A stretch of DNA of 64,000 nt, taken from positions 62,001-126,000 of the forward strand of contig NZ_JAGSYD010000004.1 of assembly GCF_025685575.1 (NCBI RefSeq), in the 5' to 3' direction. The translations under genes and the position numbers were made by a program. Shown here in pieces: positions 1 through 64,000 of this stretch; within the stretch, counting starts at the first letter, position 1; every line of letters starts with the position of its first letter. The DNA is from Granulicella cerasi (GTDB lineage: Bacteria > Acidobacteriota > Terriglobia > Terriglobales > Acidobacteriaceae). Below the pieces are notes generated by a model, which saw nothing but the letters and a program-made list of their open reading frames with translations, was not told the DNA's origin and did not search any database.

Positions 1-742
1 CGACGCGAAGGACGCCGCGCCCACTGTGTGGACCGCGTATGACGATCAAAACTTCTACTTCGCCGCGCGCATCCCGGACTCGACGCAGGATGAAGGGATG
101 ATCCGCTTTGAGAAGCGCGACGATGACAGCTACTACTATCCCGAGCTGGTGAAGACCGCAGACGGCAACACGTTGCCGTGGCCGAACAACGTGCCGCGCT
201 ACAGCTATCGCAAGCACTTCGATGTGCCCAGCGGATCGGGCGGGCATGACAATGTGCAGATCGCCTTCAATGTGCTGGAGAAGAAGCCGTGGCTGCCGTA
301 CCCCGCAGGCACGATGCCGCACTTCATCTCGTACTGGGACACGGACTACGAGTATGCGCTGAATCCGGTGGCGAAGCAGTTTGGCGGCGGCGCTGAGGTG
401 TGGCGTCTGCTGGCGCCGGGCGTGCCGGTGAAGTCGTACTTCCCGCGTCAGCCGAAGGCGGCCATCGACCAGGGGCCGGTGAGCGGAGCGCAGCTTGTGG
501 TGCGCCACGATGGCAACCTGCGCATCGTGGAAGCATCGATTCCGTGGACGGAGATGCCGGCGGTGCATGAGCGCATCCTCGCCGGCAAGACGGTGAAGTT
601 CTCCTGCCGCGTGAATGACAACAAGGGCAAGTCGCGCGAGCTGGCGACGGAGCGCTCGGTTTCCAAGGACAACCCGCCGACGTTTCATGACCCTTGGCAG
701 ACGCACTGGGCCAACGAGCTGGAGTTCGGCGCGGAGAAGTAG
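1..742 (+). CDS. CBM9-like carbohydrate-binding domain protein, 5'-truncated by the window edge
   Basis: The reading frame is already open at base 2 (it reads DAKDAAPTVWTAYDDQNFYF) and ends at TAG 740-742, so only the C-terminal ~246 residues are visible. The stretch TVWTAYDDQNFYFAARIPD is typical of the family 9 carbohydrate-binding/DOMON-like beta-sandwich found in extracellular glycan-active proteins. The C-terminus ends FHDPWQTHWANELEFGAEK. No catalytic motif can be seen in this part. It converges tail to tail with the LacI gene, with no base between the two stop codons, and it belongs to a carbohydrate-utilisation island. A role in binding or processing exported polysaccharide is inferred. 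The full product and start lie outside the window. The GTG at 26 is internal and should not be taken as a start. Confidence 0.7.
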   Translation, partial: DAKDAAPTVWTAYDDQNFYFAARIPDSTQDEGMIRFEKRDDDSYYYPELVKTADGNTLPWPNNVPRYSYRKHFDVPSGSGGHDNVQIAFNVLEKKPWLPYPAGTMPHFISYWDTDYEYALNPVAKQFGGGAEVWRLLAPGVPVKSYFPRQPKAAIDQGPVSGAQLVVRHDGNLRIVEASIPWTEMPAVHERILAGKTVKFSCRVNDNKGKSRELATERSVSKDNPPTFHDPWQTHWANELEFGAEK

Positions 743-1774
743 CTAAGCCGTCGGCGTGCAACCGCAGGAGCCGCGGATGACGAAGTCGAGGTCAAGCTGC
801 AGGCGCTTGGCGGGCTCGTCGGCGTTGCCGTTGATGCGCGCGAGCAGTTGCGTGGCCGCGCTTTCTCCGATGCGCGAGGCGGGCTGCACCATAGCGGTCA
901 GCGGTGGATGCAGGAAGGGGCCAAGCTGCACGTCGTCGAAGGCCACGAGCGCAAGTTCCTCGGGCACCTTGATGCTGCGGCTGGCGAAGGCTTCGATGAC
1001 CTGCAGGGTGGTGAGCTCGTTGATGCTGAAGATAGCGGTGGGCGGCTGCTTCATCGCGCGCCAGATGTCGATCTGTCGGGCGACGCTGCCGTCGTCGGGC
1101 GAGACGATCTCGAGCATAGGCGGAAGTCCCGCGTCCTTGATCGCTGAGCGATAGCCATCGATACGCTGCTGAATGGTGTAGAGATGGCGATGGATGCCGA
1201 TGCAGCCGATGCGCTTGTGGCCGTGGCCGATGAGATGCTGCACGGCGACCTTGGCGGCCTGCTTGTTTTTCACCAGCACGGAGTCAAAGGTGCTTGCCGA
1301 GATGGGTTGATCAAAGGCGACGACGGGCAGCTTGGAGACGCGCGTGGTGTGCAGCACGGAGTCTTCGCCATCGGAGGGCACAATGAGGATGCCGTCGATC
1401 TGGTGGCGGATGAGGTAGTCGATCTCCTCGTTCTCGATGCGGCCGTCGCCGTCGGTGAAGGCGATGATGGAGGTGTAGTGCGCCTGGCGCAGGACCTTCT
1501 GCGCACCGCGAATACACTGCGCCATGAAGGGGCCGCCGATGTTGGGCACGACGATGCCGACGGCGCCGGAGCGCTTGACGCGGAGTCCGCGGGCTAGCTC
1601 ATTCCGCTGGTAGCCGAGCCGCTCGGCGGCGCGTTCGACGCGCTTGCGTGTCTCTTCGCTGACGAGGTTCTGGCCCGACAGGGCACGCGAGGCTGTACCC
1701 AGGCCAACGTCGGCTAAACGGGCCACATCAACCAGGGTGGGAGCGGGATTCGTCGATTTACTTTTGCCGGGCAA
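743..1774 (-). CDS. LacI-family transcriptional regulator
   Basis: The 343-residue protein has the usual length and layout of LacI/GalR repressors. An N-terminal helix-turn-helix (about residues 12-35, TLVDVARLADVGLGTASRAL) is followed by the hinge helix region RKRVERAAERLGYQRNELAR. A periplasmic-binding-like sensor domain starts near SGAVGIVVPNIGGPF. The C-terminus RGSCGCTPTA is rich in Cys/Gly. Such proteins bind short palindromes with a central CG and release DNA on binding a sugar. Three matching palindromes occur upstream of neighbouring glycoside-hydrolase genes, so this is the likely local regulator. The inducer is unknown. It lies downstream of GH35 on the same strand with its own ~100-bp gap. 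Confidence 0.92.
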   Translation of the reverse strand: MPGKSKSTNPAPTLVDVARLADVGLGTASRALSGQNLVSEETRKRVERAAERLGYQRNELARGLRVKRSGAVGIVVPNIGGPFMAQCIRGAQKVLRQAHYTSIIAFTDGDGRIENEEIDYLIRHQIDGILIVPSDGEDSVLHTTRVSKLPVVAFDQPISASTFDSVLVKNKQAAKVAVQHLIGHGHKRIGCIGIHRHLYTIQQRIDGYRSAIKDAGLPPMLEIVSPDDGSVARQIDIWRAMKQPPTAIFSINELTTLQVIEAFASRSIKVPEELALVAFDDVQLGPFLHPPLTAMVQPASRIGESAATQLLARINGNADEPAKRLQLDLDFVIRGSCGCTPTA

Positions 1775-1877
1775 GGCGTCTCCAGAGTCATGCTACATGA
1801 AGCGGTGCTAAATCCTAGAGGCCGTGATACTTAGTTTGCCTCGCGGGGTCGGTGAAACGATTGCGCGGATGGAAGGC

Positions 1878-3980
1878 TCAGCCGCCGCGGCGCCGTTGCA
1901 GGGAAAGCAGTGTTGGAGTGCCGCCCTGCTCGTCGAAAATGCGCAATGTATTGTGCTCCTTCAACCACGCTCGTGGCACGTGATAGTAACGCTGTGAGGG
2001 TTGGTCGCTGCCGGCGGGTGAGAGGAGCCAGTGGCGTCCGAGCGCGTGGCCGTTCAGCTCGAGCGAGCCCTTCGTGAGGCCAGTGGCGTCGAGGCGGTAG
2101 ACATCTTCGTGCGATTGGCTGGCCAGAGGAAGCGAGAACGATGTCGTGTACCAGGTAAGGCCGTCGGCGGCGTGGGCGGTTTCGGCTTGCGGGCCGCGCA
2201 GGCCGGGTGTCATGGTCCAGCCGTGCAAGGGCTTGCCGTCAAGCTGCACGCCTTGCCAGATGCCTTTGCGCTCCATGTTCATGGGGTAGCCGATCTGCCA
2301 GTCGCCCTTGATGAGGCCGATGGCCACAGAGAGCAGATCGATGCGATGGTGGCCGGGCGGCATCGCGGGCAGTTTGAAGACGAAGCGATATCCGTCATCG
2401 TGTTCGTTGTCGTGATGATTCGCGACGATGAACGGATAGCGGTCGCTATGCGGGACGATGGGGCCGCGATTTTCGTAGAGCGAGCCGAGGTTGCGCTCGA
2501 CGAGCTGGCTGTTGAGGTAGAGGTAGAAGAGGTCTCCGCCGTAGGGGATAGCAAGCTCCGCGCCGGAGCGTATCGGGCCTTCGATGGTGGTGGAGTACCA
2601 GCAGTAATCGGTGGTGTCGTGGGTGAGCAGGAGCTGCTCGACCGGTTCTTCGGCGGAGGTGTGGGGATGCGCGGCGCGGGGTAGCGGCTCGGCGGCGTGT
2701 TGCCAGGAGAAGTTCGTGGCGACGGTGGTCCAGTTTTGCGGCTTCGGCGGCGCGGCGGCGGAGGTCTTGTAGAGCGTGCGACCGTTCAGGCGGAGTTCGG
2801 CGGTGCCGCCGCCGGCGGTGTCCAGCGCGAGGGTGAGGGTATCGCCGGCGTGCGTCCATGTGGCCTCGGTCTGCGTGGCGGAGAGGGCCTTGCGCTCGCG
2901 TGCGCCCTCGAGCAGCAAGGGCTGCGCGGTGTGCAGCGCGCTATGCAAGCGACCCAGCTCGAGGCCAAGCGCGCTGGGTGAGCCGTACTCTTCAAGCGGA
3001 GCGTCGAAGTCGTAGCTGGTGGTCTGCAGATACATGGCGGTGCGACCGAAGTTCGTGCCACCGTGCCACATGTAATAGTTGAAGCCTGCGCCGCCGGCAG
3101 AGAGGAAGTTCAGGATGGCGGTGGCGAGGGTTTGCGGTTGTCGTGGCGTGGGGTGTGGCTGGCCCCAAAGGGCGTACCAGCTCGGATAGAGCTCGGACCA
3201 GAGCGCGGGCGCGTTGGGCGCAGCGACGTGCATCTCGTCCACGTGCTCGGGCGTTACGGTGTCGCTGTTGGCGGTGGCGAGCGCACCTTGCGCGCTGCCT
3301 TCGCATTGCGTCAACGGAACCTTGCCGAGGCCGATGCGTTCGGCGAGCTCCACCATCCAGCGCAGGTATTGCTGGCCTTCAGCGCCGTAGCGCTTGCTGA
3401 TGTGGCTATACTCGTTCTCCACCTGCACGAGCACGATGGGGCCGCCGTTGCTGGCGAGGAAGGGCCGCACCTCTTCTGTAAGCCGCGTGAGATAGCTGGC
3501 GACGCGCTGCTGATACGGCGCGTTCAGCGTGCGGAAGGTGATGCCCGGTACATCGCGGAGCCACACCGGAAAGCCGCCGAAGTTCCACTCGGCGCAGCAG
3601 TAGGGGCCGACGCGGAGGAAGACGAAGAGCTTGCGTTCGGCGCAGAGGCGCAGGAAGAGGCGCAGGTCGGCGTCTTCGGTGAAGTGGAAGTGGCCGGGCT
3701 GCGGTTCGTGGATGTTCCAGAAGCAGTAGGTGGAGATGGCATTGAGCCCGAGCGCGACGCAGTGGTCCAGGAGTGCGGGCCACATCTCCGGCGTGGAGCG
3801 GGAGTAGTGCAGCTCGCCGCAGAGCAGCAGCACACGCTTACCGTGGACGATCAGCGAGCGCGCGTCAAAGCGTACGGCGGCGCTTTCGCTGAGCGCATGA
3901 AGACCAAAGCCCCGCGCTGCGCCGACATGCGCGGCCGCGAGGGCGGTGGATTGCAGAAACGTACGACGAGTGAAAGCCAA
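1878..3980 (-). CDS. GH35 beta-galactosidase, Tat-exported
   Basis: Exported glycoside hydrolase of family 35, which removes terminal beta-galactose from oligo- and polysaccharides with a retaining mechanism. The 700-residue product begins with a twin-arginine signal (TRRTFLQSTALAAAHVGAA). The family signature GELHYSR is at 55-61 and GPYCCAEWNFGGFPVWLR at 125-142. The expected acid/base Glu is E190 in VENEYS and the nucleophile candidate is E263 in WSELYPSW. C-terminal beta-domains carry a jelly-roll galactose-binding-like region. The start is a TTG with GGAG eight bases upstream; no better ATG precedes the Tat motif. It is the next gene after TonB receptor 1, separated by a strong hairpin, so it probably shares that transcript in part. 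Confidence 0.9.
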   Translation of the reverse strand: MAFTRRTFLQSTALAAAHVGAARGFGLHALSESAAVRFDARSLIVHGKRVLLLCGELHYSRSTPEMWPALLDHCVALGLNAISTYCFWNIHEPQPGHFHFTEDADLRLFLRLCAERKLFVFLRVGPYCCAEWNFGGFPVWLRDVPGITFRTLNAPYQQRVASYLTRLTEEVRPFLASNGGPIVLVQVENEYSHISKRYGAEGQQYLRWMVELAERIGLGKVPLTQCEGSAQGALATANSDTVTPEHVDEMHVAAPNAPALWSELYPSWYALWGQPHPTPRQPQTLATAILNFLSAGGAGFNYYMWHGGTNFGRTAMYLQTTSYDFDAPLEEYGSPSALGLELGRLHSALHTAQPLLLEGARERKALSATQTEATWTHAGDTLTLALDTAGGGTAELRLNGRTLYKTSAAAPPKPQNWTTVATNFSWQHAAEPLPRAAHPHTSAEEPVEQLLLTHDTTDYCWYSTTIEGPIRSGAELAIPYGGDLFYLYLNSQLVERNLGSLYENRGPIVPHSDRYPFIVANHHDNEHDDGYRFVFKLPAMPPGHHRIDLLSVAIGLIKGDWQIGYPMNMERKGIWQGVQLDGKPLHGWTMTPGLRGPQAETAHAADGLTWYTTSFSLPLASQSHEDVYRLDATGLTKGSLELNGHALGRHWLLSPAGSDQPSQRYYHVPRAWLKEHNTLRIFDEQGGTPTLLSLQRRRGG

Positions 3981-4014
3981 GCGATGCTCCGCGAAAGTGA
4001 ATGCAATGGAGAAA

Positions 4015-4044
4015 CCGCAGACCGGACGGCCGCCCGGTCTGCGG
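4015..4044 (-). terminator. Hairpin between TonB receptor 1 and GH35
   Basis: A perfect 11-bp stem (CCGCAGACCGG at 4015-4025 pairing with CCGGTCTGCGG at 4034-4044) encloses an 8-base loop. It sits 8 bases after the receptor stop codon. On the minus strand it is followed only by TTTCT, so termination may be partial and allow read-through into GH35. It could equally protect the 3' end of the receptor mRNA. Confidence 0.6.
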
Positions 4045-4052
4045 TAGTGGGG

Positions 4053-7000
4053 TTAGAAGTTGAATTCGGCGCCAAAGCGTACGACGCGAGAGATGCCTTG
4101 CGTGTTTACGGCGGCGAGGGTGCCGAAGCTGACGTTGGTGCCGCTGTATTGGCTGATGTTGTTGTTGGGAACGGTGGGGAACTTGCCGGTCGTGGTGTCG
4201 GGGGAGAAGGAGCTGAGGAGCGTGCGTCCGTTCACGCCGAAGTAGACCGGGTGGTTGAAGACGTTGGAGAAGTTGGCGTTCACCTGCACGCGATATTTCT
4301 TGTAGACCTTGAAGTCCTTGGCAACGCGCATGTCAAAGAAGAACTCGCGCGGGGAGCGGGCATCGCCCATGGTGCGCGGCACGTTGCCGAGCGCAGGTGC
4401 GCCGGGTGCCCCGGGGATGGAGAACGCCGCAGGATTGAGATACGGCGTCACGGTGCTGAGTGAGTTGAAGGGGTTCTTCTTCCAGTTGGGATTGATGACC
4501 GGAACGCCGGGAACGCGGTTGGGGCGCAGCGTGTATCCCGCGGGCAGTGCGGAGAAGACGCAGTACTGCGCGGTGCCGCCGGGGTTGCACTGATCGACGC
4601 CCTTCGGCGTGACCGACTGGTAGTAGCCGGGGTTGCCGAGCGCGACGTAGTTGGGGAAGCCGGACATCATGGAGGCGATGCCCGAGGTGGTGAAGCCGCC
4701 GATGATCTGATCGATGACGCGGACGCCGGTCTTGAAGCGGCGGTTGAAGCCGAAGGGCAGCGAGTAGCTGTAGCCGGCGCGGAAGCGGCTCGGCTGATCG
4801 AAGGACGAGAGCGAGAGTTCGGCGCGCGTATCGAAAGGGTTCTGCGGAGGTGCGGTGCCAAAGCCGCCGGCAAAGCCCGCGTTGGCCGCTACGTTGTCGA
4901 GGCTCTTGGACCATGACCAGTTGCTGAGGAAGGTGAGGTCCTTGGTCAGGCGCTGGTTCACGCTGACGTAGATGGCGTTGTAGTGCATGGTGCCGCGGCG
5001 CGGATAGATCTCCGGCAGGGTCTGGTTGAAGAAGTTCTGGTAGGGGTAAAGCTTCTGCAGCGCTGTTTCCTGCAGGATGGCAGCGGTGGGGTCGTTGTTG
5101 TTGTTGCGGATGTTGTAGGTGTTGTTGCTCTGCGCGGCGAGGTTCTTGCCCGCCTGCACGGCGGCAACGATGACGCCGAGTGCAGGCGTGTTGCGCGGAT
5201 AGTTGAAGCCACCGTAGAGGTGTGTACCCTTCACGCCCTGGTAGCTGACCTGCACGACCGTGCGCGCCAGTGGCTGGTACTGCAGCGTGAGTCCCCAGGT
5301 CTGCACGTAGGGCACCGCGTTGGACTGGTCGACGAAGACGGGCGAGATGCCGGTGGAGAAGTTGAAGGGGCCACGCTGTCCGTTCAACGCGGTGTAGGCG
5401 GACTTGAGCGAGTTCGCGGGGATCGGGTTGGTGATGTAGTTCACGATCCAGCCCGGGGTGGTACCGCCGTTCACGCCGCCGACGCTGGAAGCGCCAACGT
5501 TGAGGTTGGGGTCGGGAATGTTCTCCTGCCCGCTGAGCGGGGGACGTCCGATGGTGTAAGAAGCGCGGATGGTGGACTTGCGCGTAGGCGCCCAGGAGAT
5601 GCCGACGCGCGGCTCAAGGCCCCAGTGGTTGGTGGGCCAAAGCGACTGGCCGGTGCCGCAGGCGCCCGAGAAGCAGAAGGCGCCCTGAGAGGCCATGCTG
5701 TTAACCGTGCCCTGATAGCTGGGGTTCATGAAGGCCTGGTTGTTGTTCTTTTCCATGCGCGGTGTTTCCACTTCATAGCGCACGCCGATGTTGATGGTGA
5801 GGCTGGGCAGGGCGCGCCAGTCGTCCTGGAAGTAGCCGGCGTAGTAGCGCCAGCGATAGTAGCCGGGCACGGAGATGGGCGTGTTGGTGAAGCTGGTGAT
5901 CGTGCCCTGAATGAAGCTGGCGAGTGTGCTTCCGCTGTTGGTGGTGCCGTTGCCGGTCTCCCCGGCGGCGAAGGAGTACTTGCCGCCAGTGAGACCGCTC
6001 AGGTCGTACTGATTGGACTGGTACCAGCGCATGTCGCCGCCGAATTGAAACTGGTGACGGTGCCAGGTCCAGGTGATGTCGTCGCCGACGATGAAGTTCT
6101 GGTCGATGTTGATCTGTGAGTTGCCGACACCGATTTGCGGGGTGTAGCTGTAACCGTTTTGTGCGAAGTTGCCGAGTGAGGGGAGGCCGTAACCAACCAC
6201 CGCGGGCGTAAGACCGTATTTGGCAGCATAGTCCGCGTTGGTCGAGCTCGGTGGGGCTTTGCGCGGCTGGTTGACGCGCAACCACGAGTAGTGGAAGTTG
6301 CTGACGAGCGTGTTGGTGAGCACGCGCGTGTAGCCGATGGCGACGTCGTAGGTATGGGCCGCGTCGGTCGGCGTCTGGTTCAGCGGGTTGTTCACGTCCG
6401 TGGCGAAGTAGCGCAGCGCGGAGACCGGAATGCTCGTGAAGCGGACATAGATCTGGTTGGAGTTGTTGAAGACGTGGTCGATGCGCACGTTATAGCGGTT
6501 GTCGATGTTGTAGACGCCGCGGGCGTAGGTGCCGTTGGTGCCGTCAGTCTGGTATCCGCCATCGGCACGGTCGAAGGTGGCGTTGGGGCCGGGGTTGGAG
6601 GGTGTGGGCAGGTTGCCGATGACGAACTGCGCGAAGGCATTGTGCGCGAGGAGGTTCGAGATGTCGTTGGGGCAGGTGGTGGCACCGGGGTTGGCGCTGC
6701 GCCAGATATCGCTGCAGTCGGTGATGGGCCCACCGGGCACAGGGGTGTAGGTATTCAGTGAGGTCCCGGCAGGGAAGCCGTTGGCGTCGTAGCCAGAGGC
6801 ATGGTTGTAAAGGCCCGAGTTGGCGATGTGCGGCGCGGCGCGGGCGGCGTCCCAGCCCTGCGTCTTCAGCGTGGTCTGGTTGACGAAGATGAGCGAGTCG
6901 TTGAACTTGCCTTGCAGTTCAGCGGGCGTGAAGTAGGTAGTGCGCTGACCGGTGCGGTTGCGCAGGCGCGCAGGCTCGAAGCTGACCTCGAAGAAGGTCT

Positions 7001-7961
7001 TGTCCTTGTGCGGATAAAGCCTGGGGATGTAAAGCGGGCCGTTGAGATAGAAGCCGTAGTAGTTCTCGTGGATGTTGTTCTTCAGCGTGCCGCCGAGCGG
7101 GTACGCGTTCCACCAGGGATCGGTATGACGCCAGGTGACCGAGCCGTGATATTTGCTGGTGCCGGCGGCGGAGGACATGACGATGGCACCGCTGGAGGTG
7201 CGACCGTACTTGGCCGACATGCCGCTGGTGACGACCGTCATCTCGCCGACGTTGCGGCCGGAAAGGTTCAAGCCTGAGCGCGGATAGCTGGCCTGCATCA
7301 CGTCGGAGCCGTCGATGAGCAGCGCCGTCTGGCCGGGTTGCGAACCGCCGACGGTGATGTTCGCGCCGGGCAGCACGTAGCTGGTGAAGGCCGAGGGGTT
7401 CTCCGTGGCGATGCCGCCTGGGTTCAGCGGATCGCCGGTGACGCCAGGCACGAGCAACGCGGCCTCGAGCGCAGACTGCTCGGGATAGGGCAGCGACTCG
7501 ATCAGCGCGTGGTCAACGGTGGTGCTGACGTCTGAGACGTCCTTCGAGAGCAGCGAGTCGGCCGACTCCACGGTGACCTGGAAGGTGTCGCTGCCGGTGG
7601 CGAGTTGCACGTTGGTCGTGACCGACTGCGCGGCGCTGACCGTGATGTTCGTGACAACGATGCGCGAGAAGCCCTGCGCGGTGGCCTCGATCTCGTAGGG
7701 GCCGGGGACCAGCGAGGTGAAGGTGTAGAGGCCGCTGGAGTTGGACTTTACATGCAGCTTGACGTGGGTGTCGGTGTTGGTCGCGGTGACGAGTGCGCCG
7801 GGGACGAGGGCGCCGGTCGCGTCCTTCACTTCACCGTTGATCGAGCCCTGACTGGTCTGCGCGAAGGCGCCTGTGCCGAGGAATACGGAGAGCAAAAGAA
7901 GGGTGCAGAAAAAGCTGACGTGACGTAGAGCGCGACCGATAGAATGTGTTGCCAACAACAT
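4053..7961 (-). CDS. TonB-dependent receptor with carboxypeptidase-regulatory-like N-terminal domain (receptor 1)
   Basis: Outer-membrane receptor of the large Oar-like type abundant in Acidobacteria, about 1,300 residues. A signal peptide (SFFCTLLLLSVFLGTGAFAQ) is followed by a CarboxypepD-regulatory beta-sandwich starting SINGEVKDATGALVPGALV. A plug domain comes next (LIDGSDVMQASYPRSGLN region), then a long beta-barrel with many aromatic/Gly/Asn strands. It ends RVVRFGAEFNF, with the terminal Phe usual for barrel proteins. The chosen ATG at 7961 has GGGAGGA upstream; the frame is open further, but a start there would put about 29 residues before the signal. It probably imports or binds the oligosaccharides handled by the flanking GH35 and GH78 enzymes. 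It is divergent from GH78 across a ~350-bp region with LacI-type operators. Confidence 0.9.
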   Translation of the reverse strand: MLLATHSIGRALRHVSFFCTLLLLSVFLGTGAFAQTSQGSINGEVKDATGALVPGALVTATNTDTHVKLHVKSNSSGLYTFTSLVPGPYEIEATAQGFSRIVVTNITVSAAQSVTTNVQLATGSDTFQVTVESADSLLSKDVSDVSTTVDHALIESLPYPEQSALEAALLVPGVTGDPLNPGGIATENPSAFTSYVLPGANITVGGSQPGQTALLIDGSDVMQASYPRSGLNLSGRNVGEMTVVTSGMSAKYGRTSSGAIVMSSAAGTSKYHGSVTWRHTDPWWNAYPLGGTLKNNIHENYYGFYLNGPLYIPRLYPHKDKTFFEVSFEPARLRNRTGQRTTYFTPAELQGKFNDSLIFVNQTTLKTQGWDAARAAPHIANSGLYNHASGYDANGFPAGTSLNTYTPVPGGPITDCSDIWRSANPGATTCPNDISNLLAHNAFAQFVIGNLPTPSNPGPNATFDRADGGYQTDGTNGTYARGVYNIDNRYNVRIDHVFNNSNQIYVRFTSIPVSALRYFATDVNNPLNQTPTDAAHTYDVAIGYTRVLTNTLVSNFHYSWLRVNQPRKAPPSSTNADYAAKYGLTPAVVGYGLPSLGNFAQNGYSYTPQIGVGNSQINIDQNFIVGDDITWTWHRHQFQFGGDMRWYQSNQYDLSGLTGGKYSFAAGETGNGTTNSGSTLASFIQGTITSFTNTPISVPGYYRWRYYAGYFQDDWRALPSLTINIGVRYEVETPRMEKNNNQAFMNPSYQGTVNSMASQGAFCFSGACGTGQSLWPTNHWGLEPRVGISWAPTRKSTIRASYTIGRPPLSGQENIPDPNLNVGASSVGGVNGGTTPGWIVNYITNPIPANSLKSAYTALNGQRGPFNFSTGISPVFVDQSNAVPYVQTWGLTLQYQPLARTVVQVSYQGVKGTHLYGGFNYPRNTPALGVIVAAVQAGKNLAAQSNNTYNIRNNNNDPTAAILQETALQKLYPYQNFFNQTLPEIYPRRGTMHYNAIYVSVNQRLTKDLTFLSNWSWSKSLDNVAANAGFAGGFGTAPPQNPFDTRAELSLSSFDQPSRFRAGYSYSLPFGFNRRFKTGVRVIDQIIGGFTTSGIASMMSGFPNYVALGNPGYYQSVTPKGVDQCNPGGTAQYCVFSALPAGYTLRPNRVPGVPVINPNWKKNPFNSLSTVTPYLNPAAFSIPGAPGAPALGNVPRTMGDARSPREFFFDMRVAKDFKVYKKYRVQVNANFSNVFNHPVYFGVNGRTLLSSFSPDTTTGKFPTVPNNNISQYSGTNVSFGTLAAVNTQGISRVVRFGAEFNF

Positions 7962-8047
7962 GTGGTTCCTCCCCGGCGAAGCAGCGCTTCGGGTGCCTGC
8001 AACAAGGCCCATGGAAGGGACGCAGGCGGTGAATTTCTGCGGTAACA

Positions 8048-8061
8048 TGGAAACGTTTCCG
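8048..8061. promoter_or_regulatory. Probable LacI-family operator (receptor 1 promoter)
   Basis: TGGAAACGTTTCCG contains the perfect 12-bp palindrome GGAAACGTTTCC at 8049-8060 with a central CG, the hallmark of LacI/GalR operators. It lies 87 bases upstream of the receptor start codon and shares CGTTTCC with the sites at 8261-8274 and 12019-12032. Confidence 0.7.
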
Positions 8062-8260
8062 CAACGCGGCGATCAATGTATAGCAGCGCGCTCATTTTTG
8101 GCAACGGCAATTGTTGCGTCCTTCGATCGGAGCCGTTGCGGAGCTCGAAATGCTCTTGTCACGGCGGTTCACGAGGCCACGGGCGGTAACGTTGCTCCGC
8201 GAGCGGAAACCGTGTCGCGCACGTCTCTCTTCTCTGGAAGAGACAGCTCGAAGTCCCGCA

Positions 8261-8274
8261 TAGTATCGTTTCCA
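8261..8274 (+). promoter_or_regulatory. Probable LacI-family operator in front of GH78
   Basis: TAGTATCGTTTCCA has one strong half-site (CGTTTCCA) and one degenerate half. Read towards its gene it matches the site before GH127 (TGGTAACGTTTCCA) at 12 of 14 positions. Exactly 33 bases separate it from the GH78 start codon, the same distance as at GH127. Confidence 0.6.
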
Positions 8275-8307
8275 TTGCCGTCCGGCAGAGTTGAAAAGGA
8301 GAAGTTT

Positions 8308-10002
8308 GTGAAACGCTTGAACCGACGTGAAGCGCTGCAGGGAGTTGCCGGCAGCCTGGTGCTTGGAAGCCTGACCCCGAACGCGCTGGCCGCAGCCCTG
8401 CAGACGGCTGCAACTCCTGCTGCCGCCAAGCCGCCGATGGACGCGCGTCATGCGGCGTTCCTGGCAAAGGCGCAGGCGCTGATCCCGCAGCTCAACGAGG
8501 CGATCCTGAAGCCGGTGGCCATGGTGGAGCCGGTGGCCGACGAAAAGGAGTATCAGCGGTGGCGCATGCCGGTGTCGGGCACGGTGGCCGACGCCGAAGC
8601 GCGCCTGATGCAGCATGGCGATGCGGTAACGCTGGACTTTGGCCGTCACATGACGGGCTACTTCAGCTTCGATATCGAAGGCGTCGGGCTGAACATCGAT
8701 TCCCCGGCACGCCTGGAGCTGCGCTTCGGTGAGGTTCCGGGCGACATTGCCGAGCCCTTCTACCCGTACCACGGTTCGCTTTCGGAGTCGTGGCTGCCCA
8801 TCGATTCGGTGGACATTGAGAACCTTCCGCAGACGCATAAGATCGAGCGCCGCCACGCGTTTCGCTGGGTGCAGATCAAGGTGGTGTCGAACTCGAATGC
8901 ATACAAGGTGCGGTTGAAGAACTTCCGCGCGAAGGCGATCACTGCGGCGAAGAAGACGCCGCCGCCTGCGCCCGCAAGCGCGCCGGAGATGCTCCGTCGC
9001 ATCGACGAGGTGAGTCTGGCTACGCTGCGCGATTGCATGTTGACAGTGTTCGAAGATGGCCCGCGTCGCGATCAGCGTCTGTGGCTGGGTGACCTGCGGG
9101 TGCAGGCGCTGGTGAACTACGTTTCGTTCCAGAACTATGAGCTGGTGAAGCGTTCGATCTATCTGCTTGCGGCGTTTCCGGAGGACAGCGGCCTGCTGCG
9201 CGCGTGTGTGTTTGAGAAGCCGGAACCGCATCGCTCCAACAACACGATCCTCGACTATGCCGCGTTGTTTGTGCCGACGCTGCTGGAGTATGCGCATGCG
9301 TCGGGCGACGTGGCGACGGCGAAGGACCTCTATCCCGTGGCCAAGCTGCAGCTCGAGTTGCTGAGCAAGAATGTGAACGCCGAGGGACTGTTCGTAGACC
9401 CGAAGAACATCTGGATCTTCATCGACTGGCGCAAGGACCTGGACAAGACAGGTTGCGTGCAGGGCGTGATGATCTACAGCTACCGCAAGGCGATTGAGCT
9501 GGCGAAGCTGACAGGGCATCACGAAGATATCGCGGGCTATGAGGAACGCATCCGGCTGATGACTGACGCGGCGGTGAAGAACTTCTGGGACAAGGAGCAG
9601 CGCGTGTTTGTCTCAGGGCCGAAGCGGCAGGTTTCGTGGGCGACGCAGGCGTGGCTGGGGCTCGCCGAGGTGGTGTCGAAAGAGGATGGCGCACATGCTC
9701 TGTTGACGGCCACGCAGTCGCCGGATGCGATCCCTCCGGCAGCGCCGTACCTGTATCACTACGTGACCGAGGCGATGATTCTGGGGGGCGAGAAGGACGC
9801 CGCGCTGAAGATGATGGACAGCTACTGGGGCGGGATGGTGCGGGTCGGCGCGGACACCTTCTGGGAGGTTTACGACCCGAAGAACTCCAAGGCCTCGCCA
9901 TATGGTGATGTGCACATCAACAGCTTCTGCCATGCGTGGAGCTGCGGCCCGGCGTACCTGCTGCGCAAGTATTACTGGAACATGTCCGGCGGCAAGGTCT
10001 AG
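8308..10002 (+). CDS. GH78-type alpha-L-rhamnosidase (six-hairpin catalytic domain), exported
   Basis: A 564-residue protein starting at GTG 8308 with AAGGAGAA upstream. The N-terminus KRLNRREALQGVAGSLVLGS is a Tat-like signal. A beta-sandwich domain (about 75-210, containing FGRHMTGYFSFDIEG) precedes an (alpha/alpha)6 barrel. The motif DGPRRDQRLWLGDLR corresponds to the conserved acidic general-acid region of bacterial alpha-L-rhamnosidases. The later FWEVYDPKN and HSNFCHAWS-like HINSFCHAWSCGP segments are also family features. Such enzymes cleave terminal alpha-L-rhamnose by inversion. The protein is shorter than many GH78 members, which carry extra N-terminal modules. It is divergent from receptor 1 and has its own LacI-type operator. 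The family assignment is by motif, so a related inverting specificity is possible. Confidence 0.78.
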   Translation: MKRLNRREALQGVAGSLVLGSLTPNALAAALQTAATPAAAKPPMDARHAAFLAKAQALIPQLNEAILKPVAMVEPVADEKEYQRWRMPVSGTVADAEARLMQHGDAVTLDFGRHMTGYFSFDIEGVGLNIDSPARLELRFGEVPGDIAEPFYPYHGSLSESWLPIDSVDIENLPQTHKIERRHAFRWVQIKVVSNSNAYKVRLKNFRAKAITAAKKTPPPAPASAPEMLRRIDEVSLATLRDCMLTVFEDGPRRDQRLWLGDLRVQALVNYVSFQNYELVKRSIYLLAAFPEDSGLLRACVFEKPEPHRSNNTILDYAALFVPTLLEYAHASGDVATAKDLYPVAKLQLELLSKNVNAEGLFVDPKNIWIFIDWRKDLDKTGCVQGVMIYSYRKAIELAKLTGHHEDIAGYEERIRLMTDAAVKNFWDKEQRVFVSGPKRQVSWATQAWLGLAEVVSKEDGAHALLTATQSPDAIPPAAPYLYHYVTEAMILGGEKDAALKMMDSYWGGMVRVGADTFWEVYDPKNSKASPYGDVHINSFCHAWSCGPAYLLRKYYWNMSGGKV

Positions 10003-10020
10003 GCGCTCGGCCTAGACCTT
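9994..10020. terminator. Bidirectional terminator overlapping both stop codons of GH78 and GH127
   Basis: A perfect 11-bp inverted repeat (AAGGTCTAGGC / GCCTAGACCTT) with a 5-base loop spans both convergent gene ends. Each arm encodes Lys-Val-stop for its own gene (AAG GTC TAG), so the two proteins end identically because of the hairpin. The flanking sequence lacks long T-runs. Confidence 0.65.
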
Positions 10021-11985
10021 CGGGAAGACGGTGAGGCGAAGTTCGGTGGAGCCGAGAGGCACAAGCCGCAACTTCGCCTTTGCGTTTTGGGCGTTCGCAG
10101 CGTCGCGGGGAGGCAGCGGAGGCGTAAGCCGATCGCCCGTGGCGTCCGCAGGATCTGCCGTGGTCCAGTGAGGAAGCGCGGTGGCCTGCACGGTGAGCGA
10201 GCAGGGGGGATGCATCCACGGATCGTCGACGTCAGCGGTGCGTTCTAGCTGCGGCGCGGGCTGCTCGTCGAGCGCGTAGTTCCACGCGGAGCGGGCGTGC
10301 GCGTCCCACGAGGGATAGGCGGCCGTGGTCCATTTCTCCACGACGTGGCTGGACCACTGCGCGTCGATCGGCAACGAGTACACAAGCGGGCCGCACTCGT
10401 AGGCCACGCCGCCGTCGATGGTGGTGAGCTGACGGGTCTTCATCGGCAGACGCAGGCGCACGAGGGTGCCTGCGGTGAAGCGGCGATGCAGCGTGATGAA
10501 GCCGTGCTCGATGGCAGGCATGGCGAGGTCGTGGCCGTTGAGGCTGAGTTGTGGCGCATCGCACCATGCGGGGATGCGAAGCTTCAGCCCAAAGGTCGTC
10601 GGCTTCTCCGGATGGATGAGAAACTCGATCGTGTCGGCAAAGGGGTAGCGCGTGCGCTGCTGCACGGTGACGCGGGTCTTCGCTTCGCCAAGGCGCGTGG
10701 TGACGGAGTTGGCGCCATAGAGGGTGGCGACGAGTCCGCCATCGGTTGTGGTCATCCACATGCGCAGGGCGTAGTTGGGAAAGAGGCGATGCACGTTGCC
10801 GCCGCAGCAGGCGGTGCCGCGGCCGGGGTTGGGTTGGTAAGCCATCCAGTAATTGCCGTGCTTCAGCTTGTTGTGGTTCGAGGTTTCGCTGGCGACGACC
10901 TGATTAGGACATGAGAAGTATTGCAGGCCCTTCCAGTCCTTGCGGATGGCGCCCATGCCGGCGTTGAAGCAGGCGCGCTCGATGCGGTCGGCCCACAGGC
11001 CGTCGCCGGTGGCCTCAAGCAGGTAGCCCCAGGTCCAGGTGTGGTCGGTGATGTCGCAGGTCTCGTGCGAATCGAGCGAGGTGGTGGCGCCGAAGTGCTC
11101 GGTGGTGGAGGGAATGCCGTCGACGAGCATGTGATGCGTAAAGATGCGCTGCTGCGCGGCCAGGGCGAACTTCAGGTACTCGGGATTACCGGTGTGCGCG
11201 TAGAGGATCGCGGGCAGCTTCGCCATTTCGGCGTAGGTGACTCCGTGCGCCTTGATGGGGCCGCCGCCGTAGACGGCTTCATGATTCAGGTCGGCTGCGT
11301 CGTGCGGCTTGCCGGTGACGTATCCGTGCCACGCGGGTTCGGCCATGGCGAGCAGCGCGGGGTTGCCGGTACGCTCGTAGCACCAGAGCATCGTCTCCAC
11401 GTTGACGGTATTGCGCGCGGCGATGTCATAGCCATCCTGCGCGGAGAGATAGAAGGACGAGAGAATCTCCGGGATGTTCTGCAGGGTGCCATTGTCAGAG
11501 AGCACCGTGAGGGCGCGGAAGAAAATAGCGTGCGGCCAGCGGTTGTAGTCCTGCGCTCCGTCGCGCATGTACTGCGGGCCGAGGTAGCTACCGTTGGCAT
11601 GTGAGAGCGTGTAGCGGATGCGCTGCAGGGCGCGGTCGAGCAGTTTGGCGTCGCCGGTAGTGAGTGCGCAACGCACGGCGCCATCAACCCAGTAGGCGAC
11701 CTGCTCCCAGGGCCACCAGGAAGGGCATTGCTCCTCGCCCTGCCAGTAAGGCGCGTCGAAGGGCCAGGAGGTGTCTGCGAGCGCGTAGCCGAGGGTGTCG
11801 GCCTGCCGGTTCAAGTAGAGCTTCAGCCAGCCGTCCGCGGTGATAGCGTTTGCCGGAAGCTCTTTGAAGGCCGCGTGGTTGGTGGCGGCGGGCGCGGGCT
11901 GCGCGAGCGAAGGTTGCGCGATGGCCGCGTCGAGGACCGCGAGCAGGGAGAGCGATAGGAAGTCTCGGCGATGAATGTGCGTCAT
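10012..11985 (-). CDS. GH127-like (DUF1680) beta-L-arabinofuranosidase family protein, exported
   Basis: About 657 residues, starting with THIHRRDFLSLSLLAVLDAA, a twin-arginine-like signal. The body is an (alpha/alpha)6 barrel of the DUF1680/GH127 family, with the recognisable segments FDAPYWQGEEQCPSWWPWEQ, MRDGAQDYNRWPHAIFF and RGTACCGGNVHRLFPNY. The last carries the vicinal CC-GG motif whose Cys acts as nucleophile in characterised zinc-dependent members. A Glu in SETCD-like HETCDITDHTW fits the metal site. Characterised members release beta-L-arabinofuranose. The ATG at 11985 lacks a clear Shine-Dalgarno sequence; an open extension upstream overlaps a LacI-type operator and is unlikely to be translated. 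It is convergent with GH78. Confidence 0.85.
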   Translation of the reverse strand: MTHIHRRDFLSLSLLAVLDAAIAQPSLAQPAPAATNHAAFKELPANAITADGWLKLYLNRQADTLGYALADTSWPFDAPYWQGEEQCPSWWPWEQVAYWVDGAVRCALTTGDAKLLDRALQRIRYTLSHANGSYLGPQYMRDGAQDYNRWPHAIFFRALTVLSDNGTLQNIPEILSSFYLSAQDGYDIAARNTVNVETMLWCYERTGNPALLAMAEPAWHGYVTGKPHDAADLNHEAVYGGGPIKAHGVTYAEMAKLPAILYAHTGNPEYLKFALAAQQRIFTHHMLVDGIPSTTEHFGATTSLDSHETCDITDHTWTWGYLLEATGDGLWADRIERACFNAGMGAIRKDWKGLQYFSCPNQVVASETSNHNKLKHGNYWMAYQPNPGRGTACCGGNVHRLFPNYALRMWMTTTDGGLVATLYGANSVTTRLGEAKTRVTVQQRTRYPFADTIEFLIHPEKPTTFGLKLRIPAWCDAPQLSLNGHDLAMPAIEHGFITLHRRFTAGTLVRLRLPMKTRQLTTIDGGVAYECGPLVYSLPIDAQWSSHVVEKWTTAAYPSWDAHARSAWNYALDEQPAPQLERTADVDDPWMHPPCSLTVQATALPHWTTADPADATGDRLTPPLPPRDAANAQNAKAKLRLVPLGSTELRLTVFPKV

Positions 11986-12018
11986 AGGAACACGAACCGC
12001 GGTGGAAGCGGCGGTTGC

Positions 12019-12032
12019 TGGAAACGTTACCA
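12019..12032 (-). promoter_or_regulatory. Probable LacI-family operator in front of GH127
   Basis: TGGAAACGTTACCA is a near-perfect palindrome (halves TGGAAAC and TGGTAAC) around a central CG. It ends 33 bases before the GH127 ATG, the same spacing seen at GH78. It suggests that GH127 has its own regulated promoter even though GH20 lies just upstream on the same strand. Confidence 0.65.
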
Positions 12033-12093
12033 CCCGCAAGGCAAAACAGTAAAGCGCCCCGACGTCGTTGGAGTGATTGCGCGGGGATCGTCG

Positions 12094-14190
12094 TCAGCGG
12101 GCAGGCGTGGGTAGAAGCTTGTCGCTGCCGGACGAGGCGAGCACGAGAGTTCTGATGGCTTCGACGTTGGAGAGGAGCATCGCGCCATGTGGCTTGGCAT
12201 CGGCTTCGAGCGACTGCAACGACTGGGCCCGCCACGCATTGGTGGTGGGAAGCTTTCTCGTTACCGCATGCAGGGCTTCGACGCCGATGGAAGCTGCGTC
12301 CGACAGCGCGGACGATGATGCTGCGAGGTCGTCGGACAGGGCGGAGGCTGCGAGCAGCGGGCGGAGTCTGCTGTCGTTCTGCTGCCACAGGTGCAGGAGC
12401 GCTTCGGCTTGCGCGATCTCGTCGGCGGTTGCCTTCCCTTCGAGGATGCGCCGGCAGAGAGCGGTGAACTGTCGTCCCGTATCGCTCTCAGGGCTGATGG
12501 CGTCGACCATGCGGTTCAGCGGCGTGAAGGAAGTGTATTGCCCGAGATGAGCGCGATCGTGTTGTTTCGGCGGCTCCTCCACGTCGCCGAGAACGCGGAG
12601 GGGTGCTACGTCCTGACCATTCGCTATGCGAGCGAGCATCTCGTTGTAAGACGAGCGGTGGTGTAGACCGTAGAGTTCCAGCAGAGTCGAGAGTGACGCG
12701 AGCCTGCGATAGAAGTCGATGTCGTCGTCGAGCAACGCTGGCGGCGACCAAAGCCTCTCGGCTACAGCGGCGCCGCGCGGCCAGATTCGACTGTCGACGG
12801 TCTCGCTGGAGATGTATTCCGTCCACATAGCGGCTTCTCCACCAATGATGTGAGCCTGCTCTGACGGTGTTAGCTGCTTGACCTCACCGGCGAGAGGATC
12901 GATTGCGTGATGGCTGCTCGCCGAAAGGTTGAGGTCGAGGTAATAGCCTTTGGAGAGGATCGCGGCGTGGTTGCTGCCAGCAGCGGTCGCCAGTGATTTT
13001 GCTCCGTGCCAGGACTGGATCACGACGTCCGATGCGGTCTGGGGCTGAAGTATCTCTTCCCAGCCAACGGCCGTTTTGCCGTGCGCGGCGACGATCGTTT
13101 GCACACGGCTGGAGAAGTAGCCCTGCAACGCGCGATCGTCCGTAAGGTGATGCTCGCGCATGAACTCGCGAATACGCGGATTCGCATTCCACTCCTTGCC
13201 GTTACATTCATCGCCGCCGATGTGGAAGTACGCGTCGGGAAAGATCGCGGCCATCTCCGCCACCAGTTTGTCGATGAAGCGGAAGGTTTCTTCTCGCGTT
13301 GGATCGAGAGCGGGGTCGAAGATGCCCCATTTCCGTTCGATACGATACGGCCCATCGCTGCTGCCAAGCTCAGGATACGCGGCGAGGACTGCGCTGGTGT
13401 GACCCGGCATGTCGAACTCAGGAATGACACGAATGCCTCGGTCACGAGCGTATTCAACGACCTCGCGCATCTGCTGCTGCGTGTAGAACAGCCCGTCTGA
13501 CGCGGCCTCTGTGAGATGCGGCAGGACGTGGCTCTCAGCTCGGAAGCCTTGATCGTCGGAGAGATGCCAGTGAAAGACGTTGAGCTTTACGGCTTCCATG
13601 CCGTCGAGGTTGCGTTCGATCACTTCGATCGGCATGAAGTGACGGCTTGTGTCGAGCATCAGTCCGCGCCAAGCGAAGCGGGGATGGTCTTCGATCGTAC
13701 CGGCTGGGATGTAGAAGCCATGCGCATCCAGTTGCACGAGTTGCAACAACGTCTGCAGACCATGCATCGCGCCGAGCGGGTTCGCCGCCGTGATCGTGAT
13801 GTTTGCGCCGGTGATTTCCAGCCGATAGGACTCATCCTCCGTTGCGGTTTGAGCGGGAGCGCTCGGTCCTGAGATCTTCAAGAGCAGCGTCGCGTTGGGG
13901 TGAGCGGCGTCCCACACCGTGATACCGGTGCGTCTCGAGAGCACGCGGAGGAATCGCTCCGTAGCGCGATGAAGCCGAGGCTCGTCGTAACCTTCAACCT
14001 TGGTCGCGAACCCGGGAGTGATGGCGAGATGCTCAGCGTTCAGATGCATCGCCGCAGGCAGAGGCATAAGCGCTTGCGGCGTTTGCGCATGCAGGCCCAC
14101 TGCAAAGACCGTAAAGAAGAGGAGGCTGCGGATGGATCTACCAATGCGCTGCAAAGTTCGCCCAATCTGTGCTGTAGCTCGCGTATCCAT
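12094..14190 (-). CDS. GH20 beta-N-acetylhexosaminidase, exported
   Basis: A 698-residue family 20 enzyme that removes terminal beta-GlcNAc/GalNAc through substrate-assisted catalysis. A signal segment (RSLLFFTVFAVGLHAQ) precedes a GH20b-like domain (about 40-165). The catalytic barrel includes FAWRGLMLDTSRHFMP, FHWHLSDDQGFR and the paired catalytic residues D327-E328 in HIGGDECNGKEW. WGEEILQ-like VGWEEIL and GGEAAMWTE follow. A C-terminal region of roughly 150 residues is not assigned. The start ATG at 14190 lies inside the end of the upstream gene, giving a 53-base overlap in another frame. It is the last enzyme of the run with the GH18-like and GH79-like genes. Confidence 0.93.
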   Translation of the reverse strand: MDTRATAQIGRTLQRIGRSIRSLLFFTVFAVGLHAQTPQALMPLPAAMHLNAEHLAITPGFATKVEGYDEPRLHRATERFLRVLSRRTGITVWDAAHPNATLLLKISGPSAPAQTATEDESYRLEITGANITITAANPLGAMHGLQTLLQLVQLDAHGFYIPAGTIEDHPRFAWRGLMLDTSRHFMPIEVIERNLDGMEAVKLNVFHWHLSDDQGFRAESHVLPHLTEAASDGLFYTQQQMREVVEYARDRGIRVIPEFDMPGHTSAVLAAYPELGSSDGPYRIERKWGIFDPALDPTREETFRFIDKLVAEMAAIFPDAYFHIGGDECNGKEWNANPRIREFMREHHLTDDRALQGYFSSRVQTIVAAHGKTAVGWEEILQPQTASDVVIQSWHGAKSLATAAGSNHAAILSKGYYLDLNLSASSHHAIDPLAGEVKQLTPSEQAHIIGGEAAMWTEYISSETVDSRIWPRGAAVAERLWSPPALLDDDIDFYRRLASLSTLLELYGLHHRSSYNEMLARIANGQDVAPLRVLGDVEEPPKQHDRAHLGQYTSFTPLNRMVDAISPESDTGRQFTALCRRILEGKATADEIAQAEALLHLWQQNDSRLRPLLAASALSDDLAASSSALSDAASIGVEALHAVTRKLPTTNAWRAQSLQSLEADAKPHGAMLLSNVEAIRTLVLASSGSDKLLPTPAR

Positions 14191-15244
14191 CGCTGCCGGT
14201 TCCGTCGGTGGTGAGATAAACGATGGCGCCTCCGAGATAACTCGACGCCGCGGCGTCTACGTTCGCAAGGCCTGCGGTGACACCCGGAGCCGCATAGGCC
14301 GTGTTCTCTGCAACCGCGTAGTGGTTCGGAGGATTGTTCGGATACGCGGGCATCGCGAACAAGACCTTCACGCCGTTCGTAGGCGCGGTGTGGCTTCCGT
14401 CAGTCCAATATTCTCCGGACACAGCTTGAAGAATACTGACTGTCTGCGCTTGTATCCATGCCTGATAGTCACTGCCGGATTGAAGCTTGGTGTCGTATTC
14501 CATCGCTACGATGAGGTCTACGTGCCCGGCCATGTAGTAGTAGTAGGTCGGCGTCCAGAAGTAGGTGCTCGCGGTGGTGGTGCTGTATTGCGGCGCTGCG
14601 AATGCGGTCAGCTTGCTTGTGCCGACAGAGGTGCGTACTCCGTCCATCAACAGCTTGAGGTTGTTGAACTGCGTGGTTGCTGCAGTGCTCGTGCCGCCTG
14701 CTGGCTCGAAGTCCATGAAGACGCCGTCGAAGGTGCGATTGGCGCTGCTTACATAACTGCCGGAGGCCGTTGCGCTGGTGAAACGTCCGGCTTCGGTAGC
14801 GATGTTGCTGCGCACCGAGGAGCTGCTGACGTCAACGAACGAAGACCCGCTGAGAAGACTGCCGCTGAGATATGCGAAGACCTGAAATTTGTATCCGGGA
14901 TTCGCTGCTTCCCACGCGGAGACAGCGTTGAGGAATGCGGTGACTTGAGGCGCTGCCGCGGACCCGTTCGTGAGCGTACCCGTGCTGCCGATGTTGCCGC
15001 AGATGACGAAGAGCCGGTTGGTGCCGTAGCTGAACTGCATGTTCGTCGCCATCGTGTTGAAGTTTGCGCTGATGAACGATGCCGTGGTGACGTAAGCGTG
15101 CCCGAGGAATGCGCCGTTGTTACGGTGCACAGGAGTGGCAGAGGGTGTCGTGCCGGTCGTGCCATCAGAGGCCAGCGCGTGGTTCGCTCCGCAACCGGTG
15201 AGAAGCAGTATGGACGAGATCACGAAACGTAAGTAGCGATGCAT
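14138..15244 (-). CDS. GH18-like lipoprotein with altered DxxDxDxE motif
   Basis: A 368-residue secreted lipoprotein (lipobox LLTG-C18). The TIM-barrel signature FDGVFMDFEP (172-181) resembles the GH18 motif DGxDxDxE. The catalytic Glu (E180) and the Asp two before it (D178) are present, but the first inner Asp is replaced by Phe. A downstream AMEYDTK segment recalls the MxYD motif of GH18. Family members cut chitin or the chitobiose core of N-glycans. Together with the neighbouring GH20 hexosaminidase, a role on GlcNAc-containing glycans is reasonable. A non-catalytic binding function cannot be excluded. AAGGAG precedes the ATG. It is 18 bases from the GH79-like gene and overlaps GH20. Confidence 0.65.
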   Translation of the reverse strand: MHRYLRFVISSILLLTGCGANHALASDGTTGTTPSATPVHRNNGAFLGHAYVTTASFISANFNTMATNMQFSYGTNRLFVICGNIGSTGTLTNGSAAAPQVTAFLNAVSAWEAANPGYKFQVFAYLSGSLLSGSSFVDVSSSSVRSNIATEAGRFTSATASGSYVSSANRTFDGVFMDFEPAGGTSTAATTQFNNLKLLMDGVRTSVGTSKLTAFAAPQYSTTTASTYFWTPTYYYYMAGHVDLIVAMEYDTKLQSGSDYQAWIQAQTVSILQAVSGEYWTDGSHTAPTNGVKVLFAMPAYPNNPPNHYAVAENTAYAAPGVTAGLANVDAAASSYLGGAIVYLTTDGTGSDGYASYSTDWANFAAHW

Positions 15245-15262
15245 CGAGGAAAACTCCTTGTC

Positions 15263-16780
15263 TTACCGGGAGGATGAGGAATGCTGGAACGAGATCATGA
15301 CGGCGGAGAAGGGAGCAAGCTGGTATTCGAAGTTTCTTCCTTCGCGGAGCTTTTGCGCCGATTGCGTAGCCGTGAAATCTCCTCGAGCGTCTACCTCAGC
15401 CGCTCCAAACTGGATGCCGGTGGTTGCGTCGACGGCGGGCGCTGATAGAGTCTGGCAAACGACCTCATCGTAACGCGCGGAAGCATCGATGGCGACGGCA
15501 TGATGAGCCGCCGTCATATTGAAGAGGGCCATGCGTAAGCCGGAGCCGCCGAGCGACGCATACGCGATGAGGTTGTCTCCATCGCTTCCGCTCACTCGAA
15601 CCAGCTTGCCGTTGGCCATCTTCGCGGCCAGCATCATGCCGTAGAAGATGGGGCGCGCGTGGAAGCCTTCTTGCTGCGATCCGGCGATTGGTGTGTAGTA
15701 CGAGTCTGCCGCGCTGGCCTTCGCGACATCGTCTCCAGGAAGGGTGCCGCCGAGTGAAGCCTTGATCTGTCGCGCGCTGCCGCCGTGGAAGTTGATGCCC
15801 GAAAATCCAGCGGCAAGAAGGCGCAGCGTAAGCTCACCCGCCCAGAGTGCCGAAGCCATGGTGTTCGAAACTCCAGGCTTACCGCCGAGATAGCAGGAGT
15901 TGACCTCCGTCATGCGGTAGGGGAGGTGCGCCAGCTTACCCGCGCTCTGCATCACCGCAATCTCAGGAAGGATTTTCTTGTTGTGTAGCAGCGCTTCGAT
16001 CGTGGACGCGGGGCTTGTGGGCGGACCTTCAGCGTAAAAATGATCCGTGATCTCAGCGAGCCGGTCGCCGAGGATCGGAGGGACTCGCTGCGCGAAGAGC
16101 TCCATCCACTCCCGCTCAGCGCCCATGTCCGGGCCGGAGACGCGAGAGTGCGGGACGCGCTTCAACACGGCTTGCGCGAAGGGTAGCCACTCGTCGATGT
16201 AGGCGCTGGCGTTCCAGGTTGTGGGGCGCAGCTTGTAGCGGATGTAGTTGTTCGGCTCATTGCCAATCTGAAAGTACTTCAGCTTGGTGCCGAGGATTTG
16301 CGCTACTTCTGCGGCCTCTTCGGCAACGCGCTCGGGCGTCGCTGTGCCGAGATTCAAACCGTAGATGCAGTTCCAGCCCGTGGCATCGAGAAAGCCCCGC
16401 AGGTTGCGCAGAGCCTGAGGCGTAATGGGCGTGAGCGTGGCGGGTTGTGTGGGCAGCGGCGTGTAGGCCGGTGGCGGCGTAGAAGGCGCCGCCTTGAAGT
16501 ACGAGAACTCGCTTGTGTTTCCGCCGAGCCGCAGATTGCCGCTAGGGGAGAGCGTGCGGAACAAGCGGATCAGGCCGGTGTTTTGCGGCGAAAAGAACTC
16601 CGGTTCGCCGAGCTGAGTTGATTCGTAGCTGAGGCCCATGAAGTCATGCGGCATGGAGGCGATCACGTCGTCCGGATGCACGGTGAGGATGCTCGCGGGC
16701 TTGGTGGTTTCCGCGAGAAGATTACCGCGCAGCAGGGCAAGTGTCGCTGGCACGCCAACGAGGAATGTACGACGATCCAT
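15263..16780 (-). CDS. GH79-like beta-glucuronidase/heparanase-family hydrolase, Tat-exported
   Basis: A 505-residue exported enzyme starting DRRTFLVGVPATLALLRG (Tat signal). The clan GH-A barrel shows LRLGGNTSEFSYF near 84-95, the acid/base Glu E175 in QIGNEPNNY and the nucleophile candidate E292 in RMTEVNS. A C-terminal beta-domain follows (about 400-500). This arrangement matches family 79, whose members remove beta-glucuronic acid or its 4-O-methyl form from arabinogalactan-proteins or act on heparan-like chains. It is 27 bases downstream of TonB receptor 2 and is clearly part of the same transcription unit. Exact specificity cannot be read from sequence. Confidence 0.78.
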   Translation of the reverse strand: MDRRTFLVGVPATLALLRGNLLAETTKPASILTVHPDDVIASMPHDFMGLSYESTQLGEPEFFSPQNTGLIRLFRTLSPSGNLRLGGNTSEFSYFKAAPSTPPPAYTPLPTQPATLTPITPQALRNLRGFLDATGWNCIYGLNLGTATPERVAEEAAEVAQILGTKLKYFQIGNEPNNYIRYKLRPTTWNASAYIDEWLPFAQAVLKRVPHSRVSGPDMGAEREWMELFAQRVPPILGDRLAEITDHFYAEGPPTSPASTIEALLHNKKILPEIAVMQSAGKLAHLPYRMTEVNSCYLGGKPGVSNTMASALWAGELTLRLLAAGFSGINFHGGSARQIKASLGGTLPGDDVAKASAADSYYTPIAGSQQEGFHARPIFYGMMLAAKMANGKLVRVSGSDGDNLIAYASLGGSGLRMALFNMTAAHHAVAIDASARYDEVVCQTLSAPAVDATTGIQFGAAEVDARGDFTATQSAQKLREGRNFEYQLAPFSAVMISFQHSSSSR

Positions 16781-16807
16781 CGAGCTGGTCCTTTTCTTTT
16801 GGGCTCG

Positions 16808-19800
16808 TTAGAAGAGCAGTTTTGCGCCGACCTGCAGGGTGCGTACCGTGTTCGCTGTGCTGATCTGTCCGAAGAGCGATGAGCTGACGGTGCGGCCGTT
16901 CTGCGAGGGGGTGCTGTAGCTGGCGATGTTGAGAATGTTCGTCGCGTCGCCGCGCACTTCCAGGCGCGTCTTCCGCAGGAGAGGGAAGCTCCTCACCAGC
17001 GACATATCTACGTCGCGGAACGCGGGACCTTCGAGGAAGTTACGGGGCGAGCTCCCATCGACAGGCTTGCCGGTGGTGACTGCGTTCTGTGCGAACGCGG
17101 CTGTGTTGAACCAACGCGAAGGGAGCGGACGATCGACATGCGGGTCGCCGACGAGCTGTGCGCGATCGTAGCTGGACGAGCCATCGAGGTTGGCATCGAC
17201 GCCGTTCAGGATGGTGAACGGCTGTCCGCTGCGCAACTTGGTGATGGCGGAGACCCGCCAGCCGTTGACGGTTGCGCGCACGAAACGATCGGCTGCACGG
17301 ACGTGCGGATCCCAGATGAGCGAAATCGCGACAGAGTTGCGTGTGTCATTCGACGTGAGGCCACGCTCTGCCGAAAGCTTCGAGTAGTCCTGCGCGCCGG
17401 AGTTCGCCACCGCCTGCTGCAGATCGACGCTGGAGATGGACTTCGACCAGATGTAATAACCGGAGAACTGCAGGCCGAACGCAAGGCGTTGATTCACCGA
17501 GGCCTGCAGGCTGTGGTAGTTCGAACGCTGATCGGAATTGATCAGAGCGATCTGCCCGAACTTCGGGTTGGGTCGGCGTGCCAGCACGTTCGCTGAAGCG
17601 TTCGTCGCTGTTGCCGAAGGTACGGGGTAGTTTACGTCGGTCGCGAAGGGAAGGTCATGACCGAGTGAACCGACGTAGGCGACCTGAAGGCCGAGCGTCT
17701 TCGTCATCTGCTGCTGCACCGAGGCATTCAGCGCGATGGTGTACGGCGCGTTGTAGCCCAGAGCAACGCCGGTCATAGAAGCTCCGGTGACCCATCCACG
17801 CGAGAACGGGAAGGGGTTGCCACCGGTCAGATTGCGATACGGATCAGAGAGCGTGGCTCCCGTCGTCGTGGCCGCGTTGGTGAAGGTGAAGTTGAGGGAG
17901 TACGGCTGGAAGTTCTCCATCGTGTTCCACTCATTGCCTGACATGCTTCCCCAGAAGATGCCTGCGGCGGCGCGGATGGCGGTGGTGCCTTTGCCGGTAG
18001 GATCGAAGGCAAAGCCGAAGCGCGGCGAGAGATGTCCGATGCGCACGGGGATGATGCCGCGTGTCACGCCAGCGTCTCCGGGGAAGAGCTGGCCGACAGG
18101 TGCTGCGGTGTAGACAGAGGACTGGCGGCCGGCGACGTACGTCGTCTCCTTGTTCTCCGGATCAGTAGGCGGCGTTTGAACGTCCCAGCGGAGGCCAAGG
18201 TTCAGCGTGAGTCGCGGCAGAACGCGCCAGTCGTCCTGGAGGAAGAGCGACGCGTTCCAGCTATTGGTAGAGCCTGTTACTGGAGAGGCCTGCGCCACGG
18301 AACTGGGGATGCCGATGAGGAAATCGGCGAAAGCGTTCGAGTGCTTCACGCCGGCGATGGTCGCACTGGTGACCGTGCCACCGAAGCTGAAGGTCCCGTA
18401 GTTCGCCTGCGTGACCGCTTGCTCGTCTTTGTCCAGCGAGAGTTCGCCGCCGAAACGCAGCGAATGCTTGCCGTGGGTGAAGCTCACCAGGTCGCGAAGG
18501 GCATAGAAGTTCGTACCTGCCTTGGGGCCGGCCACCGCATTGCCGAGTGTGAAGAAGTTCGTCACGGTAATCTGCGGCAGCGCCTTTGGACCTTGGATCG
18601 CAAAGGTAGAACCTAGGTCGCCGAGCGAGGTCTGCGGCGTATTGACGCGTGCGCCCAGGTTGCGGGTATAGCTCACCCATGCCTGGTTCACCAGCGTGGG
18701 TGTGATGGTCCACGTGTGATTGATGATGGCGTTCTGTTGACGCCAGATATAAGCGGTCTGCGACCACGGAAGGTTCGTGGCCGAGGCATTCGCGACGGCA
18801 GCGCTGTGGCCGCTCGTGTTGAAGTACATCACGCTGAGCCGCTGCATCGGAGTGAGCTGCTCGTCGACCTTGGCGAGGAACTCGTCGGAGACATAAGGAA
18901 CGGAGACGAAGCCCTTCCAGACGGTCTGTCCTGCTGGAAGCGTCGGAATGTAGCGGTTGATGATGGTGCTGGCGACCTGATCGATACGGTTGGCGCAGAT
19001 GACGCCGGTGCGACCATTGCAGACGAAGACTTGCTTCGTGAGCGGATCAACGGGCTGTGAGGCCGCGGGATCCGCCGAGAAGTCGCCAGCGCGCTCTGCT
19101 TCTGTCGGCACGACGGCGGTGTTCATCAGCGTGCTCGTGGTTTGGCGCAGACCCGCGTAGGAGCCGAAGAAGAAGGTGCGATCTTTGCGGATGGGCCCGC
19201 CGATGGCGCCGCCGAACTGGTGACGATTGAGCGGTGCGGTCGCAAGACCCGAGGAACCCCATTGCTTCGCGGCCAGGGCATCATTGCGATAGAACTCGAA
19301 GAGGCTTCCGTGAAACTTGTTCGTTCCTGAACGGGTGACTGCGTTCACGATGCCATTGGGAAAGCGCCCAAACTCTGCGCTGTAACCGTTGGTCTGCACA
19401 CGGAATTCGGCGAGTGCATCGGGGTTCGGCAGAATGTTGCCGGTGTTGCGCAGACCCGTGAGGTTCGGTGCGCCATCGAGGAAGTAGTTGACCGAGCCCG
19501 TGCCGGCGTCCGAGCCGCCATTGATGATGGTGCGCTGCTCGGGGTAGCCAAGCACGATCGAGTTCTGGTTGGACTGTACGCCAGGCACGATATCCAGCAG
19601 GGTGTAGGGATTGCGGTCCACGAGCGGAAGATCGACGATCTCTCGCTCGCTGATGGTGCTGGCGATCTCACCGTTGCTGGTGTTCACCAGTGGAAGATCA
19701 TTGGTCACGGTCACCGACTCGGTGGTTTCACCCACGGTGAGCGCAACGTTCGTGGTGGCGATCTGTCCCACAGAGAGCGTGATGCCCGTTTGCACGTAGG

Positions 19801-20074
19801 TCTTGTAACCCGATGCACTGATCTGGACGCTGTAATTTCCGGCAGGTAGAAACTCCGCGCGGAACTCGCCGCTGCTATTGGCGACGGCCGTGCGAGCGTC
19901 GCCCGTGTCCAGGTTCGTGGTGATGACGCTGGCCTTGGGTACAGCGCCACCGGACGAGTCAGTCACATGGCCTACGATCGTGGCTGTTGTCACCTGCGCA
20001 TAGGAGGAGGCCATGCTGATACAGAAGAGACAGACCATCAGGAGAGTTGAATAAACGCGACGCATAAACTCCAT
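16808..20074 (-). CDS. TonB-dependent receptor with carboxypeptidase-regulatory-like N-terminal domain (receptor 2)
   Basis: About 1,088 residues. The signal peptide (LLMVCLFCISMASSYAQ) is followed by a CarboxypepD-regulatory domain beginning ATIVGHVTDSSGGAVPKASV. The plug contains NYFLDGAPNLTGLRNTGN and RSGTNKFHGSLFEFYRN, both typical of Oar-like receptors. A long barrel ends RTLQVGAKLLF. The start is uncertain: ATG 20074 and ATG 20065 are three codons apart and neither has an ideal Shine-Dalgarno sequence (GGAG lies only three bases before 20065). It is clearly distinct in sequence from receptor 1. It follows the NHL-like lipoprotein and precedes GH79, GH18-like and GH20, so it is the probable uptake component for their products. 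Confidence 0.9.
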   Translation of the reverse strand: MEFMRRVYSTLLMVCLFCISMASSYAQVTTATIVGHVTDSSGGAVPKASVITTNLDTGDARTAVANSSGEFRAEFLPAGNYSVQISASGYKTYVQTGITLSVGQIATTNVALTVGETTESVTVTNDLPLVNTSNGEIASTISEREIVDLPLVDRNPYTLLDIVPGVQSNQNSIVLGYPEQRTIINGGSDAGTGSVNYFLDGAPNLTGLRNTGNILPNPDALAEFRVQTNGYSAEFGRFPNGIVNAVTRSGTNKFHGSLFEFYRNDALAAKQWGSSGLATAPLNRHQFGGAIGGPIRKDRTFFFGSYAGLRQTTSTLMNTAVVPTEAERAGDFSADPAASQPVDPLTKQVFVCNGRTGVICANRIDQVASTIINRYIPTLPAGQTVWKGFVSVPYVSDEFLAKVDEQLTPMQRLSVMYFNTSGHSAAVANASATNLPWSQTAYIWRQQNAIINHTWTITPTLVNQAWVSYTRNLGARVNTPQTSLGDLGSTFAIQGPKALPQITVTNFFTLGNAVAGPKAGTNFYALRDLVSFTHGKHSLRFGGELSLDKDEQAVTQANYGTFSFGGTVTSATIAGVKHSNAFADFLIGIPSSVAQASPVTGSTNSWNASLFLQDDWRVLPRLTLNLGLRWDVQTPPTDPENKETTYVAGRQSSVYTAAPVGQLFPGDAGVTRGIIPVRIGHLSPRFGFAFDPTGKGTTAIRAAAGIFWGSMSGNEWNTMENFQPYSLNFTFTNAATTTGATLSDPYRNLTGGNPFPFSRGWVTGASMTGVALGYNAPYTIALNASVQQQMTKTLGLQVAYVGSLGHDLPFATDVNYPVPSATATNASANVLARRPNPKFGQIALINSDQRSNYHSLQASVNQRLAFGLQFSGYYIWSKSISSVDLQQAVANSGAQDYSKLSAERGLTSNDTRNSVAISLIWDPHVRAADRFVRATVNGWRVSAITKLRSGQPFTILNGVDANLDGSSSYDRAQLVGDPHVDRPLPSRWFNTAAFAQNAVTTGKPVDGSSPRNFLEGPAFRDVDMSLVRSFPLLRKTRLEVRGDATNILNIASYSTPSQNGRTVSSSLFGQISTANTVRTLQVGAKLLF

Positions 20075-20134
20075 TCTGTGAGACCTAAGAGTGAGGCAAA
20101 TTCTGTGTTGTGGCTCAAGCAACGTACCGAGTCG

Positions 20135-22336
20135 TTATGGCATGGAGGAGCCGTTGCCGGTGCTCGCGCCTGCGGCCAATGCCGCTGCGATTGGTGTGAT
20201 TACGGGAGCCGCGGAACCGACCAGCTCGACAACGCCTGTGCCTGAGCCGTCCGTCGAGTTATTGCCAATCCACACGTTGCCAGTTGGATCGATGGCCACG
20301 CTACGAGGGCCGTTAGGATACTTCGCGGTGGGGAAGATGGTGGAGTCTTTCTGGTAGCCGCCGGTTGGCTTGTTGCTGGACGTCAGCGTGCCAGTGGGTG
20401 AGATCGCCGCTCCGGTAGCGGAGAATTCGTTGATCATGTATTGCGCGGGGCTGGTGGCTCCGGTGACGTAGTTTCCGCCAGAGCTTGAGGAGCTCACAGT
20501 CCAGAGATTTCCCGCGCCGTCCGCCGCGAGTCCACGCCCCCAACTATTGCCCGCAGCATACTGCGCGCTATCGGTGATCGTGACAGCTTGTCCTGCGGTG
20601 GATGCCGGGGTCACGAGCGACAACGTATTGGAGACCGAGCTCGCAGTGTTTGATCCGTTGATAAGAGCCATTTTCCTGTTCAATCCTGCGGCTATGCCGT
20701 AGGGGTTTGTGATGTGTCCCGTGTCCCCGGATGCAGAGGTGCTGGCGACGATGCTGCTCTGGAAGCCGTTGTAATAGTTGCCGGCAGTCGTCGTCGTGCT
20801 TGGGTACACCTGGTACAGGGATCCGCTTGAGGCGGTCTGCAGTACCCAGACGTTGCCCGCGGTATCGGCCGAGAGATAGAACGGGCCGCTACCCACTGCA
20901 CCGACCTTCCTGGCCGTAGCTGGAGTGACGGCCGTGGCAGCGTTGGCGAACTCGTCGACCTCTGTGCCGGAGACCGAGGTGTAGAAGACATTTCCTACGC
21001 CATCCGCGGCGATGGCGTAGGGAACATGGAGCGTCGGCCAGGTCGTATAGCTACTCGCATTCGGATCGTAGCGATATACGTTGGCTGCGCTGTTGCTGGC
21101 GATCCAGATGTAGCCGGCGGTGTCGATCGTCAACGCCTTCGAGGTCGCCACATTGGTACCCAGATCACAGACCATAGGCGCGCCCGCGGGTGTCAGCGCC
21201 ATCAGGTTGCCGTTGGCGGAGTCGCCTGCGGCCCATAGATTTCCTGCGCCATCGACGGCGAGATCATAGGCACCGCCAAGGAAGGTCCCTGCAGTGCACG
21301 CGCTGGCACTGTCGTAGCGGATCGCCACACTCCAGTCGGTTGGCGCAGTGGTGAGCGACGGCTGGAACGGTGCGTCTGCGCTGATGAGGCCGAAGGCTGC
21401 GTTGATGTTGGCCGCGCTGCCGCTTGCAGGGTTGCTGAGCATGAAGTAGGCCGCCTGCAGCACGTCCGTCGGGGCGGAGAAGGTGATGCCGGGCTGGCTG
21501 GTAACGGCGGGCGATGGCGCTGGAACGCTTGCGAAGAGCGTCGAGCACTGCGCCGCACTGGAGGAGGTTTGATTCACGCAAGCGGCCAACACGTTGGCGA
21601 TGGCGTTGATCTTCTTCGTCTCCGGAGTGATCGTCACGGTGACAGACGCGGAGTGCCCAGCGGGCGTGGCGCTGACGGTGTTCGAGCTGTAGGCCGCTCC
21701 GGCGGCTTTGTCGACCATGTTGCTGATCGTCGCCACGCCATTCTGGAAACCCGTCTGCGCCTGCGTGGATGCGGGCGCGCCGAAGCTCTCAGTATTGGGA
21801 TTGAAGTATTGCTGCAGGGCGGCCATCGTGGCGACAGTGGTTACCTCGTTCAGGTCCACAAAGGTCGCAGAGGTGATCTGGCTGCAGCGGCCCAGAGCGA
21901 TGGCGAATGCCGCGGCGGAGTTAGTGGCAGTACCTGTGCCTTGGGTAATTCCGCCGGTCGAGATGAGGTACATCTGCGGATCGCCCGACGAAGGGCAGCC
22001 CCAGGAGGATCCGCTGGAGTTCGTCACACCCGTGTTCGTGGCCGACTTCGAGAACTGGAAACCGCCATCGGGAGCCGACGAGGTAGTCGTCGCATAGAGC
22101 GTTCCAGCAGAACCATATCCGCTCGTACCGGCTGCGTACAGCCTCACGAGAGCGCCGACGACAGGTTGATTGCCACCATGCAGCTTACCGCTGAGCGTGC
22201 CCTGGGAGCCGGACAGGCTTTCTGTGGAGCCCGACAGGGCTACGTTTGCGCAGCCGCTGGTGAGAACAGCGGTTCCAGACAGACCGATTGCAAAGAATGC
22301 GGCCGCCCAACGAGAGGGAAACACCTGCCATTTCAT
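20135..22336 (-). CDS. Exported lipoprotein with NHL/vgb-like beta-propeller repeats
   Basis: A 733-residue protein from ATG 22336 (GGAG eight bases upstream), with a signal peptide and lipobox LTSG-C29. The N-terminal third is Ser/Thr/Gly-rich and includes a carboxypeptidase-regulatory-like stretch (GKLHGGNQPVVGALVRLYAA). The C-terminal half holds recurring propeller strands such as DLAVDGAGNLWAAGDSANG, LTIDTAGYIWIASNSA, IAADGVGNVFYTS and VAIDPTGNVWIGNNSTDG, about 45-60 residues apart. These resemble NHL or streptogramin-lyase-like blades. Function is unknown. Surface carbohydrate binding next to receptor 2 is inferred only from position. It is the first gene of the receptor 2 unit, with tandem 10-bp repeats upstream. 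Confidence 0.75.
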   Translation of the reverse strand: MKWQVFPSRWAAAFFAIGLSGTAVLTSGCANVALSGSTESLSGSQGTLSGKLHGGNQPVVGALVRLYAAGTSGYGSAGTLYATTTSSAPDGGFQFSKSATNTGVTNSSGSSWGCPSSGDPQMYLISTGGITQGTGTATNSAAAFAIALGRCSQITSATFVDLNEVTTVATMAALQQYFNPNTESFGAPASTQAQTGFQNGVATISNMVDKAAGAAYSSNTVSATPAGHSASVTVTITPETKKINAIANVLAACVNQTSSSAAQCSTLFASVPAPSPAVTSQPGITFSAPTDVLQAAYFMLSNPASGSAANINAAFGLISADAPFQPSLTTAPTDWSVAIRYDSASACTAGTFLGGAYDLAVDGAGNLWAAGDSANGNLMALTPAGAPMVCDLGTNVATSKALTIDTAGYIWIASNSAANVYRYDPNASSYTTWPTLHVPYAIAADGVGNVFYTSVSGTEVDEFANAATAVTPATARKVGAVGSGPFYLSADTAGNVWVLQTASSGSLYQVYPSTTTTAGNYYNGFQSSIVASTSASGDTGHITNPYGIAAGLNRKMALINGSNTASSVSNTLSLVTPASTAGQAVTITDSAQYAAGNSWGRGLAADGAGNLWTVSSSSSGGNYVTGATSPAQYMINEFSATGAAISPTGTLTSSNKPTGGYQKDSTIFPTAKYPNGPRSVAIDPTGNVWIGNNSTDGSGTGVVELVGSAAPVITPIAAALAAGASTGNGSSMP

Positions 22337-22470
22337 GGAGGAACTCCGACGAAGCAATTTCTGAGGAAACTGCGCCATTGGTAACAATCCGATGAATGCG
22401 CTGAATAGGTGTCATACGGCGTCATCCTGCCTTATGCTGGACGATCCTTTATTTTCAACAGCGTAGAGCC

Positions 22471-22490
22471 GTTGTAACAGGTTGTAACAA
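22471..22490. repeat. Tandem 10-bp repeat upstream of the NHL-like lipoprotein
   Basis: GTTGTAACAG followed at once by GTTGTAACAA, one helical turn apart, about 135 bases upstream of the lipoprotein start. Same-face direct repeats of this kind are typical activator sites. On the minus strand a possible -35 element (TTGAAA) lies just downstream. Confidence 0.45.
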
Positions 22491-22534
22491 GTGCATGGAG
22501 GCTGGTTTTTATGGTTGGCCATCGCCGGCGTCCG

Positions 22535-23773
22535 CTACCAGGTGTGAGTCGCGACGATCTGCGTCGATCCGAGTTGACCGTGGACGACCTCGGTCTTGAG
22601 GACAGCTTCGAAGTTCGTGTTGCTCAACCCCTGGGGAAGCTGCTTTTCGAGTTCGCGCAGTTCCGAGGCAGATACGCTGAACTCCCCGGCGGCACGTGTT
22701 CCGATCGTCCCGACTCCGGCGAGGAGCATGACAGGAGATTGCGTGGTCGGGTCGAAGAAGCGAGCCACCAGGGCGTAGTCGGTAGTCTGCCGCGTTCTCG
22801 GTTGGGAGAAGTCGACCGACCAGCCGCGAAACTGGGGCCGCGTCGCATCAGCGATGTAACCTGTCGCTCCCTCGGTCTCAAAGTGGAAGCGCAGCGGCTT
22901 GGCGAGCAGCAGGGTCCACTGATTATTGTTGGCGTTGATCAGCACGATCGGTTGGCGGTGGAAGCTGTCGAGCGTTTCGGCATCGGCTTCGCTGATTTTG
23001 TACGGTTCGCGATGGGCCTGCAGAAAGGCGGCTACGTTCGCGATCGCCGACGCAGTTTCGAGCGTTACGCGGTGGCCACCCTGCAGATAAGCTGCCTCGA
23101 TGCTCTGGTTACCGGCGTTATTCAGGCTGGTTTCGGGTGGCGTTCCTGTACAGATCTTGACGAGAGCGGAGTCGCGCAGCAGCGGACCCCAGAACGCCTC
23201 CACCGCGTCCGGCTTCTGTCCAAAGGATCGATAAATGACGATAGTCGCGACCAAGGCTGCGGCGACGGCGAGCAATGCCCCCAGGCCCCAGCGGCGCCTG
23301 GGGGCTGCGATGGCGGGAGACGGCTCTGAAGGCAGCGGTATATAGAGCGTCGTTCGCGATTCGCTGAGTTCGACCGGAGCCGATACCGTGTCGGGCTCGG
23401 CTAACCGGTGCGAGAACGTCGGCACGTAGGAACCTACGGGCAGGGCGATTTCGATGCTGTCGGTGGGGGTGTTCTGGTAATACTGCGCGAGGCGTTTGCG
23501 GATTTCGGCGGCACAGAAGCGGACGACGGGGTCCGCATTGGTGTCGTAATCGATGTCGCGCTTGAAGACTTCGATGCCAATGGTCCGCTCTTTGAGCGAG
23601 CCATAGTCGCCTTCCAGAGCCTTCTCAACGATGTAGCGCAGGAGCGCAGAGTATCGCGAACTGCGACGAAAGAGATCGTTCTCCAGCAGCACACCGAGCT
23701 GTGCCAGAGCGGCGGTTCTGTCGTCTTGTGTTGTTGGCACCCATCGTTCCGAGGCCGGGGCTCGATTTGCCAT
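22535..23773 (-). CDS. Acidobacterial membrane protein with conserved N-terminal module (function unknown)
   Basis: About 412 residues from ATG 23773; a TTG at 23821 would add 16 residues. The N-terminal ~100 residues contain SSRYSALLRYIVEKALEGD, LKERTIGIEVFKRD and YDTNADPVVRFCAAEIRKRL. I recognise this pattern as recurring at the N-termini of many acidobacterial regulatory-looking proteins, possibly as a DNA-binding or signalling domain, but it has no established function that I can name. A single membrane segment (GALLAVAAALVATIVIYRS) follows, then a ~230-residue probably periplasmic domain with no recognised motif. That layout would suit a one-component transmembrane regulator of the adjacent receptor 2 unit. 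This role is inference. Confidence 0.6.
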   Translation of the reverse strand: MANRAPASERWVPTTQDDRTAALAQLGVLLENDLFRRSSRYSALLRYIVEKALEGDYGSLKERTIGIEVFKRDIDYDTNADPVVRFCAAEIRKRLAQYYQNTPTDSIEIALPVGSYVPTFSHRLAEPDTVSAPVELSESRTTLYIPLPSEPSPAIAAPRRRWGLGALLAVAAALVATIVIYRSFGQKPDAVEAFWGPLLRDSALVKICTGTPPETSLNNAGNQSIEAAYLQGGHRVTLETASAIANVAAFLQAHREPYKISEADAETLDSFHRQPIVLINANNNQWTLLLAKPLRFHFETEGATGYIADATRPQFRGWSVDFSQPRTRQTTDYALVARFFDPTTQSPVMLLAGVGTIGTRAAGEFSVSASELRELEKQLPQGLSNTNFEAVLKTEVVHGQLGSTQIVATHTW

Positions 23774-23889
23774 CCTGTAGCTGGTCCCTTGTAGCGTACG
23801 TTCAGGATAGCGGTCTTCCAATCAACGCGCTACGAGGAATCAGAAGATACCGGACCTGCGGGTAGGGGACTCAGCTTCGTGAAGATGGT

Positions 23890-24384
23890 TCAGTCGTGTT
23901 CAGTGTTGCGGCTTTCCTCCGTGGGCACGGGCGTTCCGGGCAACTGGCGCAGGAGCAGCGGGAAGACCAGGGCGATGATGAAGTACGCGATGGTCGTGAC
24001 AAGAGCAAGGAGCAGAAGGCCCGCGCCGCAGGCCATGCCAATACCCGTGACGAGCCAGAGCGTGGCGGCGGTGGTCACGCCTTTTACCCAGTCACCTTTG
24101 ACGAAGATCAGCCCCGCGCCAATGAAGCCGATTCCAGTGACGATCTGCGCGGCGACGCGCGAGGGATCGAGGACGATCCGGCCTTCGGAGAGGACATCCA
24201 TAAATCCATACTTGGAGACGAGCAGAAACAGAGCCGCAGTGGTGCCGACGACCGTGTAGGTGCGCAAACCCGCACTCTTGTGGCGCAGCTCGCGCTCTAA
24301 CCCGATGGCGGCAGAGAGCACAAACGCTGCGCCAAGTTCTGCGAGCTGCTTCAGACCTTGACCGTCAGAGTGAAAAAGATTCAT
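23890..24384 (-). CDS. MgtC/SapB-family membrane protein
   Basis: About 164 residues from ATG 24384, which has GGAG six bases upstream; the frame is open further but would run into the RND gene. The MgtC/SapB signature is clear: LGAAFVLSAAIGLERELRHK, AGLRTYTVVGTTAALFLLVS and VTGIGFIGAGLIFVKG. Four to five membrane segments can be seen. Family members are linked to magnesium limitation and intramacrophage survival in pathogens; in soil bacteria the role is unclear. It is the last gene of the RND efflux operon, 13 bases after the pump gene. The membership of this operon is unusual. Confidence 0.88.
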   Translation of the reverse strand: MNLFHSDGQGLKQLAELGAAFVLSAAIGLERELRHKSAGLRTYTVVGTTAALFLLVSKYGFMDVLSEGRIVLDPSRVAAQIVTGIGFIGAGLIFVKGDWVKGVTTAATLWLVTGIGMACGAGLLLLALVTTIAYFIIALVFPLLLRQLPGTPVPTEESRNTEHD

Positions 24385-24397
24385 CTGCGCTCCACAG

Positions 24398-27300
24398 CTA
24401 AGCGTGATGTGGCTCCGCATCATGTTCGGCGAAGTTCTTATCCTTGTACACCAGGAAGAACCCTGCGGGAACCAGGAAGACGGTGAGGATGACCGAGACC
24501 GTGAGTCCTCCGATGAGCGCCTGCGCGAGCGGGGCGTAGGCTTCGCTACCCTCGCCGAGCTTGAGGGCCATCGGCAGCAAACCGATGAGCGTCGCGAGTG
24601 ATGTCATCAGAATCGGACGAAGACGTACTCGGCACGAGGTCGTAATCGCTTCACGGACGCTCATGCCCTCCTTCAGCAGGTGGTGAGCGAACTCCACGAT
24701 GAGGATGCTGTTCGAGAGCGCGATGCCGGCCAGCATGACGACGCCCATCAGCGACATCACGTTCAGCGTCGTTCCCCAGAGCAGCAGTGTGACGATGACG
24801 CCAGTGATGCCTGGGGGCAGCGCCAGCAGAATGATGAAGGGATCGATGAATGAGCGGAACTGCGCAACCAGGATGAGGAAGAGCAGCAGGACGGAAAGCG
24901 TAAGGCCGATCGCGAAGCTCTTGAAGGACTGGTTCATCGAGTTCACGCTGCCGGTCAACGTGACGTCGGTGCCTTGAGGCGGGTGTGCGGAGGCGACGAT
25001 CTTGTTGATCTCGGTAGTGATGCGGTTCAGCGCCTCGTTCTGCGGGCGCACGTAGATGTCCACGAAGCGACGAATCTGTGTGTGGTCCAACTCGGTTGGG
25101 GCTTTGAACTGCTCGATGTTCGCCACCATATCGAGGCGCGTCGGCGACTTGATGTTTGCGCCGTGCAACGGAATGGCTTTCAGATCTTCGAGCGACTTGA
25201 TCTGACCTTCTTTGTACTGCACGGTGAGGAAGTAGTTGTTGCCACTCTTCGGATCGATCCAGATGCTTGGCGCGATCATCTGGTTAGAGGTGAGCGCGGT
25301 GATGATGTTGGAGACGATCTCCTTTTCGGTCAGGCCGAGCTCGTCGGCGCGCGTACGGTCGACGGAGATGCGCAGCGACGGATAATCAATGTCCTGCGGG
25401 ATGTACACGTCAGCAACACCGTCGATCTTGCGCACCTGAGCGGCGATCTTCTGCGCGGTGTTGTAGTCGCCGGTCATATCGTTGCCGGCGACGCGAATAT
25501 CGATGGGAGCGGGAGCGCCCATGTTCAGCACGCCGTCTACAAGACTGCCGCTGGAGAAGAAGGTCTGTAGTTCCGGCATCTGCTGCGCCAGCGCCTTCTT
25601 CACTTCGTCGATGTAGGTGTAGCTGCTGACCTTGTGATCTTCGGAGAGCGCAACCTGCGTGAAGCCGGTATGCATCGCCGCGTTCTGCGTGAACAGTGCA
25701 GAGAAGCCGGGATCAACGCCGAGGTTGCTAACCGTCAATGCGAGGTCGTGCTTCGAAACGATACCGCGAACGATGCCTTCGATCTTTGCTGCTTCTGCTT
25801 CGGTAGCGGTGAGCTTCGTACCCGAAGGCGCTTTGAAGTTGATGACGAACTGACCCGCGTCTGTACGTGGGAAGAACGAAAGTCCCAGCAGAGGGAAAAG
25901 GCAGAGGCTCAGAAGAAACACCGCAGCGAAGACGCCGAGTACCAACTTCGGCGCTTCGAGCACCTTGTTCACGAGCGAATCATAGCGATGCAGCATCTTA
26001 TCGAAGCCACGCGTGAACGCCGCATTGAAGCGTGCTCCGAAGCTCTGCTGCTTCGAGTCCGCCGCTGCGGCGACGGCGTACTCACCCTCTGCCGATTCGT
26101 GAACCACATCACCATGCGGGCTCTTGATGAAGTTCGCGCAGAAGAGTGGCACTACCGTCAGCGCGACGAAGTACGACGCGAAGAGGGAGATGACCACGGC
26201 GAGTGCGAGTGCAGAGAACAGGAAGCGGCTGACGCCGTACAGCATCGTCACGGGAAAGAACACGACGACCGTCGTCAACGTGCCGGCGAGTACGGGCAGA
26301 GCCACTTCCTTGCCACCCTTTTCCGCGGCGACCACAGGAGGTTCTCCGCCTTCGAGATGACGGAAGATGTTTTCGAGCACGACGACGGAGTTGTCGATGA
26401 GACGCGAAAGTGCGAGTGCAAGACCGCCCAGCACCATGCTGTTGATGGAGCTTCCTGTGAGCTTGAGAACGAAGAAAGTCGCGAGCAACGAAAGCGGAAT
26501 GGAGAAGAAGACTGCGATGGTTGCTCTCATGCTTCCGAGGAAGATGAGAATCATCAGGCAAGTCAGGAACAGACCGACGCCACCTTCGTGCAGCAGCGTT
26601 TCGATGGCGGTCTTCACGAACCTCGACTGGTCGAACACAACCTCCGTCTTCAAGGAGGCAGGAACGTCATAGAGTTTCTTCAGCGTGGCGCGGACACCAT
26701 TGACGACCGAGATCGTGTTGGCATCGGCACCAGCCTTGAAGATCGGCAGATAGACAGCTCGTTGTCCGTTCACACGCACGACGTTGAACTGACGGCTGAA
26801 GGAGTCCTGCGCTACGGCCACATCGCCGATGCGTACGGGGGATTGGCCCACCATCTTGATCGGCACCTGGCCGATGTCCTTCACGCCACCAAGCATGGAG
26901 TTCGTGTAGAGGTCGTAGTCGTTGCGGCCGATCTCGACGTCACCCGCAGGTAGGATGACGTTGGCTTCATTCACCGAGCGCACGACATCCATGGGGCTGA
27001 GTTGATGCGCCTCGAGCTTGTACGGATCGGCGTACAGCATGATCTGCCGCCACTTGCCGCCGAAGGGCTGCGGAACGGAAGCTCCCTCTACGCTGGCAAG
27101 CTGGTTGCGGACGAAGTTCTGCCCGAGATCCTTGAGCTTGCTCTCATCCAACCCGGAACCGGAGAGCGTGACCAGATTCACGGGGATACTCGCTGCGTCC
27201 TGCTTGAGGATGATGGGCGGGTAGGTACCCGGGGGCATGTCGCGCAGATCGCTCATCGCAAGGGAAGAGATCGTCGCAGCATCTGCGTCTGCATCCGTGC

Positions 27301-27586
27301 CTGCGCGGAAGTAAACCTTGATGAGGCTGACGCCGGGGAGCGAGCGAGACTCCATGTGATCGATGCCGCTGGCGAGCGTGAACTGACGTTCGAGGTGATA
27401 AGTGATGTTGGTTTCAATCTGCGCGGGCGGCATACCCGAGTAGAAGGTCGCCACCGCCACCACCGGCATATTCACGGCGGGAAACATGTCGACCGGCATG
27501 TCGGATGCGCTGACTGTGCCCAGGATCATCATGACCAGGCACAGGACCACGATCATATAGGGGTTTCGTATGGAGAATCCCGACAT
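24398..27586 (-). CDS. RND-family efflux transporter, inner-membrane subunit (AcrB/MdtC-like)
   Basis: A 1,062-residue proton-driven RND pump. The N-terminal membrane helix (NPYMIVVLCLVMMILGTVS) is followed by periplasmic porter domains and two six-helix bundles. LGGLALALSRLIDNSVVVLE in TM4 is the position of the coupling Asp residues. Here the usual paired Asp (GLLVDDAIVV in many HAE pumps) reads LSRLIDNSV, with a single Asp. MGVVMLAGIALSNSILIVEF marks the second half. AGGAAAG precedes the ATG. It works with the adaptor and TolC genes upstream. The sequence is closer to multidrug HAE-1 than to heavy-metal HME pumps, but the substrate cannot be assigned. Confidence 0.93.
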   Translation of the reverse strand: MSGFSIRNPYMIVVLCLVMMILGTVSASDMPVDMFPAVNMPVVAVATFYSGMPPAQIETNITYHLERQFTLASGIDHMESRSLPGVSLIKVYFRAGTDADADAATISSLAMSDLRDMPPGTYPPIILKQDAASIPVNLVTLSGSGLDESKLKDLGQNFVRNQLASVEGASVPQPFGGKWRQIMLYADPYKLEAHQLSPMDVVRSVNEANVILPAGDVEIGRNDYDLYTNSMLGGVKDIGQVPIKMVGQSPVRIGDVAVAQDSFSRQFNVVRVNGQRAVYLPIFKAGADANTISVVNGVRATLKKLYDVPASLKTEVVFDQSRFVKTAIETLLHEGGVGLFLTCLMILIFLGSMRATIAVFFSIPLSLLATFFVLKLTGSSINSMVLGGLALALSRLIDNSVVVLENIFRHLEGGEPPVVAAEKGGKEVALPVLAGTLTTVVVFFPVTMLYGVSRFLFSALALAVVISLFASYFVALTVVPLFCANFIKSPHGDVVHESAEGEYAVAAAADSKQQSFGARFNAAFTRGFDKMLHRYDSLVNKVLEAPKLVLGVFAAVFLLSLCLFPLLGLSFFPRTDAGQFVINFKAPSGTKLTATEAEAAKIEGIVRGIVSKHDLALTVSNLGVDPGFSALFTQNAAMHTGFTQVALSEDHKVSSYTYIDEVKKALAQQMPELQTFFSSGSLVDGVLNMGAPAPIDIRVAGNDMTGDYNTAQKIAAQVRKIDGVADVYIPQDIDYPSLRISVDRTRADELGLTEKEIVSNIITALTSNQMIAPSIWIDPKSGNNYFLTVQYKEGQIKSLEDLKAIPLHGANIKSPTRLDMVANIEQFKAPTELDHTQIRRFVDIYVRPQNEALNRITTEINKIVASAHPPQGTDVTLTGSVNSMNQSFKSFAIGLTLSVLLLFLILVAQFRSFIDPFIILLALPPGITGVIVTLLLWGTTLNVMSLMGVVMLAGIALSNSILIVEFAHHLLKEGMSVREAITTSCRVRLRPILMTSLATLIGLLPMALKLGEGSEAYAPLAQALIGGLTVSVILTVFLVPAGFFLVYKDKNFAEHDAEPHHA

Positions 27587-27616
27587 CTTTCCTCGCTCTT
27601 TCTACTCGAAACAGGT

Positions 27617-28834
27617 TTAGCTGTGGCTCGCGTCGCTCTCGTAGGTGGCAGCACGCGGCTGCACAGCTTCGCCTTCGGAGAGTCCGGTGTGACGTCCGGT
27701 GATGACCTGATCGCCCGACTGCAGGCCGGAGGTAATTTCGAGCAGCGTGGGCGTTTGCAGCCCGGTCTTCACAGGCACGACGTGAACGATGCCGTTGCGC
27801 ACAACGTACGCTTGCTCCACGCTTGTTCCCACTCCGTCGATAGCGTCCACGGGCACGCTAAGAACATGAGGACGATCCGCAAGGTGCAGGTGGACCGTGG
27901 CGTACATGCCGGGAAGCAAGCTGCCGTTCGCGTTGGGAACATCAATCTGCGTATCCATCGTTCGCGTGTCCATCTGCACAGAGCCCGCGAAGCGCGCGAT
28001 TTTGCCGCTGAGTGTGCGTGGCGGATTGTTGACGCTCACGTCGACGGATTGTCCGTCCTTGATCTCTGCCGCATCGGTGACGGGAACAGGCAACGAGAGA
28101 CGGAGGACGTTGTACTGCGCGAGGCGTACGACGGGCATCGCTTGTGTCTGCGAAGAGATTCCAGCCTGGATCATGGAACCGGTGTTGGCATAACGCTTCG
28201 TAACGATCCCATCGAAAGGTGCGCGAATGGTGGCGTACTGCATCATGGCAGAGGCTCGCGCATACTCGGAATCCGCTGCAGACTTGGACTCCTGCGCGGC
28301 CTGAAGACTGGACTTTGCGCTGGCAAGTTGCGCCACGGCTTCCGCGTCGCGTGCTTGAGCGACATCGACATCCTGCCGCGGCACGAGGCCTTTGTTCTTC
28401 GTCGCAACTTCGTTGATGCGCTGGAAGGAGAGATGTGCGATGTTGGCCGACGCCACTGCGCGCTGCACTCCAGCCTGTGCGGTGACGATGTTCGCCTGCG
28501 CTGCAGCGACCCCTGCCTTGGCCTTCTGCATCTCGTCCTGAATTTCGGGGACTTCGAGCACCGCGAGCACATCACCCTTGCGAACGTGGGTACCGATGTC
28601 CACGCGAATCTCGCGCACGTAGCCAGCGACCTTCGCCATCACGTCGACGTCTTGAAACGGAGCGAACTCTGCGGAGAGCACGACGTTGTTCTGCAGGGTT
28701 GCAGGGCTGACGGTTGCAACCGGTACTGTCGGCACCTCTGCAGGCGGTGGAGGCGCAGATTTGCAGGAGGTGAGTATGCTGGCGCATGAGGCGGTGATCA
28801 AACCGAGTGCCAGCGCGCGTCCTTGGGTGGCCAT
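27617..28834 (-). CDS. RND efflux periplasmic adaptor (membrane-fusion protein), lipoprotein
   Basis: About 405 residues from ATG 28834. A lipoprotein signal (GLITASCASILTSC, probable lipid Cys 24) is followed by Pro-rich SAPPPPAEVPTVPV. The lipoyl-like half-motif AKVAGYVREIRVDIGTHVRK is followed by a coiled-coil hairpin rich in Ala/Gln (about 95-170). The second lipoyl half is TIRAPFDGIVTKRYANTGS, and beta-barrel and membrane-proximal domains follow. The open frame extends 84 codons upstream across the TolC gene end, but that part has no coding character. It bridges the RND pump and TolC. It lies 14 bases after tolC and 30 bases before the pump gene. Confidence 0.9.
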   Translation of the reverse strand: MATQGRALALGLITASCASILTSCKSAPPPPAEVPTVPVATVSPATLQNNVVLSAEFAPFQDVDVMAKVAGYVREIRVDIGTHVRKGDVLAVLEVPEIQDEMQKAKAGVAAAQANIVTAQAGVQRAVASANIAHLSFQRINEVATKNKGLVPRQDVDVAQARDAEAVAQLASAKSSLQAAQESKSAADSEYARASAMMQYATIRAPFDGIVTKRYANTGSMIQAGISSQTQAMPVVRLAQYNVLRLSLPVPVTDAAEIKDGQSVDVSVNNPPRTLSGKIARFAGSVQMDTRTMDTQIDVPNANGSLLPGMYATVHLHLADRPHVLSVPVDAIDGVGTSVEQAYVVRNGIVHVVPVKTGLQTPTLLEITSGLQSGDQVITGRHTGLSEGEAVQPRAATYESDASHS

Positions 28835-28848
28835 GCCTTGAGGTCCTT

Positions 28849-30138
28849 TCAATTCAGAAGTCCAGCCGCGAAGTCGAGTTCCGCGCGACGTGAGAGGTAG
28901 GTGTAATTCGCGTCTGCGGCTGAGATCTCTGCAGAGGTCTCGTTGACCTGTGCTTCGTTCAGTTCCACGATGCTGCCGAGGCCTGCGTCGTATCTGGCCT
29001 GTGCGAGTCGCAACGCTTCCTTCGTTTGCGCAACGAGGTGTGCGGTAACGGCGAGACTCTGGAAGGCTTCGTTGGCGCGCTGCCAACTGCTGCGCACCTG
29101 CTCGGTCACCTCCAGGTGCAACTCACGCACATCGTTGGAGCGGGCGTTCGCTTCAGATTGCGCCGCCGTGCGACGTGCAGCGTATAAGCCGCCGTTGAAG
29201 ATCGGAATGTTGAGGTTGAAACCCGCGGCGGCGTAGCTGTCCTGCAGCGTGTGATCGTGATACGGGACCTGACCGCCCGCCGCGCCGATGCTCAGTGTCG
29301 GATAGCTCAGCCGCTTCTCGGCTTTCGCGAACTGTTGCGCTGCGTGTTGTTGTGCTTCTGCAGCACTGAGGTCTGCGCGCTGGGTCTGCGCGTTTGCCTG
29401 CAGGCCATCCGGATCCGGTGGTAGAGCCTCCGGTGCGGACGGATCTGTAAGTGGCGCGCTGATCGTTTGCGAAGCTCCCATAGCCGTGGTTAGGTGTGCG
29501 CGCTGCTGCGCCACAACGCTCTGTGCCTTGACGACTGCAAGATCGGCCTCGCTCGCAAGCACCTCTGCGAAGTTGACGTCGACAGTAGACCGCAACTCGT
29601 TTTCGGCGAGCGCGTTCAACTGCTTCGCGACGAGATGACGGTTCGATTGCGCCGCCTGAGCAGCTCGCAACACGGCCTCTGCGCCGAGCACTTCGAAGTA
29701 CGCGTCACGAACATTCAGACGAACCTGGGCTTTGGTGAGCGTAGCGAGCGAGTTCTGTGCCTGCGCGTTAGAGCGGCTGCTACCCACGAGAGCGCTGGTT
29801 CGACCGAAGTCCGTGACAAGCTGGCTCAACTGGCCACCGTACGCGAAGCGGTCGGAGATCGCCGATGTAGTCAACGCTCCCGCGGCGGTGGAGGTGGCCG
29901 TGTCAGCGACTCGGACTCCCGTGGCATTGAAGGCGAGCGTGGGAAGGTAGGCCGAGCGGGCTTCGCGTACACGTGCTGCCGCCGCTAGACTGCGCTGTTG
30001 CGCTGCGAGCAGACGAGGCTGGTTCGTGAGCGCGATGGCCTCTGCTTGAGGCAGGGTGAGTGGCGTTGTCGATTGCGCAATCAGGCAAGGCGTCGTGAGT
30101 AGCGTGCAGGCGAGTGCGAGAGTTCGTAACGATGCCAT
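28849..30138 (-). CDS. TolC-family outer-membrane efflux protein
   Basis: A 429-residue outer-membrane factor. The signal peptide (LRTLALACTLLTTPCLIAQ) is followed by two OEP repeats. The first starts TLPQAEAIALTNQPRLLAAQ and the second ends ARYDAGLGSIVELNEAQVNE, the characteristic repeat-end motif before the last helices. Long Ala/Gln-rich helices form the periplasmic tunnel. Its ATG overlaps the stop of the DUF190 gene by one base (TAATG), which implies translational coupling. It is part of the tripartite exporter with the next two genes. Confidence 0.9.
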   Translation of the reverse strand: MASLRTLALACTLLTTPCLIAQSTTPLTLPQAEAIALTNQPRLLAAQQRSLAAAARVREARSAYLPTLAFNATGVRVADTATSTAAGALTTSAISDRFAYGGQLSQLVTDFGRTSALVGSSRSNAQAQNSLATLTKAQVRLNVRDAYFEVLGAEAVLRAAQAAQSNRHLVAKQLNALAENELRSTVDVNFAEVLASEADLAVVKAQSVVAQQRAHLTTAMGASQTISAPLTDPSAPEALPPDPDGLQANAQTQRADLSAAEAQQHAAQQFAKAEKRLSYPTLSIGAAGGQVPYHDHTLQDSYAAAGFNLNIPIFNGGLYAARRTAAQSEANARSNDVRELHLEVTEQVRSSWQRANEAFQSLAVTAHLVAQTKEALRLAQARYDAGLGSIVELNEAQVNETSAEISAADANYTYLSRRAELDFAAGLLN

Positions 30139-30497
30139 TAGGAGATGACCTTCTCCTCTTGTTTGGCGCTCTTGAGCACTTCCGTGGGATGCGCCTCGAT
30201 CAGTCCATCGGTCACCATCTCCTGCAGAATTGGCAGGATGGATTGCGTCTTCTCCATTGTCTCGATGAAGCAGATCATGACGGGGAGATGTAGGCCTTCA
30301 ACATCTCCTTCGTCTGATTTGTGCAAGCGTCCGTGAGAGCCGAAGCCAGCGTACGGATGGAGCACTGTCGCGCCACCCACGCCGACGCCCTTCTCGCGGA
30401 GGAAAGACAGGATCTCGTCGCGAAGAAAGCCACGCTTTGAGCTCGTGTCCTGATTCAGATAGATGGTGACCTTCATCGCAGGTCCGATGGGCAGCAT
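30138..30497 (-). CDS. DUF190 (PII-like) protein
   Basis: A 119-residue cytosolic protein of the DUF190/COG1993 family, which adopts a PII-like ferredoxin fold. Visible features are MKVTIYLNQDTSSKRGFLRD, the Gly-rich GVGVGGATVLHPYAGFGSHG loop and LPVMICFIETMEKTQSILP. Homologues are often beside crcB fluoride channels or transporters and are thought to act as small regulators. The ATG at 30497 has GGAG six bases upstream. The ATG seven codons later is a possible alternative. Its coupling to tolC suggests a role in controlling or sensing for the exporter, which is inferred from position. Confidence 0.85.
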   Translation of the reverse strand: MLPIGPAMKVTIYLNQDTSSKRGFLRDEILSFLREKGVGVGGATVLHPYAGFGSHGRLHKSDEGDVEGLHLPVMICFIETMEKTQSILPILQEMVTDGLIEAHPTEVLKSAKQEEKVIS

Positions 30498-30517
30498 GTA
30501 TATCTCCGTGAAGTGAC

Positions 30518-31291
30518 TTATTTGCTGGAGTCTGTCGGCAGAGACTCGAGGAGAGCTATGCTGTGCTTCCAGATCTCAGGCGTGCCGTGAGTAGAGGCCA
30601 GCGCGATGTGCGTGGCGTCAGGGGCCGTCAACGAGACACCGCCGAAGCCATAGAGGCCACACGCAGAGGCCGAGAACTGCGACACTGGCTGCTCGGTATC
30701 TCCGGCAGAGCAGGTAATGGAGCCACGACTGTTGGAGAGAAGGTGCGCGTAGGCGCCATCTTTTTTGTGGTAGCCAACGACGTCGCCGTTGCGATCGCGA
30801 ATCTCATCTTGAGACGGCACAACTTGATCGCCACCGATCTGCGTGCGCGTTCCTAGCGAGTCCATGTCCGAAGGCGGCGGATCGTAGGAGTGCGTGCTCG
30901 TAACAGGGTCCGCCATCGCGCGAAGCGTTACGTGCAGCGGGATCGTCTGGCCCTGAGCTGTGAGCGAATCGAATTGGATAGCAAGAAGACCGGAAGCCTG
31001 CTTTGCGTAGGGCGTCTTGTCGTAGACGAACGCCTTCGCGGCAAGTACATGACCGCTGACGATGGAGCCTGCAGGAATAACTCGACCATCGGACAGCCGG
31101 ACCGCCTGTGTCGTTCGCGCAACTACACTATCGCCCGGCTGAGAATGAGCTGCGCTTACCGTTCTGGTGAAGGTGATGGGCAAGGTCGCGTGGGCGGGAA
31201 GCTGTGCCGCAGTGCCCGTCATTGCGTGGCCTTGTGCCGAGGGCGCGCTCGCTGCCACCAACACCAGCGGAAGAATACGAAGAAAAGCCAT
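30518..31291 (-). CDS. Exported hypothetical protein leading the RND operon
   Basis: About 257 residues from ATG 31291 with a strong AGGAGG upstream. It has a signal peptide (FLRILPLVLVAASAPSAQGHA). The mature part contains a beta-rich region with GDSVVARTTQAVRLSDGRVI and PAGSIVSGHVLAAK, a pattern seen in acidobacterial exported proteins of unknown function, possibly an SH3-like or barrel fold. Two Cys (SITCSAGD and SASACGLYG) could form a disulfide. It is the first gene after the divergent promoter with three CCTTACA repeats, so it is probably induced with the exporter. Its biochemical role is not known. Confidence 0.7.
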   Translation of the reverse strand: MAFLRILPLVLVAASAPSAQGHAMTGTAAQLPAHATLPITFTRTVSAAHSQPGDSVVARTTQAVRLSDGRVIPAGSIVSGHVLAAKAFVYDKTPYAKQASGLLAIQFDSLTAQGQTIPLHVTLRAMADPVTSTHSYDPPPSDMDSLGTRTQIGGDQVVPSQDEIRDRNGDVVGYHKKDGAYAHLLSNSRGSITCSAGDTEQPVSQFSASACGLYGFGGVSLTAPDATHIALASTHGTPEIWKHSIALLESLPTDSSK

Positions 31292-31336
31292 GGCACTTTC
31301 TCCTCCTGTCATAGGGAGCAGTGAACCATCATCCGG

Positions 31337-31369
31337 CCTTACAAAATCCTTACATTTTCCTTACAAATG
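31337..31369. repeat. Three in-phase 11-bp repeats, probable response-regulator binding array
   Basis: CCTTACAAAAT, CCTTACATTTT and CCTTACAAATG follow one another with no gap, so the CCTTACA core recurs every 11 bases on the same helix face. The array lies between the divergent export operon (start 31291) and the response regulator (start 31428). OmpR-family regulators commonly bind such head-to-tail repeats. Confidence 0.7.
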
Positions 31370-31427
31370 TGGCCGTCGCCATGGAACGGCAGCGCCGAAT
31401 GCCTATCATCTTGAGAGGAGATATCGC

Positions 31428-32135
31428 GTGCTCAACGCATCCCAGCGGTCACACATTCTCGTGGTGGAGGACGACAGCAAGCTCGCTTCGGCCCTCGTTG
31501 CGGGGATTGAATCCGACGGGCATCAGGTGACCTGGGCTTCGTCTGCCGAGGAAGGCTTTTACCAGCTTCATCAGCAAAAGACCGACCTGCTCGTGCTCGA
31601 TGTCACCTTGCCGCGCAGAGATGGTTTCGATCTTCTGCGTCAGATTCGCGAGGACAGGATAGACGTCCGCGTCCTTATGCTCACCTCGCACAACAGCGTC
31701 GAAGATCGTGTGCATGGTTTGCGCACCGGCGCCGATGACTATCTCGGGAAGCCGTTTTCATTTCCGGAGCTTCTGGCGCGCATTGATGCGTTGCTGCGGC
31801 GCATTCTGCCGCAAGCGACTTCCGAAAGCGTCACGGTCGGCGATCTCAGCTTGAACACGAAGACGCGCGCGGCCTCGCGTGCCGGGAAGACGATCGAACT
31901 CTCGGCGAGAGAGTTCGACTTGCTGCTCTATCTCGCAGAGAACGGTGGACGCACGGTTTCGCGCGAGATGCTCGCCAGAGATGTGTGGAAAGAGAGTTCT
32001 CGATACACGCCACTGGATAATGTGATCGATGTGCAGATCAATCGGCTTCGCAAGAAGGTAGACGACTCGTTTTCTGTGAAGCTCATCCATACGGTGCGCG
32101 GTCTTGGCTTTAGTTTGCGGGAGCCTGAAGGATGA
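31428..32135 (+). CDS. OmpR-family response regulator
   Basis: About 235 residues from GTG 31428, preceded by GAGAGGAG. The receiver domain (8-120) has the acidic pair VVEDD, the phospho-acceptor D58 in LLVLDVTLP, T in MLTSHN and K in YLGKPF. A winged-helix DNA-binding domain follows (about 135-232: ELSAREFDLLLYLAENGG and DVQINRLRKKVDDSF). It resembles CusR/CopR/QseB-type regulators. It overlaps its kinase gene by four bases (ATGA). A divergent six-gene RND operon shares its promoter, so it is the likely regulator of that exporter and of itself. Confidence 0.93.
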   Translation: MLNASQRSHILVVEDDSKLASALVAGIESDGHQVTWASSAEEGFYQLHQQKTDLLVLDVTLPRRDGFDLLRQIREDRIDVRVLMLTSHNSVEDRVHGLRTGADDYLGKPFSFPELLARIDALLRRILPQATSESVTVGDLSLNTKTRAASRAGKTIELSAREFDLLLYLAENGGRTVSREMLARDVWKESSRYTPLDNVIDVQINRLRKKVDDSFSVKLIHTVRGLGFSLREPEG

Positions 32136-33553
32136 ACTGGTGCCTCGTAAAGCAAATTCGTAGTCGCCTCACTGTCTGGTACATCGCGGTACTCGCGATG
32201 ATCCTTGCGGTGTATGTGGTGCTCGTCTTTGCGTTTCAGTACAGGTTCATTCGCAACCAGATCTTTCATGATGAAGTGCAGGACCTCGTCACCGTCGAAG
32301 GCCTGCTGTACTTCGACGACGCTGGCGCGCTCAAGCTGCAGCAGGATTACTTCAGCCATCCACAATCGCATCTGCTGATCGATCGCCTGATGGAGGTGCA
32401 CGATCTTTCCGGCGTTGTGCTGTACCGTACACCGAACCTTGCGGGCGAGTCGCTCGGTGGGCCTTCGCTGCCGAATGAAGGCGATGATCGCTTCGATCAA
32501 CGAGTCGTACGATTGTCCGATGGCACGCATGTCTCGCTCGTGAGCCACCTGCACACGATGCAGGGCCGCGTCGTTTTGATTCGGCTGGGATACAGCCTTG
32601 CTCCGTTCCGAATGCGGATGACGCAGTTTCTCGAGATACTGCTCATCGCGATCCCCATAGCGCTGGTCTTTGCGGGATTCGCGGGATACCAGATCGCGCG
32701 GCAGGCCCTCAAGCCGCTCGAGGAGATGGCGTCTACGGCCAAGCAGATCACCGCGCGTAACTTGAATGAACGCTTGCTCATTGAGAATCCTGACGACGAG
32801 CTAGGCCACATGGCGGCGGTCTTCAATGATCTGCTGGACCGTCTCGAGCAGGCATTTCAGCAACTCCACAGCTTTACGGGCGACGCTGCGCATGAACTCC
32901 GTGCGCCAATGGCGGCGATCCGCGCTGTCGGTGAGATTGCGCTACGTGAGCAGGAGACGGGCGAGCGCGATAAGGACGCGCTCGCGAGCATTCTCGAAGA
33001 GACGGCGCGTCTGGAGGACACGATCGAGGGCCTGCTCCTGCTCGCGAGAGCGGAGGCGGCGAGGTCGATCGGTCCCGACAACTACTCGCTGGTCGAGGTG
33101 CTGGGCGAGGTTACAGAAGTGCTTGGAGTGCTTGCGGAAGAGCGCCGCATCCGGCTCAGTTCGAACATTCATGCTGCCAGTGGCATCGTTCTCAGCGGCG
33201 ACCGTGGCTTGATCCGAAGCGCTGTGATGAACGTGGTGCACAACGCGATCAAGTTCTCTCCGAATGACTCCACGATCACGTTCACACATTCCGTTGCGGA
33301 GGGTCAGGTACAGCTGACCGTGCAGGACCAGGGGCCGGGGATTGAGCGTTCTGAGCTGGAATCGATCTTCGGCCGGTTTTACACGAGCCCGGCAGGGCAG
33401 ACTGCGCCAAACAGCGGGGCCGGGTTGGGTCTCTCGATCGCGCAGCTGGTGATCCAGCGCTCTGGCGGCGAGATCTTTTTTGATCCAGACGTGTCCGTCG
33501 GCGCCTGTTGCGTCATCCGCTTGCCGGTGCACCGTGTGGTTTCGGGGCAGTGA
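32132..33553 (+). CDS. Sensor histidine kinase partnered with the upstream response regulator
   Basis: A 473-residue membrane kinase. TM1 is about 14-35 (WYIAVLAMILAVYVVLVFAF), with a periplasmic sensor region to about 160 and TM2 at about 165-190 (EILLIAIPIALVFAGFAGYQ). A HAMP domain (ARQALKPLEEMASTAKQITA) follows. The HisKA phospho-acceptor His is in AAHELRAPMAAIR, and the ATPase has an N-box VVHNAIKFSPN, a DQGPGIE G1 box and a GAGLGLSIAQ G2 box. The layout matches CusS/CopS-type kinases. The periplasmic domain has no clear ligand motif, so the signal is unknown. ATGA coupling to the response regulator supports a dedicated pair. Confidence 0.93.
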   Translation: MNWCLVKQIRSRLTVWYIAVLAMILAVYVVLVFAFQYRFIRNQIFHDEVQDLVTVEGLLYFDDAGALKLQQDYFSHPQSHLLIDRLMEVHDLSGVVLYRTPNLAGESLGGPSLPNEGDDRFDQRVVRLSDGTHVSLVSHLHTMQGRVVLIRLGYSLAPFRMRMTQFLEILLIAIPIALVFAGFAGYQIARQALKPLEEMASTAKQITARNLNERLLIENPDDELGHMAAVFNDLLDRLEQAFQQLHSFTGDAAHELRAPMAAIRAVGEIALREQETGERDKDALASILEETARLEDTIEGLLLLARAEAARSIGPDNYSLVEVLGEVTEVLGVLAEERRIRLSSNIHAASGIVLSGDRGLIRSAVMNVVHNAIKFSPNDSTITFTHSVAEGQVQLTVQDQGPGIERSELESIFGRFYTSPAGQTAPNSGAGLGLSIAQLVIQRSGGEIFFDPDVSVGACCVIRLPVHRVVSGQ

Positions 33554-33629
33554 GTTGCCTCAGCTGCCGAAACACGGCGTGTGCGAAGTACAGCAGAAAG
33601 CCTGGCCGACGCGGTAAAATAGCCTTGTC

Positions 33630-33842
33630 ATGGGCTTTCCAAAGCGTATCTGCGTCGTCTGCGAAGAAGAGTTTGAACTGCGTCCGAACCACGCCGGATA
33701 TGCGAATCGTTGCGTTCAGTGCAATGAGCCCGAGGAAGATGATCGCGGCGCGGTAGCCGGTGCGGCTTCGTTTGAAGGCAAGCGCGAAGCGGATGAAGCG
33801 CGCCGTCGCGCGATCAAGGACATGCTGTATCCAGGGCGATAG
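33630..33842 (+). CDS. Small zinc-ribbon protein
   Basis: A 70-residue protein with two CxxC pairs (CVVCEEEFELRP and RCVQCNEPEEDD) that would form a zinc ribbon, followed by a charged helical tail rich in Arg/Glu/Lys. No Shine-Dalgarno sequence is obvious before the ATG. The Cys spacing and the short distance (34 bases) to miaB support it as a real gene. An antisense open frame over the same bases lacks any such pattern. Function is unknown; small ribbon proteins of this kind often assist nucleic-acid processing. Confidence 0.65.
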   Translation: MGFPKRICVVCEEEFELRPNHAGYANRCVQCNEPEEDDRGAVAGAASFEGKREADEARRRAIKDMLYPGR

Positions 33843-33876
33843 ACGCTGAGGCGCCGCCGCGGAAGTTAGGGACACG

Positions 33877-35253
33877 ATGAAGACGTTTTACATTGAGACC
33901 TTCGGTTGTCAGATGAATGCTCACGACTCAGAAAAAGTCGTGGGCACGCTGGTGCACGAAGGCTACACGCAGGTCGTCGATGAGGCTGAGGCCGGACTGA
34001 TCTTGTACAACACCTGCTCGATCCGCGATAAGGCAGAGCAGAAGGTCTTCCATCGTTTGAACGAATACAAGCGCATGCAGGGTGAAGGCAAGAAGTTTGC
34101 CGTAATCGGCTGCGTGGCCCAGCAGGAAGGGCAGAAGATCTTCGAGCGCGCGCCTTATGTTTCGCTGGTCGCAGGCTCGGCTTCGTATCGCAATCTGCCG
34201 GACATGCTGGCACGGCTCGAAGCTGGCGAGACTCGCATCACGGGACTCGATGATCGCGAGACGGAAGAGACTTTCGACACAGACTTCACCTCGCGCTCGA
34301 ACCCGCACCGTGGGTACATCACGATCATCGAAGGATGCGATAAGTTTTGCGCGTACTGCGTGGTGCCGTACACGCGCGGCAAGGAGCGCTCGCGCACCTC
34401 GGCCTCTGTGCTCGCCGAAGCGCAGCGTATTGCAGGCCTCGGTTACACCGAGATTCAACTGCTTGGCCAGAACGTGAACAGCTATCGCGACCCGTCGGGC
34501 AAGCGGTCATTTGCGGAGCTGATGGTTGCTGTGGGTGAGATCAACGGCATCGAGCGCGTACGCTTTACGACCTCTCATCCGCGCGACTTCACGAAGGACA
34601 TCGTCGATGCGATCGACGCGACTCCGACGCTCTGCAATCACGTCCATCTGCCGGTGCAATCAGGTTCGACGAACGTACTGCGCGCGATGCAGCGCGAATA
34701 CACGCGCGAGTGGTATCTCGAGCGCATTGCATGGACACATGCAGCGAAGCGAGATATCTCGTTGACCTCGGACATCATCGTCGGTTTCCCGGGCGAGACC
34801 GATCAGGACTTCGAAGATACGATCACGCTGCTGGAGGCTGTGAAGTACGACAGCATCTTCGGTTTCAAGTATTCGCCGCGTCCGAACACGCCGGCGATCC
34901 ACATGCACGACTCGATCTCAGAAGAGGTGAAGGCGGAACGCCTGGCGATCCTCAACACGCGTCAGCGCGAGATTCAGCGCGAGCACTATGCGCGTCATCT
35001 GAATCAGGTAGATCGTGTGATGGTGGAGGGCGGACGCAACTCGCGTGGACAGGTGCTCGGTCGATCGATGCAGAACAAGACCGTGAACTTCACCTGCGAG
35101 ACTACTCCGACGGTAGGCAGCTATGTCGATGTAAAGATCACGCAGGTCTTCCCGAGTTCGCTCGTGGGAGAAGCGGTTTCGGAAGCGATCGCTCCTTCGG
35201 CCGCGCTGCTTGCACAGCAGGCTTTGAACGCGCGCGTCGTCGTCCTCAGCTAA
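33877..35253 (+). CDS. miaB: tRNA-2-methylthio-N6-dimethylallyladenosine synthase MiaB
   Basis: A 458-residue methylthiotransferase that adds a methylthio group to i6A37 of tRNAs reading UNN codons. The N-terminal UPF0004 domain holds the auxiliary-cluster Cys C11 (TFGCQMN), C47 (NTCSIR) and C79 (IGCVAQ). The radical SAM motif is C154-x3-C158-x2-C161 (EGCDKFCAYC). The C-terminal TRAM domain is about 385-450 (VMVEGGRNSRGQVLGRS). All key residues are present. AGGGA precedes the ATG. The next gene starts 21 bases downstream, so the two are probably cotranscribed. Confidence 0.96.
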   Translation: MKTFYIETFGCQMNAHDSEKVVGTLVHEGYTQVVDEAEAGLILYNTCSIRDKAEQKVFHRLNEYKRMQGEGKKFAVIGCVAQQEGQKIFERAPYVSLVAGSASYRNLPDMLARLEAGETRITGLDDRETEETFDTDFTSRSNPHRGYITIIEGCDKFCAYCVVPYTRGKERSRTSASVLAEAQRIAGLGYTEIQLLGQNVNSYRDPSGKRSFAELMVAVGEINGIERVRFTTSHPRDFTKDIVDAIDATPTLCNHVHLPVQSGSTNVLRAMQREYTREWYLERIAWTHAAKRDISLTSDIIVGFPGETDQDFEDTITLLEAVKYDSIFGFKYSPRPNTPAIHMHDSISEEVKAERLAILNTRQREIQREHYARHLNQVDRVMVEGGRNSRGQVLGRSMQNKTVNFTCETTPTVGSYVDVKITQVFPSSLVGEAVSEAIAPSAALLAQQALNARVVVLS

Positions 35254-35274
35254 ACCGCGAGGTACACTCGGTTC

Positions 35275-35814
35275 ATGCAATTGCCTGGCTTCAAATACGA
35301 GCCCGATCCCGCGACCACCGCTGATCCTGAGGTGGAAGTGAAGGTGCGTGGGCTGATGATGGACCCATCCACGAAGATGCCGATCGTCGTGCTCAATGAT
35401 CTCGACGGCGAGGTGGTGCTGCCGATCTGGGTGGGACTGCTCGAGGCGAATGCGATTGCGATTGAAATAGAGAAGGCCTCGATGCCGCGCCCGATGACGC
35501 ATGACCTGATGCGCAACCTCGTGCAGGCGATGAACGGACAGGTGACGCGCGTCGTTGTGGCCGCGCTGCGCGAAGACACGTTCTACGCGACCGTGTGGGT
35601 ATCGCAGGAAGGTGAACCGGTGGCGCTGGATGCGCGTCCTTCGGATGCCATCGCGCTGGCTCTGCGTGCGGATTGTCCGATCTACGTCAGCAAGTCCGTG
35701 CTGGAGCATGCTCGCGAAGCGGCCACGCAGGCGCTGGGCGCGCGCACCCCTGAAGATGTGAAGCAGTGGCTCGAAGAACTCAACGACGATGATCTCGGCG
35801 ACTACAAGATGTAG
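35275..35814 (+). CDS. Bifunctional nuclease (BFN/DUF151) family protein
   Basis: A 179-residue protein of the BFN domain family. The core is VEVKVRGLMMDPSTKMPIVV, followed by LPIWVGLLEANAIAIEIEKA and ALDARPSDAIALALRADCPI, which are the conserved family blocks. The tail EDVKQWLEELNDDDLGDYKM is acidic and resembles the UvrB/UvrC-like helical tail of some members. Plant homologues show DNase and RNase activity; the bacterial role is not settled. It follows miaB closely and ends just before a strong terminator. Confidence 0.9.
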   Translation: MQLPGFKYEPDPATTADPEVEVKVRGLMMDPSTKMPIVVLNDLDGEVVLPIWVGLLEANAIAIEIEKASMPRPMTHDLMRNLVQAMNGQVTRVVVAALREDTFYATVWVSQEGEPVALDARPSDAIALALRADCPIYVSKSVLEHAREAATQALGARTPEDVKQWLEELNDDDLGDYKM

Positions 35815-35831
35815 TCGTCGTGAAGAACAAG

Positions 35832-35862
35832 AAGAAGGCCCGCCGAGATGGCGGGCCTTCTT
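35832..35862. terminator. Bidirectional terminator between the bifunctional nuclease gene and aroA
   Basis: A perfect 13-bp stem (AAGAAGGCCCGCC / GGCGGGCCTTCTT) with a 5-base GAGAT loop lies between two convergent genes. A/T-rich outer ends give U-containing tails in both directions. Confidence 0.85.
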
Positions 35863-35877
35863 GCGTACGTATGTGCG

Positions 35878-37188
35878 TTAGCGAATCGCGAGTTCGTCGA
35901 GGTAGTCGAAGAACTCCGGGAACGAGACGGCTGCGGCTTCCGCACCGTGGATCGTCGTTTCACCTTCAGCGCGCAGAGCAGCGATGGAGAACGCCATTGC
36001 GATGCGGTGATCGAGGCCGCTGTCGATGACGCCGCCGCTGAGCTTTTGGCCCCCGGGGATGTCCATGCCGTCTTCGTGCTCGACGACCTCGGCGCCCATG
36101 GCGCGCAGGTTCTTGACCACAAGCGCGATGCGGTCAGATTCCTTTACGCGGAGTTCCTTGGCATCGCGAATCTTCATGCCGTTCTCGGTGTAAGGTGCGA
36201 TTGCAGCAAGCGCAGGAATCTCATCGATCAGCGATGCGGTCAACGCGCCCGTGATGTCGAATCCACGCAGGGCCTTCTGGCGGTTCACCTGGATGGTGCC
36301 GACCATCTCACCGTGCTGCTCCTGCACGTCGAGCACCTTCACGAGGCCGCCCATGCCGGAGATGACATCGAGCAGCGTAGCGCGCGTCGGGTTCAGGCCG
36401 ACGGCGTCGAGAACGAGGTTCGAGTCTTCAAAGAGCAGTGCGGCGCACAAGAAGAACGTTGCCGACGAGAGGTCGCCGGGAACGGTGGCTTCGATGGCCT
36501 TGAGCTTCTGGCCTCCAGCAATGTAGAGGCGATCGCCGTCGCGCTTCAGCTCTGCGCCGAAGGCACGCAGCGCGTGCTCGGAGTGATCGCGCGTGCGTAC
36601 GGATTCCACAACAGACGTTGTTCCCTCCGCGCGGAGACCCGCGAAGAGCACTGCGGTCTTCACCTGTGCGCTCGCGATAGGAGCTTCAAAGCTGAGCGCC
36701 TTGAGCTTCGCGCCGTGCACGGTCATCGGCGCGTGGCCTTCGGTCAGCGTTACCTTCGCGCCCATCTGTTCGAGCGGTTTGCGGATGCGCTCCATCGGAC
36801 GCACCGTGAGCGATTCGTCGCCAACGAAGGTGAAGTCGCCCGGTTGGGAGGCGACGAGACCGGCCAGCATACGCATGGTCGAGCCGGAATTACCGCAGTC
36901 GAGCGGTTGGCGCGGCACGAGGAACTCGCCAGCCATGCCGGTGACTTCTACTTCGTTCTTGTGCACGGAAACGGTTGCGCCCAGCGACGCCATGCACTTC
37001 AATGAGCTGTGCGGATCTGCGCCGGTTGAGAAGTTTGAGAACTTCGACGTGCCTTCCGCGAGACCCGCGAGCAAGGCGTAGCGGTGCGAGATCGACTTGT
37101 CGCCGGGCAGCACGAGCGAACCACGCAACGTGCGCGCGGGCGAAATGACTTTCGTGAGAGATTCTGTAGAGGAAGACATCGCCACCAT
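35878..37188 (-). CDS. aroA: 3-phosphoshikimate 1-carboxyvinyltransferase (EPSP synthase)
   Basis: A 436-residue enzyme of the shikimate pathway, joining shikimate-3-phosphate and phosphoenolpyruvate. Motifs are all present: LPGDKSISHRYALLAGLAEG, DCGNSGSTMRMLAGLVA, and DAKELRVKESDRIA. The sequence LVASQPGDF and the GNSGST core leave the usual PEP/glyphosate-binding residues in place. ATG 37188 and ATG 37179 are both possible starts. The gene lies 12 bases after the UdgX-like gene and probably shares its transcript. It converges on the bifunctional nuclease gene. Confidence 0.96.
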   Translation of the reverse strand: MVAMSSSTESLTKVISPARTLRGSLVLPGDKSISHRYALLAGLAEGTSKFSNFSTGADPHSSLKCMASLGATVSVHKNEVEVTGMAGEFLVPRQPLDCGNSGSTMRMLAGLVASQPGDFTFVGDESLTVRPMERIRKPLEQMGAKVTLTEGHAPMTVHGAKLKALSFEAPIASAQVKTAVLFAGLRAEGTTSVVESVRTRDHSEHALRAFGAELKRDGDRLYIAGGQKLKAIEATVPGDLSSATFFLCAALLFEDSNLVLDAVGLNPTRATLLDVISGMGGLVKVLDVQEQHGEMVGTIQVNRQKALRGFDITGALTASLIDEIPALAAIAPYTENGMKIRDAKELRVKESDRIALVVKNLRAMGAEVVEHEDGMDIPGGQKLSGGVIDSGLDHRIAMAFSIAALRAEGETTIHGAEAAAVSFPEFFDYLDELAIR

Positions 37189-37200
37189 TTTATCGCGAGC

Positions 37201-38613
37201 TTATCGGTGCTTGCCGGAGGCGAGTTCCGAAGCGAATTGCAGGTCGCGCTTCAGGAGGCCGCGCATCTGCTCGCGGGACGCATCGTCTCGCGCTCTAAGC
37301 ACCGCCGAAGGATGCAGTGTGGCAATGATTTGCTTGCCAAACGCGCTCTCCTGCACGGACCCGCGGTCCTTCATGAGGGCGAAGGTGCTGCCGAGCAAGC
37401 TCTTTGCTGCTGAGGCGCCGAGGCAGAGGATCACCTGCGGCTTCACCGCGTCGAGTTCCGCTGCGAGCCAGGGGCGGCAAGCGTTGATCTCCTGCAGGCG
37501 CGGGTTCTGGTGAAGCCGCAGCTTGCCGCGCTGCACGAACTTGAAGTGCTTCACCGCGTTCGTCATGTAGACCGACTCTGGCGCGATGCCGAGCTCTTCC
37601 ATCACGCCGCGCAGGAGGGAACCGGCAGGCCCGACGAAGGGCGCGCCCTCGAGATCCTCCTTGTCGCCGGGCTGCTCGCCGACGAGCATCAGCTTTGCAT
37701 GAGCTGCGCCAACACCTGGAACGACCTGCGTTGCGTGCTCGTAAAGCTCGCACCCCTTGCAGGAGGGTAGCGCTTCACGCAAGACGGTCAGGGTGTGGAG
37801 CTCTGGCACGTAAGGAGCTGCCGTGGGCTTTGATTGCTGTCGTCTCACCATCGTTGCCACGCGCTGCTCGGCTCCTCGCATGAGTTGCGGCAGGATCTCC
37901 ACTTCGGGTAGGTTCTGCCAGTAGCGCATGGGCATTTCGCTGCGCATCGCTGATGGATTGATGCGCGCCGGGTTGAAAATAGATGCGTAGTAACACTTCC
38001 AGAGCGTTTCGAGTTCGTCCTGCTCGGGTGCCTGAGTGCGGTCTGCGCCCGGGCCGAAGGTGAGCTGCTTCGTGTGCGGATCCCAGCTCACACTTTCGTC
38101 GGGCGTCAGGATGGTCCAATGCATGACGCTGAAGCGCTCCGCGAAAAACGGAGCTGCGAGACGCACGATGCGGTGCGCGGGCTCATACCAGGCGATGAAG
38201 TGTTCGTCGCCATCGATCTCCAGCTTGCGAAAGCGTACGAACGCGTGCATCTTATGCAGATCGCGTGCGACTTGGGAGCGCAAACGCAAAAGCGCGGCAA
38301 CGTCGTCGTCCACTTCGATGCGGAGCAGATTGCGATTTTCTTGCAAGCGCCAAAGCAGCCGATAGAGAAGGTTCCAGCGTTGCGGGTCGCGATGCGTTGC
38401 GGCGAAGTTTGCGGCTTCGAGGAACGCCGTCGAGACATGCGGCTTCACGTGCGGCGGACCGCCCGGGGAGGCGGCTTCCGGCAGGAGGGATAGGCTCCGT
38501 GGCTCTGTGCTGTCGCAGAATGTGATCTCGTCGGGGCGAAAGCCATCGTGCAACGCCGTGCGCGCGAGTTCCCGCCATGCGTTGAAGTCTGGTGGAACGT
38601 GGACCGTATGCAT
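37201..38613 (-). CDS. UdgX-like uracil-DNA glycosylase fused to an N-terminal DUF4130 domain
   Basis: A 470-residue fusion. Residues ~1-245 match the DUF4130 'DNA metabolism' domain (RLLWRLQENRNLL, MHAFVRFRKLE, FFAERFSVMHWTILTPDES). Residues ~270-465 are a family 4/UdgX uracil glycosylase with Fe-S Cys C285 and C288, GEQPGD at 312-317, and the UdgX-specific loop RGKLRLHQNP with H368 at the position that in characterised UdgX forms a covalent bond with the abasic sugar. Cys 379 and another in VILCLGAS complete the cluster. It is six bases after the radical SAM gene, a pairing seen in many genomes. Confidence 0.9.
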   Translation of the reverse strand: MHTVHVPPDFNAWRELARTALHDGFRPDEITFCDSTEPRSLSLLPEAASPGGPPHVKPHVSTAFLEAANFAATHRDPQRWNLLYRLLWRLQENRNLLRIEVDDDVAALLRLRSQVARDLHKMHAFVRFRKLEIDGDEHFIAWYEPAHRIVRLAAPFFAERFSVMHWTILTPDESVSWDPHTKQLTFGPGADRTQAPEQDELETLWKCYYASIFNPARINPSAMRSEMPMRYWQNLPEVEILPQLMRGAEQRVATMVRRQQSKPTAAPYVPELHTLTVLREALPSCKGCELYEHATQVVPGVGAAHAKLMLVGEQPGDKEDLEGAPFVGPAGSLLRGVMEELGIAPESVYMTNAVKHFKFVQRGKLRLHQNPRLQEINACRPWLAAELDAVKPQVILCLGASAAKSLLGSTFALMKDRGSVQESAFGKQIIATLHPSAVLRARDDASREQMRGLLKRDLQFASELASGKHR

Positions 38614-38619
38614 CGGGCG

Positions 38620-39882
38620 CTAGAGCGCTCCCGAGAGTGCGCTGGCCGCGGCGAAGAGGTCGAGCTGCGCAGTCGGTGAGGGGAGCGGCGATGCAGAAAC
38701 GAGCGGCGACGTGGGAAGATGGTCTGCTGCTGTAATCCATGCGGCTACATGCTTCACACGCACGTTGAGCTTGCGAAGATCTTCAATGCTGAGTCGATGG
38801 TAACGGCGAATGTTGAGGATTCGTTCGACATTGCGATAACCGATACCGGGTACGCGTAGCAACGACTCGCGCGGGGCAACGTTCACGTCGACAGGGAAAA
38901 ACTCGGGATGAGCTTTTGCCCACGACGTCTTCGGATCTTCTTCGAGCGAGAGCTCGGGATTGGCCTCGCTGGTGATCTCATCGGGTGCAAAGCCGTAGTA
39001 GCGCATCAGCCAATCGGCTTGATACAAGCGGTGTTCGCGCATCAGCGGCGCGGCCTTTAGCGGTAGTCGAGCATCCGCTTCAGGATACGGCGAGAACCCG
39101 GTGTAGTAGATGCGCCGCAGTTTGTAGTTGCCGTACAGCGCGCCGGCACGCTGGATAATTTCGCGATCGGTGGTCGCGGTGGCACCGACGACCATCTGCG
39201 TGGACTGTCCCGCAGGAGCGAACTTCGGGAGCATGTGTCGCGGCAAATGTGAGCGAATGCTCGCTTCTTTGGCTTCATCCGAATGCGCCAGAATCTGCCC
39301 CATCGTGCCTTCGATGATGGTCGATTTCTTCTCCGGCGCGAGCTGCACGAGGTCCTGCTGGGTGGGCAGCTCGATGTTTGCGCTGAGTCGATCGGCCCAC
39401 TTGCCGGCTTGCGCGACGAGCCGCTCGTCGGCGCCGGGGATCGTCTTCAAGTGGATGTATCCGCCGAAGTGATGCACCGTGCGCAGCAGCTTCGCGACCT
39501 GAATCAGCTGCTCCATCGTGTAGTCGGGCGACTGAATGATGCCCGACGAGAGGAAGAGGCCCTCGATGTAGTTGCGCTTATAAAAATCGAGGGTGAGATT
39601 CACGACCTCTTCGGGCGTAAAGCGTGCACGCTGAATGTCGGAGGAGACGCGATTGACGCAGAAGACGCAGTCGTAGGTACAGAAGTTCGTAAGCAGGATC
39701 TTCAGCAGGGAAACGCAGCGGCCGTCGGGCGTGTAGCTGTGGCAGATGCCTGTGCCGTCGGTGTGTCCAACGCCTTTGCCGTTGTTGGCGCGCTTGGCGC
39801 CGCTTGAGGCGCACGACGCGTCATACTTGGCCGCATCGGCAAGAATCTCAAGCTTTTGTTGGACGGTCAGCTGCTGCATCAA
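38620..39882 (-). CDS. Putative DNA modification/repair radical SAM protein
   Basis: A 420-residue radical SAM protein with the cluster C68-x3-C72-x2-C75 (FCTYDCVFC). The block NNGKGVGHTDGTGICHSYTP upstream is a feature of the family that travels with DUF4130/UdgX genes. A C-terminal helix-hairpin-helix (RESLLRVPGIGYRNVERIL) suggests DNA binding. The chemistry performed is not established for the family. It heads an apparent three-gene unit with the UdgX-like gene and aroA. The start is ATG 39882, with a second ATG as the next codon. Confidence 0.88.
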   Translation of the reverse strand: MMQQLTVQQKLEILADAAKYDASCASSGAKRANNGKGVGHTDGTGICHSYTPDGRCVSLLKILLTNFCTYDCVFCVNRVSSDIQRARFTPEEVVNLTLDFYKRNYIEGLFLSSGIIQSPDYTMEQLIQVAKLLRTVHHFGGYIHLKTIPGADERLVAQAGKWADRLSANIELPTQQDLVQLAPEKKSTIIEGTMGQILAHSDEAKEASIRSHLPRHMLPKFAPAGQSTQMVVGATATTDREIIQRAGALYGNYKLRRIYYTGFSPYPEADARLPLKAAPLMREHRLYQADWLMRYYGFAPDEITSEANPELSLEEDPKTSWAKAHPEFFPVDVNVAPRESLLRVPGIGYRNVERILNIRRYHRLSIEDLRKLNVRVKHVAAWITAADHLPTSPLVSASPLPSPTAQLDLFAAASALSGAL

Positions 39883-39971
39883 GCTTTATTGGATGCCGAG
39901 TCGCAAGCGAACGCAAGGCGAAAATAATGCACAAGCTGACGTCGCGAACAAAAGCGCGATGCGATGCCGTT

Positions 39972-40067
39972 TTATGCAAGCTGCTTCGGTGCCGGGAGTT
40001 CGTGGTCGATCATCCAGGAGAAGCCGAGGCGGTCAGCGAAGATGCCGAAGCCGTCGCACTGCAAAGC
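39972..40067 (-). pseudogene. C-terminal relic of a PhnB/VOC-family gene
   Basis: On the minus strand a short frame ends at TAA (39972-39974) and reads ALQCDGFGIFADRLGFSWMI followed by DHELPAPKQLA. This closely resembles the C-terminal end of PhnB/YjdN-like VOC proteins (pattern GFGxxxDxFGxxWMI). No start or body exists: upstream the frame runs at once into the hpt terminator hairpin. It looks like the residue of a deleted gene. The assignment is from memory of the family pattern. Confidence 0.6.
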
Positions 40068-40091
40068 AAAAAGCACGGCGCGATGCCGTGC
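40068..40091 (-). terminator. Intrinsic terminator of hpt
   Basis: A perfect 7-bp stem (GCACGGC / GCCGTGC, 40073-40079 and 40085-40091) with a 5-base loop is followed on the minus strand by TTTTTGC. It lies 19 bases after the hpt stop codon. Confidence 0.8.
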
Positions 40092-40109
40092 CCTCGATGC
40101 TGCAAAAAC

Positions 40110-40673
40110 TTAGTGTCCCGGAGGATTCTCCGGCATGATGCGGATGTCAGCGACACCGCGGTAGCGCTCGGCGAAGTCCATGCCGTAGCCGATCACGAAG
40201 CGGTTCGGAATCGAGAAGCAGACGTAATCTGCTTCGATCGGCACGAGACGACGCTCGGGCTTGTCGAGGCAGGTAGCGATCTTCAGCGAAGCCGGCTTGT
40301 GCTGCAGCATCATCTGGCGCAGGAAGCTCAACGTGAGGCCGGTGTCGAGGATGTCTTCGACGATGATGACGTGCTTGCCTTCGATAGGGTTGTCGATGTC
40401 CTTGATGAGCTTGACGGCGCCGGAGGAGACGCGCGCGCGGCCATAGCTGGAGACAGCAACGAAGTCGAAGGTGTTGTCGACGGTGATCGAACGAGCAAGG
40501 TCAGCGAGGAACATCGCTGCGCCCTTCAGCACGCCGATGAGAACGATCGACTCGCCTGCGTACTCGGCGGAGATCTGTTCGCCAATCGACTTGACGCGGG
40601 CGGCAATCTCTTCCTTCGAGAAGAGAATGTCCATGGTTTCGGGCTGAACGTATTCGGGCAAAGCGGTAGCCAT
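40110..40673 (-). CDS. hpt: Hypoxanthine phosphoribosyltransferase
   Basis: About 187 residues from ATG 40673 (a TTG three codons earlier is less likely). It salvages hypoxanthine/guanine with PRPP. The PRPP-binding motif is VIIVEDILDTGLTL, and LIGVLKGAAMFLADLAR and the flexible-loop SSYGRARVSSGAVKL fit the family. PNRFVIGYGMDFAERYRG is the base-recognition segment. Length is normal. No clear Shine-Dalgarno sequence is visible. It is transcribed away from lgt and ends in an intrinsic terminator. Confidence 0.95.
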   Translation of the reverse strand: MATALPEYVQPETMDILFSKEEIAARVKSIGEQISAEYAGESIVLIGVLKGAAMFLADLARSITVDNTFDFVAVSSYGRARVSSGAVKLIKDIDNPIEGKHVIIVEDILDTGLTLSFLRQMMLQHKPASLKIATCLDKPERRLVPIEADYVCFSIPNRFVIGYGMDFAERYRGVADIRIMPENPPGH

Positions 40674-40812
40674 AAAGGCCAATGTAGCGGAAATCGAGGG
40701 CGCGTGGCAGAGGAAAATGCGGCCGAAACGGAATCACCGTTCGGTAAACGCGACGGTGGGTATCGTTCCGGGCGAACGGATGGCGGCGCAAAGCCCCTAT
40801 ACTCGGAGAGAT

Positions 40813-41670
40813 ATGTTTCCGTACATCCACATCGGTTCTTTTCAGATGGGGACGTTTGGCCTGCTGCTTTGGCTCGCCGCCGTCTGCGCAACCTGGGTTT
40901 TGCATCGCAACTTCGTTCGCAACGGCGTGAACGCTGATGCGTTGAATATCGTGGCGATCGCGGTTGTCGCGGGCATTCTGGGCGCCAAGGCGTGGCACGA
41001 GTTGCAGAACCCCGCGATGATCGCACCGGAGTTGCGCGGGGAGATCATTCGCGCGGGCGGCAACAAGCTGCTCGGTACACTTCACTGGTTTCAGGCTGGC
41101 TTCGCCTGGTTTGGCGGACTGCTCGCATCAATCGTCGTGCTGATCGCACAAGGCGTGATGAGCCGCCCGAACGGTCTGCGTGGCGGCAAAGCCGCTTGGC
41201 GCATGCTCGATCTCGCTGCTCCGGCGGCGGCGATCGGCTATGGTGTGGGCCGCATCGGCTGCCTGACCTCGGGGGATGGCGACTACGGCAAGCCGACGAC
41301 GCTGCCGTGGGGTGTGCACATGCGTCCTGATGCGCTGGTGCCGACCAGCGCATTGGTGCAGCCGACGCCGGTATACGAGTTTCTTTTCGCCGTGGTGTTG
41401 GGCTGGTGGCTTTGGAAGCGCGGCTCGCGCCCGCTGTCGTTGGGATTACTGACGGGCGAGTACTTGTTACTGTCGGGTATTGGTCGCTTCCTGGTGGAGT
41501 TCGAGCGCATCAATCCGCGTTTGTACATGGGAATGTCGAATGCGCAGGTAGCAGCGCTCGGGAGCGCAGTGGTCGGAGCGGTCATCATGCTCCTCTGCCG
41601 CCGCAACGAGAAGGTAGTTCCGACCGTGGCGGCAGAAGAGGTGGTTACCTCCTCTGCGTCAAACGTGTAG
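40813..41670 (+). CDS. lgt: Prolipoprotein diacylglyceryl transferase
   Basis: A 285-residue integral membrane enzyme that attaches diacylglycerol to the lipobox Cys of prolipoproteins. ATG 40813 follows GGAGAG. About seven membrane segments are visible. The family signature appears as GVGRIGCLTSGDGDYGKP, with Cys where enterobacterial Lgt has Asn, and VYEFLFAVVLGWWLW and GRFLVEFERINP follow at the expected places. It serves the several lipoproteins encoded in the window. Upstream lies the divergent hpt gene. Confidence 0.92.
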   Translation: MFPYIHIGSFQMGTFGLLLWLAAVCATWVLHRNFVRNGVNADALNIVAIAVVAGILGAKAWHELQNPAMIAPELRGEIIRAGGNKLLGTLHWFQAGFAWFGGLLASIVVLIAQGVMSRPNGLRGGKAAWRMLDLAAPAAAIGYGVGRIGCLTSGDGDYGKPTTLPWGVHMRPDALVPTSALVQPTPVYEFLFAVVLGWWLWKRGSRPLSLGLLTGEYLLLSGIGRFLVEFERINPRLYMGMSNAQVAALGSAVVGAVIMLLCRRNEKVVPTVAAEEVVTSSASNV

Positions 41671-41697
41671 TTCTGGTTACCGACGTCCTACAACTTA

Positions 41698-41735
41698 TTC
41701 CACGAAAGATGCGTACTTCTCCCGCTATCGTGGAA
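41698..41735. repeat. Inverted repeat in the lgt-EAL gap
   Basis: Perfect 8-bp arms (TTCCACGA at 41698-41705, TCGTGGAA at 41728-41735) are separated by 22 bases, 28 bases after lgt. It may be a weak terminator or a regulator site. The rest of the 234-base gap shows no gene. Confidence 0.35.
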
Positions 41736-41904
41736 CGGTTACCCCCTTTGAGGCATCGTTGCCCGACGCATGTCTTTGTATCTTCGAGCTATAGACGTTA
41801 CTGACTTGCAACGTGCTCGAAGATCTTAGTGTGATTCTTGATAAGACCTTCGGCGCCTTCCGTGTCAGTGATTCGCTGAGATTTCACTGTCTTGTGAGGG
41901 GCGC

Positions 41905-43101
41905 ATGCTTGGAAACGGAATAGCTTCGCAACGGTCGGATGGATCGGCTGCGGCCTTTCACAATGTGCTCGACAGAGTGCTTTACGGTGAGTGGACCGTA
42001 GAGACACATACGCAGCCGATCGTCGATCTGCAACGCGGCGTCATCACTGGTTATGAGGCGCTGGCGCGCTTCTCCAAAGAAGTGGGCATGTCTCCTGACC
42101 GCGTGCTGCGCGCGGCGGAAGAGATTGGTCGCCGCCCTGAACTTGAGCGCGGCCTTGCCCTGAATGCACTTCGCCTGCGCGACAAGCTTCCTGATGAAAC
42201 TTTCCTCACGCTGAACGTGAGTCCGACCTTCATGCTCTCGCCGGAATGGGGCGAGGTCGTGTATGACTCGGGCACGCTCGAGCGCACGGTCATCGAAATT
42301 ACCGAAGAACACATCATCGACGACTACGCTGCGGTGCGTCGCCAGATCGAGCGCATCCGCGCTCTCGGCGGCACGATCGCGATCGACGATACCGGTGCTG
42401 GATACGCGAGCCTGAAGCACGTGATGGAACTGCGTCCTGACTTCATCAAGCTTGATCGCCTCTTCGTGGACGGTTGCCATCTCGATCCGACAAAGCGCCA
42501 GATGATCGAGCTGCTCGGCAACACGGCCGAACGCCTCGACTCCTGCGTTGTCGCTGAAGGCATCGAAACCGAAGGCGAACTGCGTGAGATGGTGCGCCTT
42601 GGAATTCCGCTGGGGCAGGGTTACTTCCTCGGTCGACCGACGCCGCACATGGCCGCACTGGGTACAGGCCAGGCAGAGTTGATGCGCGCTTTCAGCGCCT
42701 CGAATGCGCTGGATGTCGGAGTCGGCCCGTACGCGGAGTACTGCTCGATGGCGATGTCGGAGACGGACGCTTACACGCAGATGCTTGGCAGCGATGAAGA
42801 CCGCACCATCATGGTGGTCGACAACTGGGCACGTCCGACGATGCTGGTGGAGCGTCATCCGCTGATCGGCGTGCGCTCGCTGCGTTCGCTGATGCGGGTC
42901 TCCTCGCGCAGCTTACCGGGTGTGGCCCTATCGCGCGCGCTGACGCGTACCGAAGCGGAGCGCTTCAACCCCATCGCGATCGTGAACGAGAGCGGCATCT
43001 TCCTCGGCATCCTTCGTATGGAGCGCCTGATTGAGGCCGCGCTGAAGGAAGCCTCCACCCCGATCATGGCGTCCTACACGCCGCAGGTGGGGAACTGCTA
43101 G
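41905..43101 (+). CDS. EAL-domain cyclic-di-GMP phosphodiesterase with C-terminal CBS-like region
   Basis: A 398-residue cytosolic protein with GAGGGG before the ATG. The EAL domain (about 30-260) has the catalytic set: YEALARF, LNVSPTF, EITEEH, IAIDDTGAGYASL, FIKLD, VVAEGIET and GQGYFLGRP. It is therefore predicted to be active in breaking down c-di-GMP. No GGDEF domain is present. The C-terminal 130 residues (MVVDNWARPTMLVERHP and NPIAIVNESGIFLGILRMER) look like a degenerate CBS pair, a possible nucleotide sensor. It stands alone between lgt and the riboswitch-controlled operon. Confidence 0.9.
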   Translation: MLGNGIASQRSDGSAAAFHNVLDRVLYGEWTVETHTQPIVDLQRGVITGYEALARFSKEVGMSPDRVLRAAEEIGRRPELERGLALNALRLRDKLPDETFLTLNVSPTFMLSPEWGEVVYDSGTLERTVIEITEEHIIDDYAAVRRQIERIRALGGTIAIDDTGAGYASLKHVMELRPDFIKLDRLFVDGCHLDPTKRQMIELLGNTAERLDSCVVAEGIETEGELREMVRLGIPLGQGYFLGRPTPHMAALGTGQAELMRAFSASNALDVGVGPYAEYCSMAMSETDAYTQMLGSDEDRTIMVVDNWARPTMLVERHPLIGVRSLRSLMRVSSRSLPGVALSRALTRTEAERFNPIAIVNESGIFLGILRMERLIEAALKEASTPIMASYTPQVGNC

Positions 43102-43215
43102 TCCTGCTAGCCACTTCGCTCTGGGCGAGCGTGCTCGCAAAGCGTTTTCCACATGATGTTTGCAGTGTCGTCAACGTGGTGCTATAACTAATCCATTCAC
43201 CCACGCGAGTGGGCG

Positions 43216-43326
43216 GATTTCATGCAGAGTGGCTGAGGGACGAGCCCTGAGACGCCACGACAACCGGACAGTACAAATGCGTACCGGTGTCACCTCTCTC
43301 CTGGAAGTCGCAGGGTACATGAGATT
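43216..43326 (+). ncRNA. SAM-I-type (S-box) riboswitch
   Basis: The core CAGAGTGGCTGAGGGACGAG and the following CCCTGAGACGCCACGACAAC match the S-box pattern: P2 forms from GTGGC/GCCAC around AGGGAC-GAGCCC, followed by the conserved ACAACCGG. A P3-like stem (ACCGG/CCGGT around a short hairpin) and the GGTGTCACCTCTCTCC stretch complete the core. A 9-bp P1 pairs GATTTCATG (43216-43224) with CATGAGATT (43318-43326), with two G-U pairs. S-box elements turn off methionine and SAM genes when SAM is high. The downstream gene is annotated by family as threonine synthase, which is atypical. Confidence 0.88.
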
Positions 43327-43437
43327 CGGTGTCGCAGCCTCGTCCTGACGGACTGCATTCCGCGTACTCTCGTACTTTGGCTGAACGCGGCGGCCCTCTC
43401 CAAGAGAAAGTTAGTCTCAGCAACGTTCCCGGGCAAA

Positions 43438-43450
43438 CTCCGCTCGGAGG
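43438..43450 (+). promoter_or_regulatory. Possible Shine-Dalgarno-sequestering hairpin before thrC-like gene
   Basis: CTCC (43438-43441) can pair with GGAG (43446-43449), which is the ribosome-binding site for the ATG at 43458, across a GCTC loop. The 5-bp extension is limited by loop size. It could be the expression platform of the riboswitch acting on translation. No T-rich terminator is seen between the aptamer and the gene. Confidence 0.4.
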
Positions 43451-43457
43451 ATGTTTC

Positions 43458-44759
43458 ATGTCGGAATCGTCGTGTACCGTGTATGAGCTGAAGTGCCCGG
43501 AGTGCAAGAAGGGCTTTGGCAATGTGCCGTTGTCGGCTTGCCCGGATTGCCTGGCGCCGCTCGAAGTGCAGTATGACCTCGACAGCGTGCGTGGGCGCTT
43601 CACGAAGGAGTCGGTTGCGGCCGGCCCGGCGAACATCTGGCGCTACAAGGAACTGCTTCCGATCCCCGAAGGCCATCAGCCTGATCTGCCGGTGGGCTTC
43701 ACGCCGCTGGTGAAGGCCGACCGTCTCGGCAAGCGCATCGGCGCGACGAATCTGTATGTGAAGAACGATGCTGTTTGCTTCCCGACGCTGAGCTTCAAGG
43801 ACCGCGTGGTCGCGGTGGCGTTGGCGAACGCGCAGCACTTTGGCTTTGATGTGGTGGGCTGCTCGTCGACGGGCAATCTGGCGAACTCGGTGGCTGCGCA
43901 ATCGACGCGCCTCGGTCTGCGCGCCTGCATTCTGGTGCCGAGCGATCTGGAGCCGGCGAAGATCTTGAACACCCAGGTCTACGGCGCGAAGCTCGTGCGC
44001 ATTGAAGGCAACTACGACCACGTGAACCGCCTCTGCACGCTGATCGCGGATGAGTACAAGTGGGGCTTCGTGAACGTGAACCTGCGCCCGTACTACGCGG
44101 AAGGTTCGAAGACCGTCGGCTATGAGATCGCCGAGCAGCTTGGCTGGCGTCTGCCGGACAACATCGTCTGCCCGATGGCCGGCGGCTCGCTGATCCGCAA
44201 GATCAAGAAGGCGTTTGCGGAGCTCGTGGCTCTTGGCATCGTCGAAGACAAGCCGGTGAAGTTCTTTGGCGCGCAGGCGACGGGATGCTCGCCGATCTCG
44301 CACTCGGTGAAGAATGGCTGGGATGACATTGAGCCGCAGCGTCCGAACACGATTGCGCGTTCGCTGGCGATCGGTAACCCGGCGGATGGTCCTGCGGCTT
44401 CGAAGATGATTCAGTCGACCGGCGGCTATGCGGAAGATGTGAGCGATGTCGAGATCGTCAGCGGCATTCAGGAGCTTGCGGAGACCGAGGGCATCTTCAC
44501 GGAGACGGCTGGTGGTGTGACCACGGCGGTGACCGCGAAGCTCTATGCGGATGGCCGCATCGGTAAGGACGAGCTGACGGTTTCGGTGATCACTGGCAAC
44601 GGCCTGAAGACGACTGATCCGCTGGTGGGCAAGTTTGCAGAAGAGCGCGCGGTGAAGCCGCGTCTCGCGGAGTTTGACGCGTTTCTGCGTGAGTCAGACG
44701 CTTCGCTCATCACGGGCGTAGCGGAAGAAGAAGTAGAGCTGGTTGGAGGTACGAAGTAG
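43458..44759 (+). CDS. thrC: Threonine-synthase-family PLP enzyme under SAM riboswitch control
   Basis: A 433-residue fold-type II PLP enzyme. An N-terminal zinc ribbon uses C13, C16, C28 and C31 (CPEC and CPDC). The PLP-binding Lys is K114 in PTLSFKDRVVAV, SSTGNLANSVAAQ binds the PLP phosphate region, and MAGGSLIRK and ITGNGLKTTDP lie further on. Threonine synthases convert O-phosphohomoserine to threonine. The SAM riboswitch in front and the translationally coupled sulfur carrier behind suggest that this member may instead make homocysteine from the same substrate. Both readings are possible. GGAGG lies eight bases before ATG 43458; the frame is open further upstream but overlaps the riboswitch. 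Confidence 0.88.
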   Translation: MSESSCTVYELKCPECKKGFGNVPLSACPDCLAPLEVQYDLDSVRGRFTKESVAAGPANIWRYKELLPIPEGHQPDLPVGFTPLVKADRLGKRIGATNLYVKNDAVCFPTLSFKDRVVAVALANAQHFGFDVVGCSSTGNLANSVAAQSTRLGLRACILVPSDLEPAKILNTQVYGAKLVRIEGNYDHVNRLCTLIADEYKWGFVNVNLRPYYAEGSKTVGYEIAEQLGWRLPDNIVCPMAGGSLIRKIKKAFAELVALGIVEDKPVKFFGAQATGCSPISHSVKNGWDDIEPQRPNTIARSLAIGNPADGPAASKMIQSTGGYAEDVSDVEIVSGIQELAETEGIFTETAGGVTTAVTAKLYADGRIGKDELTVSVITGNGLKTTDPLVGKFAEERAVKPRLAEFDAFLRESDASLITGVAEEEVELVGGTK

Positions 44760-45040
44760 TGAGCATCAAGGTTGTGTTGCCGACGGCGTTGGCCCGTCAT
44801 ACGGATGGACAGAAGGCGTTTACGTCGGATGCGAAGAACCTGCCCGGATTGATCGCGGAGTTTGGCGAGAAGTTTCCGGCGCTGGCTGAGAACGTGAAGG
44901 ATGAGAACGGCAAGCTGCGCAAGTTCATCAACGTGTATGTGAACGATGAGGACATTCGCTTCCTCGGTGGCGATGGCTTGGAGTTCGCAGATGGCGATGA
45001 GATCATGCTGATTCCGTCGATCGCGGGTGGTCTGCTGTAG
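44759..45040 (+). CDS. MoaD/ThiS/CysO-like sulfur-carrier protein
   Basis: A 93-residue beta-grasp protein starting at GTG 44759, which overlaps the preceding stop by one base (TAGTG), so the two are coupled. KFINVYVNDEDIRFLGG and the end ADGDEIMLIPSIAGGLL match MoaD/CysO carriers whose C-terminal Gly-Gly is adenylated and turned into a thiocarboxylate. The di-glycine is G90-G91, but two extra Leu follow. As in CysO or HcyS, a protease would have to remove them first. No activating enzyme or protease is in this window. Confidence 0.88.
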   Translation: MSIKVVLPTALARHTDGQKAFTSDAKNLPGLIAEFGEKFPALAENVKDENGKLRKFINVYVNDEDIRFLGGDGLEFADGDEIMLIPSIAGGLL

Positions 45041-45073
45041 GGAGTTGTACGTTCTAAGTTGTAAGTGAACATG

Positions 45074-45100
45074 ACGGCGAGCCTTTGGGCTCGCCGTTGT
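45074..45100 (+). terminator. Terminator after the sulfur-carrier gene
   Basis: A perfect 10-bp stem (ACGGCGAGCC / GGCTCGCCGT) with loop TTTG, followed by TGTGTTTT. It ends the riboswitch-controlled operon after two genes. Confidence 0.85.
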
Positions 45101-45130
45101 GTTTTGGGGCGGCGATAGACTGGTTCGTAC

Positions 45131-45625
45131 ATGGACATGAAGACGATTGTTTATCGCGGTGGAGTAGTTGCGTTTCGCGTCCCTGCGACCTGGCTCGAAG
45201 AGTATTCGGATGTGGATGGCGGCATGTTCTACGAGGACACGCCTGACTCGGGTACGTTGCGCGTGAAGGTCATCACCATGGAGAGTCCAAAGCCTGTGGG
45301 GGCGGTGTCCGCAAGGGATAATCTTGATCGGGTGACAGCTCCGATCAGGCGGCGCGTGCCAGGATGCGAAACGCGTGTGCGGGCGGATGGGCATCCAGTG
45401 TTCCGCTACAGTGAGATGGCGTTCGAGCAAGGGGTTCCGCTGATCCTTCACTACTGGATCGTGGCGAATGAGCTGCCGCCGAATCATCTTCGCTTGGTGA
45501 CGTTTTCGTACACCGTGCTGGCGAGTCGCCCAACGGAGGAGGAGACCTTACGCGATCTCGACATGCTTTTTGGCGAGATCGAGTCTGCGGTCTTCGCATC
45601 AGAGCTGGGAAACGTTATAGGTTGA
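45131..45625 (+). CDS. Conserved hypothetical protein
   Basis: A 164-residue cytosolic protein with no signal peptide or membrane segment. It contains YRGGVVAFRVPATWLEEYSD and GGMFYEDTPDSGTLRVKVIT, a pattern of small beta-rich proteins of unknown function (resembling DcrB/PsbP-like folds, which is only a guess). No catalytic motif can be seen. It follows the operon terminator and lies 58 bases before purU. The start is ATG 45131 or the ATG two codons later. Confidence 0.65.
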   Translation: MDMKTIVYRGGVVAFRVPATWLEEYSDVDGGMFYEDTPDSGTLRVKVITMESPKPVGAVSARDNLDRVTAPIRRRVPGCETRVRADGHPVFRYSEMAFEQGVPLILHYWIVANELPPNHLRLVTFSYTVLASRPTEEETLRDLDMLFGEIESAVFASELGNVIG

Positions 45626-45683
45626 GCCGCGTCGTTCCTAGCGGAGCGCTGTGTGTTCCGTCATACTTGGGTTGAGAATTCTT

Positions 45684-46541
45684 ATGACAAAAGCTGTGTT
45701 GTTGCTGGAATGCCCGGACCGCAAGGGATTGGTTGCAGCGATCATGACGTTTCTTGTCAGTGAATTCGACGCAAACATTCTTCATGCCGGTCAGCATCAG
45801 GACGCGGAGCTTGGGCGTTTCTTCATGCGCGTGGAGTTCGAGTATCTTGCTCGCGAGCATGAGAGTTTGCAGCAAGAGTTTGGCGCTCGATTCGAGCGGA
45901 TCGCAGAGGAGTATGCGATGCGCTGGCAGATTGCGCCGTCGGGCCGCAAACTGCGTGTCTGCCTGTTTGTTTCGCAGCATCTGCACTGTCTGGCGGACTT
46001 GCTGCAGCGATATCAGGCGGGTGAGTTTGAGTGCGAGATTCCGCTGATCGTGGGCAATCACGCCGATGGGCAGAAGCTGGCGGAGTTCTACGGTGTGCCA
46101 TTCGTTCTGCTTCCAGTGAAGGGCAACAAAGCTGAGGTCGAAGCCGAGCAGATGCGTCTACTCGCAGAGCATCGCATCGATCTGGTCGTGCTTGCGCGAT
46201 ACATGCAGATCATCTCGGCGGAGTTTGTCGAGCAGTGGAAGACGAAGATCATCAATGTGCATCACTCGTTCCTGCCAGCGTTCATCGGCTCGAAGCCGTA
46301 TCATGCGGCGTTTCGTCGTGGCGTAAAGCTGATCGGTGCGACGAGCCATTACGTCACCGCTGACCTGGATGAAGGTCCGATCATCGAGCAGGACGTGACG
46401 CGCGTTACGCAGGGAGATACGATCCCCGACTTGATCCGCAAGGGCCGCGACTTAGAGCGTGTCGTGCTTTCGCGCGCGGTACGGTGGCACCTGGAGCATC
46501 GCATCCTGCACTACGAAAACAAGACGGTGATCTTCGATTAG
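45684..46541 (+). CDS. purU: Formyltetrahydrofolate deformylase
   Basis: A 285-residue enzyme that hydrolyses 10-formyl-THF to THF and formate, balancing one-carbon pools. An N-terminal ACT domain (KAVLLLECPDRKGLVAAIMT) can sense methionine/glycine in characterised homologues. The formyltransferase domain has LVVLARYMQIIS, NVHHSFLPAFIGSKPYHAAF and the catalytic Asp in VTADLDEGPIIEQD. Its position after the SAM-riboswitch operon fits a one-carbon/methionine theme. The start is ATG 45684; an upstream ATG at 45651 has no better site. Confidence 0.94.
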   Translation: MTKAVLLLECPDRKGLVAAIMTFLVSEFDANILHAGQHQDAELGRFFMRVEFEYLAREHESLQQEFGARFERIAEEYAMRWQIAPSGRKLRVCLFVSQHLHCLADLLQRYQAGEFECEIPLIVGNHADGQKLAEFYGVPFVLLPVKGNKAEVEAEQMRLLAEHRIDLVVLARYMQIISAEFVEQWKTKIINVHHSFLPAFIGSKPYHAAFRRGVKLIGATSHYVTADLDEGPIIEQDVTRVTQGDTIPDLIRKGRDLERVVLSRAVRWHLEHRILHYENKTVIFD

Positions 46542-46554
46542 GAAACGGCCAGCG

Positions 46555-49500
46555 TCATTTCACGATCACGGTGAGTATCGCAGTTTTTGGGTTGTGGTTG
46601 GCATCCGTAGCGGTGACGGGCAGTTGATAGCTGCCCGTCGAGACAGTCGTCAACGTGTAGTAAGAGTGCGTGCAACCAACGGTGGACTGAAGCGCCATCA
46701 TCAGCAGCAGTGACAACAGCAGACGGACTGGCTTCCGGGCACTTTTCGCGAGGACTGGCAGGCCGAGAAGGAAGAAGCCGCAGAAAAGCAGGGGCAGATC
46801 CTTCGAGCCCGGCTTTTCCGGGAGAGCATTCCCGGCCTTCATTGCGGTGTTGATCGTGAGCGTGGAGGTCGCTGTCGAGCCAGCAGTGAGAGTCACGCTC
46901 GTTGGCTTCAGGGAAGCCGTTGCGTAGGCTGGCAACGCGCCCAGTGTGAGCGTGAGCGGGCCTGCGAAGTTGCCGACGCTGGCAAGTTGCACCGTGACCG
47001 TTCCCGTTGAACCGGGCGCGAGCGTGATGCTTGCAGACGACAACGTGATCATGAAGTCGCTCGGCAGGATGACTTCGTTCACAACCGTAGAGGTGGAGCT
47101 TGCATAGCTCGTGATCGCAGGCACATAGCTCGCCGTGATGGGATGCGTGCCGACGGCGAGTGTAGAGGTGGAGAACGTAGCCACACCTGCGCTATTCAGC
47201 GGTTGGGTCGAAAGCGTTGTCGTCCCGTCGGTGAAGAGGATGCTGCCGACAGGAGTGGGCACGCCTGCCTGTGGGGAGGCGACCGTCGCTGTCATCGTCA
47301 CAAGCTGGCTCATATAAGCCGGATTGGGGACGATGGTGAGGTTCGTAGCGGTCGCGTTGGCGGTGATGACTTCGCTAAGGGCGGCCGAGCTGCTCTGCGT
47401 TGTAGACGTGGCGACGGTCGTTGCTGTTACTGGATACGTCCCGCTCGTCAGCGTAGTGGTCGTGTACTTCGCCGAACCAGTGCCGTCCGTGGTGAGATTG
47501 ATCGTCTGACCGTTGATGCTGAGCGCGATGACCGTTCCCGCCGCGGCATGTTGTCCGTTGATCGAGAGCTGAGCGGTGAAGGTGACCGGCGTAAGCGCAG
47601 GAGCGGGGTTATTGCTCGATGTCAGGGTGAGTGATGAGGCCGCTGCATCCACTGTCGCGGGTACGGTGTTGCAGTTACTCGCAAGGTAAATTGCGTTGCC
47701 GCCGTAGCTGCAGGTGAGATTGTCTACACCTACCCCAAGACTGCTGGCGGCCAAGCTTGCTACGCCATTGTTCAGCGTTGCGGAGCCGAGCAGCGCGCCG
47801 TTGCTGTAGAACGTGACGGTGCCGGTCGGCACAGATGGCCCGGGCGCGTTTGTCGCAGCGACGGTAGCTGTCAGCGTTACGGGCGAACCGTATTGCAGGG
47901 CCGTCGGTGTGGCTGTCAGCGAGGCGGTCGTCGGGAGCCCGACCACGGTTTCCTGGCAGGATGCATTGCTCGGCGAGAAGTTGTTTGTCGGGGTGAAGCT
48001 GGCTACGAGGCTGTGCACTCCAGCGACGGCCCCGAGGTAACCGATGGAAGCACTACCGTTGGCCAAGGCGAGAGTGCTGAGTGTGGCGCCGTTGTCCGTG
48101 AAGGTGATCGACCCTGTCGGCGTGCCTGAGGATGCCGTGACTAAAGCTGTCAGCTGAGCGGTGTCGCCAATGTTGATGCGGCTCGGCAGGCACGTTAGTG
48201 TCGTGGAGGAGGCTGGAGCAGCCGGGGCCGTGGCGTTCACGAGGACGGTGAAGCTTTGGCCGGGATCCAGAAAAGTATTGATGCCGCCGTTCGGGACGAT
48301 CAGATCGGGATTGCCATCATGATTCACGTCAGCAACACGAATCTTTTGTGGCGACGAGTTACCCGCGAGCGACTGCGGTGCGCCGAAAGTGCGTGAACCT
48401 AGCCCGTGCAAGATGCGAACCAGTCCATGTCCACCGAGTACAAGGTCCTGACGGCCGTCGAGGTCGATATCCGCTACGGTGACGAAGCCGACGGGGTACT
48501 GCGTGGTCAGAGATACTGGCGCTTCGAAGGTTCCGTCTGCTTTGCCGTAGAAGATGCGAATCAGCGGCATCGTCTGAATCGGCACCAGCAGATCGAGGTT
48601 GCCATCGCCGTCGACGTCGGCCACTTCCAAGTCTGCAAACGGACCGTAGGCGCCGTTGGAGGGCATCGTACTGAAGCCCAGCTCGAGCGTTTGCGCGAGC
48701 GTCAGGTTCCCTTTGCCATCGCCCAGGTAGACAAAGACCTGCGTGGTAGACGCGACGACGAGATCCACATGGCCGTCGTGGTTGATGTCTTTCGCCACTA
48801 CCGCGAGTGGAGTCGCTGGAACATTGAGGATCGTACTGCTATACGCGTTGAGTCCGGTAGAGACCGCGAGTACCAGATAGTTGCCACCGCCGTATCCACC
48901 AGACGCCGTGGAGTAGAGGGCATCGGGATAGCCATCTTCATTGAAGTCCGCGACCGTCGAGTATCCGGAGGGATGATTGCCGGTCGGCAAAGGGGCGATC
49001 TGTTTCGGCGTTTGGGCAAACGTTCCGAGAGTGCCGCTGCCGTAGACGATGTATCCCGTGTTGAAGACATCGGGGAGTCCATCACCGTTGAAGTCCGCAA
49101 TGCTGGACTGTCCGGAGTAGGTGAGTCCGCCCGAGGACATTTGGCCGCTTTCTGCGAAGTTGCCCTGACCGTCGCCGGTGAAAGCGTAGAGGGAGCCATA
49201 GTAGCTCCCGCCTCCTGCTGTGACTTCTACGTCAGGGTTGCCGTCCCGGTTGAAGTCCGTAATCTGTACATCGAGCGCGTCGCTCTGGGTGTAGAAGGAG
49301 GTGGCTCCGGCAAAGGTGCCGTTCGCCACACCCTTCATGGTGATCAATGCGCCGGTCGCTCCGGTGATGATATCGCCCAGACCATCGCCGTCGAAGTCCG
49401 CGTAGACAGGTGAGAGCAGCCCCTTGTCTCCTCCTGCGACGCCCTGCAGAGAGGTGTAGCTGAATTTCCCCGAGGTGTTCTGGATCATTGCGATAGGGCC

Positions 49501-50439
49501 AATGTCAGAACTCGAGATGATGTCGGCGAGTCCGTCGCCGTTGGTGTCGGCCACTGAAAGGATAGGCGCGACGAGTGCCCCCACTGTGTTCGTCACAAAG
49601 GTGCCATCACCCAGCCCCATCGCGGCTTGAAGGGAGTAATTCGATCCGTAGAGGATGTCGAGATGGCCGTCGTGGTTGATGTCCGCTACGTAGAGGCCTT
49701 GTTGCTGATAGAGGAATGGGCTGATCTTGATCTGCTGAAAGGACGACCCTTGATTGAGGAAGAGGTCGACTTCGAACAGGTTGCGCACCACGAAGTCAGG
49801 CCGCCCGTCTTCGTTGAAGTCGCCGACGAAAACATCGGCATCGAACGCCGCGCCGGAGCTCACGTACGGTTGGAAGTGCCCATTGCCATCGCCCCGCATC
49901 ACGCAAACACCGCATCCGGTAGACGTGAAGACGAAGTCCATATGTCCGTCTTTGTCGAAGTCGGCGACAGCAAGATGGTAGTAGGGGTCATCTGGTCCCG
50001 AGGTTATCGGATAGGTGGAGGCAATCGCGGTGCCGAAGGTGCCGTTGCCGTTGTTCAGGAAGACATTGAACTCAGGCGGAATCGTGAGTGTGTCGTATCC
50101 GTCATAGGCAACGATGAGATCGGGGAATCCGTCGTTGTTCACGTCCGCAGCGGTGATCTTGCCACCGATGCCGGCCAGAACTGCGATCTGCTGAACCTCA
50201 GTGAAGGTGCCGGAACCGTTGTTCTGCATGACGTGCAGGCTGCCGCCAGTATGCGCGTCCTGATAGACGATGTCCGGGTGGCCATCCTTGTTGAAGTCTG
50301 CGGTCGCCAGATTGGTGGGCGTGCCTGAGACTTCCTGCACGACCGCGCTACGGAAGGTCTGTGCCAGTCCGGCGGACGCAGCAGCGAAGAGCAAAAACAA
50401 GTACAGCGAGGCTGCGGGGCGCAGCAGGGAACGCAGCAT
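46555..50439 (-). CDS. Giant exported FG-GAP/VCBS and Ig-like repeat protein
   Basis: A 1,294-residue secreted protein (signal LRSLLRPAASLYLFLLFAAA). Residues ~30-750 form many FG-GAP/VCBS blades, each with a Ca-binding DxNxDGxxD core such as VADFNKDGHPD, ADVNNDGFPDLIVAYD and VADFNEDGYPDALYST. They probably make an integrin-like beta-propeller or two. From ~765 to ~1200 come four Ig-like domains with spaced GTPTGSITFTDNGATLST-like motifs. Near the C-terminus a hydrophobic pair (PLLFCGFFLLGLPVLAK, RLLLSLLLMMALQ) may be a sorting or membrane anchor, followed by more beta-strand. A surface role in adhesion or recognition is inferred. Confidence 0.85.
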   Translation of the reverse strand: MLRSLLRPAASLYLFLLFAAASAGLAQTFRSAVVQEVSGTPTNLATADFNKDGHPDIVYQDAHTGGSLHVMQNNGSGTFTEVQQIAVLAGIGGKITAADVNNDGFPDLIVAYDGYDTLTIPPEFNVFLNNGNGTFGTAIASTYPITSGPDDPYYHLAVADFDKDGHMDFVFTSTGCGVCVMRGDGNGHFQPYVSSGAAFDADVFVGDFNEDGRPDFVVRNLFEVDLFLNQGSSFQQIKISPFLYQQQGLYVADINHDGHLDILYGSNYSLQAAMGLGDGTFVTNTVGALVAPILSVADTNGDGLADIISSSDIGPIAMIQNTSGKFSYTSLQGVAGGDKGLLSPVYADFDGDGLGDIITGATGALITMKGVANGTFAGATSFYTQSDALDVQITDFNRDGNPDVEVTAGGGSYYGSLYAFTGDGQGNFAESGQMSSGGLTYSGQSSIADFNGDGLPDVFNTGYIVYGSGTLGTFAQTPKQIAPLPTGNHPSGYSTVADFNEDGYPDALYSTASGGYGGGNYLVLAVSTGLNAYSSTILNVPATPLAVVAKDINHDGHVDLVVASTTQVFVYLGDGKGNLTLAQTLELGFSTMPSNGAYGPFADLEVADVDGDGNLDLLVPIQTMPLIRIFYGKADGTFEAPVSLTTQYPVGFVTVADIDLDGRQDLVLGGHGLVRILHGLGSRTFGAPQSLAGNSSPQKIRVADVNHDGNPDLIVPNGGINTFLDPGQSFTVLVNATAPAAPASSTTLTCLPSRINIGDTAQLTALVTASSGTPTGSITFTDNGATLSTLALANGSASIGYLGAVAGVHSLVASFTPTNNFSPSNASCQETVVGLPTTASLTATPTALQYGSPVTLTATVAATNAPGPSVPTGTVTFYSNGALLGSATLNNGVASLAASSLGVGVDNLTCSYGGNAIYLASNCNTVPATVDAAASSLTLTSSNNPAPALTPVTFTAQLSINGQHAAAGTVIALSINGQTINLTTDGTGSAKYTTTTLTSGTYPVTATTVATSTTQSSSAALSEVITANATATNLTIVPNPAYMSQLVTMTATVASPQAGVPTPVGSILFTDGTTTLSTQPLNSAGVATFSTSTLAVGTHPITASYVPAITSYASSTSTVVNEVILPSDFMITLSSASITLAPGSTGTVTVQLASVGNFAGPLTLTLGALPAYATASLKPTSVTLTAGSTATSTLTINTAMKAGNALPEKPGSKDLPLLFCGFFLLGLPVLAKSARKPVRLLLSLLLMMALQSTVGCTHSYYTLTTVSTGSYQLPVTATDANHNPKTAILTVIVK

Positions 50440-50525
50440 AGGGGCCTCTGAGGATAGCCCAATTATATGCCGAGTTTGTTGACGATTCGGGCCTCGTCAA
50501 CCGCTTGGGGGACGGAATGGAAGAA

Positions 50526-50549
50526 GGGTAGAACCGATCGGCTCTACCC
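50526..50549 (-). terminator. Hairpin terminator downstream of the mmsA-type gene
   Basis: GGGTAGA (50526-50532) pairs with TCTACCC (50543-50549) around the palindromic CCGATCGG. On the minus strand TTCTTCC follows. It lies 21 bases after the dehydrogenase stop codon. Confidence 0.7.
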
Positions 50550-50570
50550 CTCATGGGTGCTGTGGGCCGT

Positions 50571-52124
50571 TTACCCGAGGGTCGGCATAGTCGTGTCGAC
50601 GCCAGTGCGGATGCCCGTGGGCCAGCGTGCGGTCACGGTCTTGATGCGGGTGTAGAAGCGCATGCCTTCGGGGCCGTAGATCGAGTGGTCGCCGAAGAGC
50701 GAACGCTTCCAGCCGCCGAACGAGTGGAAGGCCATCGGCACCGGGATAGGCACGTTGATGCCGACCATGCCAGCCTGCACGCGGCGCGCGAAGTCTCGAG
50801 CGGTGTCGCCGTCGCGCGTGAAGATGCTGGTGCCATTGCCGAACTCGTGCTCGTTGATGAGTTCGAGTGCGGTTTCGAAGGTATTCGTGCGCACGATGCC
50901 GAGCACCGGTCCGAAGATCTCTTCCTTGTAGATCTTCATCTCGGGCTTCACGTGGTCGAAGAGGCAGGCGCCGAGGAAGAAGCCGTCGCCTGCGGGCAGC
51001 GCGGCGGTGCGGCCATCCACGAGCAGCTCTGCGCCTTCGGTCTTGCCGAGGTCGATGTAGCCTTCGACGCGCGCAAGGTGCTGGCTGGTAACGAGCGGGC
51101 CGAGGTCGGGCTCCTTCTCCGAGGACGGAGCACCGTTGCCGATGCGGAGATCGGCGATGCGCGACTTCAGCTTGTCAAGGAGGTTGTCGGCCGTCTCCTT
51201 GCCGACTGTCACGGCGACCGAGATGGCCATGCAGCGCTCGCCCGCAGAGCCATACGCTGCGCCCACAAGCGCGTCTGCAGCCTGGTCGAGGTCGGCATCG
51301 GGCATGACGATCATGTGGTTCTTCGCGCCGCCCAGGGCCTGCACACGCTTGCCGTGCTTCGTACCGGTGGCGTAGACGTACTCGGCGATGGGCGTGGATC
51401 CGACAAAGCTAACTGCCTTGACGTCGGGATGTTCGAGAAGGCGATCGACGGAGGTCTTGTCGCCGTGTACTACGCTGAAGACACCGTCAGGAAGGCCAGC
51501 TTCCTTGAGCCATGAAGCGATGAGCAGCGCTGCCGAGGGATCGCGCTCGGACGGCTTGAGGATGAAGCAGTTGCCGCACGCCAGTGCCATCGGGGCCATC
51601 CACATGGGGACCATGGCAGGGAAGTTGAAGGGCGTAATGCCAGCGACGACGCCAAGCGGCTGGCGCACGCTGTAGGCATCGATGCCGGTGCCGACCTGCT
51701 CAGTGAATTCGCCCTTGAGCATCTGCGGGATGCCGGTGGCGAACTCGATGTTTTCGAGGCCACGCGTACACTCGCCTTTGGCGTCCGAGAAGACTTTGCC
51801 ATGCTCGCTCGTGATGACGGCGGCGAGCTCGTCCATGCGCGACTCAAAGATCTCGCGGAAGCGGAACATGACACGCGCGCGGCGTAGCGGCGGCCAGTTC
51901 GACCATTCCGGGAACGCGGCTACCGCAGATGCGATAGCCGCATCGACTTCTGCGTCAGTTGCGAGGGGAACGCGTGCCTGGGCGTGGCCGGTGGCTGGGT
52001 TGAAGACATCGGAGAAACGACCGGAGGTGCCGGGAACCTTCTTGCCGCTGACCCAGTGGTTGATTTCGGGCAAGGATGCGGCAGAGGTTGAGGTAATAGC
52101 GGGTGCAGCGGCGGTGCTGGCCAT
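50571..52124 (-). CDS. mmsA: CoA-acylating methylmalonate-semialdehyde dehydrogenase
   Basis: About 517 residues from ATG 52124 (GGAGAAAC upstream). An aldehyde dehydrogenase that turns (methyl)malonate semialdehyde into propionyl- or acetyl-CoA in valine, pyrimidine or inositol breakdown. [19 protein letters not shown] and the catalytic Cys in [14 protein letters not shown] are diagnostic for this CoA-dependent group; [20 protein letters not shown] is also typical. No other inositol or valine catabolic gene is in the window. The XRE-cupin regulator lies immediately upstream on the same strand (70 bases apart) and may control it. Confidence 0.93.
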
Positions 52125-52193
52125 GTACGTTTCTCCTGTTTCCAAAGGGAAAACGCTATAGTAGCACCGCTTGGAGGCTGAGCGAGCCTGCTC

Positions 52194-52904
52194 TTAGGAT
52201 TCTGCCCGCACCGGAGCCGGCTTCCGCGGGCGACGAAGCTCCGAGGGTTCCTGATCGAAGGTGATCAGCAGAGCGTGAGCGGCTTCCTTGCCTTCCGCGT
52301 GATAGCTGCGCGGGGTATCGGAGGAGATGTACAACACGTCGCTTGGCTGCAGAATGTAGGTTTCGTTGCGGCGCGTCAGACGTAGTTCGCCAGACAGCAC
52401 GTAGACCATCTCCACACCCGGCTTGCGCTCGGGAATGAACGCATCGTGCTCGTCGCCGGGGAGAAACTCGGCTCGACAGGGACGCAGATCGCCTTCGGGG
52501 ATCAGGATGCCAAAGCTCTCGGAGATGTAATCGGGTGAGAGCGGGTTATCGCCCTGCGGAAGGCGGACGCGGCTGTTTTTACGCTGCACGCGGAAGATCG
52601 CTTGTTCTGTCGGCTCGAAGAAGTAGCTCAGGTCTTTGCCGAAGACCAGAGAAATGCGCGCCAGGTTGCGCAGCGTTGGAACAACACGACCGGTTTCAAG
52701 CTGCGAAAGAAAACTTGCCGAAAGTCCTGTTTGCTTACCCAGCTCGACGAGACCCATGGAACGCTTCAGGCGCAGGCGCTTGATTCGCTGGCCAAGCTGT
52801 GCGGCGGAAAGCAAGCCTTCCGCGGCGTTGGGATCCACCGAAAAAGTCGGGGGTGTCTCAAGGGAAGCTGGTGTCGGCATGGGGGTAGTGTTCTGTGCAG
52901 CCAT
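52194..52904 (-). CDS. XRE-family regulator with C-terminal cupin domain
   Basis: A 236-residue regulator. The helix-turn-helix (about 36-95) reads LGQRIKRLRLKRSMGLVELG then KQTGLSASFLSQLETGRVVP. A cupin sensor (about 130-225) includes GVEMVYVLSGELRLTRRNET and LQPSDVLYISSDTPRSYHA. Such proteins often bind a small metabolite in the cupin and control nearby catabolic genes. GGGAG precedes the ATG. It is 70 bases upstream of the mmsA-type gene in the same direction, so the dehydrogenase is a candidate target. Confidence 0.9.
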   Translation of the reverse strand: MAAQNTTPMPTPASLETPPTFSVDPNAAEGLLSAAQLGQRIKRLRLKRSMGLVELGKQTGLSASFLSQLETGRVVPTLRNLARISLVFGKDLSYFFEPTEQAIFRVQRKNSRVRLPQGDNPLSPDYISESFGILIPEGDLRPCRAEFLPGDEHDAFIPERKPGVEMVYVLSGELRLTRRNETYILQPSDVLYISSDTPRSYHAEGKEAAHALLITFDQEPSELRRPRKPAPVRAES

Positions 52905-52988
52905 GTGGCAACGTCTCCCTATATCTCTTGGTTCGATGCAAACGACACCTGTTGCGTTGTGGAGCGCGCTGAGAATCGAGTGAGGTAT

Positions 52989-55781
52989 CTAACCGAGTTC
53001 CTTGACGTTACTGAGTTCGAGGCGCTGACGCGTAGAAGCGAAAGCCTTCCACGGATCGTGGCGGAGCTCGTCGCGCCACGTGGGGAAGTCTTTCACGGTG
53101 CGGCGTGGGTGCGACTTTTCCTTGAGCGCTGACCATGGCAAAGGGAACGAGACCGCGCAGCCAAGGCGGGCACGTGGACTGAACGGCGCGACGGCGGTGG
53201 CGCCGCGCTCGTTGCGCAGGTAGTCGAGGTAGATCTTTCCTACGCGCGCGGCCTTGGTCATCTTGGTGAGATAGAGTGCAGGGTTCTGGCGTTCGAGCGA
53301 AAGGACGATGCGGTGCGCAGCGTCCTTCAATTCCGGCCACGTGAGCGTGGGCTCCAGCGGCGCGACGACATGCAGACCCTTGCCGCCGGTGGTTTTCAAG
53401 AAGCTGGTGAGGCCAAGCTTCTTGAGGAGTTTGCGAACCTCTTCGGCGGCCGCGGCGAGCGTGGGCCAGGTCAGCGATTCGTCGGGATCGAGGTCGAGGA
53501 TGAGGCGATCGGGATGCTCGAGGTTGTCGTTGCGCGAGCCCCACGGATGCACCTCGAGCACGCCCATCTGAGCGAGCCCGGCGAGGGCTTCCGGCGTGTC
53601 GAGCGTGATGTAAGGCTCGGGGTCGCCGGTTTTCTTGTCGGGCACCATGACCGACCCGACGCCCGCGGGCAGCGTGTGGTTCGCATGCTTCTGGTAGAAG
53701 CATGGATGGCCTGCGCCTTCGGGGCAGCGAACGAGCGAAAGCGGCCGGCCCTCAAGGGCAGGGAGCATGTGTGGCGCGACAGCCCAGTAGTAGTCGGCGA
53801 GCTCCTGCTTGGTGAGCTGTGATTCGGTATCGAGAATCTTGTCGGGATGCGTGAGACGCACTGGCGCGTGCTCTGTGGCTTTCGCGGCGGGCTTGGTCAT
53901 ATGCGCTGCGTGGGCGTGCGTAGTGTGTGCGGCGCGGGCGGCTTTCGGCGTGGGCGCGACCGTCGCTTCTTCACGGCGAACTTCTTCGGCGGGCTTGTCT
54001 TCGCGGAGACCGAGAAAGGCGGCCTGCCTGACGAGGTTGTCGGAGGTCCACGTCGCAAAGCGCACCTGCGCGACGAGCCTCGGCTTCACCCAATGCACGT
54101 CGGAGCGGGCGTCGGCCGGCTTGCGTGGGAAGGGGCAGGAGTTCGCGGCGAGCTTGGCGAGCTGCGCGTGGAGAAGCTTGCGCGTCGTCTGCGTGAAGCC
54201 GGTGCCGGTGCGGCCGCAGTAATGGAGCGTGCCTGCGTCGTCGTAAACACCCAGCAGCAATGAGCCGAGGGCGTGGGCGCTGGTGCTGGAGTCTGTCCAG
54301 CCGCAGATGACGAACTCCTGCTCGCGAAGGCACTTCGACTTGAGCCAATCGTTGCTGCGAGTGCCGCGGTACGGCGCGTCGGCGCGCTTGGAGACGATGC
54401 CTTCGGCATGCAGCTTGCAAGCGTGCGCCAGTACTTCGCTGCCGGGGTCGCTTACGTCTTCGGAGAGCTGGAGGGTCTCGTCCGCGTTCGTCAGCAGCTT
54501 TGCCAGGATTTGCTTGCGCTCGCGTAGAGGTAGGTTGCGCGGGTTGTGGCCGTCGAGGTGGAGCAGGTCGAAGGCGAAGTAAGTGAGCGGCGCGGGCTCG
54601 TTCTGCTGAAACCACGCCTGCAGCGCGGCGAAGGAGGTGACGCCGTGTTCGTCGATGACGCAGACTTCACCGTCGAGCGTGACGTCGTCGACAGCGAGTC
54701 GTGAGACAGCTTCTGCGACGGGCTTCATGCGATGCGTCCAGTCGAGGCCTTTGCGCGTGAGCAGTTGCACCTTGTCGCCGTGCTTGCGCGCTTGAATGCG
54801 ATAGCCATCGAGCTTGATTTCGTGCAACCACGCGGCGGTCGCTGGAGGTTCGGTGGCTTCCACGGCAAGCTGTGGCGGAAGGAAGTCGGGCTGTGATTCG
54901 CGGGGGAGTGGGTCGAGGGTTGAATCGTGCGAAAGGCGAGCCTTGGAGCGGCCCGCCTTCTTCAACTTGGGAGGTTCTTGTGCGGTTGGCTCGGTGCTTC
55001 CCGGTGCGCGGCGATACCACGCTTTGCCGGTGCCAGCGGTGTCTTTGGAGTTCCAGACGTGGTCACCTTCGCCGGCGATCTGATCGAGCGATCGACCGGT
55101 GACGGCGGAGTTCGGCTCGCTGTCGGTGATGCACTTATCGTCGGGACCGCGCTCGAACTCATCGTGCTCTTTGATGAGCAGCCACTGCGGTTTCTTCTCG
55201 CCGGGGCGGGGCTTCATGCGCACGAGCGTCCACTTACCGCGCATCTTTTTGCCGTGCATTTCAAACTTCAACGAGCCTTCGCGAAGACCGGCGGAGACGT
55301 TCTCATGTCCGGGCTGCGGCCACCATGTGCCCTGGTCCCAGACCATGACGGTGCCGCCGCCGTACTGTCCTTCGGGGATGATGCCTTCAAAGCCGCCGTA
55401 CTCCATGGGATGGTCTTCAACCTCGATGGCGAGGCGGCGATCCTTGGGGTTGAAGCTGGGGCCTTTGGCAACCGCCCAGGACTTCAGAACACCCGCCCAG
55501 CCGAGGCGAAAATCGTAGTGGAGATGCGAGGCTGCGTGTTTCTGAATCACAAAGGGGAGACCGCGCGACATGCTGGTGGCACGGGTCGTCTTCGCCGGCT
55601 TGGACTTCAGGGGCTTGTCGCTGCCAGCGGGTTCGTCGGTGATCTTGAAGTCGCGCATCGAGCGATAACGCGCGAGCTGCTCGTCCACGGCATCCGCAGA
55701 GACGGTCGACTTCTTCGCAGCGCGTGGTTTTGCAGGGGCGGATTTTGTGGACTTCTTCGTTGTTGTTTTCTTGGTCGCCAT
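52989..55781 (-). CDS. ligD: Multifunctional NHEJ DNA ligase LigD
   Basis: About 930 residues from ATG 55781 (ATG 55835 would add 18). Domain order is phosphoesterase, ligase, polymerase. The PE domain (about 70-210) has HAASHLHYDFRL and EDHPMEYGGFEGIIPEGQYG. The ATP-dependent ligase (about 300-600) has the AMP-lysine in EIKLDGYRIQ, and DLLHLDG and GIVSKRADAPY follow. The polymerase/primase (about 650-920) has LTHPDKILD, KHANHTLPAG and the catalytic acidic DLDPDE. A Lys-rich N-terminal tail (MATKKTTTKKSTKSAPAKP) may bind DNA. It follows ku and repairs double-strand breaks with it. Confidence 0.95.
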   Translation of the reverse strand: MATKKTTTKKSTKSAPAKPRAAKKSTVSADAVDEQLARYRSMRDFKITDEPAGSDKPLKSKPAKTTRATSMSRGLPFVIQKHAASHLHYDFRLGWAGVLKSWAVAKGPSFNPKDRRLAIEVEDHPMEYGGFEGIIPEGQYGGGTVMVWDQGTWWPQPGHENVSAGLREGSLKFEMHGKKMRGKWTLVRMKPRPGEKKPQWLLIKEHDEFERGPDDKCITDSEPNSAVTGRSLDQIAGEGDHVWNSKDTAGTGKAWYRRAPGSTEPTAQEPPKLKKAGRSKARLSHDSTLDPLPRESQPDFLPPQLAVEATEPPATAAWLHEIKLDGYRIQARKHGDKVQLLTRKGLDWTHRMKPVAEAVSRLAVDDVTLDGEVCVIDEHGVTSFAALQAWFQQNEPAPLTYFAFDLLHLDGHNPRNLPLRERKQILAKLLTNADETLQLSEDVSDPGSEVLAHACKLHAEGIVSKRADAPYRGTRSNDWLKSKCLREQEFVICGWTDSSTSAHALGSLLLGVYDDAGTLHYCGRTGTGFTQTTRKLLHAQLAKLAANSCPFPRKPADARSDVHWVKPRLVAQVRFATWTSDNLVRQAAFLGLREDKPAEEVRREEATVAPTPKAARAAHTTHAHAAHMTKPAAKATEHAPVRLTHPDKILDTESQLTKQELADYYWAVAPHMLPALEGRPLSLVRCPEGAGHPCFYQKHANHTLPAGVGSVMVPDKKTGDPEPYITLDTPEALAGLAQMGVLEVHPWGSRNDNLEHPDRLILDLDPDESLTWPTLAAAAEEVRKLLKKLGLTSFLKTTGGKGLHVVAPLEPTLTWPELKDAAHRIVLSLERQNPALYLTKMTKAARVGKIYLDYLRNERGATAVAPFSPRARLGCAVSFPLPWSALKEKSHPRRTVKDFPTWRDELRHDPWKAFASTRQRLELSNVKELG

Positions 55782-55865
55782 CGATGCTCGAAGATTGCTG
55801 GAAGCGGTTGAGGATGGTGGCGGTGGGCGCTTCATCCAGAGTTCAGTGAGGCAGTGTGTCAGGGC

Positions 55866-56801
55866 TTATGCGGTCTTACGCTTTGGAGCTTTCGCAGCCT
55901 TCCTGGGTGCGGCTTTCGTGCTCTTTACGAGCTTCAGCGCGTGCTTCTTAGGCTTGGCTGCGGGCGTTTCTTCGTCTTCATCGGCGGCTTTGTCCGCGAT
56001 GGACTTCTTCAATGCGTCCATGAGTGAGACGACCTTGCCGGGTTTGGCCGCTGGAGCTTCATCGCGTGGGATTGGCGCGTGTTTGAGCTTGGCGTCGACG
56101 AGTTCTTTCAGCGCGACTTCGTAGCCGTCGATGAATTTCTCGGGCTGGAAATGACCTGCCTTGCGCTTGATGAGTTCTTTGGCGAGCGAAAGCGAGTCGG
56201 CATCGACGCTGTGTTTGCGGATGTCGCGGAAATACTCGTCGGGCTGGCGGAGTTCAGCGGCGTAGCGCATGGTGTAGGCCATCATGCCGCCAACGGGGCC
56301 GTCTCCCGCAGGAGCGAGCGCGACGATGTGTTCGCGGCCGCCGAAAGCGATGGTGGTAATGGCGATTTTCTTGGTGTCGAGCATGGCCTTGCGCACGGTG
56401 AGGAAGGCCTCGGTCTGCGCGTCGTTTTCGGGGACGACGAAGTAGGGCTTTTCGAAGAATTCAGGGTCGATCTCGGCTTCGTCCACGAAGTGGTCGACGG
56501 ACATGGTGTGCTTGGAGGGCACGCGAAGGTGTGCGATCTCTTCGGGCTCGATCTGGATGTAATGGCCCTTGGAGTACTCGTAGCCTTTGACGATCTGCGA
56601 TTTCTCGACCGGATCAGCGGCTTCTTCAGGCGCGGTCTCGACGGCGGAGGCGAGCACCTTCTGATGACGCACACGCTCGCCGGTCTTGCGGTCGATTTGA
56701 TGGAAGGTGACCTGCGACTTGGCTTCGGTGGCGACGAAGAGCTTCACACCGAAGTTGACGAGCGAGATTTGAACCTGGCCGGACCAGTAGGGGCGGGGCA
56801 T
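55866..56801 (-). CDS. ku: Ku protein for non-homologous end joining
   Basis: About 311 residues from ATG 56801 with GAGGTG upstream. The Ku beta-barrel core shows PRPYWSGQVQISLVNFGVKL, VTFHQIDRKTGERVRHQKV, and SVDHFVDEAEIDPEFFEKPY. The C-terminus is a long Lys/Ala-rich tail (KSIADKAADEDEE and KKHALKLVKSTKAAPRK), as in other bacterial Ku proteins that recruit LigD and move along DNA. It is a homodimer in characterised cases. It heads the ku-ligD pair. Confidence 0.95.
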   Translation of the reverse strand: MPRPYWSGQVQISLVNFGVKLFVATEAKSQVTFHQIDRKTGERVRHQKVLASAVETAPEEAADPVEKSQIVKGYEYSKGHYIQIEPEEIAHLRVPSKHTMSVDHFVDEAEIDPEFFEKPYFVVPENDAQTEAFLTVRKAMLDTKKIAITTIAFGGREHIVALAPAGDGPVGGMMAYTMRYAAELRQPDEYFRDIRKHSVDADSLSLAKELIKRKAGHFQPEKFIDGYEVALKELVDAKLKHAPIPRDEAPAAKPGKVVSLMDALKKSIADKAADEDEETPAAKPKKHALKLVKSTKAAPRKAAKAPKRKTA

Positions 56802-56867
56802 TTTGCACACCTCAAGCGGATGAAACAGCTTTCAGTGAGAGTGCACGGAGGGCCGTTGGGGATGCTT

Positions 56868-57374
56868 CTATCGGTCGTGCCAGTGATCAGAGGCGATCGG
56901 TTGCCACTGCGTGGCGGGGCCGATGCTGGCGTTATATTGCCGACGAGCCGGGGGCGGTGGGCCGGTGAATCTCTCTCCGGCGAGATCGGCCAGAGCTGGA
57001 TTCAGCGCGTAGATTCCCCATCCCAGCACGCCCCAGCCATGATGGTGAGACGACATGCCGAAGATGGCGACGCCCAGCCCGAGGAACTGCGCGGTGACAC
57101 CGATTTGGCGAAGCCTGGTTTTGGTGTCAGGGGAGAACCGTAACGCGATCTTCGCGGAGACTTCCGGGCGGAAGAGACGGAGATAGGCCTGCAAACCGAG
57201 CACGGAATACCCGGCGATCACGGCCACGCTGGCGAGTTCGCCGAAGATGGACAAGCGCTTGACGAAGAAGCTCCAGTCGAGACCGAGCGCGACGATAAGA
57301 GCTGCAGCGACGAGGCTGGTCCAGTAGGTAACGCGCGAGGCAGGGCGCAGCGCGATGGCTTCTTCTCTCGTCAT
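56868..57374 (-). CDS. Small membrane protein of unknown function
   Basis: A 168-residue protein with three likely membrane segments: WTSLVAAALIVALGLDWSFF, ELASVAVIAGYSVLGLQAYL and GVTAQFLGLGVAIFGM plus the following Gly-rich stretch. SHHHGWGVLGWGIYALNP is His-rich and could bind metal. The C-terminal ~35 residues are Pro- and Gln-rich and probably soluble. No family recognised. It is 16 bases downstream of the EamA-like gene and probably cotranscribed with it. Confidence 0.65.
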   Translation of the reverse strand: MTREEAIALRPASRVTYWTSLVAAALIVALGLDWSFFVKRLSIFGELASVAVIAGYSVLGLQAYLRLFRPEVSAKIALRFSPDTKTRLRQIGVTAQFLGLGVAIFGMSSHHHGWGVLGWGIYALNPALADLAGERFTGPPPPARRQYNASIGPATQWQPIASDHWHDR

Positions 57375-57390
57375 GCGTAGAAGATTACAC

Positions 57391-57819
57391 CTAGCGGCCG
57401 AGGTTGGCGTCGAGAATCTCTTCGGCAGGGTGTTCGGTGCGGCTTGGGCCGTTGGCGACGAAGCCGACCGCGCAGGTGATGAGCACGATACCCGCCCAGC
57501 GCGAGACGCTCAGGTGCTCATGCAGCCAGAAGTGCGAAAGCAGCGCGACGACGACGTAGCCGAAGGCCGTGGAAGGCATGACGAAGGTGAGGTCGGCCCA
57601 GGAAAGCGCCGTCATGTAGCTGGCGAAGAAGCCGATGAGCAGCAGAATGCCGGCGTCGATGAAGGGGTTGGACAGCGCGCGCCAGAGCAGGTGCAGGTGC
57701 TGGAAGTCCACGGCGCCGACCTGCGCCATACCGTGCGAGAGCAGCGTGTCTCCCACCGAGGCGGTGAGCATGATGGCGATGAGGATCGCGTACTGCGAGG
57801 GCTTCAGGGCGTGCTTCAT
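57391..57819 (-). CDS. EamA/DMT-type four-helix transporter-like protein
   Basis: About 142 residues from ATG 57819, which has GGAAG upstream; the frame is open further but reaches into the divergent gene's promoter. Four membrane helices can be seen: AILIAIMLTASVGDTLLSHG, AGILLLIGFFASYMTALSWA, FVMPSTAFGYVVVALLSHF, and WAGIVLITCAVGFVA. This is a single EamA repeat, about half a normal drug/metabolite exporter, so it probably works as a dimer. The substrate is unknown. It is divergent from topoisomerase IB across 59 bases. Confidence 0.75.
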   Translation of the reverse strand: MKHALKPSQYAILIAIMLTASVGDTLLSHGMAQVGAVDFQHLHLLWRALSNPFIDAGILLLIGFFASYMTALSWADLTFVMPSTAFGYVVVALLSHFWLHEHLSVSRWAGIVLITCAVGFVANGPSRTEHPAEEILDANLGR

Positions 57820-57878
57820 TGCATCTTCCATTGTAAGGAAGTGAACGCGAAGCTGCAGCGCGGCATCTGACTGAGGCG

Positions 57879-58922
57879 ATGCGCGCAAAGAAGATAGCGG
57901 TAGTGATGGATCCGGTGGTGGCGGCGAAGGCCGCGGGGCTGCGGTATGTTTCCGACAGGCAGCCGGGGCTGCATCGGGTGAAGCGGGGCAAGGGCTTCGG
58001 CTATGTCGACGCCGAGCGTAAAGCTGTGCGCGACGCCGAAACGCTGGGACGGATCAAGGCTCTGGTGATTCCTCCGGCATGGACGGAGGTGTGGATCTGC
58101 GCGCAGGCGAACGGACACCTGCAATGTACCGGGCGTGATGCTCGAGGGCGCAAGCAGAGCCGCTATCACGCCGAGTGGCGGGCTTCGCGGGACGCGACGA
58201 AGTACGAACGGATGGCGCTGTTCGCCGAAGCGCTGCCGAAGATTCGGCGGCGGGTGAAAGCGGATTTGAAGCTGCCCGGTCTGCCGCGCGAGAAGGTGCT
58301 GGCCACGGTGATCAGTCTGATGGAAGAGACGCTGATCCGCGTGGGCAACGAGGAGTACGCGCGCACGAACAAAAGCTACGGCCTGACGACGCTGCGCAAT
58401 AAGCACGTCGATGTGAAGGGCTCGAAGATCACGTTCAGCTTCGATGGCAAGAGCGGCGTGCATCATACGGTGGACCTCCGCGATGCGCGGCTGGCGAAGA
58501 TCGTGCGTCAGTGCGAGGAGCTGCCAGGGCAGGAGCTGTTTCAGTACGTCGACGATGACGGCGCGCGGCACTCCATCAATTCGTCTGACGTGAACGCATA
58601 TCTCGGCGAAGTGACGGGCGAGCACTTTACGGCGAAAGACTTTCGCACATGGTCAGGCAGCGTGCTGGCTTGCATGGCGTTGCGTGCCATGGAGGAATGC
58701 GGCTCGAAGACGAAGGCGAAGAAGAATGTCGTCGAGGCGATCAAGCAGGTCGCCGAAAAGCTGGGCAACACGCCGAGCGTTTGCCGCAAATGCTACGTGC
58801 ATCCCGCAGTGCTGGAGGCTTATCTTGAGGGCGGAGAAAAGCGGGCGATGGGGCGCAAGATGGTGGCGATTGCCAAGCGGCTGCGCGAGGATGAGCGAGA
58901 ATTTCTAGCGCTGCTTGGATAG
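57879..58922 (+). CDS. DNA topoisomerase IB (poxvirus type)
   Basis: A 347-residue enzyme that relaxes supercoils by a 3'-phosphotyrosyl nick. The N-terminal domain reads GLRYVSDRQPGLHRVKRGKG and GRIKALVIPPAWTEVWIC. Catalytic segments are GNEEYARTNKSYGLTTLRNKH, KDFRTWSGSVLA (the Arg of the active site) and CRKCYVHPAVL with the active Tyr Y306. It has the expected length for the bacterial group. It neighbours ku/ligD, but in the opposite direction. Confidence 0.94.
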   Translation: MRAKKIAVVMDPVVAAKAAGLRYVSDRQPGLHRVKRGKGFGYVDAERKAVRDAETLGRIKALVIPPAWTEVWICAQANGHLQCTGRDARGRKQSRYHAEWRASRDATKYERMALFAEALPKIRRRVKADLKLPGLPREKVLATVISLMEETLIRVGNEEYARTNKSYGLTTLRNKHVDVKGSKITFSFDGKSGVHHTVDLRDARLAKIVRQCEELPGQELFQYVDDDGARHSINSSDVNAYLGEVTGEHFTAKDFRTWSGSVLACMALRAMEECGSKTKAKKNVVEAIKQVAEKLGNTPSVCRKCYVHPAVLEAYLEGGEKRAMGRKMVAIAKRLREDEREFLALLG

Positions 58923-58951
58923 CCGCTACCTTCACATCGCTACCTTCACTT

Positions 58952-60070
58952 CTAAGAGTGAGGTAAGAAGAGGCGAAAGACTGTGCCGGATGCGTCTTCG
59001 CGGACACGACTGCGGACGCGCAGCGTGCCCTTGTGGCGGTCGACGATCTCTTTGCTCACCCAAAGGCCAAGACCTGTGCCGTTGATGTCCTTCGTGGTGA
59101 AAAACGGATCGAAGATGGTCGGCAGATGAGACGCCGAGATGCCAGAGCCTGTGTCCGCAACAGTGATCACGACCCCGCGGCGGCCCGTGGGGGGATGCGG
59201 GGCTTCATGGCTGCGGAGCAGAAGCTTTCCACCATGCGGCATCGCGTCAATCGCGTTGCTCACCAGGTTGTTGAGGATCTGGCGCACATCGCCTTCAAAG
59301 CAGACCACCGGAACCTTTGCGCGCAGGTCCGAGACCACCTCGATGCCGGAGTTGCGGAGGCGACCCTCGTAGATGGTCAGCACGCTCGAAAGCAAATCCT
59401 CAGCATGTGTCGGCATCGGGTTCGAAGACTGCTTATTGAAGCGCAGCGTTTTGTTCGCGATGGTGGAGACGCGACGGAGCTCGCGGTCTGCGGTCTCGAG
59501 ATACTCGATGGCGAGAGGATCGGTCGAGTAGGCTCGCGCGAGGTAGATGAGGTTCGTCACGGCCTCGAGCGGGTTGTTGATCTCATGCGCGATCGTGGAG
59601 GCGAGCCGACCTACAGCGGCGAGCTTCTCGCTCTGCATCAGTGCGGCTTCTGCACGGCGGCGATCCGTGATGTCCGCACCGTGGATGATGACGCCGATCA
59701 CGTCGCCGGTGGCATCGCGGTCAGGAATGTGCGCGACGGAAAGAATGCGTTCGCTATGAACCGTCCCCATGCGCGTCTCAAAGTGCTCTTCGTGGCCCGC
59801 GAGAGCTGCGAGCAGATGATCGCGCACGTTCGGGAAGGACGGGCCGAGCACATCGGCAACGAGGTGGCCCTCGATCATCTCAGCCGTGCGGCCAAAAGCA
59901 TTGAGATACGTCTGGTTGATGTAGACATACCGCAGATCGCGGTCCACGTACGAGATGTACGCGGGGATGGTGTCGTTGATGCGCACCATCAGGCTTTCAA
60001 CGCGCGCAATCGCTATCGCCCGTTGTTCTGTGGCGTGAAGCAGTGCGGCATGTTCGTCTTGCGAAAGCAT
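58952..60070 (-). CDS. PAS-domain sensor histidine kinase (soluble)
   Basis: A 372-residue cytosolic kinase with no membrane segment. The PAS domain (about 30-140) reads YISYVDRDLRYVYINQTYLN and ends in the PAC motif HGADITDRRRAEAAL. The HisKA box is AAVGRLASTIAHEINNPLEA. The ATPase has the N-box LNNLVSNAIDAMPHGG, VADTGSGIS, a F-box FFTTKD and TGLGLWVSKEI. Many such kinases pair with an unlinked regulator. The ATG at 60070 immediately follows the T-run of the upstream gene's terminator, leaving the only GGGAG inside the hairpin stem, which is odd; a later start at Met 28 is possible. Confidence 0.88.
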   Translation of the reverse strand: MLSQDEHAALLHATEQRAIAIARVESLMVRINDTIPAYISYVDRDLRYVYINQTYLNAFGRTAEMIEGHLVADVLGPSFPNVRDHLLAALAGHEEHFETRMGTVHSERILSVAHIPDRDATGDVIGVIIHGADITDRRRAEAALMQSEKLAAVGRLASTIAHEINNPLEAVTNLIYLARAYSTDPLAIEYLETADRELRRVSTIANKTLRFNKQSSNPMPTHAEDLLSSVLTIYEGRLRNSGIEVVSDLRAKVPVVCFEGDVRQILNNLVSNAIDAMPHGGKLLLRSHEAPHPPTGRRGVVITVADTGSGISASHLPTIFDPFFTTKDINGTGLGLWVSKEIVDRHKGTLRVRSRVREDASGTVFRLFLPHS

Positions 60071-60105
60071 AAAAAGGCGTTGCTCCCAGTGTACGGGAGC
60101 AACGC
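60071..60105 (-). terminator. Intrinsic terminator of the phosphodiesterase gene
   Basis: A perfect 11-bp stem (GCGTTGCTCCC at 60077-60087, GGGAGCAACGC at 60095-60105) with a 7-base loop is followed on the minus strand by CTTTTT. The T-run directly abuts the ATG of the PAS kinase. Confidence 0.9.
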
Positions 60106-60135
60106 TGCTTATAGTGCTTGGTTTAGCTCAGCGGC

Positions 60136-61785
60136 TTAGGGGTAGGTCACGCCCGCAGCTTCAGGCTTCAAGGCTTCGGTGACAACGCGGCCTACGGCGG
60201 CGCTCGGGCGGTTGATGCGCAGCAGCGAGGCGAAGGTGGCGGCGATGTCTACCGGAGCGACAGCCGTGTGGTACGTGCCCGGGATAATCGCAGAGCCGTA
60301 GAAGTCGAGCGGCACGTGACGATCGTAGCTGTTGGCCGTGAAGTGCGTAGTCGCGATCGTATCGCCGCTGTGAGGGAACTGATACGGGCCGAAGTTCATC
60401 CACACGGCCCAGCCGACGTAAGGCGAGTAGCTATGCGCGACGAGGCGGCCGAGCTGTGTTTGCGGAAGGCGGCCGTCACGCATTTCGGTGGTGGTGAAGA
60501 TAGTGGGGTACGGGTCCATCGGCGCGCGTCCGTTCGGAATATCGTGCTTCGCATAGCTGGCGAAGATCTCCAGCAGCGCCTCGCGCGTGGCGTTTTCGGC
60601 GTCTTCTTCCTTCACGCCATTCGCCTTGAGCAACGGCATGTTGAGCTGCAGATAGGGATACATGTAGCCGAGCGCGTACTGACCGTCGCCCTTCTTCGGG
60701 AAGCGCTTCTCGAGCGAGGCTTCGACGCTCTTCGTGAAGTCACCCGCGCTGATCTGCGGGACAGGCATGAGGTCTTCCTTCATGGCCGCAGGGCTGGACG
60801 CCACACCATGATCGCCGGTGAAAGCGATGAGGACGTTATTCAGGCCGACTTCCTTATCGAGTTCCGTGAAGAAGCGGTCCAGGGAGACATCCGATGCATC
60901 GATGAGCGCGCGCTGCGAAGGATCGTCCGGCCCAACGGCATGGCCATTGATGTCGGTAGAAGAGATAGAGATCGTCAGCATGTCGGCGACACCGGCGGGG
61001 TTGTTGCCGAGGTGCTCATGCTTGATGAGGTCCATGGCGAAGTCGAGCTGGTAATCAACACTGGCAGGGGTGCGACCGACCGTGCCGTAGAAACTGCCGG
61101 TGGTCTTGCCCGAGGCAGCGCGCGCCTTCTGCGGTTCTGTCGCGTTGAACTGCTCGACCCAGTCGGGGAGTTTGCTCATCCAGTAGCTGGAGGTGATCCA
61201 GGCGCCGGTGTCCTTGTCGACCCAGTACGCAGCCTGCGAGGCATGGCCGCTGGTGAGCACGGCAGCGCGGTCCTTCAGCGAGACGCCGAAGAGGCGGGCC
61301 TTGCCGTTGGTGCCGATGACGAGTTCGTCGCCGAGGGTTGTAGCCTGCTCGCGCTGCGGGCTGACGCCGGGGTAGATATCGTGGCCAGCGGGCTCGCCCA
61401 CCAGCGTGTAGCGCGAGTCCGTGATGGACTCAACGGTGTGGTACTTTCCATCGGTGCCGAGTTCACGCCACTCGTTGTCGGGAATGTGATGGCCGTCGGT
61501 ATAGGCTCCGGTGCCGATGGTGGTGTGTCCGGCAGCGGTGATGAGGTTGCCGTAATCGTAATAGCAGTCGGTGAAGTGCGCGCCGTGATTTAGAAAGAGG
61601 TTCCAACCGCGCTTGGCCTTGAAGTCCGCGCGCCAGCGGTCGAGGTAGTCGCCCCGGAATTGATCAAACACAAGCACGATCACGAGCTTGGGCTTCGCGT
61701 CGTAGGCGTCGGCGTGTGCCGCGGTGGAGGTGGTGAGGATGGATGCCACTGAAAGCAAAGCAAGCGCGCGCGCAAAGATCTTCAT
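60136..61785 (-). CDS. Alkaline-phosphatase-superfamily phosphodiesterase/pyrophosphatase (PafA-like)
   Basis: A 549-residue exported enzyme (signal IFARALALLSVASILTTSTA). The metal-site Asp is in VIVLVFDQFRGDYLDRW. The nucleophile Thr is in NLITAAGHTTIGTGAYTDGH, where TAAGHTTIGTG is the type I phosphodiesterase motif. The second metal site is SSTDINGHAVGPDDP and FTGDHGVASSP. These mark the nucleotide pyrophosphatase/PafA group of periplasmic phosphate-releasing enzymes. Phosphate scavenging is likely, but no Pho box was identified. It ends in a strong terminator before the PAS kinase. Confidence 0.92.
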   Translation of the reverse strand: MKIFARALALLSVASILTTSTAAHADAYDAKPKLVIVLVFDQFRGDYLDRWRADFKAKRGWNLFLNHGAHFTDCYYDYGNLITAAGHTTIGTGAYTDGHHIPDNEWRELGTDGKYHTVESITDSRYTLVGEPAGHDIYPGVSPQREQATTLGDELVIGTNGKARLFGVSLKDRAAVLTSGHASQAAYWVDKDTGAWITSSYWMSKLPDWVEQFNATEPQKARAASGKTTGSFYGTVGRTPASVDYQLDFAMDLIKHEHLGNNPAGVADMLTISISSTDINGHAVGPDDPSQRALIDASDVSLDRFFTELDKEVGLNNVLIAFTGDHGVASSPAAMKEDLMPVPQISAGDFTKSVEASLEKRFPKKGDGQYALGYMYPYLQLNMPLLKANGVKEEDAENATREALLEIFASYAKHDIPNGRAPMDPYPTIFTTTEMRDGRLPQTQLGRLVAHSYSPYVGWAVWMNFGPYQFPHSGDTIATTHFTANSYDRHVPLDFYGSAIIPGTYHTAVAPVDIAATFASLLRINRPSAAVGRVVTEALKPEAAGVTYP

Positions 61786-61834
61786 GATGACATCTTACGA
61801 GGTCGTGGTTACATTGTCGTTTCTTGATGAAGAG

Positions 61835-61862
61835 CAAACGGCCAGCCCGAAGGCTGGCCGTT
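61835..61862 (-). terminator. Terminator of the hpnJ-type gene
   Basis: A perfect 11-bp stem (AACGGCCAGCC / GGCTGGCCGTT, 61837-61847 and 61852-61862) closes a tetraloop that reads TTCG on the minus strand, followed by TGCTCTTC. The UUCG loop makes it unusually stable. Confidence 0.85.
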
Positions 61863-61885
61863 GCAGTGAAGCTGCGGGACGCGAA

Positions 61886-63385
61886 CTACGCGTTCATTGA
61901 GGTCGTTTCCTGAGCCTTGGTCGAAGCGTCCTCGCGGGCCTTGCGCACCATGTCGTTGCGCTCCTTGCGCAGCTTCATGTAGCTCTTGGCTTCCTCGTAG
62001 AGACGGGGAACGTCGCGGTTCACGATCGCCTTCCAGACCACGCGGAACGCAGCCTTGGGACGGAAGTAGTATTCGTCGTAGAACTTGTGCACCATCTCCA
62101 TGACGTAATCGACAGGCAGGCCAGGGTACTCGATGTGAGCCATCTGGTGACCGCCGTGGTCGTTCATGTCCTTGTTGGTGATGTAGTTGTTCTTGTCGGC
62201 GAAGTCGTAGAACTCGGTGCCGGGGAAAGCGTGCGCGATGGAAACCTGAATCGTTTCGCAATCAAGCTGCTTGGCGAACTCGATCGTGTTGCGGATTGAT
62301 TCCTTGGTTTCGCCCGGCAGGCCGAGGATGAAGTCGGCATGGATGACGAGGCCGAGGTCGTGGCAGTTCTTGACGAACTCGCGTGCGCGCTCGACGGTGG
62401 CACCCTTCTTGATGTTCTTCAGGATCTGCGGATCGCCGGACTCGAAGCCCACGATGAGCAGGCGGCAGCCCGCTTCCTTCATCGCCTTCAGGGTCTCGTA
62501 GCTGGTGGTCACACGCGAGGTGCAGCTCCAGGTGAGGCCGAGCGGCTTCAACTTCTCGCAGAGCTCGATCGTGCGGCCCTGCTGAATGTTGAAGGTGTCG
62601 TCGTCGAAGAAGAATTCCTTCACATGCGGGAAGGCTTCCTTCGCCCACTTCATTTCAGCGGCGACGTCGTCGGTCGAGCGCTTGCGCCAAGCGTGGCCGG
62701 AGAGCGTCTGCGGCCAGAGGCAGAAGGTGCACTGCGCCGGGCAGCCGCGCGTGGAGTACAGCGCGATGTAGGGGTGCAGCAGGAACGGCACGTTGTACTT
62801 GGTGACGTCGAGGTCACGCTGATAGATCTTGGTCGCCCAGGGCATCGCATCGAGGTCTTCGACCTGCGGGCGGTCCGGGTTGTGCTGGATCACGCCATTC
62901 TCGTCCTTGTAGGAGAGGCCGAGAATCTCGTTGATCGGCTTGCGGTTCGCGAAGTCGACGATGGTGTAGTCGAACTCACGACGGCAGATGAAGTCGATCG
63001 CCGCGCACTCGTTGAGCGCACGCTCGGGGTCGGTGGTGACCGGCGGTCCGACAAAGGCGATCTTGATGGTCGGGTGCGCAGCCTTGATGGCGTTGGCGAG
63101 CGCGTGATCGCTGGACCAGCCCACCGTCGAGGTAAAGAGCACGAGGAACTCGTAGTCCTTAGCGATCTCGATGGTTTCCTGCGCGGAGACGTGATGCGGC
63201 GGAGCATCGAGAAGGCGCGAGCCTTCGAGCATGCCAGCCGGATAGGTCAGCCAAACGGGGTACCAGTAAGATTCGATCTCGCGAGTAGCAGGCCAGCGGG
63301 AGCTGGCGCCACCGTCAAAGTTCTCAAAGGAAGGCGGGTTCAGGAGCAGTGTCTTTAGGGGCTTCACAGGCTTAGATTTTACCAT
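61886..63385 (-). CDS. hpnJ: Hopanoid-associated B12-binding radical SAM protein HpnJ
   Basis: About 499 residues. The N-terminal B12-binding-like domain begins LLLNPPSFENFDGGASSRWP and contains REIESYWYPVWLTYPAGMLE, a hallmark of HpnJ. The radical SAM cluster is in STRGCPAQCTFCLWPQT. HpnJ acts late in hopanoid side-chain processing (linked to bacteriohopanetetrol cyclitol ether formation). No other hopanoid gene is in the window. ATG 63385 lacks a Shine-Dalgarno sequence; TTG 63430 or a later GTG are alternatives. A TolC-like gene lies upstream on the same strand. Confidence 0.9.
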   Translation of the reverse strand: MVKSKPVKPLKTLLLNPPSFENFDGGASSRWPATREIESYWYPVWLTYPAGMLEGSRLLDAPPHHVSAQETIEIAKDYEFLVLFTSTVGWSSDHALANAIKAAHPTIKIAFVGPPVTTDPERALNECAAIDFICRREFDYTIVDFANRKPINEILGLSYKDENGVIQHNPDRPQVEDLDAMPWATKIYQRDLDVTKYNVPFLLHPYIALYSTRGCPAQCTFCLWPQTLSGHAWRKRSTDDVAAEMKWAKEAFPHVKEFFFDDDTFNIQQGRTIELCEKLKPLGLTWSCTSRVTTSYETLKAMKEAGCRLLIVGFESGDPQILKNIKKGATVERAREFVKNCHDLGLVIHADFILGLPGETKESIRNTIEFAKQLDCETIQVSIAHAFPGTEFYDFADKNNYITNKDMNDHGGHQMAHIEYPGLPVDYVMEMVHKFYDEYYFRPKAAFRVVWKAIVNRDVPRLYEEAKSYMKLRKERNDMVRKAREDASTKAQETTSMNA

Positions 63386-63451
63386 TTCGGCAATGGCTGC
63401 GCTGGGAGGATGCTCGTTTGGTACGGGCAATCATCAGTTAAGGGGGTCGTG

Positions 63452-64000
63452 CTAGTGGATGGCTGTGCGGAGCCAGCTCGAAAGCTGGCCGGTCTGGCGC
63501 ATCAGCGACACTTCGGTCTGCAGAAGCTGTTGCTTGGCCTTGAGCAGGTCAAGCTCCTTCTGGGCGATGTTAAGGCGAGCCTTTTCCTCGTCCTTCGGCG
63601 TGAGGGGAGCCTGGCCATTGCTCACCTCGCCAGCCTCCGGACGTAGCTGAATCAAAACGGTTTCCAGCGTATCGCGAGCCTCATCGACGTCATCCTGCGC
63701 GGCTTCGGCGTTCAACTCAAGCTCGGTCGCTGAGGTCTTCAGCTTCAGGCGTCCCTCCATGAACTGGTCGCGAGCGCGGAGGGCGTCGAAGTGCGCCTTG
63801 CGGGCTTCTGCGGCAGACTCGCGGGCTTTGGCGCGGTGCGTCTGGTCGAGCAGCGGAAGGTTGATCTGGATGCCGAGGGAAAGAGAGTTGCGGCTCAGAT
63901 CATCCTTCTTGAAGGCCGGGTAATAGGTCGAATAGCTGGAAAAGTCGGTGGTAATGCGGGCGTAGTTTGCGCCGAAGCCGACGATGGGGCGATAGAGATA
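63452..64000 (-). CDS. TolC-family outer-membrane protein, 5'-truncated by the window edge
   Basis: The frame is open to base 64000, reading YLYRPIVGFGANYARITTDF, and ends at TAG 63452-63454, so 182 C-terminal residues are visible. RNSLSLGIQINLPLLDQTHR is the typical beta-strand/turn of the second outer-membrane-efflux repeat. Long Ala/Glu/Leu-rich helices follow (RAKARESAAEARKAHFDALR). It resembles acidobacterial TolC-like proteins. An ATG at 63760 is internal. It lies 66 bases upstream of the hpnJ-type start, possibly cotranscribed. Confidence 0.75.
   Translation of the reverse strand, partial: YLYRPIVGFGANYARITTDFSSYSTYYPAFKKDDLSRNSLSLGIQINLPLLDQTHRAKARESAAEARKAHFDALRARDQFMEGRLKLKTSATELELNAEAAQDDVDEARDTLETVLIQLRPEAGEVSNGQAPLTPKDEEKARLNIAQKELDLLKAKQQLLQTEVSLMRQTGQLSSWLRTAIH

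Follow-up and report, generated by a model that had tools for sequence, protein, structure and literature searches.

Cysteine is reportedly synthesized in Mycobacterium by the CysM-CysO-Mec+ system, and in the MetY-HcyS system of Wolinella (Krishnamoorthy and Begley 2011, as cited in PMC5764234), a protein thiocarboxylate is reportedly the sulfur source for homocysteine. MetY is a PLP enzyme of the PF01053 type, and its substrate is an acylated homoserine. In Hasebe et al. 2024, the carrier MetO reportedly serves as the sulfur donor, and many Streptomyces are, to our knowledge, without the acylhomoserine route. The excerpts of PMC12172450 at hand credit Hasebe et al. 2024 (AEM, PMC11497804) with the homocysteine synthase MetM and the carrier MetO in Streptomyces, and give the metM gene of S. 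albulus an upstream SAM riboswitch and the carrier gene metO. The same excerpts describe the ThrC protein of Microcystis aeruginosa PCC7806, which is 51.6% identical to S. albulus MetM and has a carrier gene adjacent (PMC12172450). Sulfur is transferred to CysO by MoeZR, as stated in the abstract of PMC3227635. The literature search found no paper treating MetM other than PMC12172450, and the excerpts of PMC13257386 make no mention of it.

The locus studied here, from a soil bacterium, lies on a 64-kb window (the whole stretch of DNA that was analysed) and, judging from its sequence, is highly likely to be an acidobacterial metM-metO operon that stands behind a SAM-I riboswitch and would make homocysteine from O-phosphohomoserine and carrier sulfur. 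Like the Streptomyces system as excerpted in PMC12172450, it combines a ThrC-family PLP enzyme, a sulfur-carrier gene and an upstream SAM riboswitch; unlike that system, it comes from another phylum, and its carrier ends in GGLL, whereas that of Nonomuraea ends in GG. With the Microcystis case, it shares a ThrC-family enzyme adjoining a sulfur-carrier gene, but the excerpts assign the Microcystis protein threonine synthase and deaminase activity and no SAM riboswitch (PMC12172450). The likeness to CysM-CysO-Mec+ lies in the CysO-like carrier, whereas the partner is of the ThrC type rather than the CysK/M type and the predicted product is homocysteine; membership in that system is rejected, the enzyme falling outside the CysK/CysM family and a separate CysM-like gene standing beside a JAMM gene. 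The likeness to MetY-HcyS lies in the protein thiocarboxylate, proposed for the window as well, as the sulfur source of homocysteine, but MetY is reportedly a PF01053-type enzyme acting on acylated homoserine, and a system of this type is rejected for the window, where the ThrC-type enzyme belongs to PF00291 and not to PF01053. The earlier note on this DNA knew of no established ThrC-carrier system, a suggestion that is not supported, MetM-MetO of Streptomyces having been in print in 2024 (according to the excerpts of PMC12172450), and its proposal that a ThrC homologue makes homocysteine from O-phosphohomoserine and a carrier thiocarboxylate gains support from its match to the same pair. The inferred mechanism is very probably right, and it is not new.

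All features of the locus are on the + strand. The SAM-I (S-box) aptamer at 43217..43325 matches RF00162 over the full model length (65.2 bits against a gathering threshold of 44.4, E 6.3e-13) and is the sole Rfam match above gathering in the window; it is also the one SAM aptamer found among the 150 of 255 first-look candidates that were scored in the 4.08 Mb host genome. The segment between the aptamer and the start codon (43326..43457) is, by its position, the presumed expression platform. Because the consensus scan finds no terminator-like site in this leader and an alignment of 11 leaders shows poor conservation behind the aptamer, with no clear common switch, riboswitch control would seem to be translational; the fold of the 266-base leader is unexceptional (z -0.88, with 39 of 200 shuffles equally stable). 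Of 80 related loci, the best 80 of at least 341 confirmed, 61 have an aptamer match ahead of the enzyme gene; none is found at L079, L082 and L084 or at the 11 non-acidobacterial loci of the set, two of which are too short. Because it is missing from these loci and, according to the excerpts of PMC12172450, from Microcystis, the SAM riboswitch is not a constant part of the MetM-MetO family.

The enzyme gene (43458..44759, ATG at 43458, stop ending at 44759) encodes 433 amino acids, and its product, which matches PF00291 (PALP) at 221 bits, is a MetM-like PLP enzyme of the ThrC family and predicted O-phosphohomoserine-dependent homocysteine synthase by translation, family profiles, tree and residues. 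The carrier gene (44759..45040) begins with a GTG at 44759, so that stop and start share one base in a TAGTG overlap, and encodes a MetO-like protein of 93 amino acids in which the Gly-Gly pair is followed by LL. This protein matches the ThiS family profile at 40.1 bits and has as its best solved relative 3dwg_C (E 1e-19), which we take to be CysO of M. tuberculosis. Behind the carrier gene lies a terminator-like hairpin of 17 pairs (45067..45104; fold energy -30.3 kcal/mol, z -6.54, none of 200 shuffles equally stable); the U-tract appears weak, because the terminator consensus scan of 43000-45200 lists nothing there. The earlier note had read the locus, at 43216-45100, as aptamer, ThrC-type enzyme, carrier joined by the one-base overlap, and terminator, and both the order and the overlap are confirmed, with the outer bounds correct to within a few bases and the hairpin strong but missed by the consensus scan.

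Such pairs recur, many with S-box motifs: besides the aptamer matches given above, an enzyme gene of the window type adjoins the carrier gene in 79 of the 80 loci, a count biased towards pairing since these loci, the best 80 of at least 341 confirmed, were recruited via the carrier. The 79 paired enzymes are 49-89% identical to the window enzyme, and the gaps between the two genes range from -11 to 169 bases. In Nonomuraea, aptamer (68.7 bits), enzyme and carrier follow one another in the same order as in the window.

A cysteine-making role akin to that of CysM-CysO, with the enzyme acting as a carrier-dependent O-phosphoserine sulfhydrylase, is very unlikely. The best solved relative of the carrier points in this direction, and for fold-type II PLP enzymes beta-replacement is chemically more straightforward. 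The enzyme itself, however, scores as a ThrC-family protein far above its CysK/CysM matches (TIGR00260 thrC, 275.9 bits against a cut-off of 167.1; best solved relative the threonine synthase 2zsj, E 2e-47), and the host genome has a separate CysM-like gene on C3 that adjoins a JAMM gene, with a carrier gene and a MoeZ-like E1 gene nearby, and a further CysK-like gene. Cysteine looks covered in the clusters L095, L100 and L101, because these hold a CysK/M-type gene (~41% identical to the CysK-like L006) together with the pair.

Still less likely is a second, SAM-regulated threonine synthase, with the carrier serving something else. The TIGR00260 score is well above the cut-off, and the Microcystis homologue beside a carrier gene makes threonine in vitro, according to the excerpts of PMC12172450. 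This profile, however, is blind to the split within the family, scoring the Nonomuraea enzyme at 270.3 and that of L091 at 302.4 bits. The window enzyme shares the protein family with threonine synthase ThrC but differs from it in clade-specific residues, the carrier gene and the SAM aptamer. In the tree, 31 sampled carrier-linked enzymes, including that of Nonomuraea, form one clade with 100/100 support against 18 other ThrC-family rows; the Nonomuraea enzyme, which sits on a long branch and is 53.5% identical to the window enzyme, is the stand-in through which kinship to the assayed Streptomyces proteins is judged, the Streptomyces sequence lying outside the tree. At fixed positions, the carrier-linked enzymes have L111 and V117 (89 of 90 rows) and L141 and Y213 (90 of 90), where all 16 ordinary ThrC rows have Gly and Gly, and Thr and Arg, respectively. 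Numbered by alignment to 1uim, presumably the T. thermophilus threonine synthase, Y213 falls on R160 and L141 on T88, both of which line the substrate site; the window enzyme departs from the residues fixed in ordinary ThrC (PTGSFKD; R160 and T88 of 1uim). An ordinary thrC followed by thrB is already present on C2 of the host genome, and at least two ThrC-family genes are found in 27 of the 31 genomes carrying the pair. A threonine synthase would also leave the SAM control and the kept carrier pairing unexplained.

The least likely reading, homocysteine made from O-phosphohomoserine with free sulfide and a dispensable carrier, fits the lack of a carrier within 0.5 kb behind the enzyme gene (tblastn) in 6 of 30 Aquificota loci, these being the best-scoring of 97 and not a random sample, but runs against the carrier kept beside the enzyme gene in all but one of the carrier-recruited loci and against MetO as the sulfur donor reportedly described in Hasebe et al. 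2024. It draws as well on the Microcystis homologue, for which the excerpts of PMC12172450 note an unidentified peak near methionine when O-phosphohomoserine and sodium sulfide are supplied.

As a metM-metO operon, the locus would be expressed, both genes together, when SAM is low. A JAMM protease would remove the LL behind the Gly-Gly of the carrier, a MoeZ-type E1/rhodanese would adenylate and thiocarboxylate it, and the PLP enzyme would then receive the sulfur from the charged carrier; the CysM-JAMM-carrier-MoeZ set on C3 could do the charging. The enzyme would draw O-phosphohomoserine from the threonine branch, eliminate phosphate and add the carrier sulfur at C-gamma, and hydrolysis would free homocysteine for methionine synthase.

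Two circumstances that the earlier note had named as speaking against this scheme, a sole thrC and a complete standard homocysteine route elsewhere, do not obtain. Besides the thrC-thrB pair on C2, profile searches of the host genome give no match for MetA and none for the DUF39 enzyme, and for MetX only partial matches of 21-28 bits, none convincing, so that by these scores the host appears to be without the acylhomoserine route, although it has a tandem of two PF01053 enzymes at C1:676-678 kb. The MetX model separates poorly (no control genome of 14 scores as high as its cut-off of 500 bits; 9 of them match at E <= 0.001), and raw scores were used. Among 20 acidobacterial genomes examined, all have at least one PF01053 enzyme, 11, the host not among them, have MetX-family matches of 79-148 bits, and one has MetA; these PF01053 enzymes, MetX-family matches and the lone MetA count against MetM as the homocysteine route.

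The pair extends beyond the Acidobacteria and Nonomuraea. In Aquificota, 97 of 136 genomes match the first 80 residues of the enzyme encoded at L091, a count of N-terminal matches rather than of whole enzymes that misses at least G027, where the enzyme gene is cut by the contig end (L098); the carrier gene is frequently followed there by a small gene for a NIL-domain protein. Omnitrophota and Nitrospirota loci have an E1 gene beside the pair and, variously, a CysK/M-type, sulfite reductase or JAMM gene. Of the 11 draft genomes from outside the Acidobacteria that hold the pair, none has a match to PF01053 (at E <= 1e-40), MetA or DUF39, and MetX gives one match of 21 bits. The occurrence in these three phyla is possibly new. 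There is somewhat less than an even chance that the pair fills the homocysteine gap in Aquificota, Omnitrophota and some Nitrospirota, operating with no riboswitch and with the NIL-domain protein as a third part, perhaps a methionine-sensing or sulfur-transfer aid.

Genes called 'threonine synthase' by TIGR00260 can thus be something else, and the locus offers a route by which these acidobacteria could make methionine without homoserine acyltransferase. Aquifex aeolicus was named in 2018 as being without a known homocysteine route (PMC5764234, in excerpt), and the pair, present in draft genomes where searches for other routes gave nothing convincing, is a testable answer to this gap. The methionine auxotrophy predicted for many uncultured lineages would have to be revised.

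An S-box aptamer, a ThrC-family enzyme and a CysO-like carrier joined by a TAGTG overlap had been proposed for this locus in the earlier note, and all three hold up against family models and gene coordinates. RF00162 places the SAM-I aptamer at 43217-43325 (+ strand; 65.2 bits, gathering score 44.4), and no second one was found in the own genome among the 150 of 255 first-look candidates that were scored. The enzyme gene (PF00291, 433 amino acids) runs from an ATG at 43458 to the stop at 44759, where its end overlaps the GTG start of the carrier gene (44759 to 45040, ThiS family), which encodes 93 amino acids with the C-terminus GGLL. Against TIGR00260, the threonine synthase model of NCBIfam, the enzyme reaches 275.9 bits (cut-off 167.1). 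Its best matches of known structure are likewise threonine synthases (2zsj, E 2e-47), and the carrier's is 3dwg_C (E 1e-19), CysO of M. tuberculosis. The terminator fared less clearly: a 17-pair hairpin 3' of the carrier gene (45067-45104) is far above shuffles in stability (z -6.54), but the terminator consensus scan lists none behind the carrier. As read from the sequence, an EAL-type regulator gene lies upstream (41905-43101) and a formyltetrahydrofolate deformylase-like gene downstream (45651-46541), neither of which would suggest a larger methionine operon.

The Streptomyces system named MetM-MetO by Hasebe et al. in 2024 is said to form homocysteine from O-phosphohomoserine and thiocarboxylated MetO. 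Membership was tested with an actinobacterial pair found in Nonomuraea gerenzanensis (NZ_LT559118.1), where a SAM aptamer (68.7 bits) is followed by an enzyme 53.5% identical to the window enzyme and by a CysO-like carrier that ends in GG, unlike the GGLL of the window carrier. The Nonomuraea record, of 11.85 Mb with 10 annotated features, is labelled a plasmid and is probably the chromosome. In a maximum-likelihood tree of 49 rows, 31 carrier-linked enzymes including that of Nonomuraea, which is a long branch, are split from 18 other ThrC-family rows with support of 100/100, the MetM-like rows having been collected via the carrier. Between carrier-type enzymes (90 rows: 76, and 14 repeats of such genes from another search) and ordinary ThrC (16 rows, with two distant paralogues excluded), many positions are fixed in each set and yet differ from one set to the other. 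The carrier-type rows have L111 and V117 where ordinary ThrC has Gly, and L141, N208 and Y213 where it has Thr, Ser and Arg (T88, S155 and R160 of 1uim, numbered from the alignment of the window enzyme to its solved relatives), three residues taken to border the substrate pocket in the T. thermophilus enzyme. PMC12172450 cites Hasebe et al. for the homocysteine synthase MetM, with a SAM riboswitch upstream of metM in Streptomyces albulus, and for a carrier-family gene metO. The homocysteine chemistry proposed in the earlier note is very likely right and is that of the MetM-MetO system.

With the carrier as query against a genome collection of 84,980 species, the recurrence that had been left to be surveyed is evident. 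In 79 of the best 80 among at least 341 confirmed loci, an enzyme gene with 49-89% identity to that of the window, in some loci cut by a contig end, ends -11 to 169 bases upstream of the carrier; in the exception, L092, an enzyme gene lies elsewhere in the genome, on another contig (G023:C4:25.3 kb). By title and sequence, 69 loci were taken as acidobacterial and 11 (L085, L086, L091, L092, L094, L095, L097, L098, L100, L101 and L102) as belonging to Aquificota, Omnitrophota and Nitrospirota, plus one record titled 'bacterium'. The titles of L034, L046 and L048 (Verrucomicrobia, Rhodanobacteraceae) are probably wrong because their enzymes are 77-81% identical to that of the window. The Rfam aptamer model matched 9 of 12 loci in a first batch and 3 of 13 sources in a second, picked for doubtful cases and Nonomuraea, the batches sharing three sources. 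A covariance model made from 13 aptamers (E ≤ 0.1) matched 61 of the 80 loci, 11 of them built into the model and 2 cut by a contig end; every match is on the + strand and begins some 1.5-1.8 kb upstream of the carrier. The other 19 comprise six with little sequence at the aptamer end (L045, L060, L074, L096, L097, L098), one borderline case (L039), nine non-acidobacterial loci and the acidobacterial L079, L082 and L084, where no aptamer was found by this model despite enough sequence. These last three have sulfite-reductase query matches near the pair, and L084 E1 and JAMM matches too, so that riboswitch loss may accompany placement among sulfur-assimilation genes.

The own genome (98.7% complete), acidobacterial to judge by its neighbours in the tree, has nine places with PF00291 matches at E ≤ 0.001, eight of them over the cut-off, and three ThrC-family matches. 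Besides the window gene, there is the second, ordinary thrC about which the earlier note had asked, on contig C2 (TIGR00260, 281.6 bits); only a few bases after it comes a GHMP-kinase gene, which we place as thrB. The third is a paralogue with a 433-codon open frame (L007, C3:32-36 kb) that, at 145 bits, falls under the threonine synthase cut-off, as one of the similar-scoring paralogues (140-157 bits) present in 15 of 31 genomes, and groups in the tree with a threonine-synthase-labelled gene of an Aliarcobacter plasmid. A cluster on the Aliarcobacter cibarius plasmid pACIB (52-72 kb) is annotated with IS elements, a cysteine synthase, an M67 (JAMM) peptidase and a MoaD/ThiS protein, and also with a family 2A encapsulin and the cysteine desulfurase that is its cargo. 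Of the other homocysteine routes searched for, MetA (PF04204) has no match in this genome, nor does DUF39 (PF01837), and MetX (TIGR01392) has just three partial ones of 21-28 bits, which we read as general alpha/beta-hydrolases. Two PF01053 enzymes lie in tandem at C1:676-678 kb; the top NCBIfam matches of both (best 25 of 43 families for each) are all under the cut-offs. As the genome is without an acyltransferase, this tandem may serve reverse trans-sulfuration.

Among 31 genomes with the pair (the own one and 30 selected from the 80 loci; 20 acidobacterial, 11 not), MetA occurs in one (the acidobacterial G013) and DUF39 in none. MetX reaches its cut-off in none, as in none of 14 controls; matches of 79-148 bits occur in 11 genomes, all acidobacterial and the own genome not among them, and the 11 non-acidobacterial genomes yield a single match of 21 bits. 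PF01053 enzymes (E ≤ 1e-40) are present in all 20 acidobacterial genomes and in none of the other 11. These being small drafts, single absences carry little weight, but the concordant absence over all 11 weighs more. At least two ThrC-family genes are found in 27 of the 31 genomes and one in the remaining four (G018, G026, G027 and G028; 0.7-1.5 Mb). Terriglobus roseus (G011, the genome of L068) shows equal-scoring match pairs at C1:2666833/3127352 and 2716510/3177028, both separated by about 460.5 kb; this equal spacing points either to the duplication of some 50 kb or more or to an error of assembly.

Of 81 carriers, 6 end exactly in Gly-Gly, 68 have 1-6 residues beyond it and 7 have no Gly-Gly within the last eight residues. 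Since most extend past Gly-Gly, a JAMM-type protease probably trims carriers of this kind in general. The own genome encodes four ThiS-like carriers, that of the window included. A second CysO-like one, terminating in IAGGCCSPLAAGCCR, belongs to a one-strand set at C3:314.7-320.9 kb (L107 4717-10942) with CysM-like, JAMM-family and ThiF-rhodanese fusion (MoeZ/MoeB type) genes, interspersed with other open frames within about 6 kb. The window carrier, too, could be trimmed and charged by this set; PMC3227635 reports sulfur transfer from MoeZR to CysO in mycobacteria.

In several non-acidobacterial loci, such genes adjoin the pair itself. Behind it, the loci titled Omnitrophota (L085, L100, L101) and the untitled L094, which joins them in the tree, carry a ThiF-type E1 gene. 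A small NIL-domain gene also follows in all of them but L100, where the contig ends; upstream are sulfite-reductase or TusA-type matches, in L100 and L101 also a CysK/M-type gene, and L101 has a second ThiS-family gene. The order in L095 (Nitrospirota) is CysK/M-type, E1, enzyme, carrier, NIL, second E1, JAMM. A NIL gene is near the pair in 8 of the 11 non-acidobacterial and none of the 69 acidobacterial loci, standing alone close behind the carrier at L091 6298-6537 and L095 4490-4738 and, after the E1 gene, at L101 7133-7372. The NIL domain is the methionine sensor of the MetN transporter, and the DUF39 route also involves a NIL protein; here it is a possible third component of the system.

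In Aquificota, the phylum of the L091 genome (titled Sulfurihydrogenibium), the N-terminal 80 residues of the L091 enzyme match at least 97 of 136 genomes, a lower bound because G027, with its enzyme gene cut, was missed; the top matches are 76-100% identical. Seven genomes (G131-G137) have PF01053 (E ≤ 1e-40), and each belongs to the 39 that lack an enzyme match (Fisher p 1e-4, kinship ignored); 32 have neither. Within the best-scoring 30 of the 97 enzyme loci, a carrier match follows at no more than 0.5 kb in 23, in 19 of these at less than 100 bases; none was found within 0.5 kb behind the enzyme gene in six, and one is cut off. A NIL gene is present in 14 of these 30 loci, and the short downstream flank may hide more. 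Price et al. 2018 (PMC5764234) hold that at least one homocysteine pathway is still undiscovered and name Aquifex aeolicus among the organisms concerned.

The literature searched showed none of the following three points, and Hasebe et al. 2024 itself may list some of these lineages. Perhaps new are the acidobacterial riboswitch-controlled pair as a widespread unit, its E1, JAMM and NIL neighbours, and the complementary occurrence in Aquificota.
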